Of a DNA stretch of 51,407 bases, positions 1-51,407 are shown piece after piece. This DNA is from Clostridia bacterium (GTDB taxonomy: Bacteria > Bacillota > Clostridia > Monoglobales > Monoglobaceae): the NCBI GenBank assembly GCA_017622215.1, contig JAGARO010000003.1, positions 1 through 51,407 of the forward strand. The letters are read 5' to 3'. How positions within the stretch are numbered: position 1 is the stretch's first letter; each line of letters starts with the position of its first letter. Position numbers and translations under genes: made by a program. Below the pieces are notes generated by a model. The model had not been told where the DNA came from. It searched no databases and saw only the letters and a program-made list of their open reading frames with translations.

Positions 1-12
1 ACGAGGGCGCCC

Positions 13-41
13 TTGACATGGCAAAAATTCCGTGCTATATT
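13..41 (+). promoter_or_regulatory. Inward-facing promoter in left terminal repeat
   Basis: TTGACA at 13-18, 17-base spacer, TATATT at 36-41, preceded by TG one base upstream (extended -10). Transcription would start near 48, just before the 49-80 hairpin, and run into the truncated acyltransferase. The same promoter occurs inverted at the right end. Confidence 0.7.
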
Positions 42-48
42 GCAATTA

Positions 49-80
49 GGCAGGAAAGCCATAATCTGGCTGTTCCCGCC
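49..80 (+). ncRNA. Stem-loop at predicted transcript start in repeat
   Basis: A GC-rich imperfect hairpin with an AGCC/GGCT inner stem and GGC/GCC outer pairs begins at about the predicted +1 of the repeat promoter. It lacks a T-tract, so it is not an ordinary terminator. It may be a structured leader or small RNA, or a recognition hairpin of a mobile repeat. I do not recognise the family. Confidence 0.4.
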
Positions 81-141
81 CATAAAATTTGAATATTTTA
101 TCATAGAAAAATTGAATTTACAGAAAATTTCTCACACTGCC

Positions 142-785
142 GAAAAAACAGGATTACAAGAATAATTATTTTCCTTTTGGCTGTGGCGGTCGCCCTTGTT
201 TCAGGCTTTTGGGAAAATGCAGGTTATAAATATAGTCTCTCAAGAATTTTAGTTTATACTCCATTCTTTCTTCTGGGCTATTACGGACGAAAAGAGGGGA
301 TAGAAAAACTTAGGGAGATAAAATGGGTGAAATATCTTGCTCTTGTAATTTTTATTTCCTTTATAATATACATTGAATTTGTGGCGAAGAATTTTCACAC
401 AAAATGGCTGTATTCAGCCTATCCTTTCTCTCAGGCAGGGTACAATATTGGCATAAGATTCCAGATTTTACTTTGGGGTTTTCTTATGACCCTTAGTTTA
501 TTTGCAATTATCCCTGACAAAGAAAGTTTTATAACAAAGCTGGGTAAAAATTCAGGCAACATATATTATCTTCATGGATTTTTGGTAAGAGCATTATTTT
601 ATACTGAATTTTTTGAAAAAATATCATTTGATTTTGCTATTGCAACAGTTTTTGCTCTTGCAGAAATACTGATTTTTTCAGGAAATTACATAACAAAACC
701 TCTCAATTTTATCATTTCGGGACAGGTTTTCATAAATTTGGTCAAATTGCCTGAAAAAATGTTAAAAAAATATCATAAATTATAA
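142..785 (+). pseudogene. 3' fragment of acyltransferase-3 family membrane protein
   Basis: About 210 residues of a polytopic membrane protein. The hydrophobic segments and the stretch FFLLGYYGRKEG followed by more membrane helices resemble the C-terminal half of acyltransferase-3 proteins, which O-acetylate or O-acylate surface glycans using acyl-CoA. Full-length members have about 330-380 residues, so the N-terminal half is missing. The frame stays open back to about base 93 inside the repeat, but family resemblance begins only after 141, which suggests the repeat interrupts the gene. A TTG at 177 is the first start-like codon but has no good ribosome binding site. It ends 10 bases before the nifJ promoter. 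It could be translated as a fragment, but I treat it as broken. Confidence 0.65.
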
Positions 786-794
786 GAAAAATGT

Positions 795-823
795 TTGAAA
801 TGGTTGACAAAGTATGTTATAAT
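795..823 (+). promoter_or_regulatory. nifJ promoter
   Basis: TTGAAA at 795-800, 17-base spacer, TATAAT at 818-823 with an extended TG. This gives a leader of about 75 bases before nifJ. Confidence 0.7.
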
Positions 824-906
824 ATTGTCGGTGAAATTGTAAATACTTTTTTACCAGAAGCTATTATGAAAAATAATTTAAATTACAATACAAGGGGGAA
901 ACTTAA

Positions 907-3900
907 ATGGCTAAGAAATTTAAGACCATGGATGGTAACAACGCTGCTTCACATTGCGCCTATGCCTTTACTGAAGTTGCTGCTATCTATCCAATTACTC
1001 CTTCATCAACAATGGCTGAAGTTGTTGACGAAATGAGTGCAAAAGGCCAGAAAAACATTTTTGGCGAAACTGTTGACGTAGTTGAAATGCAGTCTGAAGC
1101 CGGTGCTGCCGGTGCAGTTCACGGTTCACTTCAGGCAGGTGCTTTAACTACAACATTCACTGCATCACAGGGATTATTACTTATGATTCCTAATATGTAT
1201 AAGATTGCAGGTGAATTACTTCCTGCTGTTTTCCACGTTAGTGCAAGAGCTCTTGCTGCTCACGCTCTTAACATTTTCGGCGACCATCAGGACGTTATGG
1301 CTTGTCGTCAGACAGGCTTTGCTTTACTTGCTTCAGGTTCAGTTCAGGAAACTATGGACCTTGGCGGTGTAGCTCACCTTGCTGCTATTAAGGGAAAGGT
1401 TCCTTTCCTCCACTTCTTTGACGGTTTCAGAACTTCACACGAAATTCAGAAGGTTGAAGTTATGGACTATGAAGACTTAAAGGGTCTTATCGACTGGGAT
1501 AAGCTTAAGGAATTCAAGGATAATGCATTAAACCCAGAACATCCTGTTCTCCGTGGTACTGCACAGAACTCCGATATCTACTTCCAGGGAAGAGAAGTTG
1601 CTAACAAGTATTATGAAGCTGTTCCTGATATCGTTGCTGATTACATGGCTGAAATCACAAAGATTACAGGCAGAGAATATAAGCCATTCAACTACTACGG
1701 TGCTCCTGATGCTGAAAAGGTTATCATCGCTATGGGCTCTGTATGTGAAACAATCGAAGAAACTGTTGATTACTTAATGGCTAAGGGCGAAAAGGTTGGT
1801 GTTGTTAAGGTTCACCTTTACAGACCATTCTCAGCTAAGCACTTCTTCAATGTAATTCCTACAACTGTTAAGAAGATTGCTGTTCTCGACAGAACAAAGG
1901 AACCAGGTGCTCCTGGCGAACCTCTCTACCTCGATGTTAGAGATTTATACTACGGAAAGGAAAACGCTCCTGTTATCGTTGGCGGTCGTTACGGTCTCGG
2001 TTCAAAGGATACAACTCCAACTCAGATTGCTGCTGTATTTAACAACCTTGATGCTGCTCAGCCAAAGACAAACTTTACTATCGGTATCGTGGATGACGTT
2101 ACAAACCTTTCTCTTGAACTTCCTGAAAAGGTTAATGCTGCTCCTGAAGGCACAACAAGATGTAAGTTCTGGGGCTTCGGCTCAGACGGTACTGTTGGTG
2201 CTAACAAGGACGCTATCAAGATTATCGGTGATAACACTGACCTCTACGCACAGGCTTACTTTGATTATGACTCAAAGAAGTCCGGCGGTGTTACAATGTC
2301 TCACTTAAGATTCGGTAAGAAGCCAATTAAGTCAACTTATCTCCTTGATGAAGCTGACTATATCGCTTGTCATAAGCCTGCTTACATTCACCAGTATGAT
2401 GTTTTAGAAGGTCTCCGCAAGGGCGGTACTTTCCTCCTCAACTGTGTATGGTCACCAGAAGAACTTGAAGAAAAGCTTCCTGCTGATATGAAGAGATATA
2501 TCGCTGAAAACGAAATCAACTTCTACACAATCAACGCTGTTGATGTTGCTGTTAAGGTTGGTCTCGGTCCTAACAGAATCAACATGGTTACACAGTCTGC
2601 TTTCTTTAAGCTTGCTAACGTAATTCCATTTGATCAGGCTGTTGAATACATCAAGAATGCTATCAAGAAGACATACGGCAAGAAGGGCGACGAAATCGTT
2701 AAGATGAACTGTGACGCTGTTGACGGTGCTATTGAAGCTCTTGTTAAGATTGAAGTTCCTGCTTCTTGGAAGGATGCTGTAGACGCTCCTGCTGAAAAGA
2801 AGGATGTTCCAGAATTCATCACAAAGATTGTTGAACCTGTTAACGCACAGCGCGGTAACAAGCTCCCTGTTTCTACATTCGTAGGTATGGAAGATGGTAC
2901 TTTCGAAACAGGTACATCTGCTTACGAAAAGAGAGGCGTTGCTGTTAACGTTCCTGTTTGGGATATTACAAAGTGTATCCAGTGTAACCAGTGTTCACTC
3001 GTTTGTCCTCACGCAGCTATCCGTCCTGTTCTTTTAACTGAAGAAGAGGCAGCTAAGGCTCCTGCAGAATTTGAAATGAAGGATGCTACAGGCTTCCCTG
3101 GTAAGAAGTACAGAATTCAGGTTTCTCCTATGGACTGTCTTGGTTGTGGAGTTTGTGCTGAAGTTTGTATCGCTAAGGAAAAGGCTCTCGTTATGAAGCC
3201 ATTTGACGAAGTTGAAAAAGAAGCTTCTAACTGGGATTTTGCTATGACAGTTTCATCAAAGCAGGATGAAATTGATGTTGCTAAGAACATTAAGAACTCA
3301 CAGTTCGCACAGCCAATGCTTGAATTCTCGGGCGCTTGTGCTGGTTGTGGTGAAACACCATATATTAAGCTTATCACTCAGCTCTTCGGTGACAGAATGA
3401 TGGTTGCTAACGCTACAGGTTGTACATCAATCTGGGGTGGTTCTGCTCCTTCAATGCCATACTGTAAGAACGAAAAGGGTCAGGGTCCAGCTTGGGCTAA
3501 CTCACTCTTTGAAGATAACGCTGAATTCGGTCTTGGTATGGTTAAGGCTAACAAGAAGATCCGTCAGACTTTAGTTCACAGAATGGAAGCTGTTATGGAT
3601 AAGGTTGACGCTAAGCTCGCTGACGCATTCAAGGCTTGGATCGAAGGTAAGGATAACACAGAAGCTTCTAAGGCTGCTGCTGCTGACATTAAGGCTCTTA
3701 TTAAGGATGCTGATATGTCAATTCCTGAAATTAAGGAAATCGCTGACAGAACTGACTTCCTCGTTAAGAGATCACAGTGGGTATTCGGTGGCGACGGTTG
3801 GGCTTACGATATCGGTTACGGCGGTCTTGACCACGTTATCGCTGACGGCGACGATATCAACATCTTCGTTGTTGATACTGAAGTTTACTCAAATACAGGC

Positions 3901-4422
3901 GGTCAGTCTTCAAAGGCTACACCTACTGCTGCAATCGCTAAGTTTGCTGCATCTGGTAAGAAGGTTAAGAAGAAAGACCTCGGTATGATTGCTACAACAT
4001 ACGGCTATGTATATGTAGCTCAGATCGCTCTTGGTGCTGATATGAACCAGGCTCTTAAGGCTATTAAGGAAGCTGAAGCTTACCCAGGCCCATCACTTAT
4101 TATCGCTTACGCTCCATGTATCAACCATGGTATTAAGATTGGTATGGCTAATACAATCTTAGAAGAAAAGAAGGCTGTTCAGACAGGCTACTGGCACTTA
4201 TGGAGATACAACCCAGAGCTTAAGGACGAAGGAAAGAATCCATTTATCCTCGATTCTAAGGAACCAACAGGTACAGTTGCTGACTTCTTAAACGGCGAAA
4301 ACAGATACCTCCGTCTTAAGAAGGAATTCCCAGAAATCGCTGTTGAACTCTTTGATAAGGCTGAAAAAGACTTATTAGAAAGATACGAAGTTTATAAGAG
4401 AATGGCTTCTATGGAATATTAA
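907..4422 (+). CDS. nifJ: Pyruvate:ferredoxin (flavodoxin) oxidoreductase
   Basis: Cytosolic homodimeric PFOR, 1171 residues (full length for the family). It converts pyruvate and CoA to acetyl-CoA and CO2 and reduces ferredoxin, the central step of clostridial fermentation. The pyrimidine-binding domain is N-terminal and is followed by the gamma domains. Two 4Fe-4S motifs are visible: CIQCNQCSLVCP (about 688-699) and CLGCGVCAEVC (about 744-754). CAGCGE (about 810) and the C-terminal TPP-binding region GGDGWAYDIGYGG (about 961) followed by DTEVYSNTGGQSS complete the active site. The ATG at 907 follows a GGGGG ribosome binding site. Strongly biased codon use (AAG for Lys, GCT for Ala) suggests very high expression. 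The gene is monocistronic, with its own promoter and terminator. Confidence 0.98.
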   Translation: MAKKFKTMDGNNAASHCAYAFTEVAAIYPITPSSTMAEVVDEMSAKGQKNIFGETVDVVEMQSEAGAAGAVHGSLQAGALTTTFTASQGLLLMIPNMYKIAGELLPAVFHVSARALAAHALNIFGDHQDVMACRQTGFALLASGSVQETMDLGGVAHLAAIKGKVPFLHFFDGFRTSHEIQKVEVMDYEDLKGLIDWDKLKEFKDNALNPEHPVLRGTAQNSDIYFQGREVANKYYEAVPDIVADYMAEITKITGREYKPFNYYGAPDAEKVIIAMGSVCETIEETVDYLMAKGEKVGVVKVHLYRPFSAKHFFNVIPTTVKKIAVLDRTKEPGAPGEPLYLDVRDLYYGKENAPVIVGGRYGLGSKDTTPTQIAAVFNNLDAAQPKTNFTIGIVDDVTNLSLELPEKVNAAPEGTTRCKFWGFGSDGTVGANKDAIKIIGDNTDLYAQAYFDYDSKKSGGVTMSHLRFGKKPIKSTYLLDEADYIACHKPAYIHQYDVLEGLRKGGTFLLNCVWSPEELEEKLPADMKRYIAENEINFYTINAVDVAVKVGLGPNRINMVTQSAFFKLANVIPFDQAVEYIKNAIKKTYGKKGDEIVKMNCDAVDGAIEALVKIEVPASWKDAVDAPAEKKDVPEFITKIVEPVNAQRGNKLPVSTFVGMEDGTFETGTSAYEKRGVAVNVPVWDITKCIQCNQCSLVCPHAAIRPVLLTEEEAAKAPAEFEMKDATGFPGKKYRIQVSPMDCLGCGVCAEVCIAKEKALVMKPFDEVEKEASNWDFAMTVSSKQDEIDVAKNIKNSQFAQPMLEFSGACAGCGETPYIKLITQLFGDRMMVANATGCTSIWGGSAPSMPYCKNEKGQGPAWANSLFEDNAEFGLGMVKANKKIRQTLVHRMEAVMDKVDAKLADAFKAWIEGKDNTEASKAAAADIKALIKDADMSIPEIKEIADRTDFLVKRSQWVFGGDGWAYDIGYGGLDHVIADGDDINIFVVDTEVYSNTGGQSSKATPTAAIAKFAASGKKVKKKDLGMIATTYGYVYVAQIALGADMNQALKAIKEAEAYPGPSLIIAYAPCINHGIKIGMANTILEEKKAVQTGYWHLWRYNPELKDEGKNPFILDSKEPTGTVADFLNGENRYLRLKKEFPEIAVELFDKAEKDLLERYEVYKRMASMEY

Positions 4423-4452
4423 AACGGGCATTTGTCTATAAATGACGCCTTT

Positions 4453-4484
4453 GAGCAGACTCGAAAGAGTCTGCTCTTTTTTTG
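4453..4484 (+). terminator. nifJ intrinsic terminator
   Basis: A perfect 10-bp stem GAGCAGACTC/GAGTCTGCTC with a GAAA tetraloop is followed by seven T. Confidence 0.95.
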
Positions 4485-4513
4485 TTTGCATTTTGTATGG
4501 TATGTGGTATAAT
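4485..4513 (+). promoter_or_regulatory. Promoter for DUF1643 gene
   Basis: TTTGCA at 4485-4490, 17-base spacer, TATAAT at 4508-4513 with extended TG. It lies directly after the nifJ terminator. Confidence 0.6.
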
Positions 4514-4614
4514 GGAGAAAATGGAACAAGGTGTCCGTTTTATAGGACAGATAGTAAATTATAATATAATCAGAAAGAAAACAAATGTTGTTTTATGATT
4601 TGGAGGTAATAGAA

Positions 4615-5550
4615 ATGAGTGAGAGAAATATTAAATATCCTGATTTTGTAGACGTGGAAAACATTAAAGTTGAAAACTATGGCTACGACGATGAAAAGTT
4701 TAGGTTTCTCTTAAAAGTTCCTTTCAAGACGGATAGCAAGAATTATTTAAGGGTGATAATGAAAAACCCTAGTGTTGCAAATGAACAAAAATGCGATATG
4801 ACAATGATAAAAGTATGCAATGCTACATACAAGGCAGGATTTGATGGGGTATGGATTATGAATCTGTTTCCTTATCGTGCAACATATGCGGTAGATGTAT
4901 ATAGCAAATTTTATGAAGCGGACAAAGCACTTTATGAAATGGCAATATCAACTAATAAGCAGATAATCAAGGAGCTTTGTACCGACAGTGAAGTTATATT
5001 TGCATGGGGAACTAATACCATTCGTAAAACCAAAGCTTTTGATATGGTATATGATCAAATGGCGAATGATGTTATAGAAATTATTGAACATTGTGCAAAG
5101 GGTGCATGCTCACCTTGCCTTGATAAATCTGCTAAGCATCCAATTCACGCTTTAAGATGGTGGAACACTATACTAGAAGAAAAAGCGGAAACCATAGAAG
5201 ATGTAGACGATATGAAAGATGAGAAACACATGGTTTTGCATAGGAATATGTTTGGTCCATCTGCAGAGGTTTGTAATTCTAACCCTAAAGATCTTGAGAT
5301 TTATTGCTATAAGAGAAATGAGATTTGCGTTCCTGATTGCACCGGATGTGAATATTTTCGAGAGTCTGAAATGGGCAATGGAATAGCTTGTGAATGGGAG
5401 GATTTTGATGGGAATTTCTCATATAATGAAAGTGTAATTCGGAACGATGAAAAGGTTCTTGAGTACGACAGGGTACAGTATGCAAAAAAATGCTCTTGCA
5501 AAGAAGATGTAGATAAATATATGAACTGGATAATAAATTACGAAAAATAA
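4615..5550 (+). CDS. DUF1643 domain protein
   Basis: A 311-residue soluble protein of unknown function. The N-terminal half has the DUF1643 pattern: IMKNPSVAN, then a D-T-like segment, then VWIMNLFPYRAT, and later FAWGTN. The C-terminal third is not part of the usual domain. It carries clustered cysteines (CNS, CYK, CVPDCTGC, CEW, CSCK) that could bind zinc. I chose the ATG at 4615 because GGAGG at 4602-4606 sits 8 bases upstream; an in-frame upstream ATG at 4585 has no such site. It has its own promoter and terminator and no evident partner. DUF1643 genes are often accessory, but base composition here matches the flanks. Confidence 0.75.
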   Translation: MSERNIKYPDFVDVENIKVENYGYDDEKFRFLLKVPFKTDSKNYLRVIMKNPSVANEQKCDMTMIKVCNATYKAGFDGVWIMNLFPYRATYAVDVYSKFYEADKALYEMAISTNKQIIKELCTDSEVIFAWGTNTIRKTKAFDMVYDQMANDVIEIIEHCAKGACSPCLDKSAKHPIHALRWWNTILEEKAETIEDVDDMKDEKHMVLHRNMFGPSAEVCNSNPKDLEIYCYKRNEICVPDCTGCEYFRESEMGNGIACEWEDFDGNFSYNESVIRNDEKVLEYDRVQYAKKCSCKEDVDKYMNWIINYEK

Positions 5551-5579
5551 TTTTGTAATATGGCTTGGTGCAAACCCAA

Positions 5580-5605
5580 AGAGGACGAATTTGTCCTCTT
5601 TTTTT
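5580..5605 (+). terminator. Terminator after DUF1643 gene
   Basis: Stem AGAGGAC/GTCCTCT with a six-base loop, followed by seven T. Confidence 0.9.
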
Positions 5606-5665
5606 GTTGGGGGAAATTGTTAGGGGGTTTATGCCCTGCAGATTGGATTTTTTCTCCAAAAGGGG

Positions 5666-5694
5666 TTGAACTCTGGGGGAAATTCTGTTATAAT
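5666..5694 (+). promoter_or_regulatory. valS promoter
   Basis: TTGAAC at 5666-5671, 17-base spacer, TATAAT at 5689-5694 with extended TG. The leader would be only about 22 bases, so there is no room for the T-box that often controls valS in Firmicutes. Confidence 0.75.
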
Positions 5695-5722
5695 TACTCT
5701 GTATGAAAGGGGTTGCTTTTTA

Positions 5723-8347
5723 ATGAAAGAATTACCAAAAACCTACGAACCTAAAGCGGTTGAAGATAGAATATATAAAACTTGGGTGGACAACGGCTAT
5801 TTCCACACTAAAATTGACAAGGACAAGACTCCTTTTACCGTTGTAATCCCACCGCCAAACGTTACAGGACAGCTCCACATGGGACACGCCCTTGACGAAA
5901 CTTTCCAGGATATTATTATCCGTACAAAGAGAATGCAGGGATATGCTGCTCTCTGGGTGCCTGGAACTGACCACGCGGGTATTGCTACACAGATTAAGGT
6001 TGAAGAAAACTTAAGAGTTAACGAAAACCTTACAAGATATGATTTAGGAAGAGAAAAGTTCTTAGAGCGCGTTTGGGACTGGAAAGAACAGTACGGTAAC
6101 CGTATTATCAACCAGATTAAGCGTCTTGGCTGTTCCTGTGACTGGGAAAGAGAACGCTTTACTATGGACGAGGGTTGTTCTAAGGCTGTTCGTGAGGTAT
6201 TCGTTAACCTCTACGAAAAAGAGCTCATCTATCAGGGCACAAGAATCATAAACTGGTGTCCTCATTGCCGTACAGCACTCTCTGACGCTGAAGTTGAGTA
6301 TGCTGAACAGGCAGGCCATTTCTGGCACATCAAGTATCCTATCAAGGATTCTGACGGCTTTATTGAGGTTGCTACAACAAGACCTGAAACTATGCTCGGG
6401 GATACAGCTGTGGCTGTTAACCCTGCTGACGAAAGATACAAGGATTTAGTGGGCAAAACTCTTATTCTCCCACTTATGAACACAGAAATTCCTGTGATTG
6501 CCGATGAATACGTTGACCTTGAATTCGGTACAGGTTGCGTTAAGATTACTCCTGCTCACGACCCTAACGATTTTGAAGTTGGTAAGAGACACGGCTTAAA
6601 AGAAATCCGCGTTTTAGACGACGACGCTAAGGTTGCAGGCACAGGCACAAAATATGACGGCATGGACCGCTACGAAGCAAGGAAAGCTATGGTTGCTGAC
6701 CTTGAAGCCCTTGGACTTCTCGTTTCAATAGAAGACCACAGCCACAACGTCGGACAGTGTTACCGTTGCGGAACTACTGTTGAACCTTTAACTTCTAAGC
6801 AGTGGTTTGTTAAAATGGAACCTCTTGCAAAGGAAGCTATTAAGGCTGTTGAGGGCAGGGATACAGAATTTATTCCTGACAGATTCTCAAAAATTTATAT
6901 GCACTGGATGGAAAATGTCCGCGACTGGTGTATCTCAAGACAGCTCTGGTGGGGACACAGAATTCCTGCTTTCTACTGTCAGGACTGTGGTGAAACAACT
7001 GTTTCTAAAACTGATATCTGCACTTGTCCGAAGTGCGGTGGCGCTGTTAAACAGGACGAGGACGTGCTCGATACATGGTTCAGTTCTGCACTCTGGCCAT
7101 TCTCAACACTTGGTTGGCCTGATAAGACAGAGGACCTTGATTACTTCTACCCTACATCTGTTCTCGTTACAGGCTATGACATTATTTTCTTCTGGGTTGC
7201 AAGAATGATTGTTTCAGGTCTTGAACATATGGGACAGACTCCGTTCAAGCACGTTTACATCCACGGTCTTGTTCGTGACAGTCAGGGCAGAAAAATGAGT
7301 AAATCTTTAGGCAACGGTATTGACCCGCTTGAAATGGTGGATAAATATGGTGCTGACGCTTTAAGATTTACACTTGCAACAGGTAATTCACCTGGTAACG
7401 ATATGAGATTCTACGAGGAGAGAGTTGAAGCCAGCAGAAACTTCGCTAACAAAATCTGGAACGCGTCAAGATTTGTTATGCTTAACCTTTCTATCGACAA
7501 GAATGAGCTTCCTGAAATGGATGCACTTAAGATTGAGGATAAATGGATTCTCCACAGATTCAACGAGCTTGCGAAGGCTGTTAACGACAACCTTGAAAAG
7601 TATGAGCTTGGTGTTGCTGTGCAGAAGCTCTATGACTTTATCTGGGACGAGTTCTGTGACTGGTACATTGAACTTATCAAGCCAAGATTCTTTGAACAGA
7701 ACGAAGATAATATTACTGCGCAGAAGGTTATTGTGTACGTTTTATCTAACACACTTAAGCTTCTCCACCCATTTATGCCATTTATCACAGAGGAAATCTG
7801 GCAGGCACTCCCACACGATGGCGAAAGTATTATGATTTCAGAGTTCCCTGTATTTGATGAAAAGCTTGTGTTCCCTGAGGCTGAAAGCAAAATGAATGTT
7901 ATCATGGACGCAATCAAGGGCATAAGAAACAGAAGAAACGAAATGAATGTTCCTCCGTCAAAGAAGACAAAGCTTTATATTGTAACTGATGCTCCTGAAA
8001 TCTTTGAGGCAGGCAGAATTTTCTTTGAAAAGCTTGCAAGCGCTTCCGAGGTTGTTATTTCTGCCGATAAGGCAGGCGTTCCTGAAAACGCTGTTTCAGT
8101 TGTAGTTGGTAAGGCTGAACTCTTTATGCCTGTTGACGAGCTTGTTGATAAGGCTCAGGAACTTGACCGTTTAAATAAGGAAAAGGCAAGACTTGAAGGC
8201 GAAATTAAGAGAGTTGAAGGAAAACTTTCAAACAAGGGATTTGTTGATAAGGCTCCTGCAGCTGTTGTTGAAGAGGAAAAGGCAAAGGGCGAAAAGTATA
8301 AGGAAATGTATGCGAAAGTCCTTGAAAGTATCGAAAATCTTAAATAA
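5723..8347 (+). CDS. valS: Valyl-tRNA synthetase
   Basis: Class I aminoacyl-tRNA synthetase of 874 residues that charges tRNA-Val. The HIGH-type motif is HMGH at about 52-55 (in [13 protein letters not shown]) and KMSKS is at 524-528. The editing domain lies between them, and the C-terminus has the valyl-specific coiled-coil arm ([17 protein letters not shown]). A zinc-knuckle-like segment CPKCGG precedes the second half of the catalytic domain. The ATG at 5723 follows AGGGG by about 10 bases. The longer frame from 5666 starts inside the promoter and cannot be right. Confidence 0.98.
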
Positions 8348-8353
8348 TTGAAA

Positions 8354-8390
8354 AAAGCAGTCGGATTTTTTCTCCGACTGCTTTATTTTG
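8354..8390 (+). terminator. valS terminator
   Basis: Long stem AAAGCAGTCGGA/TCCGACTGCTTT with a T-rich loop and a short T-rich tail. Confidence 0.9.
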
Positions 8391-8402
8391 TCTTAAATTT
8401 GG

Positions 8403-8432
8403 GCACGGTTTTTGTGAAGCCGTGCTTTTTTT
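8403..8432 (+). terminator. Second tandem terminator before spoIIA operon
   Basis: Stem GCACGG/CCGTGC, 11-base loop, then seven T. It separates valS from spoIIAA. No clear sigma-A promoter is visible between it and spoIIAA, consistent with a sporulation-specific (sigma-H) promoter that I could not pin down. Confidence 0.75.
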
Positions 8433-8469
8433 ATGTTTTAATATTTATATAGACTATAAGGAGGTAAAT

Positions 8470-8832
8470 ATGAATACAAGAATAGAGTATGCAGGGAATA
8501 CACTTGTGGCAAAGCTTGAGGGTGAACTTGACCAGCACGTAGCTACTGAACTTCGCACAAGGCTAGATGATGAAATTTCAAAGCATAATATTATAAATCT
8601 GATTTTTGACTTTAAGGGCGTAACCTTTATGGACAGCTCGGGAATTGGCGTGATTGTAGGGCGTTACAAGAAAATTCAGGCACGGGGCGGGACTACTATG
8701 GTTATCCGTGTTCAGCCACAGGTTGACAGAGTTTTGGAAATTTCGGGAATAAAGAAAATACTTATGTGTAGCAGGGAGGGAGAAAACCGTGGAGAATTAT
8801 ATGAAGTTGCAAGTACCGGGGAAAACATCTAA
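8470..8832 (+). CDS. spoIIAA: Anti-sigma F factor antagonist SpoIIAA
   Basis: A 120-residue STAS-domain protein that, when dephosphorylated, binds SpoIIAB and frees sigma F in the forespore. The phosphorylation motif MDSSGIGV is present and Ser56 is the expected target. The ATG at 8470 follows AAGGAGG at ideal distance; an in-frame upstream ATG in the terminator region is rejected. It overlaps spoIIAB by 44 bases, indicating translational coupling in the classic spoIIAA-spoIIAB-sigF operon. Confidence 0.95.
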
Positions 8833-9211
8833 CGAATCCTTTGTCCGTGCAACTGTGGGCGCTTTTGCCTCACAGCTTGACCTGAGCTTAGAGGAAATGG
8901 CGGATATTAAAACTGCTGTTTCCGAGGCAGTTACAAACGCTATAATTCACGGCTATGAGTGTCAAAAGGGCGTTGTAACTGTGGAATGTAAAATTATAGG
9001 AGAGGAGCTTGAAATTAAGGTTATAGACCAGGGGATTGGCATAGAAGATGTTGAACTTGCCATGAAGCCTCTTTATACTTCTAAGCCTGAGGAGGAGAGA
9101 AGCGGTATGGGATTTACCGTTATGCAGACCTTTATGGACAGACTTGTTGTGGAGTCGGCTTTAGGAGAGGGCACAAAAATTACAATGACAAAGAGAGTTG
9201 CCAATGGATAA
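8789..9211 (+). CDS. spoIIAB: Anti-sigma F factor SpoIIAB
   Basis: A 140-residue GHKL serine kinase/anti-sigma factor. It phosphorylates SpoIIAA and holds sigma F inactive before forespore engulfment. The ATP-binding N box is [12 protein letters not shown], followed by DQGIGI (G1 box) and [12 protein letters not shown] (G2 region). I chose the GTG at 8789: it follows GGAGGGAG by about 7 bases and gives an N-terminus that aligns with other SpoIIAB proteins. The ATG at 8801 is the alternative. It overlaps spoIIAA and, by 8 bases, sigF. Confidence 0.95.
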
Positions 9212-9920
9212 TCTTGAACTTATTCGGAGAGGAAAGCAGGGCGACGAGGAGGCAAAAAATCTCCTTGTGGAGAATAACACGGGACTTATATGGAGTATTG
9301 CAAGGCGTTTCTTCGGCAGAGGCTATGAGCCCGAGGACCTGTTCCAGACAGGTGCTTTAGGCCTTGTAAAAGCCATTTATAAGTTTGACGAAAGCTTTGG
9401 CGTTCAGTTCTCTACATACGCTGTGCCCTTGATTATGGGGGAAATAAAGCGTTTTATTCGTGATGACGGAATTATTAAGGTGAGCCGAAGTATTAAGGAG
9501 TTATCCGTTCGTGCTATGGCTGTTTCGGAGGCAATTACAAAGGAAACAGGGGAAGAACCCTCGGTTAAGGCTATTGCAGAAAGGCTTGGGGTGAGCCCCG
9601 AAGAACTTGCTGTGGCTCTTGATGCAGGGGCAAGACCTGAATCCCTGAACGCTGTAACTGACGACGGAAACAGCGAGGGCAAGGCTTTAATGGATAAGCT
9701 GGAATGCCCTGAAAATTATGAGAAAAATATTATTGACAGGCTTGTGATAGAGGGAGCACTTAAGGAATTTCCGCAGCGGGAACAAAAAATTATAATCTTA
9801 AGGTATTTTAAGCAGAAAACTCAAAGCCAGATTGCCCAAAGTCTTGGCATTTCACAGGTGCAGGTATCACGCCTTGAGAAGAAAATATTAAAGGAATTAA
9901 AAGAAAAAATTTGTGGATAA
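9204..9920 (+). CDS. sigF: Forespore RNA polymerase sigma factor F
   Basis: A 238-residue sigma-70 family factor with region 2 ([26 protein letters not shown]), region 3 and region 4 helix-turn-helix ([27 protein letters not shown]). Gene order after spoIIAA and spoIIAB identifies it as sigma F rather than sigma G. The ATG at 9204 overlaps the spoIIAB stop by 8 bases; an in-frame TTG at 9198 is less likely. Its presence shows the host has at least the early sporulation programme, which matters for the interrupted spoIIID at 39.7 kb. Confidence 0.95.
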
Positions 9921-9941
9921 GAAAGGTATAGATGCCTGTTT

Positions 9942-10124
9942 ATTAGTGATATTCCAACTTCGTTGGAGTGATATTTTTGATAAATCAAAAGTGTTATTAA
10001 AACCTATCGGTTTCAGTGATATTATATTTGTTTCTTCAACTCGCCGTAGGCGAATATCATTGCCGAAAGGCAATATCTCTTACGGAGTAAATATCACTTG
10101 TTCCGAAAGGAACAAATATAACTG
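9942..10124. repeat. Hairpin-array intergenic repeat element
   Basis: Seven short stem-loops are packed head to tail with GTGATAT/ATATCAC-like spacers. They are CCAAC/GTTGG (9954-9966), TTTTGAT/ATCAAAA (9975-9990), AAACC/GGTTT (10000-10013), CGCC/GGCG (10042-10052), TTGCC/GGCAA with GAAA loop (10060-10073), CTC/GAG (10078-10087) and TTGTTCC/GGAACAA with GAAA loop (10099-10116). Spacer orientation flips midway (GTGATAT on the left, ATATCAC on the right), so the whole also folds as a larger multi-branched structure. No credible gene lies here; it looks like a MITE-like or structured-RNA repeat. Confidence 0.7.
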
Positions 10125-10156
10125 AAAAAAGACTTGTCAATTGACAAGTCTTTTTT
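10125..10156. terminator. Bidirectional terminator between sigF and tRNA-Arg
   Basis: A perfect palindrome (AAAAAAGACTTGTCAA and its complement) with T-tracts in both directions. It ends transcription from sigF on the plus strand and the tRNA on the minus strand. Confidence 0.9.
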
Positions 10157-10232
10157 GGTACGCCGGAAGGGATTCGAACCCCTGACCTTTTGGTTCGTAG
10201 CCAAACACTCTATCCAGCTGAGCTACCGGCGC
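10156..10232 (-). tRNA. tRNA-Arg (anticodon ACG)
   Basis: Complete cloverleaf on the minus strand. The acceptor is GCGCCGG/CCGGCGT, the anticodon loop is CTACGAA with a TTTGG/CCAAA stem, and the T-loop is TTCGAAT. A73 and an encoded CCA follow. Anticodon ACG (inosine-modified) reads CGN arginine codons. Confidence 0.97.
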
Positions 10233-10246
10233 GTATCACAACTGCT

Positions 10247-10275
10247 ATAATAACACATTTTTAATTACTTTGCAA
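10247..10275 (-). promoter_or_regulatory. tRNA-Arg promoter
   Basis: On the minus strand, TTGCAA (10270-10275), 17-base spacer, TATTAT (10247-10252) with extended TG. Confidence 0.65.
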
Positions 10276-10294
10276 GTGTTTTAAGAAAAAATTT

Positions 10295-11140
10295 TTACTT
10301 TTTTTGTAATTTGAGATAAATATCATAAACCTCGCGCTTTGGAAGTTCAAGTTCCTCTGCAACTTTCTTAACAAGCTCCTTGCCGTAAAGCTCCGCTGTT
10401 TCATACTCCTTAAGGAGCTCTTCAGTCAATGGTTTTTCCGCTCTCTGCTCCTCTTTAAGCTCGTTTTTATTTTTGCCTGCAATAACTAAAACAAACTCGC
10501 CCTTTGGGGCAGTTTCTTCGTAATATTTCACGGCCTCGCTGAGTGTTGTGCGGTTAAATTCCTCAAACTTTTTAGTGAGCTCTCTTGCAAGACAGATTTC
10601 CCTGTCTCCAAAAATGTCAAGCATATCTCGAAGAGTATAGATAAGCTTGTGGGGTGCCTCGTAAAAAATCAGTGTCCTTGTATCATTTTTCACATCGTTC
10701 AGGTGTTCAAACCTGGACTTTTTTGTAACAGACAAAAATCCCTCGAAAGAAAATCTGCCTGTTGGGAGGCCTGATGCTATAAGGGCTGTTGTTAAGGCGC
10801 AAGGTCCTGTAAGAGGAACAACCTGTATATCATTTTTTATTGCAAGCTTAACCAAATCTTCCCCCGGGTCGGAGATTGCAGGCATTCCTGCGTCGGAGCA
10901 GACTGCAATATTTTTCCCTGAAAGCAATTTTTCTATAAGATTTCCGCCCTTTGATGCCTTATTATGCTCGTGGTAGCTTGTAACAGGGGTGTCAATGTCG
11001 AAACAGTTAAGGAGCCTTAAAGTGTTTCTTGTGTCTTCGGCTGCAATTAAATCAACCTGTTTTAAGGTTTCAATCACCCTTGGCGTCATATCGGAAAGAT
11101 TTCCGATTGGAGTTGGGCAAAGGTATAAAATTCCGCTCAT
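10295..11140 (-). CDS. rsmI: 16S rRNA (cytidine-1402 2'-O)-methyltransferase
   Basis: A 281-residue tetrapyrrole-methylase fold protein. RsmI methylates the ribose of C1402 in the ribosomal decoding site using SAM. The N-terminus LYLCPTPIGNLSDMTPR, the AAEDTRNT segment and CSDAGMPAISDPG are characteristic. Its ATG overlaps the end of the upstream methyltransferase by 4 bases (ATGA), so the two are translationally coupled, an arrangement common in Firmicutes. Confidence 0.96.
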   Translation of the reverse strand: MSGILYLCPTPIGNLSDMTPRVIETLKQVDLIAAEDTRNTLRLLNCFDIDTPVTSYHEHNKASKGGNLIEKLLSGKNIAVCSDAGMPAISDPGEDLVKLAIKNDIQVVPLTGPCALTTALIASGLPTGRFSFEGFLSVTKKSRFEHLNDVKNDTRTLIFYEAPHKLIYTLRDMLDIFGDREICLARELTKKFEEFNRTTLSEAVKYYEETAPKGEFVLVIAGKNKNELKEEQRAEKPLTEELLKEYETAELYGKELVKKVAEELELPKREVYDIYLKLQKK

Positions 11141-11889
11141 TGTGTTTCCCTTTCGTAAATTCTGTTTATTTCCTCTGTGTATTCACCATTCTCGTCGTGG
11201 ACATACATCGGAGGCAGAAGTTTCAGCTTCGGTCTGCCGTGCTTTGTGCCCTCAACTAATATCATTGTGGCTGTTTTTTCTGCGCTCGGGTGAATAAACT
11301 GAAGTCTTTTCGGCTCAATCCGATAGCTTTTCATAAGATAAATTATATCAATCAGCCGTTCAGGTCTGTGAATTAAAGCAAGCTTGCCTGCAGGCTTTAA
11401 AAGTGCCTCCGAGGCTTTTATAATGTCCTCAAGATTGCATTTTATTTCGTGGCGGGCAATTGTTACTGTGTCCTCGGTGTTTTTAAGTCCGCCGTTGTTT
11501 TCTTTGTATGGCGGGTTGCAGGTTATATAATCAAAACTGCATTTCCCAAAGGTTTCAGGAGCATTTTTTAAATCCTCGCATATTATTTCAACCTTTTCAG
11601 TGAGACTATTGAGAAGAACACTGCGCTGTGCCATTTCGGCAACTTCTTCCTGAATTTCAACTCCTGTAATTTTCTTCGCCTCAGTTTTAGCTGAAAGCAG
11701 AACAGGAATAATTCCGTTTCCCGTGCATAGGTCAAGGACATTAGTGTCTTTTTTTATTTCGGATTTTGCAAAGTGGCTCAGGAGCACTGCGTCCACACCA
11801 AAGCAAAACCACTGGGGATTCTGGATAAGCTTAAGACCTTTAAGCTGTAAATCGTCAAGGCGTTCATTTTCCTTTATTAAACTTTCCAT
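11137..11889 (-). CDS. TrmN6-like tRNA (adenine-N6)-methyltransferase
   Basis: A 250-residue Rossmann-fold methyltransferase of the TrmN6/YabB type, likely modifying tRNA adenine 37. Motif I is VLDLCTGNGIIP and the N6-adenine catalytic motif is NPPY (in YITCNPPYKEN). The ATG at 11889 follows GGAGGGGG by 5 bases; a longer in-frame start lies within the promoter. It is the first gene of a two-gene operon with rsmI. Confidence 0.88.
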   Translation of the reverse strand: MESLIKENERLDDLQLKGLKLIQNPQWFCFGVDAVLLSHFAKSEIKKDTNVLDLCTGNGIIPVLLSAKTEAKKITGVEIQEEVAEMAQRSVLLNSLTEKVEIICEDLKNAPETFGKCSFDYITCNPPYKENNGGLKNTEDTVTIARHEIKCNLEDIIKASEALLKPAGKLALIHRPERLIDIIYLMKSYRIEPKRLQFIHPSAEKTATMILVEGTKHGRPKLKLLPPMYVHDENGEYTEEINRIYERETQ

Positions 11890-11912
11890 TTTATCCCCCT
11901 CCTTTTTATATA

Positions 11913-11941
11913 AGATTAGCATATTTTGAGATTTTTTTCAA
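11913..11941 (-). promoter_or_regulatory. Promoter of the methyltransferase-rsmI operon
   Basis: On the minus strand, TTGAAA (11936-11941), 17-base spacer, TAATCT (11913-11918) with extended TG. Confidence 0.55.
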
Positions 11942-12029
11942 CCTGTTATGGAATAAAATTGGAGATTTTCGGGTATAATTTAACAAAACTAATTAAAGAA
12001 TTCGTGAGAAGAAAGGCTATGGAAATTTT

Positions 12030-12290
12030 ATGGAATTTGCTATAAAGTCAATTTTTACATCACCAATTGCGTTGTATCAGGAAAAGCAGGCAAGAAAGGT
12101 GCGCGCCTTAGAATATAATCGTCTTATGGAAGAAATCCGCACAGTTTCCTTAAATATGCGGGAGCTTCAGGGCTGTTATGATGAGGTTTCCGACGGGAAA
12201 ATGCTTGATTATTTCACTTATAAACTCCGTGCGGAGCAGTGCCTTTATGAGTTTTTGCTTGAAGAGGTTAAAAAAGTCGAAAATTTTTAA
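12030..12290 (+). CDS. YaaL-like DUF2508 family small protein
   Basis: An 86-residue, mostly helical, charged protein without membrane segments. The spacing EEIRTVSLNMRELQGCYDEV, then DYFTYKLRAEQCLYEFLLEEVKK, fits the DUF2508/YaaL pattern. Those proteins often neighbour recombination or sporulation genes in Bacilli, but their function is unknown. No strong Shine-Dalgarno directly precedes the ATG (AAGG lies about 15 bases upstream). A TATAAT at 11974-11979 may be its promoter. Confidence 0.55.
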   Translation: MEFAIKSIFTSPIALYQEKQARKVRALEYNRLMEEIRTVSLNMRELQGCYDEVSDGKMLDYFTYKLRAEQCLYEFLLEEVKKVENF

Positions 12291-12308
12291 GTTTTTTTAA
12301 AAAAAGCC

Positions 12309-12337
12309 TTGACAAAACTGTGTCAAGCATATATAAT
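12309..12337 (+). promoter_or_regulatory. Consensus promoter for tRNA-Leu/tRNA-Gln
   Basis: Perfect TTGACA (12309-12314), 17-base spacer, perfect TATAAT (12332-12337), about 20 bases before the tRNA-Leu. Confidence 0.9.
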
Positions 12338-12357
12338 AAAAAAGCTGGTTGTGATGA

Positions 12358-12441
12358 GCGAGCTTGCTGGAATTGGCAGACAGGCACGTTTGAGGGGCGT
12401 GTGTTTATGACGTATGGGTTCAAGTCCCATAGCTCGCACCA
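12358..12441 (+). tRNA. tRNA-Leu (anticodon GAG)
   Basis: Class II tRNA of 84 bases with acceptor GCGAGCT/AGCTCGC, anticodon stem CACGT/GCGTG, loop TTGAGGG (anticodon GAG), an extended variable region, T-loop TTCAAGT and encoded CCA. Confidence 0.95.
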
Positions 12442-12462
12442 GTTTTTTTATTTCAAAAATAT

Positions 12463-12536
12463 TGCCGGATTGTGTAAAGGTAGCACCGCAGACTCTGACT
12501 CTGTTTGTATGGGTTCGAATCCTATTCCGGCAGCCA
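12463..12536 (+). tRNA. tRNA-Gln (anticodon CTG)
   Basis: Acceptor TGCCGGA/TCCGGCA, anticodon loop CTCTGAC in a GCAGA/TCTGT stem, T-loop TTCGAAT, G73 and encoded CCA. It lies 21 bases after tRNA-Leu and shares its promoter. Confidence 0.94.
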
Positions 12537-12539
12537 AAA

Positions 12540-12572
12540 ATCGACAAGGTTCGTCAGAATCTTGTCGATTTT
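12540..12572 (+). terminator. Terminator after tRNA-Gln
   Basis: Stem ATCGACAAG/CTTGTCGAT with a 12-base loop and a short T-rich tail. Confidence 0.7.
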
Positions 12573-12660
12573 ACTTATTACCTATTCACTTTTCACTATT
12601 CCTTAAAATTACCTTCGTCGATTTTTGGAAAGTAATAGGTAATAGTGAAGAAGGAAAAAG
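12573..12660. repeat. MITE-like imperfect inverted repeat
   Basis: The left arm contains TATTACCTATT (12577-12587) and TTCACTATT. The right arm contains the complements AATAGGTAATA (12633-12643) and AATAGTGAA. No coding potential is seen. It resembles small non-autonomous inverted repeats common between clostridial genes, but I cannot name it. Confidence 0.4.
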
Positions 12661-12724
12661 TTAAGGTGGATTTGCTCGCGCAAAGCTTATTTTTATATAT
12701 CATCTAAACCATTTGGCGTACCAA

Positions 12725-12755
12725 AAAAGCACTTGCAAGAACGCAAGTGCTTTTA
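12725..12755. terminator. Bidirectional terminator downstream of thiT
   Basis: Stem AAAAGCACTTGC/GCAAGTGCTTTT with A- and T-rich flanks. It serves thiT on the minus strand. Confidence 0.85.
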
Positions 12756-12757
12756 TT

Positions 12758-13312
12758 TTATTTATCTTTCTTTTTGGTAAGTTTTGGTGTTAGAAGAGCA
12801 AGGACTACTGTTGTAATAATCATTTCCGGTATCATATATGAACCATTATAGACAAGAGCATATACAGGTACACAGTCAGTGTCGGCAAATGCTCCCCAGA
12901 TTAAAAGTCCTGAAAGGACGTGCATCATATATCTTAAGCCGGTTACGATTGTTCCGCTGACAGGTATTGCCCAGGGTTTATTGCCCATAAGCTTTACAAA
13001 GAAGCCTGCGAGGCCTAAAACGGTAAATGCAATAACATAATCCAGCATTATAACGCCGATAAAACTTAATGTTGTTGTGGCAGGGGGCATATAAAAGTCT
13101 GTCATCAGCTGGATAAGTGAAAAAACGAACCCTGCTAAAAGTCCCCACTTTGTATCAATAATTATGGATACAAGAATAATAGGCACCATACTGCCCAGGG
13201 TTATGTATCCGCCCTGTGTCCATGGTGCCGGAAGTAACTTTGACACCATAATAAGCGCAAACGACAAAGCTGTAAGCATTGCGCTTAAAGTTAGTTTTTT
13301 TGTTTTTGTCAT
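12758..13312 (-). CDS. thiT: ECF transporter thiamine-binding S component
   Basis: A 184-residue polytopic membrane protein with about six hydrophobic helices. It resembles ThiT, the substrate-specific subunit that binds thiamine and works with a shared ECF energizing module (EcfA/A'/T) encoded elsewhere. Tryptophans in the membrane segments (WTQGG, WGLLAG, WGAFAD) fit a thiamine-binding site. The ATG follows AAGGAG. The TPP riboswitch and terminator in its leader support the assignment. Confidence 0.92.
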   Translation of the reverse strand: MTKTKKLTLSAMLTALSFALIMVSKLLPAPWTQGGYITLGSMVPIILVSIIIDTKWGLLAGFVFSLIQLMTDFYMPPATTTLSFIGVIMLDYVIAFTVLGLAGFFVKLMGNKPWAIPVSGTIVTGLRYMMHVLSGLLIWGAFADTDCVPVYALVYNGSYMIPEMIITTVVLALLTPKLTKKKDK

Positions 13313-13373
13313 AAAAACACTCCTTTATATAAATCTGAGCTGAATATCGAACATATGATTTGGAATAAGGTAT

Positions 13374-13405
13374 AAAAAAAGAGATTATCAATACATGATA
13401 ATCTC
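13374..13405 (-). terminator. Terminator of the TPP riboswitch expression platform
   Basis: On the minus strand, stem GAGATTATCA/TGATAATCTC with a four-base loop is followed by seven T. It lies between the TPP aptamer and thiT, so TPP binding should cause transcription termination. Confidence 0.9.
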
Positions 13406-13430
13406 CGAAAATTGCAATTTTTAATATTTT

Positions 13431-13508
13431 CCTACGCCGGCATTATCCGTATCAGGTTCACGGGTCGGAATGCACAATTCCCTCTCAGCCTTTTTGAAAG
13501 CTCCCCAA
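13431..13508 (-). promoter_or_regulatory. TPP riboswitch (THI element)
   Basis: Read on the minus strand, it contains the conserved GGCTGAGAGGG near the 5' side and GACCCGTGAACCTGAT, ending in ATAATGCCGGCGTAGG. These are the hallmark TPP aptamer segments. It controls thiT. Confidence 0.96.
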
Positions 13509-13525
13509 ATATTCAGTTCCAGACA

Positions 13526-13554
13526 ATTTTATCACAAGAAAGAGCTAAAGTCAA
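13526..13554 (-). promoter_or_regulatory. Promoter of the TPP-riboswitch/thiT transcript
   Basis: On the minus strand, TTGACT (13549-13554), 17-base spacer, TAAAAT (13526-13531), about 10 bases upstream of the aptamer. Confidence 0.75.
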
Positions 13555-13580
13555 TAGAATTGGTATAATACAGTAAATTT

Positions 13581-13609
13581 TTGACATTTTATGTTGGTTA
13601 TGGTATAAT
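13581..13609 (+). promoter_or_regulatory. Consensus promoter of DMT transporter gene
   Basis: TTGACA (13581-13586), 17-base spacer, TATAAT (13604-13609) with extended TG. Confidence 0.85.
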
Positions 13610-13642
13610 GCCTAAGTTGAAATTCTATTTTTGGAGGACATT

Positions 13643-14566
13643 ATGAAAACTTCAGCAAAATCGACGATAATGCTTTTTATGACAGCTATAATATGGGGCT
13701 TTGCTTTTGTTGCACAGAGGGTTGCTGCGGACAACAGTCTTGGCTCATTTACCTTTAACGGCACAAGGTTTCTCCTTGGAGCTATTTCCTTAATTCCTGT
13801 TTTTCTTATATTTGAAAAGGACGGAAAGGACAGAAAAAAGCTTATAAAAACTATTTGGACAGCCTGTGTGGGCGGAACAATTCTTTTCCTTGCCTCATTC
13901 CTCCAACAAAAGGGCATTGAGATTTCGGGAAGTGCCTCAAAGGGCGGATTTATTACTGCTTTATACATGGTTATAGTTCCAATAATCGGGATGTTTTTTG
14001 GAAAGAAAACAGGGCTTCCTGTCTGGCTTGGAGTTTTTCTCGCTGTTTTCGGACTTTATCTTTTAAGCTTTGTTGAGTTTGATGCGATTTCTAGGCAGCT
14101 TGTTTCAAAAAACCTGAGCGAGATGAACCTTGGGGACCTTGTTCTCCTTATTGGCTCTGTTTTATGGGCTGTGCATATTCTCTGGCTTGACAAGATGTCA
14201 AAAGAGGTTTCTCCTATTAAATTTTCATCCTTTCAGTATCTTGTGTGCGGAATTTTAGGACTGATTTTTGCGGGAATTTTTGAACAGGACAGCTTGAATG
14301 TGGCAAAGATTTCAGCTTGTGCTATTCCTATTTTATACGGAGGAATTATGTCAGCAGGGGTGGCTTACACTCTCCAGATTATCGGGCAGAAAAACGCTGA
14401 CCCTACACACGCCTCAATCATTCTTTCCACCGAGGCTGTGTTCAGCGTAATCGGTGAGGCACTTATTTTACATACCTACCTTAATCCTGTGGGATATGTG
14501 GGATGCGTAATCATTTTTATTGGAACATTGCTTCCGCAGTTTACTTTCAAAAAGAAAAAGGTATAG
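13643..14566 (+). CDS. DMT-superfamily (EamA) transporter
   Basis: A 307-residue inner-membrane protein with about ten hydrophobic helices in two EamA repeats. The N-terminal repeat has IIWGFAFVAQR and the second has SVLWAVHILWLDK. The family exports or imports small metabolites (amino acids, nucleotides, sugars), and the substrate cannot be read from sequence. The ATG at 13643 follows GGAGG by 5 bases, which rules out the in-frame TTG 12 bases upstream. It is a single-gene transcript; its stop codon lies inside the terminator stem. Confidence 0.9.
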   Translation: MKTSAKSTIMLFMTAIIWGFAFVAQRVAADNSLGSFTFNGTRFLLGAISLIPVFLIFEKDGKDRKKLIKTIWTACVGGTILFLASFLQQKGIEISGSASKGGFITALYMVIVPIIGMFFGKKTGLPVWLGVFLAVFGLYLLSFVEFDAISRQLVSKNLSEMNLGDLVLLIGSVLWAVHILWLDKMSKEVSPIKFSSFQYLVCGILGLIFAGIFEQDSLNVAKISACAIPILYGGIMSAGVAYTLQIIGQKNADPTHASIILSTEAVFSVIGEALILHTYLNPVGYVGCVIIFIGTLLPQFTFKKKKV

Positions 14567-14583
14567 CTTTTGCTATACCTTTA
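14557..14583. terminator. Convergent terminator after DMT transporter
   Basis: Stem AAAGGTATAGC/GCTATACCTTT with a TTTT loop. It overlaps the stop codon of the plus-strand gene and lies just past the small minus-strand gene. Confidence 0.85.
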
Positions 14584-14820
14584 TTTTTTTGGCTTTTCAA
14601 AGGAATGGAGGAGGGTTGTTTCTACTTTTGGGGAAAGGGTAGTTTTATATGTTCCCTTGGCGTTGTGGTGGAAAACTGTTATTTTATTTTCCTCGGAAAC
14701 AACTTTTTCGATAACTGCGTTTCTGTCGCGGAGCTTTATTATTTTTTCGGGGATTGAGCTTCCTTTTGCAACTGTAAGTAAAAGGGAGATTGCGATAATT
14801 GTCAGGGCTAATTTTTTCAA
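14581..14820 (-). CDS. Small secreted or membrane-anchored hypothetical protein
   Basis: A 79-residue protein beginning KKLALTIIAISLLLTVAKG, a typical signal peptide or N-terminal anchor, followed by a short basic and polar domain. The start would be TTG at 14820 with GAGGTGG five bases upstream, which supports it as real. I do not recognise a family. It lies between convergent terminators, downstream of tRNA-Arg(CCG). Confidence 0.5.
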   Translation of the reverse strand: MKKLALTIIAISLLLTVAKGSSIPEKIIKLRDRNAVIEKVVSEENKITVFHHNAKGTYKTTLSPKVETTLLHSFEKPKK

Positions 14821-14883
14821 GATACCACCTCGAAGATAGTTTTTCCTGAAAATATAAGTTTATACAGTGAATAGGGAAGAAGT

Positions 14884-14913
14884 AAAAACCGTACACTTTT
14901 GTGTACGGTTTTT
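14884..14913. terminator. Bidirectional terminator downstream of tRNA-Arg(CCG)
   Basis: Stem AAAAACCGTACAC/GTGTACGGTTTTT with a TTTT loop directly follows the tRNA 3' end on the minus strand. Confidence 0.92.
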
Positions 14914-14989
14914 GGTATGCCCGATGCGATTCGAACGCACGGCACATGGCGTCGGAGGCCATTGCTCTATCCAACTGAGCTACGGGCAC
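14913..14989 (-). tRNA. tRNA-Arg (anticodon CCG)
   Basis: Minus-strand cloverleaf with acceptor GTGCCCG/CGGGCAT, anticodon stem ATGGC/GCCAT, loop CTCCGAC (anticodon CCG), T-loop TTCGAAT, A73 and encoded CCA. Confidence 0.96.
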
Positions 14990-14995
14990 ATATAT

Positions 14996-15022
14996 AAAAA
15001 GGGCTCTGAAAAGCCCTTTTTT
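14996..15022. terminator. Terminator after GDSL hydrolase gene
   Basis: Stem AAAAAGGGCT/AGCCCTTTTTT with a short loop. It separates the hydrolase from the downstream minus-strand tRNA. Confidence 0.85.
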
Positions 15023-15617
15023 ACAGCCAACCAAGTTCGCTGAGTTTATTATATACTTCACGGGCATAAACCATTTCTCCGCCCGGATGGAGGTGAACGC
15101 CGTCTGTTAAGAATACAAGCTCTTCGTGGGTTCTGTATTCAAGCGCGTCCTGCATTGGTTTATCCATTTCAAGAAGAGGAAGTCCTTTTTCGTGAGCAAT
15201 ATTACGGATAATTCCGTTGCTCTTTACAAGGTGCTTCCACACCTGATTATCATACTCAGGGTGAATTATAAGGTGATAATTAAGAAGAAGGATTTTTGCC
15301 CCTGTCTTTTCAATTCTGCCTATAATTTCTTCGATATTTTTTCTTGTTTCTTCAGGGTCTATGCCTGAATCCTCGCCTCTGTCGTTTCCGCCGATAAGGA
15401 GGGTTACAAGGTCAGGATTTTCCTTGATTACATCATCCTGGAGTCTGTCTAAAACCTGTCTGGTAGTGTTTCCGGCAATTCCACGGTTTAAAACTGTAAT
15501 TTCCTTATCCTTTGCTGCAGATTCAAAAATTGTCTGAAGAATATCAGACCATTTCGGGTAAAGGGCAAGGTTTGTTGAACCTGTAATACTGTCGCCTAAG
15601 CAAATAAGTTTTCTCAC
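15021..15617 (-). CDS. SGNH/GDSL-family hydrolase
   Basis: A 198-residue cytosolic-looking esterase or lipase of the SGNH fold. All four blocks are present: GDSIT with the catalytic Ser near the N-terminus, NRGIAGN (Gly), IGGNDRG (Asn) and DGVHLHPGG (Asp-His). No signal peptide is seen. Substrates in the family include acetylated sugars and acyl thioesters; the present substrate is unknown. It follows the 92-residue gene by 14 bases, so the two form an operon. Confidence 0.92.
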   Translation of the reverse strand: MRKLICLGDSITGSTNLALYPKWSDILQTIFESAAKDKEITVLNRGIAGNTTRQVLDRLQDDVIKENPDLVTLLIGGNDRGEDSGIDPEETRKNIEEIIGRIEKTGAKILLLNYHLIIHPEYDNQVWKHLVKSNGIIRNIAHEKGLPLLEMDKPMQDALEYRTHEELVFLTDGVHLHPGGEMVYAREVYNKLSELGWL

Positions 15618-15631
15618 GTCAATTCCTCCAA

Positions 15632-15910
15632 TTAGAAGTTTTCCAGGGCATCTTCAAGCCAATACATACCGATATCGAAAGCCTTGAAAAGTCCCTCACG
15701 TTCAGCCTGTCTCATAATCTGGGAGTTATTTTCGCTGTTTGTGCGAAGCTCAATTACAACATTCTTTGCCATTTCAATATCCCCAAGTTTTTCGGAGTCT
15801 GTAACTCTGAAAACAACCATATACTTGTCTCCCGGATTTCCGTAGTAAATTTCATTCCCTTTTCTCAATAATAATTTATCTTTATATTTAAGATATTTTT
15901 CTTCAGCCAT
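15632..15910 (-). CDS. Conserved hypothetical protein, 92 aa
   Basis: A 92-residue soluble protein with a beta-rich N-terminal half (LLLRKGNEIYYGNPGDKYMVVFRV) and a helical C-terminal half. I do not recognise a family. The ATG at 15910 is preceded by AAAGGAG about 9 bases upstream. It is first in an operon with the SGNH hydrolase, with a promoter directly upstream. Confidence 0.75.
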   Translation of the reverse strand: MAEEKYLKYKDKLLLRKGNEIYYGNPGDKYMVVFRVTDSEKLGDIEMAKNVVIELRTNSENNSQIMRQAEREGLFKAFDIGMYWLEDALENF

Positions 15911-15942
15911 TTTATAGCGCTCCTTTCGGATTTTCTCATTTT

Positions 15943-15971
15943 ATAATAACAAATATTTTATAAAAAATCAA
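15943..15971 (-). promoter_or_regulatory. Promoter of hypothetical-SGNH operon
   Basis: On the minus strand, TTGATT (15966-15971), 17-base spacer, TATTAT (15943-15948) with extended TG. Confidence 0.55.
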
Positions 15972-16010
15972 TAGGCTATTCCCTTTTTCTATGCCTGAAT
16001 TTACGGAAAC

Positions 16011-16039
16011 TTGACAAATCTTTCGTTTTGGTGTATAAT
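16011..16039 (+). promoter_or_regulatory. Consensus promoter of NlpC/P60 gene
   Basis: TTGACA (16011-16016), 17-base spacer, TATAAT (16034-16039). Confidence 0.85.
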
Positions 16040-16092
16040 CACTTTGTAACTATGTGTTAAAGGAGATGGTGAGACGACAGTAAGGTCGCAAT

Positions 16093-16809
16093 ATGAGTAT
16101 TAAAAGAATCTATTCAATTATTTTGACACTAACTATTCTTGTTACAGGTGTTATCAGTATTCCTGTTAGCGCCAGTACATCTTCATATGGTATTGTTACT
16201 GCTGATGTGCTTAACATTCGTGCAGAAGCAAGTACAACTTCTAAAATTCTCGGTCAGGTAACTCAGGGCTATTATGTTGACATAAGCTGGCTTGAACCAG
16301 GCTGGGCAAGAATTACATACGATAATATCAACGGATACTGCAGTTCAGATTATATTACTGTTTGTGAAGGTCCTAAGCCTGCCGGTGTTCGTGCAGAGAT
16401 TTTACCTAATACAACTTCCCGTAGCGGAGCTGTTTCCTCAAAGGGACAGGCGATTGCTGAACGTGCCAAGGACTTCCTCGGAGTTCCTTACGTTTACGGC
16501 GGAAGTTCTTCAAAGGGTTTTGACTGTAGCGGTTTTGTATATTTCTTATACAAGGAAATGGGCGTTACTTTAAACCGTGTTGCTGCAGGTCAGATGAATG
16601 ACGGAAAATGGGTTCCTCAGGACCAGATTAAGCCTGGTGATATCGTAGGCTTTAAAAATAGCAATGGCTATGTTAACCACGTAGGTATTTATGTGGGTAA
16701 CGGAATGATGATTCACGCACCGCAGACCGGTGATGTTGTTAAGTACACCAGCATTGTTGAAGGCAATTACGCCGGAAGAATTGCAGGTTTCAGAAGAATT
16801 TTTGACTAA
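16093..16809 (+). CDS. Secreted SH3b-NlpC/P60 cell-wall hydrolase
   Basis: A 238-residue exported peptidoglycan endopeptidase. Residues about 1-27 form a signal peptide ending near PVSASTS. A bacterial SH3 domain follows (about 33-92, VLNIRAEASTTSKILGQV). The C-terminal NlpC/P60 domain has the catalytic Cys in FDCSGFV, His in NHVGIYV and a third polar residue in MIHAPQ. It probably cuts stem peptides (D-Glu-diamino acid bond). An in-frame stop at 16081 makes the ATG at 16093 the first usable start. The best Shine-Dalgarno (AAAGGAG, 16059-16065) is oddly far upstream; a weaker TAAGG sits 7 bases from the ATG. Confidence 0.93.
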   Translation: MSIKRIYSIILTLTILVTGVISIPVSASTSSYGIVTADVLNIRAEASTTSKILGQVTQGYYVDISWLEPGWARITYDNINGYCSSDYITVCEGPKPAGVRAEILPNTTSRSGAVSSKGQAIAERAKDFLGVPYVYGGSSSKGFDCSGFVYFLYKEMGVTLNRVAAGQMNDGKWVPQDQIKPGDIVGFKNSNGYVNHVGIYVGNGMMIHAPQTGDVVKYTSIVEGNYAGRIAGFRRIFD

Positions 16810-16816
16810 ATAACTT

Positions 16817-16842
16817 AAGCTGTCGGTTTCGACAGCTTTTTG
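16817..16842 (+). terminator. Terminator after NlpC/P60 gene
   Basis: Stem AAGCTGTCG/CGACAGCTT with a GTTT loop and T-rich tail. Confidence 0.85.
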
Positions 16843-16857
16843 TTTACGGGGTGATTT

Positions 16858-17733
16858 ATGAAAAACAGAAAATACAGGGTAATATTCTATTTCTTTATGT
16901 GTGTTGCCTTATTTCTCTTTATCTACTCGACTACCCTGAAAACATATAAAGACGAAAGCAGAATGGCATTTTCATTTGTAGATGTTGGGCAGGGAAACTG
17001 TGTTTTCTTTACTGCGCCTGATGGCTCAAATATTCTAATTGACAGTGGCGATTTTAACGCCAAGGACGAGAGCCTTTATCCCTTTTTGATGAAAAACGGA
17101 ATTTTCTCCATTGATTATGCATTTGTAACTCACGCTCATGCTGACCACCTGGGCGGTCTCTATGAGATTTTAGAGGATATGGAGGTTAAGAATGCTGTTC
17201 TTCCTAAAACGGAGTCTGTTAATGCCCTGCAGGACGCATTTGCCAAAAGGGCATACGAAAATCATACTAAGACTCATTACATAGAGGCTGGGGAGGAATA
17301 TGATTTCGGCGGAGTTAAGCTTACCGTACTTTTTCCTGATTTCAGCCTTTATACCAACAATACAGGAGACGAAAACAACGATTCACTTCTCATAAGAGTT
17401 GAATATCTTGGCACTCGCTTTCTCATAACGGGAGATTTGGAGGCGGACGCTGAGGCTGTTTTGATTGGGAAAAAGGATTTGAACGCTGACGTTCTTCAGG
17501 TTGGCCATCACGGCTCAAGCACATCATCTTCAAAGGCATTTTTACAGTTTGTGTCCCCTGACTATGCTGTAATTCCTGTTGGGGAAGGCAACGCCTACGG
17601 ACATCCTCATCACGAAACCCTTGAGCTTCTTGATGAGCTTGACATAAAGACTTATCGTACAGATTATAAGGGCGATATAACTTTTTATGTGAATGAAAAA
17701 GGGATTGACGATATAAAATTCTCATACTTTTAA
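16858..17733 (+). CDS. ComEC/Rec2-related metallo-beta-lactamase-fold hydrolase
   Basis: A 291-residue protein with one N-terminal membrane segment (about 8-25) and an extracytoplasmic MBL domain. Visible motifs are VDVGQGNCVFF, DSGD, the metal site THAHADHLGG, LLIRVEYLGTRFLITGD and QVGHHGSSTSSS, typical of the nuclease-like domain of ComEC without its channel. Related stand-alone proteins are proposed to process DNA or phosphodiesters; the substrate here is unproven. Start ATG follows GGGGTGA. The 11-base gap to holA suggests co-transcription. Confidence 0.9.
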   Translation: MKNRKYRVIFYFFMCVALFLFIYSTTLKTYKDESRMAFSFVDVGQGNCVFFTAPDGSNILIDSGDFNAKDESLYPFLMKNGIFSIDYAFVTHAHADHLGGLYEILEDMEVKNAVLPKTESVNALQDAFAKRAYENHTKTHYIEAGEEYDFGGVKLTVLFPDFSLYTNNTGDENNDSLLIRVEYLGTRFLITGDLEADAEAVLIGKKDLNADVLQVGHHGSSTSSSKAFLQFVSPDYAVIPVGEGNAYGHPHHETLELLDELDIKTYRTDYKGDITFYVNEKGIDDIKFSYF

Positions 17734-17744
17734 CGGAGATATTT

Positions 17745-18764
17745 ATGGAAATTAAGGAACTTGATAAGGAAATTTCATCAAATAAAATAAGGAATATTTA
17801 TTTCTTCTACGGAGAGGAAACCTTTCTCTTAGACAGTAAGGTGCTGTCTATCAAGAAGAAGCTTATAGCCCCTGATTTTGCGGATTTTAACGTTATGAGC
17901 GTTGACGGGAAGACTGGTCTTTCTGCATTTTCTGATTTTATAAATTCCTATCCTTTTATGTCGGAGAAAAAGCTTTTGATTATAAAAGATTCAGGGCTGT
18001 TTTCGGGGAATAAGGGCTCGGAAATGCAGGAACTTAAAGAGCTTTGTGCTTTTCCCCCTGAATACCTGCACATAATTTTTGTGGAGAAGGATTTTGACAA
18101 GAAAAAGGAATCAACTATAAAGTTTATTGAGGACAACGGAGCTATTGTTCGTTTTGACAGGCTTTCACCAACTCAGATTGAAAACTGGCTTGAGAAGATG
18201 TTTGAAAAGCAGGAGAAGAGAATTACTCCAAAGGCTCTTTCTAATATGGTTGCAAGAACAGGCGGGTCTCTTACCGCCGCTTACAATGAATTTCAAAAGC
18301 TTTTAGCCTATGTGGGAGAAAGGGCAGACATTACCCCTGAGGATGTGGACAACGTAGTTTCAAAGTCTGTGGAATTTATGGTTTATGAGCTTTTTGACAA
18401 GATTGTGGAAAGCAGAAACAGAACTGTTATGACTGAGCTTAAGCTCCTTTGCGATAAGAGAGACAAAAAGGATACTCCACAGAGGGTTTATTCCATTCTT
18501 TTGGGAGCTGTGTCGGAGCTTCTTATGGTTAAACAGCTTAAGGCTGACGGACTTTCCGCTGAGGAAATTTCGGGATATTATGAAAGAAAAGTGCCCTTGT
18601 TTGTTGTGAACAAGGCTGTAAAGCAGTCAAGGAAGTTCGAGGAGGATTTTCTTACGGAGGTTTTTCGGAAAGGCACTATGTATGACCTTTATACAAAGTC
18701 GGGGAAGATGGACATTGAAACTGCTCTGCAGTTATTTGTTACTGAACTTCTGGTTACAGAATAG
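17745..18764 (+). CDS. holA: DNA polymerase III subunit delta
   Basis: A 339-residue clamp-loader subunit that opens the beta sliding clamp. The N-terminal AAA-like region contains YFFYGEETFLL (about 18-28) and SEKKLLIIKD. The C-terminal collar domain has VYSILLGAVSELLMVKQL. Its length matches the family. Location after a ComEC-like gene is the usual Firmicute context. Start ATG follows GGAGATA. Confidence 0.93.
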   Translation: MEIKELDKEISSNKIRNIYFFYGEETFLLDSKVLSIKKKLIAPDFADFNVMSVDGKTGLSAFSDFINSYPFMSEKKLLIIKDSGLFSGNKGSEMQELKELCAFPPEYLHIIFVEKDFDKKKESTIKFIEDNGAIVRFDRLSPTQIENWLEKMFEKQEKRITPKALSNMVARTGGSLTAAYNEFQKLLAYVGERADITPEDVDNVVSKSVEFMVYELFDKIVESRNRTVMTELKLLCDKRDKKDTPQRVYSILLGAVSELLMVKQLKADGLSAEEISGYYERKVPLFVVNKAVKQSRKFEEDFLTEVFRKGTMYDLYTKSGKMDIETALQLFVTELLVTE

Positions 18765-18797
18765 AAAAAGTAGGTTGATTTATCAACCTACTTTTTT
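18765..18797. terminator. Convergent terminator between holA and queuosine transporter
   Basis: Stem AAAAAGTAGGTTGA/TCAACCTACTTTTTT with a TTTA loop and T-tracts both ways. Confidence 0.93.
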
Positions 18798-19478
18798 ATA
18801 TGCTATTTTTCTTGCGAGATATACCGCAGGGGTGTCTAAAAGTGAAGTGAAAATATATATCACAAAGGTTGTGATAATTATTGTGGTCAGGGTTTCGCCG
18901 CTGTATGTGCCATAGAATGCGAAGAGGTTAAAGAGGACTGCGTTCATTGCCTGTGAAATAATTGTTGCGCAGTTATTTCTGAGCCACAAATATTTTTTCT
19001 TATCTCCTGAAATTTTTTCGGTGAATTTCCAGAGCCTGTGGTAGAGGAAAACGTCTGTGTACTGGGTTATGATATAAACCACAAGGCCTGAAATTATTAC
19101 CCTTGGGGTGCTTGCGAAGATTGTCTTTATGTGGCTGTGGGCAAAGTCGGATTCGGAGGGGAGGAAGAAGAGCCACATGGTCGTGATTATAATAAAGGAA
19201 ATGGAAGTGAAAATTCCTGTTTTTACAGCTGTTTGTGCTTCTTTTTTGCCGTGGTTTTCACTTAAAATGTCTGTGGCTAAAAAGGTGGAGGCAAAGAGGA
19301 TATTTCCTAAGGTCTGTTCCATTCCGAAGGCTTTAACTACAATTAAAACCTCAATATTTGCAAGGATTGTGGCGATTGCTGTCCAGCAATACATCCCTGT
19401 CTTTCCTAAAAACTTATAAAATAAAAGTGTTCCTCCGAAAATTATAATAAGATTTAAAATAAGTAAAATTTCGTTCAT
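18783..19478 (-). CDS. Queuosine precursor transporter (YhhQ/VUT family)
   Basis: A 231-residue membrane protein with about six hydrophobic helices, of the DUF165/YhhQ family that imports preQ0 or preQ1 for queuosine-tRNA synthesis. Family marks include FASTFLATDILSENHGKKEA, VYIITQYTDVFLYH, LWLRNNCATIISQ and LLDTPAVYL. I chose the ATG at 19478, preceded by AAGGAG. A longer reading frame would begin inside the leader terminator. The probable preQ1 riboswitch upstream supports the role. Confidence 0.93.
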   Translation of the reverse strand: MNEILLILNLIIIFGGTLLFYKFLGKTGMYCWTAIATILANIEVLIVVKAFGMEQTLGNILFASTFLATDILSENHGKKEAQTAVKTGIFTSISFIIITTMWLFFLPSESDFAHSHIKTIFASTPRVIISGLVVYIITQYTDVFLYHRLWKFTEKISGDKKKYLWLRNNCATIISQAMNAVLFNLFAFYGTYSGETLTTIIITTFVIYIFTSLLDTPAVYLARKIAYKKVG

Positions 19479-19497
19479 ATTTTTCTCCTTTATAAAG

Positions 19498-19527
19498 GAA
19501 AAAGGATGCGTGAAAACACTGCATCCT
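19498..19527 (-). terminator. Leader terminator of the queuosine transporter gene
   Basis: On the minus strand, stem AGGATGC/GCATCCT with an inner GTG/CAC extension is followed by a T-tract. It lies between the aptamer and the start codon, so it is the likely switch. Confidence 0.85.
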
Positions 19528-19534
19528 AAGGCTT

Positions 19535-19576
19535 CCATAGTTTTGTTTTATGACAGGATTGGTTTTCGAACTGTCC
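19535..19576 (-). promoter_or_regulatory. Probable preQ1-I riboswitch aptamer
   Basis: On the minus strand, a short stem GACAG/CTGTC encloses a loop starting TTCGAAAACC. It is followed by the A-rich tail AAAACAAAACTATGG, whose final GG can pair with CC of the loop to form the H-type pseudoknot typical of preQ1-I. The gene downstream transports a queuosine precursor and a terminator follows at once. The loop is slightly longer than usual, so I keep some doubt. Confidence 0.68.
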
Positions 19577-19585
19577 GATATTTAA

Positions 19586-20353
19586 TTACTCAGCGTTTTC
19601 AGCTAAATCAACAACAACCTTACGGTTTGGTTCTTCGCCGATGCTGTACGTTCTTATGTTTTTATTGTGCTGGAGAGCGGAATGGATAATTCTTCTCTCG
19701 TTTGGGGACATTGGCTCAAGTGTGATTGGCTTTTTGTCGCGGAGAACGCTTCTCTGGAGACCTCTTGCAAGGTGAACGAGAGTTTCTTCTCTCTTTGCAC
19801 GGTAGTTTTCTGTATCAACATTAACCTTTATATACTGGCCCTTGTTACGGTTTACGTGGAGGCTTGTTAAATACTGAACAGCGTCAAGTGTGTCCCCTCT
19901 TTTGCCGATTAAAAGTCCCATTTTTTCACCTGAAACATCAATGTTAATAGCGTTGTCAAGCTTAACGTGGAGCTCTGCCTCGAGGCCCATTCTTGAAAGA
20001 AGTCCCTTAAGGAAGAGGATTGCATCGTCAACTGCAGTTTTAGGGATAATAATGTCTTTTTCTTCTCTCTTTGCAGGTCTTTCTGTCTTTGGAGCTGTCT
20101 TTTTCTCTGTTCTTTCAGCCTTTTTTTCTTCTTTCTTTTCGGCTTTCTTTTCAGCCTGTTTCTTCTCTGCATCAGCCTCAGCTTTAACCCATGCTACGAT
20201 TTCAGCTTCGCTGCCTGCTAAAAGCTTCATTAAACCCTTTGCCTCACGAACAACCTCGTAGTCAAGTTCTTCTACTGTTACGCCAAGCTCTTCTGCGGCA
20301 AGTTTTAAAGCTTCGTCCTTATTTTTTGCGGTTTTTTCTACTTTTCTTAACAT
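19586..20353 (-). CDS. khpB: RNA-binding protein Jag/KhpB
   Basis: A 255-residue cytosolic RNA-binding protein. It has an N-terminal Jag domain (DEALKLAAEELGVTVEELDYEV), a Lys/Glu/Ala-rich low-complexity linker (about 70-100), a KH domain (LIGKRGDTLDAVQYLTSLHVN) and a C-terminal R3H domain (LEPMSPNERRIIHSALQ). KhpB works with KhpA in cell-wall and division control in Gram-positives. The ATG at 20353 overlaps the yidC end by 35 bases. The frame opens slightly earlier with a TTG, which I reject in favour of the ATG after AAGGAG. Confidence 0.95.
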   Translation of the reverse strand: MLRKVEKTAKNKDEALKLAAEELGVTVEELDYEVVREAKGLMKLLAGSEAEIVAWVKAEADAEKKQAEKKAEKKEEKKAERTEKKTAPKTERPAKREEKDIIIPKTAVDDAILFLKGLLSRMGLEAELHVKLDNAINIDVSGEKMGLLIGKRGDTLDAVQYLTSLHVNRNKGQYIKVNVDTENYRAKREETLVHLARGLQRSVLRDKKPITLEPMSPNERRIIHSALQHNKNIRTYSIGEEPNRKVVVDLAENAE

Positions 20354-21356
20354 CAATTATATCTCCTTCCGGTATGAGCGATGAATACTTTGGCATTAAG
20401 AGCTTGTTGATGAGCAATTGCTGAACAAGCTGTACGATATTACTTATAATCCAGTAAAGGCCTACTGCTGCAGGGAACTGGAATGTGAAGTATGCAGAAA
20501 GAATCGGCATAAAATAGAGCATTGAGCCCATTGATGACGGATTCTTCTTTGGCTGGTCTGCCTCTGCCAGAACGATGTTTTTATCAACCTTTTCAGTCTT
20601 TGGCTGACTTAATTTTCCTGAAATAAAAGAGCTTAAGCCTGATAAAACAGGAATTGTCCAAAGCATTATCATTTCGCGTGTGATTTCTGTTGTTGTGCCT
20701 GTGAGGATGCCAAAAAGCTGTCCTAGGCTAGGAGTTTTAGATAAATCCATTCCGAGGAAGTTAAAGTCGATTGGCTTTAAGTCGAGATTTGCAACAATCG
20801 GATTAGCTAAAATTTCCTGATGTTCGTGGAGGAGCTGTGCTACCTGAATTTCAAAGTTACCAAAGGTGTTCTGCGCCATACTCTTTCCGTAAGTAAGGGC
20901 TTCAAAAACGCCGTTTTTAACCATTGTTTCAGGAAGAAGCTCGATATTCTGGGCTGCCCAGGCGTTAAAGGACTGTGCAATTCTCCAGATTTCTCCTGCA
21001 GATACGCCCATAATATAGAATATAGGCTTTCTTACTACCCAGTAAAGGGCTATAATAATAGGAAACTGTATAAGCATAGGAAGACAACCGCCCATTGGGT
21101 TTATGTCATACTTCTTATAGAGTTTCATTGTTTCCGTATTTAATTTTTCTTTATCGTTCGCATACTTTTTCTGTAATTCATTCAAAAGTGGCTGGAGCTG
21201 TTGTGTCTTGGCAAGGGACTTTCTCTGCTTTAAGTCCAGAGGAAGAAGAGCGAGCTTAATAAAAACTGTGAAAACAATAATTGCTACGCCGTAGTTCCTT
21301 GTAAGATAATAGAACATTTTAAGTATCCAGCCCAGTGCATACATTATATAAGTCAT
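20319..21356 (-). CDS. yidC: Membrane protein insertase YidC/SpoIIIJ
   Basis: A 345-residue polytopic insertase that helps SecYEG substrates or acts alone. Hydrophobic segments at about 15-35, 95-115, 220-240 and 280-320 match the five-helix core, with the positively charged hairpin DLKQRKSLAKTQQLQP and MIQFPIIIALYWVVRKP. A basic C-terminal tail (KKSRKNRKK) likely contacts the ribosome. It lies in the conserved rpmH-rnpA-yidD-yidC-jag cluster. Confidence 0.96.
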   Translation of the reverse strand: MTYIMYALGWILKMFYYLTRNYGVAIIVFTVFIKLALLPLDLKQRKSLAKTQQLQPLLNELQKKYANDKEKLNTETMKLYKKYDINPMGGCLPMLIQFPIIIALYWVVRKPIFYIMGVSAGEIWRIAQSFNAWAAQNIELLPETMVKNGVFEALTYGKSMAQNTFGNFEIQVAQLLHEHQEILANPIVANLDLKPIDFNFLGMDLSKTPSLGQLFGILTGTTTEITREMIMLWTIPVLSGLSSFISGKLSQPKTEKVDKNIVLAEADQPKKNPSSMGSMLYFMPILSAYFTFQFPAAVGLYWIISNIVQLVQQLLINKLLMPKYSSLIPEGDIIDVKKSRKNRKK

Positions 21357-21381
21357 ATTAATCTCTCCGTTTTTTAATCAA

Positions 21382-21591
21382 TCATGGATAGTCTATTCCG
21401 CCTTTTGAGAATGGGTTACAGCGTAAAACTCTGTAAACTCCTTTTGCAGTTCCCTTTAAGGCGCCGTGTTTTTTTATTGCAAGTATCATATATTCTGAAC
21501 AAGTGGGATAGAACCTGCAACAAGGTTTTTTAAGAGGGGATATGAATTTCTGGTATCCCCTGACGATTTTAATCAGTATTTTTCCTATCAT
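21382..21591 (-). CDS. yidD: Membrane protein insertion efficiency factor YidD
   Basis: A 69-residue protein with the family signature [22 protein letters not shown] (three Cys) and [13 protein letters not shown] at the C-terminus. It sits between rnpA and yidC as usual and overlaps rnpA by 4 bases. Confidence 0.97.
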
Positions 21592-21935
21592 TTTTCAGTA
21601 GCAGAGAGCAACCCCACGTCTTTTGCTCCCTTTTCGAATGCGCTTTTAAGGACAGGGGCAGGGGCGAAAAAGGTTTTTCCCCTTGCTACAAGAATTATAT
21701 CAAAGCCTGTGTTTAAGCTTTCCTGATAACTGCGGTAAAGCTCACGAAGTCGCCTTTTGCAGCGGTTTCTTACCACAGCCTTGCCGATTTTCTTACTTGC
21801 AGTTATTCCCAGGCGGTTATGGTCAAGCCCGTTTCCCTTTGCGTAAATTACAAGGGATGGCTGTACCGAGGATTTGCCTTTCCGATATATTTTCCTGTAC
21901 TGTGAGTCCTTGTCCAAGCTAACTATTTTCATCAT
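21588..21935 (-). CDS. rnpA: Ribonuclease P protein component
   Basis: A 115-residue basic protein that helps the RNase P RNA cut tRNA 5' leaders. The family marks [29 protein letters not shown] and DIILVARG are present. Two adjacent ATG codons (21935 and 21932) are both usable after GGTGAATT. Confidence 0.97.
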
Positions 21936-21952
21936 AATTCACCAAAATAGTC

Positions 21953-21975
21953 AAAAAGACGCCATAAGGCGTCTT
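21953..21975 (-). terminator. Attenuating hairpin between rpmH and rnpA
   Basis: On the minus strand, stem AAGACGCC/GGCGTCTT with a TTAT loop and short T-tract directly after the rpmH stop codon. It probably lowers rnpA-yidC expression relative to L34. Confidence 0.8.
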
Positions 21976-22108
21976 AAGCTGACAATTTCTTTCTGCCTTT
22001 AAGTCTTCTTCTAGCTAAAACCTTACGGCCGTTCTTTGTTGACATTCTCTTTCTGAAACCGTGTTCCTTTGATCTCTGTCTTTTCTTTGGCTGGTATGTC
22101 TGAAGCAT
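21974..22108 (-). CDS. rpmH: Ribosomal protein bL34
   Basis: A 44-residue, very basic protein. It starts [12 protein letters not shown] and continues with [20 protein letters not shown], a complete L34. The ATG at 22108 is preceded by AGGAGGGA. It is the first gene of the rpmH-rnpA-yidD-yidC-jag cluster. The usual divergent dnaA is not next to it here. Confidence 0.98.
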
Positions 22109-22190
22109 GGTATTCCCTCCTATTCGATAATTATGTAGTAATTCCTGTGAAAATTACACAGAAATTGATTATATACAAAACAGTATTCCT

Positions 22191-22220
22191 ATTTTAGCAC
22201 ACATTCCCTATTTTTGTCAA
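22191..22220 (-). promoter_or_regulatory. rpmH promoter
   Basis: On the minus strand, TTGACA (22215-22220), 18-base spacer, TAAAAT (22191-22196) with extended TG. Confidence 0.75.
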
Positions 22221-22295
22221 GACTTTTAGAAAAAGTTGAATATTAAATTTCTCTTTGGCAAATAATCATTATATATGCTAAAAAGGGGCGAATTT

Positions 22296-22568
22296 ATGAC
22301 TACACGATTTTCAAAGCATGCAATCATAATTGATAATATAAAATCTGACTCGATTGAGCAGGCTATTTTTATCCTGAAATCCCATAAAGGCAAGGCTTTG
22401 GACCGTGATATTGTAGCCGAGGCTCAGGATATTGTTGACAGATACGCCTTTGGATTAAGAAAAACTGATTTTAACAAAAGCCGTATGCCATTCAGGGTTT
22501 TTGGCTATCTTGCCATAGGTGTATCTTTATTTTTATTCAGCCTTTTTATAAGGAGCGTTTTTTCTTAA
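22296..22568 (+). CDS. Small tail-anchored membrane protein, hypothetical
   Basis: A 90-residue protein with a polar, helical N-terminal two thirds and one C-terminal hydrophobic segment (FGYLAIGVSLFLFSLFIRSVF), so it is probably tail-anchored. The ATG at 22296 follows AAGGGG by 8 bases. I do not recognise a family. It overlaps the minus-strand SDR gene by 4 bases at their 3' ends. Confidence 0.65.
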   Translation: MTTRFSKHAIIIDNIKSDSIEQAIFILKSHKGKALDRDIVAEAQDIVDRYAFGLRKTDFNKSRMPFRVFGYLAIGVSLFLFSLFIRSVFS

Positions 22569-23416
22569 ACCCCTGAATATGCGTTAAAGCCTCCGTCAAC
22601 AGGAATAACTACACCGTTTACGAAGCTTGAAGCCTCAGGGCAAAGGAGCCAGAGGAGTGTGCCTACTAATTCTTCCTGCTCGCCAAAACGTCCCATTGGA
22701 GTCTGTGAAATAATTTTCTTTGCTCTTTCAGTTGGGTTGCCATTCTCATCTAAAAGCAATCCTCGGTTCTGATTTGTAAGGAAGAAGCCCGGTGCGATTG
22801 CATTTACTCTTATGCCGACTTTAGAGAAGTGGACTGCGAGCCACTGTGTAAAGTTTGAGATGGCAGCCTTAGCACCGCTGTATGCAGGAATTCTTGTAAG
22901 AGGTGTAAAGGCGTTCATTGAAGAAATATTTATAATTTCTGCATCCTTTTTCTCAATTAAATCCTCTGCAAAAACCTGTGTGGGAAGAAGTGTTCCTAAA
23001 AAGTTTAAGTTAAATACAAACTCAATTCCCTTTGGGTCAAGGTCGAAAAATGTCTTAACGTCCTCTTTTTCAAGGTCTTCCTTTTCAAAATAATCGTGGG
23101 AAGTGCTACCCTTTGGGTTATTTCCACCTGCACCGTTTAAAAGGATATCTACTGTGCCAAGCTTTTCGTTAATAATTTTCTTTGCTTCAACAAGACTTTC
23201 CTTTTCAAGTACATTTGTTTTAATTCCGATAGCCTTTCCGCCGTTTTTGTTAATCTTTTCAGCAACTTCTTTTGCTGCCTCTTCGTTTAAGTCAAGGACT
23301 GCAACGGAGGCGCCTGTCATAGCAATTGCCTCTGCAAAGCAGGAGCAGAGTATTCCGCCTCCGCCTGTAACAACTGCAACTTTTCCGCTTAAGTCAATAT
23401 TAAATGGTAATTTCAT
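22565..23416 (-). CDS. SDR-type D-mannonate oxidoreductase
   Basis: A 283-residue NAD(P)-dependent short-chain dehydrogenase. It has the cofactor motif TGGGGILCSCFAEA, the NGAGGN segment and the catalytic Ser-Tyr-Lys in NISSMNAF...AYSGAKAA. Its close resemblance to the SDR fructuronate reductases (YjmF/UxuB type) and its place after uxuA and uxaC indicate interconversion of D-fructuronate and D-mannonate. It is the last gene of the hexuronate operon, 9 bases after uxaC. Confidence 0.9.
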   Translation of the reverse strand: MKLPFNIDLSGKVAVVTGGGGILCSCFAEAIAMTGASVAVLDLNEEAAKEVAEKINKNGGKAIGIKTNVLEKESLVEAKKIINEKLGTVDILLNGAGGNNPKGSTSHDYFEKEDLEKEDVKTFFDLDPKGIEFVFNLNFLGTLLPTQVFAEDLIEKKDAEIINISSMNAFTPLTRIPAYSGAKAAISNFTQWLAVHFSKVGIRVNAIAPGFFLTNQNRGLLLDENGNPTERAKKIISQTPMGRFGEQEELVGTLLWLLCPEASSFVNGVVIPVDGGFNAYSGV

Positions 23417-23425
23417 AATTTACCC

Positions 23426-24823
23426 TCACATTCCAAAATAGTTTTTTGCGTTATTAAAGCTTATGTTTTCTACGATTTCCTTAAGAGTTTTTTCGTCACA
23501 AGGAAATTCTCCATTTTCAACGAATATGCCCACTATATCGCACATAATTCTTCTGAAATACTCGTGTCTTGGGTAGGAGAGGAAGCTTCTTGAGTCTGTG
23601 AGCATTCCTACAAAGCAGGAAAGAGCTCCAAGATTTCCGAGAGTTTTCATCTGTTCTCTCATACCGTCAATATGGTCATTAAACCACCATGCAGAGCCGA
23701 ACTGAATTTTGGATTTAATTCCGCCTGCCTGGAAGTTTCCAAGCATTGTGCCAAGTACATAATTCATGTTTGGATTCAATGTGTAGAGAATTGTCTTTGG
23801 GAGCACATCATTTTTATTAAGCTCGTCCATAAATCTTGAGATATTAAGGGCTGTACCTGCATCTCCAACGGAGTCAAAGCCTGTGTCTGCACCAAGTTTT
23901 TCAAACATCTTTGTATTATTGTTTCGGATTGGACCTAAGTGAAGCTGCATAACCCAGTTACGCTTTCCGTATTCCTCACCTAAAAATAACATAATTGCAG
24001 TTTTATATCCTGCGATTTCTTCCTCTGTAAGCTCCTTATTTTTAAGTCCTTTTGCGAAGATTTTATCAACTTCCTTATCAGCAAGGACTGTGAAAGGTAA
24101 ATCTGCAAAGGAATGGTCGGAAAGACTGCTTCCCATCTGGGCAAAGTAGTCCATTCTCATAGAAAGGGCATCCTTAAGGTCATCAAAGGACTTGATTGTG
24201 CCTGTAAGGCTTTCCAATTTTGCGATATATTCCCCGAAACTGTCCTTTTCAATATTTATTGCGTTGTCAGGACGGAATGTTGGGATAACCTTTGTTGCAA
24301 AATCCTTATCCTCACGGATTTTCTTATGCCATACAAGGTCGTCGCAAGGGTCATCAGTTGTGCCGATTAAGGCTACATTTGATTTCTTTATAAGATTTTT
24401 CGCTGAAAAATCCTTGCTTTCAATTATCTTATTTGCCTTGTTCCAGATTTTTTCTGCATTTTCTTCATTTAATATATCATAGATGCCGAAGTATCTCTGG
24501 AGTTCTAGGTGGGACCAGTGGAGGAGGGGGTTGCCGATTGCACCGCCGATACATTTAGCGTAGGCTAAAAACTTCTCCTTATCGCTTTTGTTCCCTGTTA
24601 TATAAGCCTCGTCAACGCCCATTGAACGCATAAAACGCCATTTATAATGGTCGCCGTAAAGCCATACCTCTGTAATATTGTTATACTTTTTGTCCTCAGC
24701 AATTTCCTGCGGATTTAAATGACAATGGTAGTCATAAATCGGCATATTCTTGCTGTATCTGTGAAAAAGTCTTCTTGAAGTTTTTGTGGAAAGAAGAAAA
24801 TCCTTATCCATAAATTTTTTCAT
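23426..24823 (-). CDS. uxaC: Glucuronate (uronate) isomerase
   Basis: A 465-residue amidohydrolase-superfamily enzyme that converts D-glucuronate to D-fructuronate (and galacturonate to tagaturonate). Signature segments are IYDYHCHLNPQEIAED near the N-terminus, TDDPCDDL, LHLGPIRNNN and DSRSFLSYPRHEYFRR near the C-terminus. Length is normal. It overlaps the uxuA stop by one base. Confidence 0.97.
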   Translation of the reverse strand: MKKFMDKDFLLSTKTSRRLFHRYSKNMPIYDYHCHLNPQEIAEDKKYNNITEVWLYGDHYKWRFMRSMGVDEAYITGNKSDKEKFLAYAKCIGGAIGNPLLHWSHLELQRYFGIYDILNEENAEKIWNKANKIIESKDFSAKNLIKKSNVALIGTTDDPCDDLVWHKKIREDKDFATKVIPTFRPDNAINIEKDSFGEYIAKLESLTGTIKSFDDLKDALSMRMDYFAQMGSSLSDHSFADLPFTVLADKEVDKIFAKGLKNKELTEEEIAGYKTAIMLFLGEEYGKRNWVMQLHLGPIRNNNTKMFEKLGADTGFDSVGDAGTALNISRFMDELNKNDVLPKTILYTLNPNMNYVLGTMLGNFQAGGIKSKIQFGSAWWFNDHIDGMREQMKTLGNLGALSCFVGMLTDSRSFLSYPRHEYFRRIMCDIVGIFVENGEFPCDEKTLKEIVENISFNNAKNYFGM

Positions 24824-25863
24824 TAGTTTTCACTCCTGTCAAGAGCTTCCCAGATGCCGTTTATATAAACTGCACCAAGGGCTCTGTCGTATAAGCCGTA
24901 GCCCGGCTTTCCTGTTTCTCCCCATATCATTCTGCCGTGGTCAGGTCTTATATAACCCTCCCAGCCATTATCGTGATATGCTTTTATAATTCCGTAAATA
25001 TCAAGGGAGCCTGCGTCAGTTTTATGACCTGCTTCCTCGAAGCATCTTTCCCCTGTAATTTTAATATTTCTTATATGAGCAAAGTGAATCCTGTCGTGGA
25101 AAGAGTTTACCATATCAATTATATCGTTGTCAGGTGAAATTCCCAAAGAGCCTGTGCAAAGGGTAAGACCGTTGTATGGGCTGTCGTAAAGCTTTAAAAA
25201 TCTTTCAAGGTTTGCTTTTGATGTAATAATTCTTGGAAGACCAAAGATGCTCCACGGCGGGTCGTCAGGGTGGATTGCCATTTTAACCTTAACTTCCTCT
25301 GCAACCTTAATAACTCTGTCAAGGAAATATTTAAGGTTATTCCAAAGGTCTTCTTCTGTAATATTGTCATATTTTGCCATTAAGTCTTTCATTTCGTCCT
25401 TTGTATAGCTTTCGTCCCAGCCAGGAAGAGAAAGTTCCCCTGAAAGAGGATTCATATTGAGGACTGTTTCGTTATCGTAGCTTAAAACTGTTGAGCCGTC
25501 AGGGAGTGGGTGGCCAAGCTCTGAACGGGTCCAGTCAAAAACAGGCATAAAGTTATAGCAAACACAGTCAATCCCTGCTTTTGCAAGATTGCGGAGAGTT
25601 GTGCAGTAATTTTCAATATACTTATCTCTGTTTCCGCCACCGATTTTAATATCTTCGTGAACAGGAACAGACTCGATAACTGAAAGCTCAAGGCCTGCGT
25701 CTTCAACCTCTTTTTTAAGCTCCATAATTCTTTCATAGCTCCAGGCTTCGCCAACAGGAATATCGTAAACTGCGGATACAATTCCTGTAACGCCTGGAAT
25801 CTGTCTTATCTTTTCAAGGGTAACGGGGTCGTCTTTCCCGTACCAGCGGAATGTCATCTTCAT
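24823..25863 (-). CDS. uxuA: Mannonate dehydratase
   Basis: A 346-residue TIM-barrel enzyme that dehydrates D-mannonate to 2-keto-3-deoxygluconate. Marks include [62 protein letters not shown] and HGRMIWGE. It overlaps the upstream Gfo/Idh gene by 4 bases, so it is translationally coupled. Confidence 0.97.
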
Positions 25864-26822
25864 AATAGAACTTCCTTTCCCTGTTTTGCACTTTCATACA
25901 TTGCAAAAACAGCTTTCATTGTATTTTCTGTATTATCAATAGAAATTTTCTTGTCTTTTTCGTAATATTCTTTGATTACCTTTTCGTGGCCTGTGCCCCA
26001 GTAGTCCTTGCCGAATGTTGCAGAGTCATCGTGGGTTATCTGCACTCCGTCGCGGTATAAGGCGTTGTCCAGATATTCAAAGGTTGCTTTTTCAAAGACA
26101 TACTTTATATATATAGGTTCGTTTGTTTCGTTGCCGTTTGTGGCGTAAAAGCTTGCCTTTGCACCATTTTCAAAGGTCAGCTCTGCGTCGATTGTGTCTT
26201 CAACCTCAATTACATTTTTTAATGTGCGGTTTTCCACTTTTGCAGTAACGCTCTTTGCCTTTCCGCCGATGTACAGGCACAAATCAAGAGTGTGGATTGC
26301 CTGATTTATGAGGACTCCGCCACCTTCTTTATTGAGTTTGCCACGCCAGTCGGCGCTGTCGTAATAGGCCTTGTCCCTGTGCCAGAGAAGTTTTGCCTCA
26401 ACCTCTTTAAGCTGTCCTAAATCTTCAGTTTCTAAAATTTCCTTAAGGGCAACAACAGAGTTGTTACGTCTGTTCTGGAACATTACTGAGATTTTATCCT
26501 TATATGGAAGAAGTTTCTCAAATTCTTCTTTAAGCATTGTTACAGGTTTTTCGAGGATTACCTCTATTCCCTTTTTTACTGCCTTTTCAGCCATTTCAAA
26601 ATGGAGGTAGTGGGGAGTGCAGATGTGGACTGTGTCAATTCCGCTGTCTAACATCTCATCATAATCGGAAAAGGCCTGTCCGCCATAGATTTCTGTGGCT
26701 TTTACTGCTCTTTCAAAATCCTTGTCGCAGATTGCGCTTAAAACTACATTTTCAGATTTTAATATTCCTGCTGCGTGGTTGGGGGCGACTGCTCCGAAAC
26801 CGACTATTGCTGCTTTTTTCAT
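25860..26822 (-). CDS. Gfo/Idh/MocA-family oxidoreductase (second copy)
   Basis: A 320-residue NAD(P)-dependent sugar dehydrogenase. The N-terminal Rossmann motif is [15 protein letters not shown] and the active-site EKPVTM holds the conserved Lys. The [15 protein letters not shown] segment carries the conserved His. It overlaps uxuA by 4 bases and directly follows a TIM-barrel isomerase gene. Members oxidise sugar or inositol hydroxyls to keto groups; the substrate is not evident. Confidence 0.92.
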
Positions 26823-27599
26823 TTAGATAAATCCTCTCTCTGACAAATAGTCATAGCTTGTTTTAAGACATTCAAATGGGTCTGTTTTGCAGGTATCCTG
26901 TTCTACAACTGCCCACTTTACGCCTGCATCTTCACAAGCCTTTGTGATTTCATCCCAGTCAAGATTTCCCTTGCCGATTTCACACATTTCACTTTCGTTT
27001 GCAACCATTTTTAAATCCTTATAGTGAACTACAATTGCTCTGTCACCAAGCTTTTTGATGAACTTTGCAGGGTCAATTCCTGCGTATGCTACCCAATATA
27101 AGTCAACAATAAATTTAAGGTTTGGCATATCCATTAAATATTCAATAAGGTACTTTCCCTTTTCGTCTTTCTGGAAGTCAAGAGCGTGGTTATGGTAGCC
27201 GAATTCTATGCCATGCTTATTAAATTCAGTAGCAATTTCGTTAAGTCTTTCTGCTGTCTTCTGAACTAAGCTCCAGTCAGTAATAGGCTCCCACTGTTTT
27301 CCGTCAGGAAGAGGGAGTGAGCCTATGCCTGCAATATTTATGCCCATATCCTTATGAAACTGGATTGCTTCCTCAAGTCTTTCGTCATAGTCAGCCCAGT
27401 TTCTGTGGGTACAGCAAGGGTGCATATGGTATTTATCAAGACTTGCTCTTAAGTCCTTTGCAGGAATTTCTGCAATTCCCGATATCTGCACACACTTATA
27501 GCCTATTTCGTGAAGTTTTTTTATTGTTTCGTCAAAGGCTTCTGCACTTCCGCAAAAGTCTCTTACTGTAAATAACTGTGCACCTATTCTCTTATCCAT
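26823..27599 (-). CDS. Sugar phosphate isomerase/epimerase (TIM barrel, second copy)
   Basis: A 258-residue AP-endonuclease-2-like barrel. Metal-ligand segments are visible: GYHNHALDF, FIVDLYWVAYAG, VVHYKDLK and AVVEQDTC. The ATG at 27599 follows TTGGAG; an upstream in-frame codon is rejected for lack of a ribosome site. The stop abuts the next Gfo/Idh gene. The pairing with a Gfo/Idh dehydrogenase suggests a keto-sugar step. The exact reaction is unknown. Confidence 0.88.
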   Translation of the reverse strand: MDKRIGAQLFTVRDFCGSAEAFDETIKKLHEIGYKCVQISGIAEIPAKDLRASLDKYHMHPCCTHRNWADYDERLEEAIQFHKDMGINIAGIGSLPLPDGKQWEPITDWSLVQKTAERLNEIATEFNKHGIEFGYHNHALDFQKDEKGKYLIEYLMDMPNLKFIVDLYWVAYAGIDPAKFIKKLGDRAIVVHYKDLKMVANESEMCEIGKGNLDWDEITKACEDAGVKWAVVEQDTCKTDPFECLKTSYDYLSERGFI

Positions 27600-27634
27600 A
27601 ATTAACGCTCCAATCTGTTTTATAACGCACAAAG

Positions 27635-27661
27635 CGGCATAAGGGAATTTCCCTTATGCCG
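27635..27661 (-). terminator. Intercistronic stem-loop in hexuronate operon
   Basis: An 11-bp stem CGGCATAAGGG/CCCTTATGCCG with a 5-base loop sits between the first Gfo/Idh gene and the second isomerase gene. It lacks a proper T-tract on the minus strand, so it is more likely an attenuator or RNA-processing or stability hairpin than a full terminator. Confidence 0.55.
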
Positions 27662-27667
27662 ATTTTC

Positions 27668-28828
27668 TTAAAATGTTCCGTCGAGATTTACAACCTGTTT
27701 CTTAACTTCAGGCTTTACATAAGTTGATTTTTCAATCTTCTCCATAAGAAGTTCATAATATTTTTCGTGTGGGAAGTTATTTACGTCAACAACCTCGCCT
27801 GTCCAGGCACTGAGGTGGGCTGAATTGGAGATTGTAAGTCCCTTTACGCCCTCAAAACCAGGAGCTAAAAGTTCTTCGCCTGAAAGAACTGCATCTGCGA
27901 AGTTATTAAGAATTCCCTTGTGTTCAGGATTTTCTCCGACAACTTCAACATCAATTTCTGTCTTTTCAGGTGAGCCGAATGGCTTTGTATTAATCTTATC
28001 AAATTCTCTCTCGGAGATTTCGTTCTTTGTGAAATGGATTTTGTCCTGTTCTACAACAACCTTACCCATATCACAGGCAATTTCAAGACGGTTTGTGCCA
28101 GGTGCTTCACCTGTTGATGTGATATATGTACCTGTCATTCCGTTTTCATATTCCATAAAGATTGTTACATCATCTTCAGTTTCAATGTTGTGGTATTTTC
28201 CAAAGCCTGCTCTTGCCCAGATTTTGCTTGGCATTCCAAACATCCACTGCCAGAGATCAAGCTGGTGCGGGTTCTGGTTGATAAGAGCACCGCCGCCCTC
28301 TGTTTTCCAGGTTGAACGCCATTCGGAGCTGTCGTGGTATGCCTGCGGTCTGTACCAGTCAGTAATTGTCCACTGTACTCTCTTAATTCCGCCAAGTTCT
28401 CCGTTTAATATCATTTCGCGGAGTTTTCTGTAAACAGGGTTTGTTCTCTGGTTATACATAATGCCGAAAACTCCCTGTGAGTTTTTAGCAACTTCGTTCA
28501 TTTCGAGAACCTGCTTTGTATATACCCCTGCAGGTTTTTCTGTGATTACATTAAGACCTTTCTTTAAGCCTTCAATTGCGATTTCAGCGTGGTCGTAGTG
28601 TGGTGTTGCAACGATAATTGTGTCGCAAAGACCGCTGTTTATTAAGGCTGTTGCGTTATCGAAAGTGGCAACATCAGGATAAAGCTCCTTTGATACTGCA
28701 ATTCTTTCAGGGTCAATATCACAGATTGCACAAAGCTCCATCTTCGGAACTTTGCCGTCCATAATTGTTTTTGCGTGGCCTGAACCCATATTACCAAAGC
28801 CGATTATACCAAATTTAAGTTTTTCCAT
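27668..28828 (-). CDS. Gfo/Idh/MocA-family oxidoreductase (first copy)
   Basis: A 386-residue NAD(P)-dependent dehydrogenase with Rossmann motif IIGFGNMGSGHAKTI, the catalytic EKPAGVY (Lys) and WKTEGGGALINQNPHQLDLW (His). It is about 65 residues longer than the second copy, mostly in the C-terminal domain. The ATG at 28828 shares one base with the upstream stop, so it is coupled to the first isomerase gene. Confidence 0.92.
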   Translation of the reverse strand: MEKLKFGIIGFGNMGSGHAKTIMDGKVPKMELCAICDIDPERIAVSKELYPDVATFDNATALINSGLCDTIIVATPHYDHAEIAIEGLKKGLNVITEKPAGVYTKQVLEMNEVAKNSQGVFGIMYNQRTNPVYRKLREMILNGELGGIKRVQWTITDWYRPQAYHDSSEWRSTWKTEGGGALINQNPHQLDLWQWMFGMPSKIWARAGFGKYHNIETEDDVTIFMEYENGMTGTYITSTGEAPGTNRLEIACDMGKVVVEQDKIHFTKNEISEREFDKINTKPFGSPEKTEIDVEVVGENPEHKGILNNFADAVLSGEELLAPGFEGVKGLTISNSAHLSAWTGEVVDVNNFPHEKYYELLMEKIEKSTYVKPEVKKQVVNLDGTF

Positions 28829-29682
28829 TATTTCTGCACCCTTTCTATTATTTCGCAAAGTGAGTTAAAGGCAAGGGCAAAGGTTTCTTCTCCGCCTTTT
28901 TCAAGCTTTAACATCTTATCGTCAAGCTCTAAATCTGCCAGTCCCTCGAATGAACCTAAATGTGGCTCCATTGAAACAAAGCCGTCATATTTTTCGTCAA
29001 TAAGTTTTTTCATTATATAAGGATAGTTTCCAAGACCCTGTCCCGGAGGCACGATTGTACCGTCCTCTTTTGAGTCCTTAACGTGGAAATACGCCTCGTA
29101 TTTTCTCAGTCTGTCAAAGGCTTCAACTGTATTTTCTCCGCACTGTACGAAGTTGGCTGCGTCGAAAACGCCCTTGAAGTTGTCGCAATACAGATTTTCA
29201 AACAAATCCTCGCAACGCTTAATTGTGTCCCCGTATATGTCCTTTTCGTTTTCGTGAAGAAGAATTATATCTTCCTGTTTTGCGTAGTCAATAAGCTGTC
29301 TGAGTCTATTAAAAACTTCATCCCTGTGGTCAGCAGGATTTTCCCCCTGTGGGATGAAAAAGCTGAACATTCTTATGTACTTTGCACCCAGCCTTTTAGC
29401 AATCCATACTGTTCTCTTATACTTTTCAAAATGTGGCTCAAAGTCCTCATTTATAAATATTTTGCCGATTGGCGAGCCGATGGAGGAAGCCTTTATCCCG
29501 TAGAGATTCATTACTGTGATAAGGTTTTCAACCTCTTCGTCTGTAAGGTCTGAAACATTTGTTCCGTTTATGCCTCTTGGCTCAAAATATCTTATGCCCA
29601 TTTTATTAAGGGCTGTGAACTGTATTATAATATCTTTATCTATTTCATCGGAAAAACCCGAAAACTTAAAGCTTAAATTCAT
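28828..29682 (-). CDS. Sugar phosphate isomerase/epimerase (TIM barrel, first copy)
   Basis: A 284-residue xylose-isomerase-like barrel with metal-binding segments ILLHENEKD, GVFDAANF, YFHVKDSK and VSMEPHLG. The ATG at 29682 follows GGAGG by 8 bases. It is the first gene of the seven-gene hexuronate operon. It could be an epimerase, isomerase or lyase on a 3-keto sugar formed by the neighbouring Gfo/Idh enzyme. Confidence 0.88.
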   Translation of the reverse strand: MNLSFKFSGFSDEIDKDIIIQFTALNKMGIRYFEPRGINGTNVSDLTDEEVENLITVMNLYGIKASSIGSPIGKIFINEDFEPHFEKYKRTVWIAKRLGAKYIRMFSFFIPQGENPADHRDEVFNRLRQLIDYAKQEDIILLHENEKDIYGDTIKRCEDLFENLYCDNFKGVFDAANFVQCGENTVEAFDRLRKYEAYFHVKDSKEDGTIVPPGQGLGNYPYIMKKLIDEKYDGFVSMEPHLGSFEGLADLELDDKMLKLEKGGEETFALAFNSLCEIIERVQK

Positions 29683-29703
29683 TGTGCATACCTCCACGCC
29701 TAT

Positions 29704-29732
29704 AATCTACCATATTTCTCAAGGTTTTTCAA
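29704..29732 (-). promoter_or_regulatory. Promoter of hexuronate operon
   Basis: On the minus strand, TTGAAA (29727-29732), 17-base spacer, TAGATT (29704-29709). No regulator gene or convincing operator is visible next to it. Confidence 0.5.
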
Positions 29733-29763
29733 TAGTTTTATATTAAAATTAGGTTACAATTTC

Positions 29764-29794
29764 AAAAAAAACAGCCCGATTTTTCGAGCTGTTT
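29764..29794 (-). terminator. Terminator after pyridoxal kinase gene
   Basis: On the minus strand, stem AACAGCTCGA/TCGGGCTGTT (one G-T pair) with an A-rich loop is followed by eight T. Confidence 0.85.
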
Positions 29795-29798
29795 CATT

Positions 29799-30674
29799 TT
29801 ATATTTCAATATGATAGGTTTCAAACTCTTTTTTGGAGAAATATTCTGCCAGAACAGGCTCAAATAAAACTCCGTTTTCCACCTGCATCTGTGGATGTTT
29901 CATTGTTTCTCTTATGGCTTTTTTGCAGAAGCCTACGGCTATGTCTGAGGCTTCAATAAAGGAATAACCCTTAAGGCAGGCTCCTGTAAGAACGCTTGTG
30001 AAAACGTCCCCTGTGCCGTGGAATGGTCTGTTTACAAAACCACAGTCAACCTTATAATATTTTCCATTATCGTAAACTGCAACGCACATTGAGTTTTCAC
30101 TTGTCATTATGCTTGTGATTGCGATTTTGTCTATGCCCAGCTTACTTAATTTTTCAAGATATTCTTTAATCTGTGAGTTATTAAGATAACCCTTTGGGTA
30201 TTCTTCGTCAAGAAGCAGGCAGGTTTCTGTTAAATTCGGCGTGATTATATCTGCTTTTTTAACGAGCTGTTTCATATTTTCTGTAAGCTCCAGCATTCTC
30301 TCGGAGTAAAGTCCGTCTTCGCAAAGGGTTGCGTCTCCTAAAACAGGGTCAACCACAACAAGACTGTCCTTACCGAAATCCTCAATAAAGTTTTCAAGTA
30401 TTTCAATCTGCTTTTTACTTCCCATATAACCGCTGTAGATTGCGTCAAAATGGAGACCTAAGGTTTTCCAGTGGTCAATAATTTTCGGCATTTCCTCTGT
30501 TAAATCGCAAAATGTATAGCCCTCAAACTTATAGGTGTGTGTGGAGAGGACTGCGGTAGGGAGAGGGCAGGCTTCAATTCCCATTGCGGAGAGGATTGGA
30601 AGTCCCTCTGTAAGAGAAACTCTGCCGTAGCCTGATAAATCGTGGACTAGAGCCACCTTTGGTATTATATTCAT
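29799..30674 (-). CDS. Pyridoxal/pyridoxamine kinase
   Basis: A 291-residue ribokinase-fold enzyme of the PdxY/PdxK type, phosphorylating B6 vitamers with ATP. Signature parts are VALVHDLSGYGRVSL, DPVLGD, ITPNLTETCLLL and the anion-hole motif FHGTGDVFTSVL near residue 225. The start ATG lies 4 bases after the pseudouridine synthase stop, so the two are co-transcribed. Confidence 0.9.
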   Translation of the reverse strand: MNIIPKVALVHDLSGYGRVSLTEGLPILSAMGIEACPLPTAVLSTHTYKFEGYTFCDLTEEMPKIIDHWKTLGLHFDAIYSGYMGSKKQIEILENFIEDFGKDSLVVVDPVLGDATLCEDGLYSERMLELTENMKQLVKKADIITPNLTETCLLLDEEYPKGYLNNSQIKEYLEKLSKLGIDKIAITSIMTSENSMCVAVYDNGKYYKVDCGFVNRPFHGTGDVFTSVLTGACLKGYSFIEASDIAVGFCKKAIRETMKHPQMQVENGVLFEPVLAEYFSKKEFETYHIEI

Positions 30675-30678
30675 AGGA

Positions 30679-31383
30679 TTACACTCCTTCTGTTAAAGCG
30701 TTAAATTCTTCTTCGGTTAGTTCCCGACACTGACCCAGCTGAAGATTTTCGTCGAGTTCAAGGTTGTTCATTTTAATTCGTTTTAAGAATACAACCTTAT
30801 TTCCCACAGATTCAAACATTCGTTTTACCTGATGGAATTTGCCCTCGGAAATTGTGAGGTTTATTTCGTTTTCGTTTAAAATTTCCAAAGTTGCAGGTTT
30901 TGTTTTGTAGCCGTCATCTAAAGTTACGCCTTTTTTAAATTTGTCAATATATTCGGTTTTTGCAGAGGTTTCAAGCCTTGCAAAGTAGGTTTTTGGTACG
31001 TGCTTTTTCGGGGAAAGAAGTCTGTGGGCTAAATCTCCGTCGTCTGTGAGAATAAGCAGGCCCTCTGTGTCAATGTCAAGGCGTCCCACTGGGAACGGCT
31101 CGAAGTGGAGATATTCCTCGGGGACAAGCTCTAAAACAACCCTGTCTCTTTTGTCCCAGGTTGCCGACACAAAGCCCTGTGGCTTATTCATTATAAGATA
31201 GATGTGTTTTTTATATATAATTCTTTCTCCAAAGGCAAAAACTTCGTCTTTGTTTTCGTCGATTTTAAGCTCGGGGCGGAGATTGTCCTGGCCTGCAACC
31301 CTTATACTGCCTGACTTTATAAGCTTTTTAATTTCAGTTCTTGTGCCCAGACCGCAGTCTGCAAGAAATTTATCAAGACGCAT
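30679..31383 (-). CDS. RsuA-family rRNA pseudouridine synthase
   Basis: A 234-residue enzyme with an N-terminal S4 RNA-binding domain (MRLDKFLADCGLGTRTEIKK) and a catalytic domain containing PVGRLDIDTEGLLILTDDG (catalytic Asp) and EGKFHQVKRMF. It probably converts a single 16S rRNA uridine to pseudouridine. Start ATG follows AAAGGTG. Confidence 0.93.
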   Translation of the reverse strand: MRLDKFLADCGLGTRTEIKKLIKSGSIRVAGQDNLRPELKIDENKDEVFAFGERIIYKKHIYLIMNKPQGFVSATWDKRDRVVLELVPEEYLHFEPFPVGRLDIDTEGLLILTDDGDLAHRLLSPKKHVPKTYFARLETSAKTEYIDKFKKGVTLDDGYKTKPATLEILNENEINLTISEGKFHQVKRMFESVGNKVVFLKRIKMNNLELDENLQLGQCRELTEEEFNALTEGV

Positions 31384-31425
31384 ATTTTCACCTTTCTTTC
31401 ATATAGTTTTATAGGAGTGAATTTT

Positions 31426-31839
31426 ATGTTATTTTTCAGAAAACACGGGATTTTAATAGGAATAATAATCTGTTTTATTATGCTTATCTTTATGGTTCTT
31501 GGAATTTTCAGCATTGATGAAGGCACCAACGCTATGATTACAGGATATCTTGAATATCTGGGCTATGAGGTGGGGGATAAGCCCCTTGAAATAACAAGAA
31601 TTACTATCCCTCAGGATTTTGACGCCATATATTCGTCCTATAATAAAATTCAGCTTGAGGCAGGATTTGACCTCTCCAAATACAAGGGTAAAAGCCTTTC
31701 AAAATATTCCTATGAAGTGAAAAATCTTGACGGAGAGGGTGTTCGCGCCAACGTTTTAGTCTATGACGGAATTATAGTTGGAGGAGATATCAGCTCTCCG
31801 AAAACTGACGGTTTTCTTAAAAGTCTGTCTCCAAAATAA
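31426..31839 (+). CDS. DUF4830 membrane-anchored protein
   Basis: A 137-residue protein with one N-terminal membrane helix (about 9-30) and an extracellular domain. That domain has ITIPQDFDAIYSSYNKIQ, GFDLSKYKGKSLSKYSYEV and GIIVGGDISSPKTDGF, which fit DUF4830. The function is unknown; such proteins are common in Clostridia. I prefer the ATG at 31426, 8 bases after AGGAG, over the in-frame GTG at 31417. Confidence 0.82.
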   Translation: MLFFRKHGILIGIIICFIMLIFMVLGIFSIDEGTNAMITGYLEYLGYEVGDKPLEITRITIPQDFDAIYSSYNKIQLEAGFDLSKYKGKSLSKYSYEVKNLDGEGVRANVLVYDGIIVGGDISSPKTDGFLKSLSPK

Positions 31840-31881
31840 TATTATATCACATATTTTAAGGTTTTTCCACCCTTTTTTCAT

Positions 31882-31910
31882 TTGACAAAAAATTTATGTT
31901 CTATTATAAT
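31882..31910 (+). promoter_or_regulatory. Promoter of YigZ-family gene
   Basis: TTGACA (31882-31887), 17-base spacer, TATAAT (31905-31910). The -10 overlaps the ATG at 31909, so translation must start further downstream. Confidence 0.85.
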
Positions 31911-31932
31911 GTTTTTGAAAGAAGGTGAGCTC

Positions 31933-32577
31933 TTGGCTGAAAGTTATTTTACAGTAAAAAATCCGGGTTGTGCGGAAATTGTGGAGAAAAAGTCACGGTT
32001 TATTGCAACTGTAAGGCCTGTTTCCTCGGAGACTGAGGCTGTGGCATTTATAAATGAAATAAAACAGAAATACTGGGACGCAAGACACAACGTCTATGCC
32101 TATATATTAAGAGAAAATAATATTCAGCGCTACACCGACGGCGGTGAGCCTGCAGGGACTGCGGGAGTGCCTGTCTTAGATATGCTTAAAAAAGAGGGGC
32201 TTACGGATATTGCTGTGGTTGTTACCCGTTATTTCGGGGGTATTTTACTTGGCACAGGCGGTCTTGTTCACGCCTACTCAAAGTCTGCGAGAGAGGGAGT
32301 TATTTCTGCTGAAAAGGTGGAGATGGTCCTTTGTTCGGGAATGGAAATTGATATGGACTACACTCTCCACGGAAAAATACTCAACGAGCTTTCGGACTGG
32401 GATATTGTTATGGGAGAGACTGTTTTTACAGACAGAGTCAAAATTCCTCTTTATATAAGAAGTTCACAGTGGGAGTCCTTACAGGACAGGCTTATTGATA
32501 TAACCAACGGAAAGGTTGAAGTTAATAAAACTGAAGAAAAATTCATAGGACTTAAATGCGATATGCTTGAAGCTTAA
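31933..32577 (+). CDS. YigZ/IMPACT family protein
   Basis: A 214-residue two-domain protein. The N-terminal domain includes EKKSRFIATV, YWDARHNVYAY, YTDGGEPAGTAGVP and VTRYFGGILLGTGGLVHAYS, which are hallmarks of the UPF0029/IMPACT family. DUF1949 is C-terminal. Homologs are linked to translation regulation or peptide cleavage, with no firm bacterial role. I chose the TTG at 31933, just after GAAGGTGA, because the only upstream ATG lies inside the -10 box. Confidence 0.92.
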   Translation: MAESYFTVKNPGCAEIVEKKSRFIATVRPVSSETEAVAFINEIKQKYWDARHNVYAYILRENNIQRYTDGGEPAGTAGVPVLDMLKKEGLTDIAVVVTRYFGGILLGTGGLVHAYSKSAREGVISAEKVEMVLCSGMEIDMDYTLHGKILNELSDWDIVMGETVFTDRVKIPLYIRSSQWESLQDRLIDITNGKVEVNKTEEKFIGLKCDMLEA

Positions 32578-32604
32578 AAAGTGCGGAAAAACCGCACTTT
32601 TTTT
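32576..32604 (+). terminator. Terminator after YigZ gene
   Basis: Stem AAAAAGTGCGG/CCGCACTTTTT with an A-rich loop and seven T. Confidence 0.93.
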
Positions 32605-32617
32605 CGTAAAAACCCTA

Positions 32618-32646
32618 TTGTCAAGGGAAATAAATTGTGTTATAAT
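32618..32646 (+). promoter_or_regulatory. secA promoter
   Basis: TTGTCA (32618-32623), 17-base spacer, TATAAT (32641-32646) with extended TG. It probably drives the whole secA-prfB-prfA-sua5-rimI run. Confidence 0.75.
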
Positions 32647-32705
32647 ATGAATAAGTATGACTTTATAATGGCAGAGAATGTTCTGTGAAAGGATTGGAGT
32701 TTGCT

Positions 32706-35567
32706 ATGAGCTTAAAAGGAATGATTGAAAAGGTTATCGGTACATACAGCGACCGTGCCCTTAAAAAAATTACTCCTGTTGCCGACAAGGTTATGGCACT
32801 GGAGAGTGAAATTGAAAAGCTTTCCGATGAGGAATTGAGAAATAAAACTTTTGAATTTAAGGAAAGACTTGCAAAGGGAGAAACATTAGACGATATTCTC
32901 CCTGAAGCTTTTGCAGTCTGCCGAGAGGCATCCTGGCGTGTGCTTGGAATGAAGCACTTCTATGTTCAGGTTATCGGCGGTATCGTTCTTCATCAGGGAA
33001 GAATTGCTGAAATGAAAACAGGTGAAGGTAAAACTTTGGTTGCTACTTTGGCGGCTTACCTTAACGCACTCACAGGCAAAGGAGTTCACGTTGTAACTGT
33101 AAACGATTACCTTGCAAAGCGTGATAGCGAATGGATGGGCAAGCTTTATAACTTTTTGGGGCTTACTGTGGGTCTTATTATAAGCGATATGATGCCTGAC
33201 GAGAAGAAAGAGGCGTATAATGCCGATATTACCTACGGTACAAACAATGAAATGGGCTTTGACTATCTCCGCGATAACATGGTTATCTATAAAGAGGAGA
33301 GGGTACAGAGAGGCCACGTTTTTGCTATTGTGGACGAAGTAGATAGTATTTTGATTGATGAGGCGAGAACTCCTCTTATTATTTCGGGTATCGGACAGAA
33401 GTCAAATGTCCTCTATCAGCAGGCTGACGCTTTTGTAAAGGGATTGTCTTATAAAAAGGTTGTTGAAACCAACGCAAAAGAGCAGGACGAAGATGTTTAT
33501 GCCGATGTAGATTATGTTGTTGACGAAAAGGCAAGAACAGCTACTCTTACACCAAAGGGCGTAAAGAAAGCTGAGGAATATTTTGGAATTGAAAATCTTA
33601 CTGACCCTGACAATATGCTCCTTTCACACCATATCAATCAGGCTGTGAAAGCCTACGGAATTATGCACAGGGATACAGAATACGTTGTAAAAGACGGACA
33701 GGTGCTTATTGTTGACGAGTTCACAGGACGAATTATGTTTGGAAGAAGATACAGCGACGGTCTTCACCAGGCTATTGAGGCAAAGGAGCACGTTAAGGTT
33801 GAAAATGAAAGCAGAACTCTTGCTACAATCACACTCCAGAACTACTTCAGAATGTATGAAAAGCTTTCAGGTATGACCGGTACTGCACAGACTGAAGAAG
33901 ATGAATTCCAGGAGATTTACAGCCTTGATGTTGTTGTAATACCTACAAATAAGCCTCTTGTAAGAGAGGATTTGCCTGATGCAATATTTAAAAATGAAAT
34001 GGGAAAACTTCAGGCTGTTATAAGAGAGGTAGAGGCTGTGCACGCTATGGGACAGCCTGTGCTTATCGGTACAGTTTCCATAGAAAAGTCTGAACTTTTA
34101 AGCAAAATGCTTAAAATGAAAGGCATTAAGCACAATGTTTTAAACGCTAAATTCCACGAAAAAGAAGCTGAGATTGTTGCACAGGCTGGTAAGCTTGGTG
34201 CAGTAACTATCGCTACAAATATGGCGGGACGAGGAACTGATATTATCCTCGGCGGTAACGCTGAATTTATGGCGAAGGCTGAAATGGCAAAGCTTGGATA
34301 CTCCGAGGATATGATTGTTCAGGCAACAGGCTTCTCTGAAACGGGAGCTGAAATGCTTGCAAGAAAGCGGATGAGGGCTGAAAAGCTTACATTTGATTCT
34401 GTTGAGGATAAGGAAAAGAGATTTGAGGAGCTTTGCGAAGATTACAAGAAGCAGATTATAGAGGCGAGAGAAAAGTTTTCTGAACTGAACAGCCGTTTCA
34501 AAGAAGAAATAAGACCTGAACAGGAGAAAGTTCTTGAGGCGGGCGGACTTTATATTATGGGTACTGAACGCCACGAGTCAAGGCGTATTGATAACCAGCT
34601 CCGTGGCCGTGCAGGACGTCAGGGCGACAAGGGTAAATCTAAATTTTTCTTGGCTCTTGATGATGACCTTATGCGAATCTTTGCCGGGGATAAAATCAAC
34701 AGGGTTATGGAAATTGCGGGATTTTCTGACGACGAGGCGCTGGAGAGCCGTATGGTTTCAGGGGTTATTGAAACTGCACAGAGCCGTGTTGAAGGCAGAA
34801 ACTTTGATATAAGAAAGCACGTTTTAGAATACGATAACGTGAATAACCAGCAGAGAGAAATGATTTACGGTCAGCGTAATGAGGTTTTGGACGGCAAGGA
34901 TATTCAGGAAAGCATAAAGAAGATGATTTATGCGTCAATTGATAATATTGTATCAGCATACTCAGGGGACATTCCTGCAGAGGAGTGGGAATGGGATAAG
35001 CTTAAAGAGGCTTTATCAGCACATTTCTACGATATGGGAGATGAGCTTGACTATACTGAAACTGACATTGACCATATGACAAGGGACAGCCTCACAGAAG
35101 ATATTTACGAGAATGTTCTTAAGGAATACGAAAACCGTGAAGAGCTGTTTGGCAAGGACGAAAAGGGCAACGACAGAATCCGCGAGGCGGAGAGGATTAT
35201 TCTTCTTAAGGTTGTTGATATGAAGTGGATGGACCACATTGACGCCATGGAACAGCTTAAGCAGGGTATTAACTTAAGAGCCTACGCCCAGAAAGACCCT
35301 GTTGTTGAGTATAAATTTGAGGCTATGGATATGTTTGAGGAAATGATTGACTCAATCAAAATGGATACAACCAAACAGTTATTCCATATTATGCCTAAAA
35401 AGGTTATAAAGAGAGAACAGGTTGCAAAGCCTGTGTCAGCAGGCAACGGCGACGACGGAACTGTAAGAAAGAAGCCTGTTGTGAACAAGGATAAGGTGGG
35501 AAGAAATGACCCTTGTCCTTGCGGTTCAGGTAAAAAGTATAAGAACTGTTGTCTTAATAACCAGTAA
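32706..35567 (+). CDS. secA: Preprotein translocase ATPase SecA
   Basis: A 953-residue motor that drives proteins through SecYEG. Walker A is KTGEGKTL (about 102-109) and the DEAD-like box is DEVDSILID (about 208). The preprotein-binding domain follows, then [25 protein letters not shown], and a C-terminal zinc-binding SEC-C tail [13 protein letters not shown]. The ATG at 32706 follows TTGGAG; the in-frame upstream ATG lacks a site. It is followed by prfB after 14 bases, a common Firmicute order. Confidence 0.98.
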
Positions 35568-35581
35568 AAGAAGGTGATTTT

Positions 35582-36701
35582 GTGATAGAATTTGACGAAT
35601 ATAAAATTGAGCTTGAAGGAATGAAAAAGTCTGTTACAGATTTGAGGGATTCACTTTAACATCGAAAAAACCCATGAGGAGATAAAAACTCTTGAGGATG
35701 AAATGTCGGCACCTGATTTTTACTCCGATATGGATAATGCGGGGAAAGTTCTCCAGAAAATAAAGGGACTTAAAAATAAGATTGAAAGCTTTAATAGTAT
35801 CTATTCCCAGTGGGAAGACCTTACAACCCTTGTGGCTCTTGCTATTGAGGAAAATGACGAAAGTGTTTTAGGTGAGGTTAAAGAAGGCTTTGAGGCTCTT
35901 AAAAAAGGTCTTGAAACAATGAGGCTTGAAACCTTGCTTTCGGGAAGATATGACCAGAACAACGCTATTTTGACCATTCATTCAGGTGCAGGCGGTACAG
36001 AGTCTCAGGACTGGGCTGAAATGCTTTTCAGAATGTACTCTATGTGGGCTGAAAAGCGTGGATTTAAGAGTGAGACAATCGACTATCTTCCCGGGGATGA
36101 GGCGGGAATAAAAAGCGTTACATTCCAGATAAGCGGACTTAACGCATACGGCTACTTAAAGTGTGAAAAGGGTGTCCACAGACTTGTGCGTATTTCGCCT
36201 TTTGACGCTGCGGGCAGACGACACACATCCTTTGCGTCCCTTGAAGTTATGCCTGAAATTGACAATGATATTGAAATTAAAATAAATCCTGATGATATTA
36301 AGGTTGATGCTTTCCGTGCCAGCGGTGCAGGGGGACAGCATATCAACAAGACATCATCTGCCATAAGAATTACCCATATCCCTACGGGAATTGTGGTTGC
36401 CTGTCAGAATGAGCGTTCACAGTTCCAGAATAAAGATATGGCTATGAAGATGCTTAAGGCGAAGCTTGCGGAGATTGCGGAAAGAGAACATAAGGAGAGG
36501 ATTGAGGATATCAAGGGCGTTGAAATGGAAATTGGCTGGGGAAGTCAGATTCGTTCCTACGTTTTCCACCCTTACTCAATGGTTAAGGACCACCGCACAA
36601 ACTTTGAAACAGGTAACACGGGGGCTGTTATGGACGGCGACCTGGATGGATTTATAAATGCTTATCTGACAGCTATGTCAAGAGGCGAATTAGAGAAATA
36701 A
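35582..36701 (+). CDS. prfB: Peptide chain release factor 2, with programmed +1 frameshift at CTT-TAA-C
   Basis: RF2 of about 372 residues, read as 35582-35656 joined to 35658-36701. The zero frame starts at GTG 35582 after GAAGGTGA and runs 25 codons ending RDSL at CTT (35654-35656), then TAA. Slipping +1 over T35657 continues as N-I-E-K-T-H-E-E and joins the main frame. A Shine-Dalgarno-like GAGGG (35644-35648) lies 5 bases before CTT. The RF2 anticodon tripeptide SPF is at 205-207 and GGQ at 250-252. Most prfB genes use CTT-TGA-C, so the TAA here is unusual. No usable start gives full-length RF2 without the shift; ATG 35703 would lack about 40 residues. Confidence 0.94.
35645..35660 (+). 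promoter_or_regulatory. prfB +1 frameshift site with UAA stop
   Basis: AGGG (35645-35648) acts as the internal Shine-Dalgarno. The slippery CTT is at 35654-35656, the in-frame stop TAA at 35657-35659, and the next base is C. Slippage of tRNA-Leu from CUU to UUU restores the RF2 frame. Confidence 0.85.
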
Positions 36702-36719
36702 CCGAAAGGAATTGACTTT

Positions 36720-37796
36720 ATGTTTAACAAATTATCTTTTATTGAATCACGCTTTGAGGAGCTTTCAAACCAGATTGCTGACCCGGCTGTTATGGCTGAT
36801 ATGGACGAATGGAGAAAGCTCTGTAAGGAGCATTCCGATATGACTCCTATCGTGGAAAAGTACCGCGAATACAAGGCAAACAAGAATAATATTGAAGAAT
36901 CTACAGCTATGCTTGATGACCCTGAAGTTGATAAGGAATTCAAGGATATGCTCAACGATGAGATTAAAACTTCAAAAGAAAATATTGCTGTAATCGAAGA
37001 AGAACTTAAGATTTTACTTCTTCCTAAAGACCCTAACGACGACAAGAACGTTATTGTTGAAATCCGTGGCGGTGCAGGCGGAGATGAGGCTGCGCTGTTT
37101 GCTGCTGACCTTTACAGAATGTACACTATGTACGCTGAAAGTAAGAGATGGAAGACTGAAATAATGAACTTAAGCGAAATCGGAATCGGCGGTATCAAGG
37201 AAGTTTCCTTTATGATTGAGGGACAGGGCGCATACAGCCGTCTTAAGTTCGAAAGCGGTGTTCACCGAGTACAGAGAGTTCCTGAAACTGAATCTCAGGG
37301 CAGAGTTCATACTTCAACTGTTACTGTTGCGGTTCTTCCTGAAGCTGAGGAAGTTGACTTTGAAATTAATCCTGCTGATTTACAGATTGACACATTCCGT
37401 GCCAGCGGTGCAGGCGGTCAGCATATTAACAAGACTGAGTCTGCTATCAGAATTACACATATTCCTACAGGTGTAATTGTTGAATGTCAGGACGAGCGTT
37501 CACAGTTTAAGAACAAGGACAAGGCTTTAAAGGTTCTCCGTTCAAGACTCTATGAGGCTGAACTCCAGAAACAGCAGGAGGCTATTGCTGCTGACAGAAA
37601 GAGTCAGGTTGGTACAGGGGACAGAAGTGAAAGAATAAGAACTTACAACTTCCCGCAGGGAAGAGTGTCTGACCACAGAATCGGTCTTACACTTTATAAG
37701 ATTGAAGCCATTATGAATGGTGATATTGACGAAATTATTGATGCACTTATTACAACTGACCAGAGTGAGAAGTTAAAACTCCAGCAGGAGGGCTAA
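36720..37796 (+). CDS. prfA: Peptide chain release factor 1
   Basis: A 358-residue RF1 recognising UAA and UAG. The catalytic GGQ is at 232-234 and the codon-recognition loop holds PET at 188-190 (RF1 P-x-T type), unlike SPF in the neighbouring RF2. The ATG follows AAAGGAA. It lies 18 bases after prfB in the same transcript and 1 base before the next gene. Having both release factor genes adjacent is unusual in layout. Confidence 0.97.
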
Positions 37797-37797
37797 A

Positions 37798-39228
37798 ATG
37801 GAAACCAGATTGCTTACTTCGGCTCCTGAAGATTTGGCTTTGGGGGCGGAGATTATAAATAGAGGGGGAAGAGTTATTTTTCCTACTGAAACCGTTTACG
37901 GCCTTGGGGCAAATGCCCTTGAGGAAAAGGCTGTGCGGTCTATTTATGATGCAAAAGGCAGACCCTCGGACAACCCTTTGATTGTACATATAGCTGATTT
38001 TGAAGATGTGGAGGCTCTTGCGGAAACTATACCTGAAAAGGCGAAAGTCTTAATGGAAAAATTCTGGCCGGGCCCTCTTACAATTATCTTAAAGAGAAAG
38101 CCCTGTGTGCCTGATGTGGTAACAGCAGGACTTGATACTGTGGGCATAAGAATGCCTGAAAATGAGATTGCAAGGGCATTTATCCGTGAATGCGGTGTTC
38201 CTGTGGCTGCACCAAGTGCAAATGTTTCGGGAAGACCAAGTCCTACAAATTTTAAGGACGTTTTCTCCGATATGGAGGGGCGGGTTGAGGCAATAATTGA
38301 CGGTGGGGACTGCTCTGTAGGGGTTGAATCCACTGTTATAGATATGTCGGGGGATGTGCCCCGAATTTTAAGACCAGGCGGTGTTACGGCTGAAATGATT
38401 GAGGCTGTGATTGGTGAGGTTCAGGGGGGAACTGAAGTGAAACCTGACGAAGCACCAAAATCTCCTGGAATGAAGTACCGCCACTATGCCCCAAAGGCAC
38501 AGGTTTACATATTAAAAGGCGATGTTGATGAGGTAAATTTATTCCTTGAGAGCAGAAAAAATGCAGGACTTTTATGCTTTGACGAGCATATTCCATATAT
38601 TAAGGCTGATGTAAAAATCCTTTCCTTAGGCTCTGTTAAAAAGCCTGAGGAGTCGGCAAAGCTGTTATTTGCAAGGCTAAGAGAAATGGACAGACTTGGT
38701 GTGGAAGAAATTTTTGCTCCTGAAATCGGCGAAACAGGACTTTGGGTTGCTGTCCGAAACAGACTTTATAAGGCTGCAGGGGGACGAATTGTTAAGGCAA
38801 AGATGAAGGTTCTTGTGGTTTGCACAGGGAACACCTGCAGAAGTCCAATTGCAGAGGGAATTATAAAGAAAAACTGTCCTTTGTGGGAGGTTTCTTCAGC
38901 TGGGGTTTCCGCTTTTGAGGGAGATTCTGCATCAGAGAATGCGGTGTTGGTATCGGCTGACATGGGCATTGATATCGGAAATCACAGGGCTAGACTTGTG
39001 AATAATGAAATGGTGGAAGAGGCAGATGTTATTTTAACTATGACTGCATCTCATAAGGCTATGCTTTTGGGTTTGTACCCTGAATTTAAGGAGAAAATTT
39101 TTACTCTGGGGGAATATTCAGGGGAAAATAAAGATGTTTCCGACCCATTTGGCGGGGACATAGATATGTATAAGAATTGCTTTCTTGAAATAGAAGAAAT
39201 GGTAAAAAAGTGCTATGATAAAATTTGA
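37798..39228 (+). CDS. Fusion: Sua5-type threonylcarbamoyl-AMP synthase + YwlE-like protein arginine phosphatase
   Basis: A 476-residue two-enzyme protein. Residues about 1-205 are a YrdC/TsaC domain (FPTETVYGLGANA, GRPSDNPLIVH, PSANVSGRPSPT, ESTVIDMSG) making threonylcarbamoyl-AMP for tRNA t6A37. About 206-330 is a Sua5 C-terminal domain (SPGMKYRHYAP). From about 337 a low-molecular-weight phosphatase follows, with CTGNTCRS (Cys342 nucleophile, Thr346, Arg348) and the acid loop DPFGGD. The Thr in this loop is the feature that gives YwlE its phosphoarginine specificity. In B. subtilis ywlC and ywlE are separate close genes; here they form one frame. Confidence 0.9.
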   Translation: METRLLTSAPEDLALGAEIINRGGRVIFPTETVYGLGANALEEKAVRSIYDAKGRPSDNPLIVHIADFEDVEALAETIPEKAKVLMEKFWPGPLTIILKRKPCVPDVVTAGLDTVGIRMPENEIARAFIRECGVPVAAPSANVSGRPSPTNFKDVFSDMEGRVEAIIDGGDCSVGVESTVIDMSGDVPRILRPGGVTAEMIEAVIGEVQGGTEVKPDEAPKSPGMKYRHYAPKAQVYILKGDVDEVNLFLESRKNAGLLCFDEHIPYIKADVKILSLGSVKKPEESAKLLFARLREMDRLGVEEIFAPEIGETGLWVAVRNRLYKAAGGRIVKAKMKVLVVCTGNTCRSPIAEGIIKKNCPLWEVSSAGVSAFEGDSASENAVLVSADMGIDIGNHRARLVNNEMVEEADVILTMTASHKAMLLGLYPEFKEKIFTLGEYSGENKDVSDPFGGDIDMYKNCFLEIEEMVKKCYDKI

Positions 39229-39655
39229 GGTTATGGAAGAGAAACACATTCAGGGACTTCTGAAAGTGGAAAAGGAGTGCTTTGATTCGGGGTTTGCATT
39301 GGAAACCTTTAATAAAGAGCTTAAAAATCCCATTGCCTACTATGTTGTGGCTGTTAAGGGTGAAGCTGTCCTGGGGTATTGCGGTATATGGAATGTTTGC
39401 GGAGAGGCTGAAGTTATCGACATAGGCGTACTTTCGGAATATCGCAAAAGAGGGATTGGAAAAGGACTTTTTGATGCCGTTTTTCAGTATATGAGGGAGA
39501 ATGGGGTTGGAGTTCTTAATCTTGAAGTGAGAGAGGACAACATTCCTGCTATCCGTCTTTATGAAAAGCTTGGCTTTGAGAAGGTCGGAATAAGAAAAAA
39601 ATATTACGATAATAAAGTTGATGCTATACTTATGAAAAAAGACAGGTTTTGTTAA
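39215..39655 (+). CDS. rimI: Ribosomal protein alanine N-acetyltransferase RimI-like (GNAT)
   Basis: A 146-residue GNAT acetyltransferase. It contains the acetyl-CoA loop YRKRGIGKGLFDAVF and the C-terminal LEVREDNIPAIRLYEKLGFEKVGIRKKYY, typical of RimI, which acetylates the N-terminus of ribosomal protein S18 and other targets. The ATG at 39215 overlaps the fusion gene by 14 bases. RimI often accompanies t6A genes. Its stop lies inside a terminator shared with the broken spoIIID on the other strand. Confidence 0.88.
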   Translation: MIKFEVMEEKHIQGLLKVEKECFDSGFALETFNKELKNPIAYYVVAVKGEAVLGYCGIWNVCGEAEVIDIGVLSEYRKRGIGKGLFDAVFQYMRENGVGVLNLEVREDNIPAIRLYEKLGFEKVGIRKKYYDNKVDAILMKKDRFC

Positions 39656-39667
39656 CCTGTCTTTTTT
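39636..39667. terminator. Convergent terminator of rimI and spoIIID
   Basis: Stem AAAAAGACAGGTT/AACCTGTCTTTTT with a three- to five-base loop and T-tracts both ways. It contains the stop codons of both genes, showing the spoIIID end is in its native place. Confidence 0.9.
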
Positions 39668-39825
39668 ATTTTACGATATTTTTCTCTTGTGGCAATTCCG
39701 CCACGGATATGTCTCTCGTTTTTATTCTCTGTCAGCACCTGACAGACCTGTTTGTGCAGTGCTCCGTTTATCCTGTTAAGACGCTCTGTTACGTCCTTGT
39801 GTACGGTCTGGTGTATTTGTGTCGG
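39652..39825 (-). pseudogene. spoIIID: C-terminal fragment of sporulation regulator SpoIIID, interrupted by an integrative element
   Basis: On the minus strand a frame reads TVHKDVTERLNRINGALH, then RHIRGGIATREKYRK and the stop. It aligns without gaps to the second half of SpoIIID, the mother-cell transcription factor (B. subtilis TVHKDLTERLPEINPDL and RHLRGGEATKLKYKK). It begins in the recognition helix of the HTH: residues expected to read S-K-S before TVHKD are instead I-H-Q, followed upstream by unrelated codons and a stop at 39826-39828. The first ~35 residues are absent. The adjacent serine recombinase indicates site-specific insertion. The fragment has no start codon, so it is non-functional unless the element excises. 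Confidence 0.88.
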
Positions 39826-41419
39826 TTAAAAATGTACCATACATTGGGAAGAATATATCACTGTCAGATGGTGTTGTTTCTGGACTTGTCGGCGGTGTAT
39901 AATCGTCAAAGTCAAGATTAAAATATACATTAATATCTTCTTTTGAATTAATAACAATCTTTTTAATAATCTTTTTTAAATCCGCATTATTTAAACTTTC
40001 GTCAAGATTGATATTATCTAATTCGTCAAAGAATTTCTGCACATTATCTTTTGTTTTCTTTATTAATTCTTTTGTATTGTCTTTCTGTTCAAGTGTGAAT
40101 TTTAATTTTTGAAGTTTGTTATTAATCGGTGTTATTTTTTTTCTTGCTTCGTCCATTGTAATTAATCCATCTGTTGCTAATTCAATATATTTGTCTTTCT
40201 TGCTTTCCAATGCTGAAATTTCATCTTTAATAGAAGAAGTTTCTTCACCCGTTGTTGCTTTAATATAATTTCTTACATATAAATCACATTTTTCTTCTAT
40301 CATCTGATGAAAATTCTCTTTATCAGATAACAAATACTTTAATAATTTTATAATTCCTTCCTTTAACCATTCTTCCTCAATTCTGATATGTTCAGCAGTA
40401 CATCTGCCATTTCCATATGCAGACCTTTTAGAACATACCCACCATATTTTAGGTGCGGTGTTTTCACTATACTTTCTTATGTATCTTCTATATGAAAAAC
40501 CACAACTACCACATTTTATAAGATTAGAAAACAGAAATTTTTCACTTCTTGTACCTTGTGGGAATTTCTCGGCATTTTCTGCTCTGATTTGTTTTGCTTT
40601 ATTAAACTGTTCATCTGATATAATTCTAAATTTTTCTTGATGAACAATATCCCATTCTTCTCGTGGAACTTTAATTCTTGTATGGTCTATTGCACTTTTG
40701 CTACGCTCTTTACCATTACAAACATTACCTATATAAATTTCATTTTCCAGAATTTGACCTACTGTATTTTGAGACCAAGTTCCAGTTTTCATTTTCTTTG
40801 TTTTGTAACCTTGTTCAAAAAGGTATTGTGATATTCGTGGCATACCAATTCTATCTTCGGTGTATAAATTAAAAATCGTCCTTACAATATTAGCTTCATC
40901 TTCATTGATAAACATATTATATTTATCGTTTGGATCTTTATCATACCCAAGAACAAAATTAGGTACAATACCTTTCTTTCTGCTTTCTGCTTTTGTTGCT
41001 CGTGTTCTTTCTGATATATTTTCAGCTTCTTTTTGTGCTAACAGAGATAAGAGGTTTAGTGTGAAACTATCTACATCTGTACCTGCTTGTCCTATGTTTG
41101 TTAAGTGTAGTGAAATTCCCAGATTTGCTAATTCATTATAAAAATTAATTGCATTAAGAGTATTACGGTGTAATCTGGTTTGGTCTTTGCAATAGATTTT
41201 TGTAAATTCCTTTCTTCTTGCAGAAGCCATCATATCGTTATAACCTTTTCGGTTTTTTATTCCAGTACCAGATTTACCCTCATCAGAATAAATCTTAATA
41301 AGAGTATCGCCACGACTTTCTATATATTTCTTTAAATTTTCCTTTTGTTCTTTAAGAGATATTAACTGTTCTTCTTTATTTGTGCTGACTCTTATATATC
41401 CTACTACATTTTCATTCAT
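39776..41419 (-). CDS. Large serine recombinase (integrase) of the spoIIID element
   Basis: A 547-residue large serine recombinase. The resolvase-type catalytic domain starts VVGYIRVST with nucleophile Ser12 and continues with YSDEGKSGTGIKNRKG and KDQTRLHRN. The recombinase DNA-binding domain follows, then a zinc ribbon (KCGSCGFSYRRY, WVCSKRS, GRC) and a coiled-coil (about 420-480). It catalyses integration and excision at att sites. Its last ~18 residues are encoded by spoIIID DNA in another frame, so the C-terminus must change on excision. ATG at 41419 follows AAAGGTAGGAAATA. A strong terminator lies 30 bases upstream of the start. Confidence 0.93.
   Translation of the reverse strand: MNENVVGYIRVSTNKEEQLISLKEQKENLKKYIESRGDTLIKIYSDEGKSGTGIKNRKGYNDMMASARRKEFTKIYCKDQTRLHRNTLNAINFYNELANLGISLHLTNIGQAGTDVDSFTLNLLSLLAQKEAENISERTRATKAESRKKGIVPNFVLGYDKDPNDKYNMFINEDEANIVRTIFNLYTEDRIGMPRISQYLFEQGYKTKKMKTGTWSQNTVGQILENEIYIGNVCNGKERSKSAIDHTRIKVPREEWDIVHQEKFRIISDEQFNKAKQIRAENAEKFPQGTRSEKFLFSNLIKCGSCGFSYRRYIRKYSENTAPKIWWVCSKRSAYGNGRCTAEHIRIEEEWLKEGIIKLLKYLLSDKENFHQMIEEKCDLYVRNYIKATTGEETSSIKDEISALESKKDKYIELATDGLITMDEARKKITPINNKLQKLKFTLEQKDNTKELIKKTKDNVQKFFDELDNINLDESLNNADLKKIIKKIVINSKEDINVYFNLDFDDYTPPTSPETTPSDSDIFFPMYGTFLTDTNTPDRTQGRNRAS
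39800..39830. other. Probable attachment site (attL) of the spoIIID element
   Basis: SpoIIID similarity stops between the codons for Thr/Gln (39805-39810) and the in-frame stop at 39826-39828. The recombinase reading frame crosses this point. The crossover should lie in this interval; the partner site is outside the window, so the core cannot be fixed. Confidence 0.65.
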
Positions 41420-41450
41420 AGTATTTCCTACCTTTCAATAACAACTAAAA

Positions 41451-41489
41451 AAATCTGTTAAGATGTTATAGATACATCTTAACAGATTT
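41451..41489 (-). terminator. Large palindrome/terminator in the recombinase leader
   Basis: A perfect 16-bp inverted repeat (AAATCTGTTAAGATGT and complement) with a seven-base loop is followed on the minus strand by seven T. It sits between the 43-residue gene and the recombinase. It could be a terminator, an attenuator or an operator for recombinase control. Confidence 0.8.
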
Positions 41490-41519
41490 CGCCAGTAAAA
41501 TCAATATGTATTAATGAAT

Positions 41520-41651
41520 TTAATCCTTTTTTACAACCTGTTCAATAGAGATTTCTACTATATGTCTTGCGATCGCAGTCGCTAATACCTCACGAATATG
41601 TTGCTTAATTTGTGGATCAAGTTCATCAATCGTATTTATTTTTTTAGCCAT
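41520..41651 (-). CDS. Small 43-aa protein upstream of recombinase (candidate directionality factor)
   Basis: A 43-residue protein beginning MAKKINTIDELDPQIKQ, predicted helical, with an acidic middle and basic end. The ATG at 41651 is preceded by AAGGAG, which supports translation. It is encoded just before the serine recombinase on the same strand, the usual place for an excisionase or recombination directionality factor. No family is recognised; that role is inferred only from position and size. Confidence 0.6.
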   Translation of the reverse strand: MAKKINTIDELDPQIKQHIREVLATAIARHIVEISIEQVVKKD

Positions 41652-41847
41652 AAATACAACTCCTTATTAAGCATTTAGTAAGTTATTTTGAAGCCATTTT
41701 CTTCAAATTGCCTTACAAGATTATTCTAACATAAAATTTAATTTAATTCATTAAAATTACTCCGTCCAGACGGAATATGACTTTATCTGTTGTTTAAATG
41801 GCTAATTAAATTTAATTATACTAATGTATATTATGGAATTGTATTTA

Positions 41848-42720
41848 TTATTCTTGATTAACCAAAGATTTTAAATCGGTTATCGTAAGAATGTAATCCA
41901 CCGCTTTCTGTGCTTGTGAGCCAGCAGAAATTAATTCTCTGGTATTGTCTTTAAGATGTTTTAACCAACCTCTTATGTAATTGACATCATTATTTGTAGT
42001 GTCCGTGTTTGTATAACCAAACAAAAAACATAAAAGGGAACTACCTAATTGTGCAACTAATTCCTCCTTACTATATTCTTCATTTTCTGTAAATGTGCTT
42101 TTAATTCTGTTGAGCCTTGAACTGTGTCCAGTTGAATGTATTATTTCGTGAAAAGCAGTTGAAACAAAAGAATCAAAATTCTTATATTGTTTTTCACTCA
42201 CTAATACTATTTCATCAAGTAAAGGCGAATAATATGCTTCATCACTTTTTTCAATTCTGATTTTCACCTTTGTTTTTTCAGAATATGTATCAATGATTTT
42301 TTGCACATCTTCCATTCCTTTGTGTTCGTATTCAATGATTTTTTCCTTTGAGGGTAAATTTTCAAAATCATCTGCTTTGAAAAGACGATAGTATTTCAGA
42401 TATGGGATATTTTTAATCTCTCCGCTTTCTTCGTCCTCTACTTCCTTGTAATTAAAATATACACACATATGACTTTTACTGCCTTTTTTCAGATTTACTT
42501 CTGGAAGGTGTTTTTTTATGTCCAGATATTGATTCCAAGTAAGATAGTGTCCAGATTCAAGCAACCAGAGATTTATCCCTGAATATGTCTTTTCACTAAC
42601 ATATGATTTTGGTAATCCTAATTTTTGCCAAGGACAGAGCCAGTTTGAAGTTTCTCCGTTTTCAATCATTTTTTCAACTCGCTCAATCAGGTTGTTTGTT
42701 ATAATTTCGTAAATGTTCAT
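41848..42720 (-). CDS. ArdC-like antirestriction / ssDNA-binding zincin protein
   Basis: A 290-residue protein with an N-terminal ArdC-type domain (WLCPWQKLGLPKSY, GINLWLL, YLTWNQYLDIKKHLPEVNLKKGSK) and a C-terminal zincin metalloprotease-like domain. The HEIIH motif is at 191-195, followed by GHSSRL and an EELVAQLGS segment. ArdC proteins protect incoming single-stranded DNA of plasmids and conjugative elements and may antagonise restriction. It marks this region as a conjugative or mobilizable element. ATG follows GGAATATTACAA, a weak site. Confidence 0.88.
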   Translation of the reverse strand: MNIYEIITNNLIERVEKMIENGETSNWLCPWQKLGLPKSYVSEKTYSGINLWLLESGHYLTWNQYLDIKKHLPEVNLKKGSKSHMCVYFNYKEVEDEESGEIKNIPYLKYYRLFKADDFENLPSKEKIIEYEHKGMEDVQKIIDTYSEKTKVKIRIEKSDEAYYSPLLDEIVLVSEKQYKNFDSFVSTAFHEIIHSTGHSSRLNRIKSTFTENEEYSKEELVAQLGSSLLCFLFGYTNTDTTNNDVNYIRGWLKHLKDNTRELISAGSQAQKAVDYILTITDLKSLVNQE

Positions 42721-42836
42721 TTGTAATATTCCTTTCTTCCTATTTGTTTTTTAACACACTTTGTCCTTTTGTGTTGTTTTTTATATTATATTGTCGGTAG
42801 AAATGGAATATTCAATAAAACAAGATAAAATGTCAG

Positions 42837-42865
42837 GGTATAAAAAAAGCAAGAATCCTTGTCAA
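42837..42865 (-). promoter_or_regulatory. Promoter of ArdC-like gene
   Basis: On the minus strand, TTGACA (42860-42865), 17-base spacer, TATACC (42837-42842). TGTCAG and CTGACA flank it as an inverted pair (42831-42836 and 42868-42873), a possible operator. Confidence 0.55.
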
Positions 42866-42959
42866 TCTGACATTTCTTGTTTGTAAGACATCTTCGTGTT
42901 ATAAAACCCTTTTAATAAAAGTATAGTATATAAAATGTAAAATAAATTTTTGTATCAAA

Positions 42960-43102
42960 CCTTGCCGTTGCAGGTAAAAATAAATTTTTACCACACAAGC
43001 AAAATTGCTTTCAGCACCATATCGCAAGACGATATTATTTTCATTGTTTGCAATTCCCAGATTTAAAAAATCTGGCGGCTGCGGTTTGCTACAAGTAGCA
43101 AA
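42960..43102 (+). other. Cluster of consecutive hairpins upstream of wHTH gene (candidate ori/oriT or structured leader)
   Basis: In about 145 bases there are stems GGTAAAAA/TTTTTACC (42973-42992), AAGCAA/TTGCTT (42997-43010), ATATCG/CGATAT (43019-43035), CCAGATTT/AAATCTGG (43057-43075) and TTGCTAC/GTAGCAA (43086-43101), plus a weaker CCT/AGG stem (42960-42974). None has a T-tract, so these are not terminators. The location before a replication-type gene suggests an origin or transfer origin. Confidence 0.5.
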
Positions 43103-43117
43103 AAGGAGGTGATTTTC

Positions 43118-43708
43118 GTGGGACGAAAATCACATTATATCTTGCCAGACAACTTAAAGTTATCTGACAAGATTTTTATAAACACTTTGCGTTGTGGGGG
43201 TTATGCCACCAGAGAGCAAATTCTTCATTATATTACTGGTAATAGATTAAGGAATTATTGCAACGAAAAAATAATCAGTAAAAACTGGGTTGTTATAAAC
43301 AATAAACCGCAAAGTGTTTATTGTTTTACTGAAAATGGTAAAGAATGGGTAAGAAATAACATTCCCGAACTGTCTGATAGGAAATTTTATTCATCAACTG
43401 GAATAAACCACGATTTAAAACTTTTTGAGCATATACAAAGTTATACAGATAAGCTCTCTTATGAAGAACAATTAAAATTCAGAACAGAATCAGAAAACAG
43501 AGATTTATTTAAGGAACTGTGCAAGGAAATGGAACAAGGTCAATATTATTTAGAACAACTGCACGAACATAATATAAGTATTCCAGATTTCAGTTATGAA
43601 AACGAATATGTCGAAGCTATCACAAATAATTATGGCGATCTTGTAATACAATCAAAATTTGATAGCATGGCGGTTTTAGGCGGAAGTCTCACAATAATTA
43701 AATCTTGA
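43118..43708 (+). CDS. Winged-helix protein, possible replication-relaxation type
   Basis: A 196-residue protein. The N-terminal part (LSDKIFINTLRCGGYATREQILHYI, then a TENGKEWV segment) looks like a winged helix as found in replication-relaxation or mobilization proteins. The C-terminal part is acidic, ending EYVEAITNNYGDLVIQSKF. The GTG at 43118 has AAAGGAGG 8 bases upstream; the frame opens at 43109, but that codon overlaps the ribosome site. It is followed after 14 bases by the next element gene. The function is uncertain. Confidence 0.5.
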   Translation: MGRKSHYILPDNLKLSDKIFINTLRCGGYATREQILHYITGNRLRNYCNEKIISKNWVVINNKPQSVYCFTENGKEWVRNNIPELSDRKFYSSTGINHDLKLFEHIQSYTDKLSYEEQLKFRTESENRDLFKELCKEMEQGQYYLEQLHEHNISIPDFSYENEYVEAITNNYGDLVIQSKFDSMAVLGGSLTIIKS

Positions 43709-43722
43709 GGAGTGATTTTTAT

Positions 43723-44619
43723 ATGGAAGAAATATCAAGCAGAATTGCAAAAGAAACTATTGATAAAAACAAAGATATATTTCATTTGTTAATCTATGGT
43801 TTCGGCGGTATTATTTTTGAAAACCAATTTAAAGAAATTTCAAAGATTAAAAACAATAAATTTTTTAAGTTTTTAGAGGAACAGAAATATATCAAAATTA
43901 CATATCTGGGAAGTAATAAAGTTATTACTGCAAGGAACAAACTATATAACTATTTCGGTCTGGAATACAAAACTGTTAAAATTTCTTGGAAAAGGGTTTT
44001 GCATAGTAGTTTATTAGCAGAGTACATCATAAGGTGTCATTCTGCTGATGAAAGGTACATAAAAAAGTTTTTGCATACTGGTACAATAAGTTTTTATGCA
44101 CCAGAGGACGCTTTGAATTTGATGACAAGAGTACAAGCCCATGCAGAAGAAAAAGCATTAAATACTAAATACCTATCAAGCAGTATAAATGATTTAAAAA
44201 CAAAACTTGATTTTATCAAGCAAAAATGCAAAGGGAATAAAACCAAATTGGAAAAATCAGTTGCCTCTAAATATAATAAAGATATTTTAGCATTAAAGGA
44301 CAGTTGTATATTTATAATGGGTGTCGGTTTTGATGGTAATGACTATGTGTTTGATGTTGCCATATATGCACACTCTTTAAGATTTGACAGATTAATAAAA
44401 CAAATTAATCTTGCAGACAGTTCAATAAGATATGCATTTTTTGGACTACCTATAAAAATTGACATAACACTATATTCGCACTTTGAAGAAAACGAAGCAT
44501 ATACAACCAGAATTAAAGAATACCTGATTTCAGAAGAATATCCTAACAATGTAGATTTTATGTTTTTCAACACAAAAAAGAAATTGTTTTCAGGAATAGA
44601 CATTGATAATTTGTTGTAG
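43723..44619 (+). CDS. Hypothetical element protein, 298 aa
   Basis: A 298-residue basic, Lys/Ile-rich soluble protein with no recognised family. The N-terminal region (IFHLLIYGFGGIIFENQF, FLEEQKYIKITYLGSNK) may be a second winged helix related to the upstream gene. A coiled-coil-like stretch lies at about 150-185. The ATG at 43723 follows GAGGAGTGA. It is co-transcribed with the 196-residue gene, so it may serve replication or transfer of the element. Confidence 0.6.
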   Translation: MEEISSRIAKETIDKNKDIFHLLIYGFGGIIFENQFKEISKIKNNKFFKFLEEQKYIKITYLGSNKVITARNKLYNYFGLEYKTVKISWKRVLHSSLLAEYIIRCHSADERYIKKFLHTGTISFYAPEDALNLMTRVQAHAEEKALNTKYLSSSINDLKTKLDFIKQKCKGNKTKLEKSVASKYNKDILALKDSCIFIMGVGFDGNDYVFDVAIYAHSLRFDRLIKQINLADSSIRYAFFGLPIKIDITLYSHFEENEAYTTRIKEYLISEEYPNNVDFMFFNTKKKLFSGIDIDNLL

Positions 44620-44693
44620 TGTCAAATTTTGTTATATTTTGTGTTTGGTATCAGTAGAATATATTAAACTAAAACACAAAGGAGTAATGAAAT

Positions 44694-44834
44694 ATGTATT
44701 TAACTGCTGATGAAGTTGCTTTTTTAGATTTAATCTACGAAGAAAATTTTGAAAAGGACTACGAGGAATGGATCGCACATATGGAAGAGCAATATTCAGA
44801 AATTAATTCACTAACAGAAAAAGTAGCCATATAA
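44694..44834 (+). CDS. Small acidic protein, 46 aa
   Basis: A 46-residue acidic helical peptide (MYLTADEVAFLDLIYEEN..., ending LTEKVAI). The start ATG is preceded by AAAGGAGTAATGAAAT. A terminator overlaps its stop, so it is a defined transcription unit. Small acidic proteins on mobile elements are often anti-defence or regulatory, but nothing specific can be claimed. Confidence 0.55.
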   Translation: MYLTADEVAFLDLIYEENFEKDYEEWIAHMEEQYSEINSLTEKVAI

Positions 44835-44847
44835 TGACTACTTTTTC
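44817..44847 (+). terminator. Terminator overlapping small acidic gene stop
   Basis: Stem GAAAAAGTAG/CTACTTTTTC with an 11-base loop and T-rich 3' arm. Confidence 0.7.
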
Positions 44848-44919
44848 TACCACCTTTAATACAAAAAAATTAAAATAATAATAATTTTATATAAATAAAC
44901 ACAAAAGGAGCGATTTTTT

Positions 44920-45198
44920 ATGCTAATTACAAAATGCAATTTTTCACCATCAATATATATTGATGAAAACACACTATGTTGTGCAAACATAACTATAAAC
45001 GGATTTATCCATATAAACAGTATTGAGTTATATCGTGATAAAAATCCAATGACTAAAAGAACGGAAGTAGTTGTAGAGTTCCCATCTACTGTTTATATTC
45101 CAGACCAATTTATAAGAAATAATATTAAAGCAGAAATTATTGACCGTTATAATCTCTGGAAAAAATCACCATCATTATCTGCTTCAAAGGGGGTGTAA
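44920..45198 (+). CDS. SpoVG-like protein
   Basis: A 92-residue protein whose pattern (CCANITINGFIHINSIELYRD, VEFPSTVYIPDQF, RNNIKAEIIDRYNLW) resembles SpoVG, a small DNA/RNA-binding regulator. SpoVG-like genes are frequent on clostridial mobile elements. Start ATG follows AAAGGAGCGATTTTTT. The next gene starts 6 bases after its stop, so they form an operon. The family call is tentative because identity is limited. Confidence 0.5.
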   Translation: MLITKCNFSPSIYIDENTLCCANITINGFIHINSIELYRDKNPMTKRTEVVVEFPSTVYIPDQFIRNNIKAEIIDRYNLWKKSPSLSASKGV

Positions 45199-45204
45199 TT
45201 CAAT

Positions 45205-45480
45205 ATGATTGATTTATTTTATGATTTGGACTATGTAAGACATGTTGTTATTAAACAATGTTTTAAAAACGAAGAATTTATTGGTTATGAATGTAGTTTT
45301 TGGCTTGGCAAATTACATATAGAGTTTTCTAATATTCGTTCTTTGGACAATGTTATGGAAAAACTTTCAGCATTTGATTCTTTTATTGAAAATCCAGATA
45401 GCGATTTTAACAGATGTTACGAATTTGATGACTTGTTTAGTGAATTATATAGTTGTGATGATGAAGATGATGAAGAATAA
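45205..45480 (+). CDS. Hypothetical acidic protein, 91 aa
   Basis: A 91-residue protein with mixed beta/alpha character (GYECSFWLGKLHIEFSNI) and a strongly acidic C-terminus (DDLFSELYSCDDEDDEE). No family is recognised. The start is preceded by AAAGGGGGTG. It is translated with the SpoVG-like gene and ends before a bidirectional hairpin. Confidence 0.6.
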   Translation: MIDLFYDLDYVRHVVIKQCFKNEEFIGYECSFWLGKLHIEFSNIRSLDNVMEKLSAFDSFIENPDSDFNRCYEFDDLFSELYSCDDEDDEE

Positions 45481-45503
45481 GCGATATTGCTAACATACAT
45501 AGA

Positions 45504-45528
45504 AAGCACCAGAGGAAATCTGGTGCTT
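45504..45528. terminator. Convergent terminator-like hairpin
   Basis: Perfect 10-bp stem AAGCACCAGA/TCTGGTGCTT with a GGAAA loop, between the plus-strand acidic gene and a small minus-strand gene whose stop abuts it. Confidence 0.8.
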
Positions 45529-45661
45529 AATTTAATGGCTCTATATCTTTATCGTAGTCTTCCTCAATATCATCTTCTAAATTATCATTTAATATATCAT
45601 TTAATAAAGCAGATTCATCTTCTTTACTAAATTTTTTCTTTTTATTAAATTTATTGAACAT
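45527..45661 (-). CDS. Small charged protein, 44 aa
   Basis: A 44-residue protein beginning MFNKFNKKKKFSKEDE and ending in an acidic stretch DIEEDYDKDIEPLN. The start ATG has GGAGG 11 bases upstream. It has no family assignment. Short and strongly split in charge, it could be a regulator or antitoxin-like peptide, but there is no direct evidence. Confidence 0.5.
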   Translation of the reverse strand: MFNKFNKKKKFSKEDESALLNDILNDNLEDDIEEDYDKDIEPLN

Positions 45662-45789
45662 CTTTAGAAGTACCTCCTTATATTTTTCTTTAAAATTCTT
45701 TCAAATCTATATATATAATATATTAAATAAAGATAATTATTACAATTAATAATTGTATTATATAATATATCAAATTATTTTTAATTAAA

Positions 45790-45819
45790 AATGGATTGGA
45801 ATAAAAGCTCCAATCCATT
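45790..45819 (-). terminator. Terminator of stalk-domain gene
   Basis: Stem AATGGATTGGA/TCCAATCCATT with an eight-base loop just past the stop codon on the minus strand, followed by a T-rich stretch. Confidence 0.8.
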
Positions 45820-45832
45820 AATTTTGAATATT

Positions 45833-47302
45833 TCAATTTTCAATTTTTTCAAATACAACAGTGTAACCACCTATTAAATCACCAATAATATATGGCCTTG
45901 AATATTCAATATAAATTTTTTGATTATTTGTTTCTAAAACAAGAATAGTCATTCCAATTTCATTATATGAATTAATAAACTTCAAACCATATTTTTCAAC
46001 ATGCTCCTGATCTATAGTATCAAAAACAATTGGTTTATTATTTTCAAATTTTTTCCATTCTGTATCTTGTGGTACATGAAAATAACCAGAAAAAGTATAA
46101 TAATCAGAAATCATTTTCCAAACTTTTTGACCATTTTCTCCGAGAAAACTATTTAAAAATAATAAAGTATTTTTATTCGCACCCTTTCTTAAAAGACTAT
46201 CATCTTTGTTACCATAAACTCTTTGTCCATAAAAATTACCATAACCAATATCTACATTATCTTGACAAATATAATACAATTTACTATAATCATAAACAGG
46301 AGAAGATGTTATAATTTTATAATATTCTTTGTCTTCCAAATACTTATATAAAAATCTTCCAGAATTTTTTGATTTTCCATATACATATTTATAACCAACA
46401 TTGTTATTGGTTAAATATTCCATTTTATAAATTTTTTCACCATCAGAAGTTTCTATAAATTCAACTTCTTCTCCAGTTTTATCTTCATAAAATTTAGAAA
46501 AATTATTGAAATTTTCTTCTGCTGTATTATTATTAGAAATTTCATATTCCTTTTCATCAGATTCTATTGTAACATTATTTTCTGTAAATCTATAAGGAAC
46601 TAAATTGACAAATTTATTATCTTCAATTTTACCCTTACTTGTATCTACAATAACAATGTTATCATAACCATTTCTTGAAGGATAATCTTTTCCATCAACA
46701 GTTGTAGTATTTGGATATTTTTCATTAACATCAGGGTTTGTTACTTCTGGTTTCTTAGGTTCTTCTTGAATTTCAAAATCAATTGTTTGTTTTCCGATAA
46801 AATTATAATCAACTCTTAATTTTGCCTGATTCCAAACAATATCATAACCAAGTGCATATCCAACAAATCTTGCAGGAATAAAAGTTCTTTCATTTACAAT
46901 TTTTGCTGCAATATCCATCTTTTCTACAGTTCTAAACATAAGAGCACCATTTTTATCACTTAAACCAATGCTAATTTCATTACTTCCAATGATTAAAGAC
47001 GCATGTGCTGTACAATTGAAATATTCTACACCATTATAAACCATTTTTTCGGTTGGTTTATTAATAGTAACGGTACGAGTATCATTATCCCAAAGGACTT
47101 CTGCACCCATTTTTTCTGTAACTGCTCTAACAGGCACTAAAGTTCTATTATTTTCAATGAAAGGCTTAACATCTGCTTCACTAACATATTTTCCATCTAC
47201 ATATACGTAGATTTCATTAGAAGCTGTATTAGCTGATGCATTTATAATAGAAACATTAATCATTGTTACAATTACAAGAACTAAACATAAAATCTTTTTC
47301 AT
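45833..47302 (-). CDS. Secreted stalk-domain (copper amine oxidase N-like) protein
   Basis: A 489-residue exported protein. Residues 1-26 are a signal peptide (LCLVLVIVTMINVSIINASA). Two copper-amine-oxidase-N stalk units follow, with ENNRTLVPVRAVTEKMGAEVLWDNDTRTVTI and later NERTFIPARFVGYALGYDIVW. The remaining ~300 residues are unfamiliar, Asn/Lys/Tyr-rich and without cysteines. Stalk domains probably attach proteins at the cell surface. As cargo of the element it may alter the host surface. The leader GGTAGGAAATATT before the ATG is nearly identical to that of the recombinase gene. Confidence 0.82.
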   Translation of the reverse strand: MKKILCLVLVIVTMINVSIINASANTASNEIYVYVDGKYVSEADVKPFIENNRTLVPVRAVTEKMGAEVLWDNDTRTVTINKPTEKMVYNGVEYFNCTAHASLIIGSNEISIGLSDKNGALMFRTVEKMDIAAKIVNERTFIPARFVGYALGYDIVWNQAKLRVDYNFIGKQTIDFEIQEEPKKPEVTNPDVNEKYPNTTTVDGKDYPSRNGYDNIVIVDTSKGKIEDNKFVNLVPYRFTENNVTIESDEKEYEISNNNTAEENFNNFSKFYEDKTGEEVEFIETSDGEKIYKMEYLTNNNVGYKYVYGKSKNSGRFLYKYLEDKEYYKIITSSPVYDYSKLYYICQDNVDIGYGNFYGQRVYGNKDDSLLRKGANKNTLLFLNSFLGENGQKVWKMISDYYTFSGYFHVPQDTEWKKFENNKPIVFDTIDQEHVEKYGLKFINSYNEIGMTILVLETNNQKIYIEYSRPYIIGDLIGGYTVVFEKIEN

Positions 47303-47407
47303 AATATTTCCTACCTTCCTGCCATTCCGTTTAAGTTTGCGATTTTGCTCCGAAATGACACCTTACATATTATTATAATACAATTACCCCATAAAGTCAA
47401 TAAATTG

Positions 47408-47427
47408 TGCAAACAAAACTGTTTGCA
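47408..47427. promoter_or_regulatory. Candidate operator palindrome
   Basis: TGCAAAC/GTTTGCA arms separated by six bases lie in the divergent region between the stalk-domain gene and the ribbon-helix-helix gene. A dyad in this place is typical of autoregulation by such DNA-binding proteins. Confidence 0.45.
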
Positions 47428-47488
47428 ATTTGTGTTCTTATATAAATGGTTTTTTAGTGTTAAAATAGACTTATGAGGTGATTGCACT

Positions 47489-47698
47489 ATGAATAATAAG
47501 TCTAATAAATTTGTTATAACACCAAAAACAGAACGATCAATTACAATGACTATAAGACTTGAAACTGAACTTAATAATCGGATAGAAGAAATAGCCAGAA
47601 AAAGCGGACGCTCAAGAAATGAATTGATTAATAAAGCGTTAAAATTTGCTTTTGATAATGTTGAATTTGATACTGGCGATGATGTTTCTTCTAAATAA
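47489..47698 (+). CDS. Ribbon-helix-helix (CopG/Arc-like) DNA-binding protein
   Basis: A 69-residue protein with a ribbon-helix-helix core: strand SITMTIRLETEL, helix NNRIEEIARKSG, turn, and helix SRNELINKALKFAF. It probably binds DNA as a dimer. It could be a transcriptional repressor or a partition/antitoxin-like regulator. The ATG follows GAGGTGA. It has its own terminator. Confidence 0.82.
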   Translation: MNNKSNKFVITPKTERSITMTIRLETELNNRIEEIARKSGRSRNELINKALKFAFDNVEFDTGDDVSSK

Positions 47699-47711
47699 TT
47701 GTATTAAGCTG

Positions 47712-47737
47712 ACGGATTGTTTTTCAATCCGTTTTTT
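47712..47737 (+). terminator. Terminator after RHH gene
   Basis: Stem ACGGATTG/CAATCCGT with a T-rich loop and six T. Confidence 0.9.
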
Positions 47738-47866
47738 CATTTTAAAATATTATAACATAAAAACACTAATAAATAATTTTTTACCAAAACTATCAAACAC
47801 TTTTTTTGAATTATTTATTTTCACGGTTTGTATAATTTATTATAAACAAATTGGAAGTGGTGATAA

Positions 47867-48982
47867 ATGTATTCAAGTACAACAATTCATATCAAAAATT
47901 TATCTGCAGGTGATGTGAAAACCTTAAATAAGTTATCAAGTATGATTGCCGAGCTTTACAATAACTGCATAAATTTTATTAAAAGCAATTATGAAAATAA
48001 TAATTATATTCCTGATGATGTTTCTTTGTATAGGGAAATGTCAAAAACAACTGCATTCTCTGATTTGGGTAAATCATATGTTTATACATTGAATATAGCA
48101 ACACAGAATTTTAAAACAAGTATTAGAAATCACTTGAATTTACCAAATAGCCAGAAACAATATCACGGAATAACCTTAAAGGGTAATGAAGCACACGGAA
48201 CATATATAAAAATACCATCAACCAAATACACAAAAGAGTTAATAATACCGATTCCGCCGATTTATCAAAATCTTGAAGTCAGCATATTTCATATAAAGCG
48301 TTGTTCTGCTGATTACTGGGAATTGATTTTGACTTATAAATGCAACTTGCAAATACCAGATTTCAAAAAAGTAAATTTTGTTGGTGTTGATTTAGGTCTT
48401 GAAAATCTTATAACCGCAGTATGCAGTAATGGAAATACTGTTATTTTTGATGGTAGAAAGTGCAAATTTATACACTATCAAAAACAGAAAGCAACATCAA
48501 AAAAACAATATTACAGATTACGAAACCAAATGACCGATTATATAAATAAGGTCATAAATGCTTTTATTCAGTTTTGTATTGAAAATGAAGTTAAAACAGT
48601 TTTGGTAGGTAATGGATTTTCAAGATATTATCGTGAGGGATATATGGATAAATATTGTAAAGCTATTCCTTATGATGATTTACAAACAAAATTGAAAGAT
48701 AAATGTTTAAAGTATGGTATTAAACATTATATAACAAGTGAATGTTATACAAGTAAAGCAAGTTTTCTTGATAATGACATTACACCTCTGGATCTGCGAG
48801 GAACAAAAAAATTTAGCGGAAAACGAAAAAAACGAGGGGTATATGTTTCAAAAGACGGATATATTCTAAATGCTGATGTGAATGGAGCGTATAACATCTT
48901 AAACCATTCACACGAATGTGATTTAAGCCATCTGCAAAAAAATCCTAAATTAATAAAGCAACCGAAAAGGATTAGATTTTAA
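47867..48982 (+). CDS. tnpB: TnpB-family RNA-guided nuclease with rearranged RuvC site
   Basis: A 371-residue IS200/IS605 OrfB protein. RuvC-I Asp175 is in VGVDLGLENL and RuvC-III Asp337 is in LNADVNGAYNIL. At the canonical RuvC-II position, where VED-type motifs hold the catalytic Glu, this protein has VLVGNG (Gly248). A Glu occurs instead at 292 in SECYTSKASFL, which fits the TnpB clade with a relocated catalytic Glu. The usual CxxC zinc finger is not evident. TnpB cuts DNA guided by a reRNA from the element end. The ATG follows GGAAGTGGTGATAA. Confidence 0.9.
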   Translation: MYSSTTIHIKNLSAGDVKTLNKLSSMIAELYNNCINFIKSNYENNNYIPDDVSLYREMSKTTAFSDLGKSYVYTLNIATQNFKTSIRNHLNLPNSQKQYHGITLKGNEAHGTYIKIPSTKYTKELIIPIPPIYQNLEVSIFHIKRCSADYWELILTYKCNLQIPDFKKVNFVGVDLGLENLITAVCSNGNTVIFDGRKCKFIHYQKQKATSKKQYYRLRNQMTDYINKVINAFIQFCIENEVKTVLVGNGFSRYYREGYMDKYCKAIPYDDLQTKLKDKCLKYGIKHYITSECYTSKASFLDNDITPLDLRGTKKFSGKRKKRGVYVSKDGYILNADVNGAYNILNHSHECDLSHLQKNPKLIKQPKRIRF

Positions 48983-49081
48983 TGTGAGAGCATTTCAGCC
49001 GACACAGTATAAGGTTTGCCACCTTAACGGCATAGCAAATCCAACTAATTATCCAAGCAGAAATGCTTGGGTATTTTTTTT
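48870..49081 (+). ncRNA. Probable reRNA (omega RNA) of the TnpB element
   Basis: In TnpB elements the guide RNA comes from the 3' end of tnpB and the right end of the element. Here about 70 bases of non-coding sequence after the stop (48983-49052) contain several short stems. A stem CCAAGCA/TGCTTGG with a GAAA loop (49053-49070) and eight T follow. Boundaries and the guide cannot be determined from sequence alone. Confidence 0.4.
49053..49081 (+). terminator. Hairpin with T-tract after tnpB
   Basis: Stem CCAAGCA/TGCTTGG with GAAA loop, then GTA and eight T. Confidence 0.8.
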
Positions 49082-49315
49082 GTCTGTTTTTAGTAAGACA
49101 CTTTAAAATTATAATTTCAAGTTGTGCCATATAAGATATAAAAGAATTAAATTTGATGGAATAGAAAAAATCCTCTTGGGGATAAAAGAGAGAATTTAGA
49201 TTTTTTATATTCTTTCTTCCATTTAAGTTTTGTATTCCATATCAGGATTTAATTTATTCCATTCAGTTTAAATTCTATTTATTCCATATTTAAGATAAAG
49301 GAGATGTAATCTATA
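49082..49315. other. AT-rich intergenic region with iteron-like repeats
   Basis: No gene is visible. TATTCCAT occurs at 49233-49240, 49255-49262 and 49280-49287, and its reverse complement ATGGAATA at 49156-49163. The spacings of 22 and 25 bases approach two helical turns. With the primase-like gene directly downstream, this may be a replication origin of the excised element. Confidence 0.45.
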
Positions 49316-50326
49316 ATGAATCTAAATCTATTAAAGATGATTAAAGAAAACAATTTACCAAAAGCATATTTTGATGAAATGCAAAGATCAAAGATGAGAA
49401 ATGTTAATATTGCTTCATTTGTAAAGTGGTATGATAACTCACTAATTATATATGAACGAGGTAATGCAAGATTAAGAGAAAATCCATCAGTAGTATTAAA
49501 TGATGTTTGGGCGAGAGATTTTACTACTGGTGAATCTTATACTGGAATTGATTTTTGCATAAAGTATCTGGGGTTAAATAAGTATGCTTCAATGTATGTC
49601 CTTAATGAGTTTTTGAAATCTGGTAATAATACCGCAGAGCAGAAAAAACCAATGCTACCAATTTCAGAAGTTGAAAGAAAAATTAATGATGGTACATATA
49701 TTTCAGCAAGAGGTATAAAACAGATTTATGCTTATCTCTGCAAAACAAGAAAAATAAGTCCTGATGTTGTAAAAACCTTTATAGACAAAGGGTATTTATA
49801 TGCTGAATGTTTAGAAAAAGGATATAATCTACTCTTTCCAATATATAATGATGAAGATATAATTTCTGGCTTTGAAAGAACTGGAATATTATCAAGCAAT
49901 AATCACAGATTCAAAGGGTGTATTATTACAGAAGAATATAGCGGTTTTACATATGTATATCAGCATATTCCAAACACAAAAGAAACAATAATTGTATTTG
50001 AGTCTTCCATTGACATAATGAGTTTTTTAACATTGATAAATGAGGGTAAAATTACAATGGATTTTGATTCTACTGTTGTTCTGGTTTCTTTAAGAGGTGT
50101 GCAAGAGAAGATTTTAAACAAGTATAACAAAGGTAAGGTCTATTTTGCAGTTGATAATGATGATGCTGGGTTGGAGTTTTACAGAAAAAATTTTAATTCA
50201 GGGAATTCTGATTCAACTCCAACTTGCAGTTTACAAAAATATAATTGTAAAGATTGGAACGAATTATTGCAGAAAAAGGACATTATTAACGAAACTATAA
50301 ATATTAGTAATAAACTTCCGTTTTAA
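49316..50326 (+). CDS. DUF3991/Toprim primase-like protein
   Basis: A 336-residue protein of the DUF3991-Toprim type found on conjugative elements. The N-terminal part has a pattern typical of DUF3991 (RENPSVVLNDVWARDFTTGESYTGIDFCIKYLG and ISPDVVKTFIDKGYLY). The C-terminal Toprim domain has IIVFESSIDIMSF (conserved Glu), VYFAVDNDDAG (DxD) and KDWNELL. It may make primers for element replication or transfer. The ATG follows AAAGGAGATG. The iteron-like repeats upstream support a replication role. Confidence 0.85.
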   Translation: MNLNLLKMIKENNLPKAYFDEMQRSKMRNVNIASFVKWYDNSLIIYERGNARLRENPSVVLNDVWARDFTTGESYTGIDFCIKYLGLNKYASMYVLNEFLKSGNNTAEQKKPMLPISEVERKINDGTYISARGIKQIYAYLCKTRKISPDVVKTFIDKGYLYAECLEKGYNLLFPIYNDEDIISGFERTGILSSNNHRFKGCIITEEYSGFTYVYQHIPNTKETIIVFESSIDIMSFLTLINEGKITMDFDSTVVLVSLRGVQEKILNKYNKGKVYFAVDNDDAGLEFYRKNFNSGNSDSTPTCSLQKYNCKDWNELLQKKDIINETINISNKLPF

Positions 50327-50378
50327 ATTCTTATAAAAATAATTATTATAATGTTTTTTGACAAAATCAGCAAAAAAA

Positions 50379-50407
50379 TTGATTTATAAGGAAAAATATG
50401 TTATAAT
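50379..50407 (+). promoter_or_regulatory. Promoter of DUF4116 gene
   Basis: TTGATT (50379-50384), 17-base spacer, TATAAT (50402-50407) with extended TG. Confidence 0.65.
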
Positions 50408-50439
50408 GTTTTTAAGAACTTTTGAAAGGAGTTTTATAA

Positions 50440-50973
50440 ATGGAAAGAGAAATTAAATATTATGATTATGATGAGGCTATTGAAGCTATAAACGAGGATA
50501 TTTCTGAAATTCAATATTGTGCAGATGAATTGTTTGACGATGACGAAATACATAACGATTATTTATTTAACAATGGCGAGGTTTTAAAATATCTTCCTGA
50601 TTATTTAAAGGCTGATGATGGTGCGGTTAGAAATGCTATCTACAATGATGGTTCTGCTATCCAGTACGCTTCTGATGAATTTAAAAGCAATAAAATTTTT
50701 GCCCTTATTGCAATTACCAATGATCCTTGTTCTATTGAGTATTTTTCAGAAGAAATAAAAAGTGATGAAATGTTAGCACTTACTGCTATAAGACTTAATA
50801 ATTATGCTATCAATTACATATCCTTAAAGTTATTATCAGATTTAGACTTTTTGAAACAAAAACTTTTCTGGGTAGATCATACTGCACCAGAAGTATTAAA
50901 AGATAGTATAATTAAAGAAGTTAAAAAAATCAACAAAGGAGCTGCAATGTGGTTAAGCTCTTGGGGAGATTAA
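50440..50973 (+). CDS. DUF4116-repeat protein
   Basis: A 177-residue acidic protein with helical repeats of the DUF4116 kind: DGAVRNAIYNDGSAIQYASDEFKSNKIFALIAITNDPCSIEYFSEEIKSDEMLALTA... shown here only to note the recurring A-I-x-N-(D/N) and Y-x-S-x-E pattern. The function of the family is unknown. It is often on mobile elements and in protists or giant viruses. The ATG follows AAAGGAG. It is monocistronic with its own promoter. Confidence 0.75.
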   Translation: MEREIKYYDYDEAIEAINEDISEIQYCADELFDDDEIHNDYLFNNGEVLKYLPDYLKADDGAVRNAIYNDGSAIQYASDEFKSNKIFALIAITNDPCSIEYFSEEIKSDEMLALTAIRLNNYAINYISLKLLSDLDFLKQKLFWVDHTAPEVLKDSIIKEVKKINKGAAMWLSSWGD

Positions 50974-51267
50974 AATTTTTTCAATTTTATGTTATATTTT
51001 GTAAAGTTTTGCATATAGTATATTAAGGGGTTGGAAAACCCCTTAATGTAATACATATTTGAGTCCTATTTGTGTAAGCAAATAACAAGGGTAGGAAAAC
51101 GAATTGTAGGAAACAAAGAGGTAGGATTTCTGCTATCACCACCCCGAAAGGGGTGTTTAAATAAAAATGGTAGGAATATTAAATGGAATGCACCGCCAGA
51201 CTTTTGTCTGGCGGTGATTTTTTTATTCCCAAGAGTTATAAAATACTGTGTATTCGTCAAAATTCGT
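50974..51267. other. Non-coding right part of element with hairpins and GTAGGA repeats
   Basis: No credible gene is seen. It holds hairpins TTAAGGGGTT/AACCCCTTAA (51023-51046) and ACCCC/GGGGT with GAAA loop (51141-51154). GTAGGA occurs four times (51091, 51106, 51121, 51170), the first three exactly 15 bases apart. A strong terminator follows at 51191-51224. Regular repeats plus hairpins suggest an origin, oriT or a structured RNA. Confidence 0.5.
51191..51224 (+). terminator. Strong terminator near right end
   Basis: Perfect 11-bp stem CACCGCCAGAC/GTCTGGCGGTG with a TTTT loop, followed by ATTTTTTT. No coding gene precedes it for over 200 bases, so an upstream non-coding transcript is possible. 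Confidence 0.9.
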
Positions 51268-51407
51268 GGCAGTGTGAGAAATTTTCTGTAAATTCAATTT
51301 TTCTATGATAAAATATTCAAATTTTATGGGCGGGAACAGCCAGATTATGGCTTTCCTGCCTAATTGCAATATAGCACGGAATTTTTGCCATGTCAAGGGC
51401 GCCCTCG
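51268..51407 (-). repeat. Right copy of 140-bp inverted terminal repeat
   Basis: Exact reverse complement of 2-141. The promoter lies at 51391-51396 (-35) and 51368-51373 (-10), directed leftward into the window, followed by the hairpin at 51329-51360. It lies in or at the end of the spoIIID element. Confidence 0.95.

What the first reader, a model, noticed from the sequence alone, without database searches (positions are those of the whole stretch)
47867..49081. TnpB with a relocated RuvC-II glutamate and a likely reRNA downstream
The canonical catalytic Glu position holds Gly248 (VLVGNG), while a Glu appears at 292 (SECYTSKASFL). RuvC-I Asp and RuvC-III Asp are intact. This fits TnpB lineages with a rearranged active site, and raises the question whether it is an active nuclease or a repurposed RNA-guided binder. 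No TnpA is present.
Basis: partly seen in the sequence, partly recalled or inferred. Interest (0 to 1): 0.58.

Follow-up and report, generated by a model that had tools for sequence, protein, structure and literature searches.

The report
Orphan TnpB with relocated catalytic glutamate
This is a lone, probably still active RNA-guided DNA-cutting enzyme (TnpB) whose moved catalytic glutamate is shared by a whole known branch of the family; the unusual part is that its gene ends in a transcription terminator instead of the guide-RNA end normally found there.

Summary
The relocated glutamate is real but already known. Gly248 sits at the canonical RuvC-II position and Glu292 at the alternative one. 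Of 123 distinct aligned relatives (window included), 120 have Gly/Glu at these two sites and the other 3 have Glu at the canonical site instead. This is the published D-Phi-G/Ealt clade of TnpB (PMC10711439). An AlphaFold2 model (pLDDT 89.6) gives a complete TnpB/Cas12f/Fanzor2 fold, with Glu292 directly after the fifth RuvC strand, where Fanzor carries its glutamate. I could not measure distances in the model. The best reading is a nuclease-competent orphan TnpB in a 28%-GC integrative element, not a dead binder. A covariance model of the relatives' right-end RNA matched 37 of 53 held-out relative loci but nothing in the window or genome, and the feature at 49050-49081 is an intrinsic terminator found after only 3 of 127 such ORFs. 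The genome has no Y1-type TnpA and no second TnpB. So it is a new, divergent member of a known kind; how its guide is made is open.

The parts
47867..48982 (+). tnpB ORF, 371 aa, stop included
   Evidence: Pfam OrfB_IS605 43.3 bits and Cas12f1-like_TNB 32.1 bits, both over cut-off; AlphaFold2 pLDDT 89.6 with full TnpB/Cas12f fold
48389..48391 (+). Asp175, RuvC-I catalytic Asp in a D-L-G motif
   Evidence: invariant in A1; D in 121 of 123 distinct aligned rows
48608..48610 (+). Gly248 at the canonical RuvC-II glutamate site
   Evidence: G in 120 of 123 rows, E in the other 3; opposite the Glu of Cas12f chains; end of strand 242-249 in the model
48740..48742 (+). Glu292, alternative RuvC-II glutamate (Ealt)
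   Evidence: E in 120 of 123 rows; first residue after strand 286-291 in the model
48875..48877 (+). Asp337, RuvC-III catalytic Asp
   Evidence: D in 121 of 123 rows; in helix 336-348 of the model
48983..49049 (+). 3' untranslated stretch, no reRNA shown
   Evidence: no hit with model R1 above background; fold z-score -0.90
49050..49081 (+). intrinsic-terminator-like hairpin (10 bp, GAAA loop) plus T8
   Evidence: of 127 tnpB ORFs with 160 nt downstream only 3 have such a site, window included
47489..47698 (+). small ribbon-helix-helix (CopG/Arc-like) gene with its own terminator-like site at 47711-47733; neighbour, link to tnpB not shown
39776..41419 (-). large serine recombinase at the border of the AT-rich element that holds tnpB
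   Evidence: Resolvase, Recombinase and Zn_ribbon_recom domains; G+C falls from about 0.41 to 0.29 here

Best explanation
A TnpB-family RNA-guided DNA nuclease of the known D-Phi-G/Ealt clade. Shown: intact ORF, complete predicted fold, and a conserved triad Asp175-Glu292-Asp337 in which Glu292 takes the place of the lost canonical Glu. Inferred: with a suitable right-end-type RNA it binds metal and cuts DNA as other TnpBs do. The gene stands alone in an integrative element, without TnpA, without the lineage's recognisable right end, and with its own terminator. It is therefore most likely an orphan descendant of an IS-borne tnpB, carried as cargo of the element. Where its guide comes from is unknown.
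For: Two Pfam TnpB models over cut-off. Full-length fold matches to Cas12f, ISFba1 TnpB, mimivirus Fanzor2 and ISDra2 TnpB: Z 20.0-23.4 over 299-331 residues for ranks 1, 9, 12 and 13. Mutual exclusion of the two glutamate positions: 120 rows Gly/Glu and 3 rows Glu/not-Glu among 123; among the 48 genome and plasmid rows, fetched without use of the YTS motif as a search pattern, 47 are D-G-E-D and 1 is D-E-R-D. Glu292 follows the strand 286-291, the place that PMC11423790 (passages) gives for the Fanzor glutamate. PMC10711439 (one section and passages) defines this Ealt site and a D-Phi-G/Ealt clade. Only TnpB in the genome, no Y1 TnpA, terminator.
Against: NCBIfam guided_TnpB scores 83 bits, under its cut-off of 100, while six of six relatives scanned pass it. 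The window differs at 6 of 31 columns that are at least 90% conserved in the clade, among them the KSINxxYNK helix and the NNQxF stretch after RuvC-II. No coordinates of the model could be read, so the Glu292-Asp distances were not measured. No activity has been tested, and I found no activity data for a bacterial D-Phi-G/Ealt TnpB in the passages read.
Confidence: 0.78

Rival explanations
1. Repurposed, non-cutting RNA-guided binder (TldR-like).
For: Orphan gene in a mobile element, no transposon ends or TnpA found, neighbouring ribbon-helix-helix regulator gene.
Against: All three catalytic carboxylates are kept although the rest of the protein is only 22-33% identical to the relatives of A1. 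TldRs are, by name, nuclease-dead.
Confidence: 0.08
2. Decaying relic of an IS: the protein is still open but the ends and reRNA are already lost, so it has no present function.
For: No right-end match, no TnpA, long branch, six conserved columns changed, single copy.
Against: Open frame with intact triad; a well-formed terminator close behind the gene looks like a maintained transcription unit rather than a ruin.
Confidence: 0.25
3. Ordinary IS-borne TnpB with a diverged right end: the hairpin at 49050-49073 is the last reRNA hairpin and the guide starts in the T-run.
For: Relatives end in a hairpin followed by TTCA or GTCAA, several of them with GGGTA between; the window hairpin also ends in GGGTA and lies at a similar distance from the stop. 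Model R1 also misses 16 of 53 held-out relative loci, so a miss is not proof.
Against: The T8 tract makes it a terminator; the region scores at background with R1; no second copy of these ends in the genome and no left-end hairpin other than the neighbour gene's terminator was seen.
Confidence: 0.25

Closest known systems
D-Phi-G/Ealt clade of bacterial TnpB (PMC10711439, Nucleic Acids Res 2023)
   Same: RuvC-I motif D-L-G; glutamate at the alternative site; TnpB domain order
   Different: The first zinc-finger Cys is Ser299 here (also Ser in 105 of 123 rows, window included); no right end or TnpA; protein short and divergent
IS200/IS605 TnpB (ISDra2, solved as 8exa/8h1j) and IS607 TnpB (ISFba1, 8iaz)
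   Same: Fold over 299-320 residues, Z 20.0-21.0
   Different: ISFba1 uses E290 with D194 and D371 (PMC11061315 passages), the canonical site by spacing; such TnpBs sit in elements with reRNA-bearing ends
Fanzor (mimivirus Fanzor2 9b0l; SpuFz1)
   Same: Fold (Z 20.1 for 9b0l) and glutamate between the fifth strand and the TNB domain (PMC11423790 passages)
   Different: Fanzors carry DPG in RuvC-I (PMC10711439); the window has DLG
TldR, nuclease-dead TnpB-like repressors (PMC13418256, search listing and start of abstract only)
   Same: TnpB-derived, carried by a mobile element
   Different: The window keeps the catalytic triad
Bacillus phage G gp662 (locus L121)
   Same: Ealt TnpB whose gene is followed by a terminator-like hairpin; no R1 match
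   Different: 413 aa, in a phage genome, over the NCBIfam cut-off

Membership tests
TnpB protein family | OrfB_IS605 and Cas12f1-like TNB domains | tested here: met
   43.3 and 32.1 bits against cut-offs 30.5 and 26.3
TnpB protein family | NCBIfam guided_TnpB cut-off | tested here: not met
   83 bits against 100; a naming threshold rather than a structural criterion
TnpB protein family | WED/REC plus RuvC fold as in solved TnpB/Cas12f | tested here: met
   Z 20.0-23.4 over 299-331 residues for 8j1j, 8iaz, 9b0l and 8exa
D-Phi-G/Ealt clade | D followed by a hydrophobic residue and G in RuvC-I | tested here: met
   Asp175-Leu-Gly177
D-Phi-G/Ealt clade | Glu six residues before the first zinc-finger Cys | tested here: met
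   By alignment: Glu292 is in the Ealt column and residue 299 is in the Cys column; the Cys itself is Ser here, so the paper's literal pattern would not match
pro-Fanzor/Fanzor | DPG in RuvC-I | tested here: not met
   DLG
TldR | Loss of RuvC catalytic residues | tested here: not met
   D175, E292 and D337 present
IS200/IS605 or IS607 element | TnpA transposase | tested here: not met
   No Y1_Tnp match in the held genome (93.6% complete); the only recombinase seen in the window's element is a large serine recombinase 6.4 kb away; small serine TnpA not searched genome-wide
IS200/IS605 or IS607 element | Right end that encodes a reRNA scaffold | tested here: inconclusive
   No match of R1, which finds 37 of 53 held-out relative loci; no credible Rfam match
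RNA-guided nuclease (function) | reRNA binding and guided DNA cleavage | not testable with these tools
   needs RNA sequencing and cleavage assays

The most novel reading that the evidence does not exclude
A mobile-element-encoded Ealt TnpB that has been uncoupled from transposition: its transcript ends at a dedicated terminator, so its guide is not read from flanking DNA as in an IS but is fixed inside the 67-nt 3' stretch or supplied in trans, making it a dedicated RNA-guided nuclease of the integrative element (for example against rivals or empty attachment sites). Phage G gp662 may be a second case.
Probability: 0.12. Interest if true: 0.6.

Novelty: new member of a known kind. Interest (0 to 1): 0.25.

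Why it matters
The relocated glutamate itself is in print, so it adds one divergent member. What is worth keeping is a nuclease-competent TnpB with a terminator in place of the right end: if it does have a bound RNA, it would show TnpB domesticated as a nuclease rather than as a dead repressor.

Tried and rejected
Closer relatives: none among 37 other same-family and 13 other same-order genomes. A single-protein scan of genome contigs gave only L002, which on inspection is a peptidase-like ORF, not a TnpB, and was discarded. A single-protein scan of viral contigs gave nothing. The best full-length relatives are about 30% identical.

Empty site: the flanking Toprim gene gave only 25-28%-identical homologues in 5 other genomes and no viral match; DNA of 47303-50330 matched no plasmid. 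Ends and TAM therefore stay undefined.

Guide target: own-genome matches to 48960-49320 are short and AT-rich (best besides itself E 0.001, not next to the hairpin); two that overlap the T-run were read and judged chance. No repeat array was found in the element.

Tree: quick LG tree only; the query is a long branch joined with another long branch, so its place inside the clade is unsure. The idea that the short helix after RuvC-I (73 residues from D175 to G248) ties it to the 8 viral rows with the same length was not borne out by that tree.

Caveats on counts: one search's patterns include the YTS motif, so the viral rows are biased towards Ealt; the 48 genome and plasmid rows are not. Before the count, 9 of 137 hits under 250 aa were dropped and 5 duplicates merged. 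Only 80 of the 398 viral candidates were kept by the tool.

Literature: no paper matched 'TnpB' with 'RuvC-II', 'rearranged', 'catalytic' or with 'RuvC', 'glutamate', 'nuclease-dead'; the looser searches gave the papers cited. The PNAS 2023 classification of TnpB that I recall as also describing rearranged catalytic sites is not held and was not seen.

Full report
Observation. The ORF at 47867-48982 encodes 371 residues. It carries OrfB_IS605 and Cas12f1-like_TNB domains over their cut-offs, but stays under the NCBIfam guided_TnpB cut-off (83 against 100 bits). It is the only TnpB in the held genome (1.18 Mb, 93.6% complete), and that genome shows no Y1 transposase.

The glutamate. In alignment A1 (20 sequences) D175, G248, E292 and D337 are invariant. 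In a wider set, 137 profile hits were reduced to 123 distinct ORFs of at least 250 aa (9 short hits dropped, 5 duplicates merged). Of these, 120 have Gly at 248 and Glu at 292; the remaining 3 (L056 and second ORFs on L072 and L073) have Glu at 248 and none at 292. Because the viral scan used a pattern containing the motif, I counted the 48 genome and plasmid rows apart: 47 are D-G-E-D and 1 is D-E-R-D. A profile search of PDB sequences places the family Gly opposite the catalytic Glu of Cas12f and Glu292 opposite a Pro.

It is in print. PMC10711439 (section 23 read whole, other passages seen) names the two positions Ecan and Ealt, puts Ealt six residues before the first zinc-finger Cys, and reports a D-Phi-G/Ealt clade of TnpB beside the DPG/Ealt clade of pro-Fanzors and Fanzors. 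Glu292 to residue 299 is that spacing; residue 299 is Ser here, as in 105 of 123 rows. The window has DLG, hence the first clade.

Structure. AlphaFold2 with a 58-sequence alignment gave mean pLDDT 89.6 and pTM 0.84. G248 lies in the strand 242-249, E292 directly follows the strand 286-291 and D337 lies in the helix 336-348. PMC11423790 (passages) describes the catalytic glutamate on the loop between the fifth strand and the TNB domain, which is the same place. Foldseek and VIA-align match the whole chain to AsCas12f, ISFba1 TnpB, mimivirus Fanzor2 and ISDra2 TnpB.

Divergence. The closest full-length proteins are about 30% identical and the window is a long branch (1.46 changes per column). 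From D175 to G248 it has 73 residues against a median of 91; 8 other Ealt rows are as short. It differs at 6 of 31 columns that are at least 90% conserved: residues 95, 203, 205, 261, 264 and 347. The triad is untouched. That contrast argues for kept catalysis and against a dead binder, though not conclusively.

The reRNA claim. Relatives carry a conserved right end that overlaps the 3' end of the gene: a GC hairpin, the AAGAATAAGG...CTTCTT stem with covariation (8 of 13 pairs with compensatory changes), and a final hairpin before TTCA or GTCAA. A covariance model R1 from 24 such ends finds 37 of 53 relative loci not used to build it, at E under 0.01 (which searched 55 relative loci, 2 of them training loci, out of the loci then held). 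In the window its best hits are at background level, and none marks 49050-49081 as a right end; it has no match in the whole genome. The 16 misses show that a negative is not proof. The window instead has a 10-bp hairpin with a GAAA loop and T8. A scan of the 160 nt behind 127 ORFs finds such a site in 3: the window, L121 (Bacillus phage G gp662 by coordinates) and L068, which also has an R1 match. The stretch between stop and hairpin folds little better than shuffles (z -0.90); with the hairpin included z is -2.94. A likely reRNA is therefore not supported; a terminator is.

Setting. From about 39.7 kb the G+C falls from 0.41 to 0.29, starting with a large serine recombinase and an ArdC-like protein. 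The tnpB lies in this putative integrative element between a ribbon-helix-helix gene with its own terminator-like site and a Toprim/DUF3991 gene. The contig ends at 51407, so the other border is not seen.

Verdict. A nuclease-competent, orphan TnpB of a known clade. Known kind, divergent member. The open question is its guide.

Noticed in passing
L072:58-1185 and L073:27-1154: Two viral contigs carry, beside an Ealt TnpB, a 376-aa TnpB-like protein (TNB domain) whose RuvC-I Asp reads Ala (GLALG) and whose RuvC-III Asp also looks lost, with the canonical Glu kept: a candidate nuclease-dead TnpB/TldR-like protein.
   Followed up: partly
L121:3720-3800: Bacillus phage G gp662, an Ealt TnpB, is followed by a terminator-like hairpin instead of a right end.
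   Followed up: partly
window 39700-51407: AT-rich (about 28% G+C) putative integrative element with serine recombinase, ArdC-like, Toprim/DUF3991 and DUF4116 proteins and several ORFs without any family match.
   Followed up: partly
window 41415-41434 and 47298-47317: A 20-nt leader sequence, 95% identical, spans the start codons of two unrelated minus-strand genes of the element (recombinase and a copper-amine-oxidase-N-like protein), perhaps a shared regulatory site.
   Followed up: no
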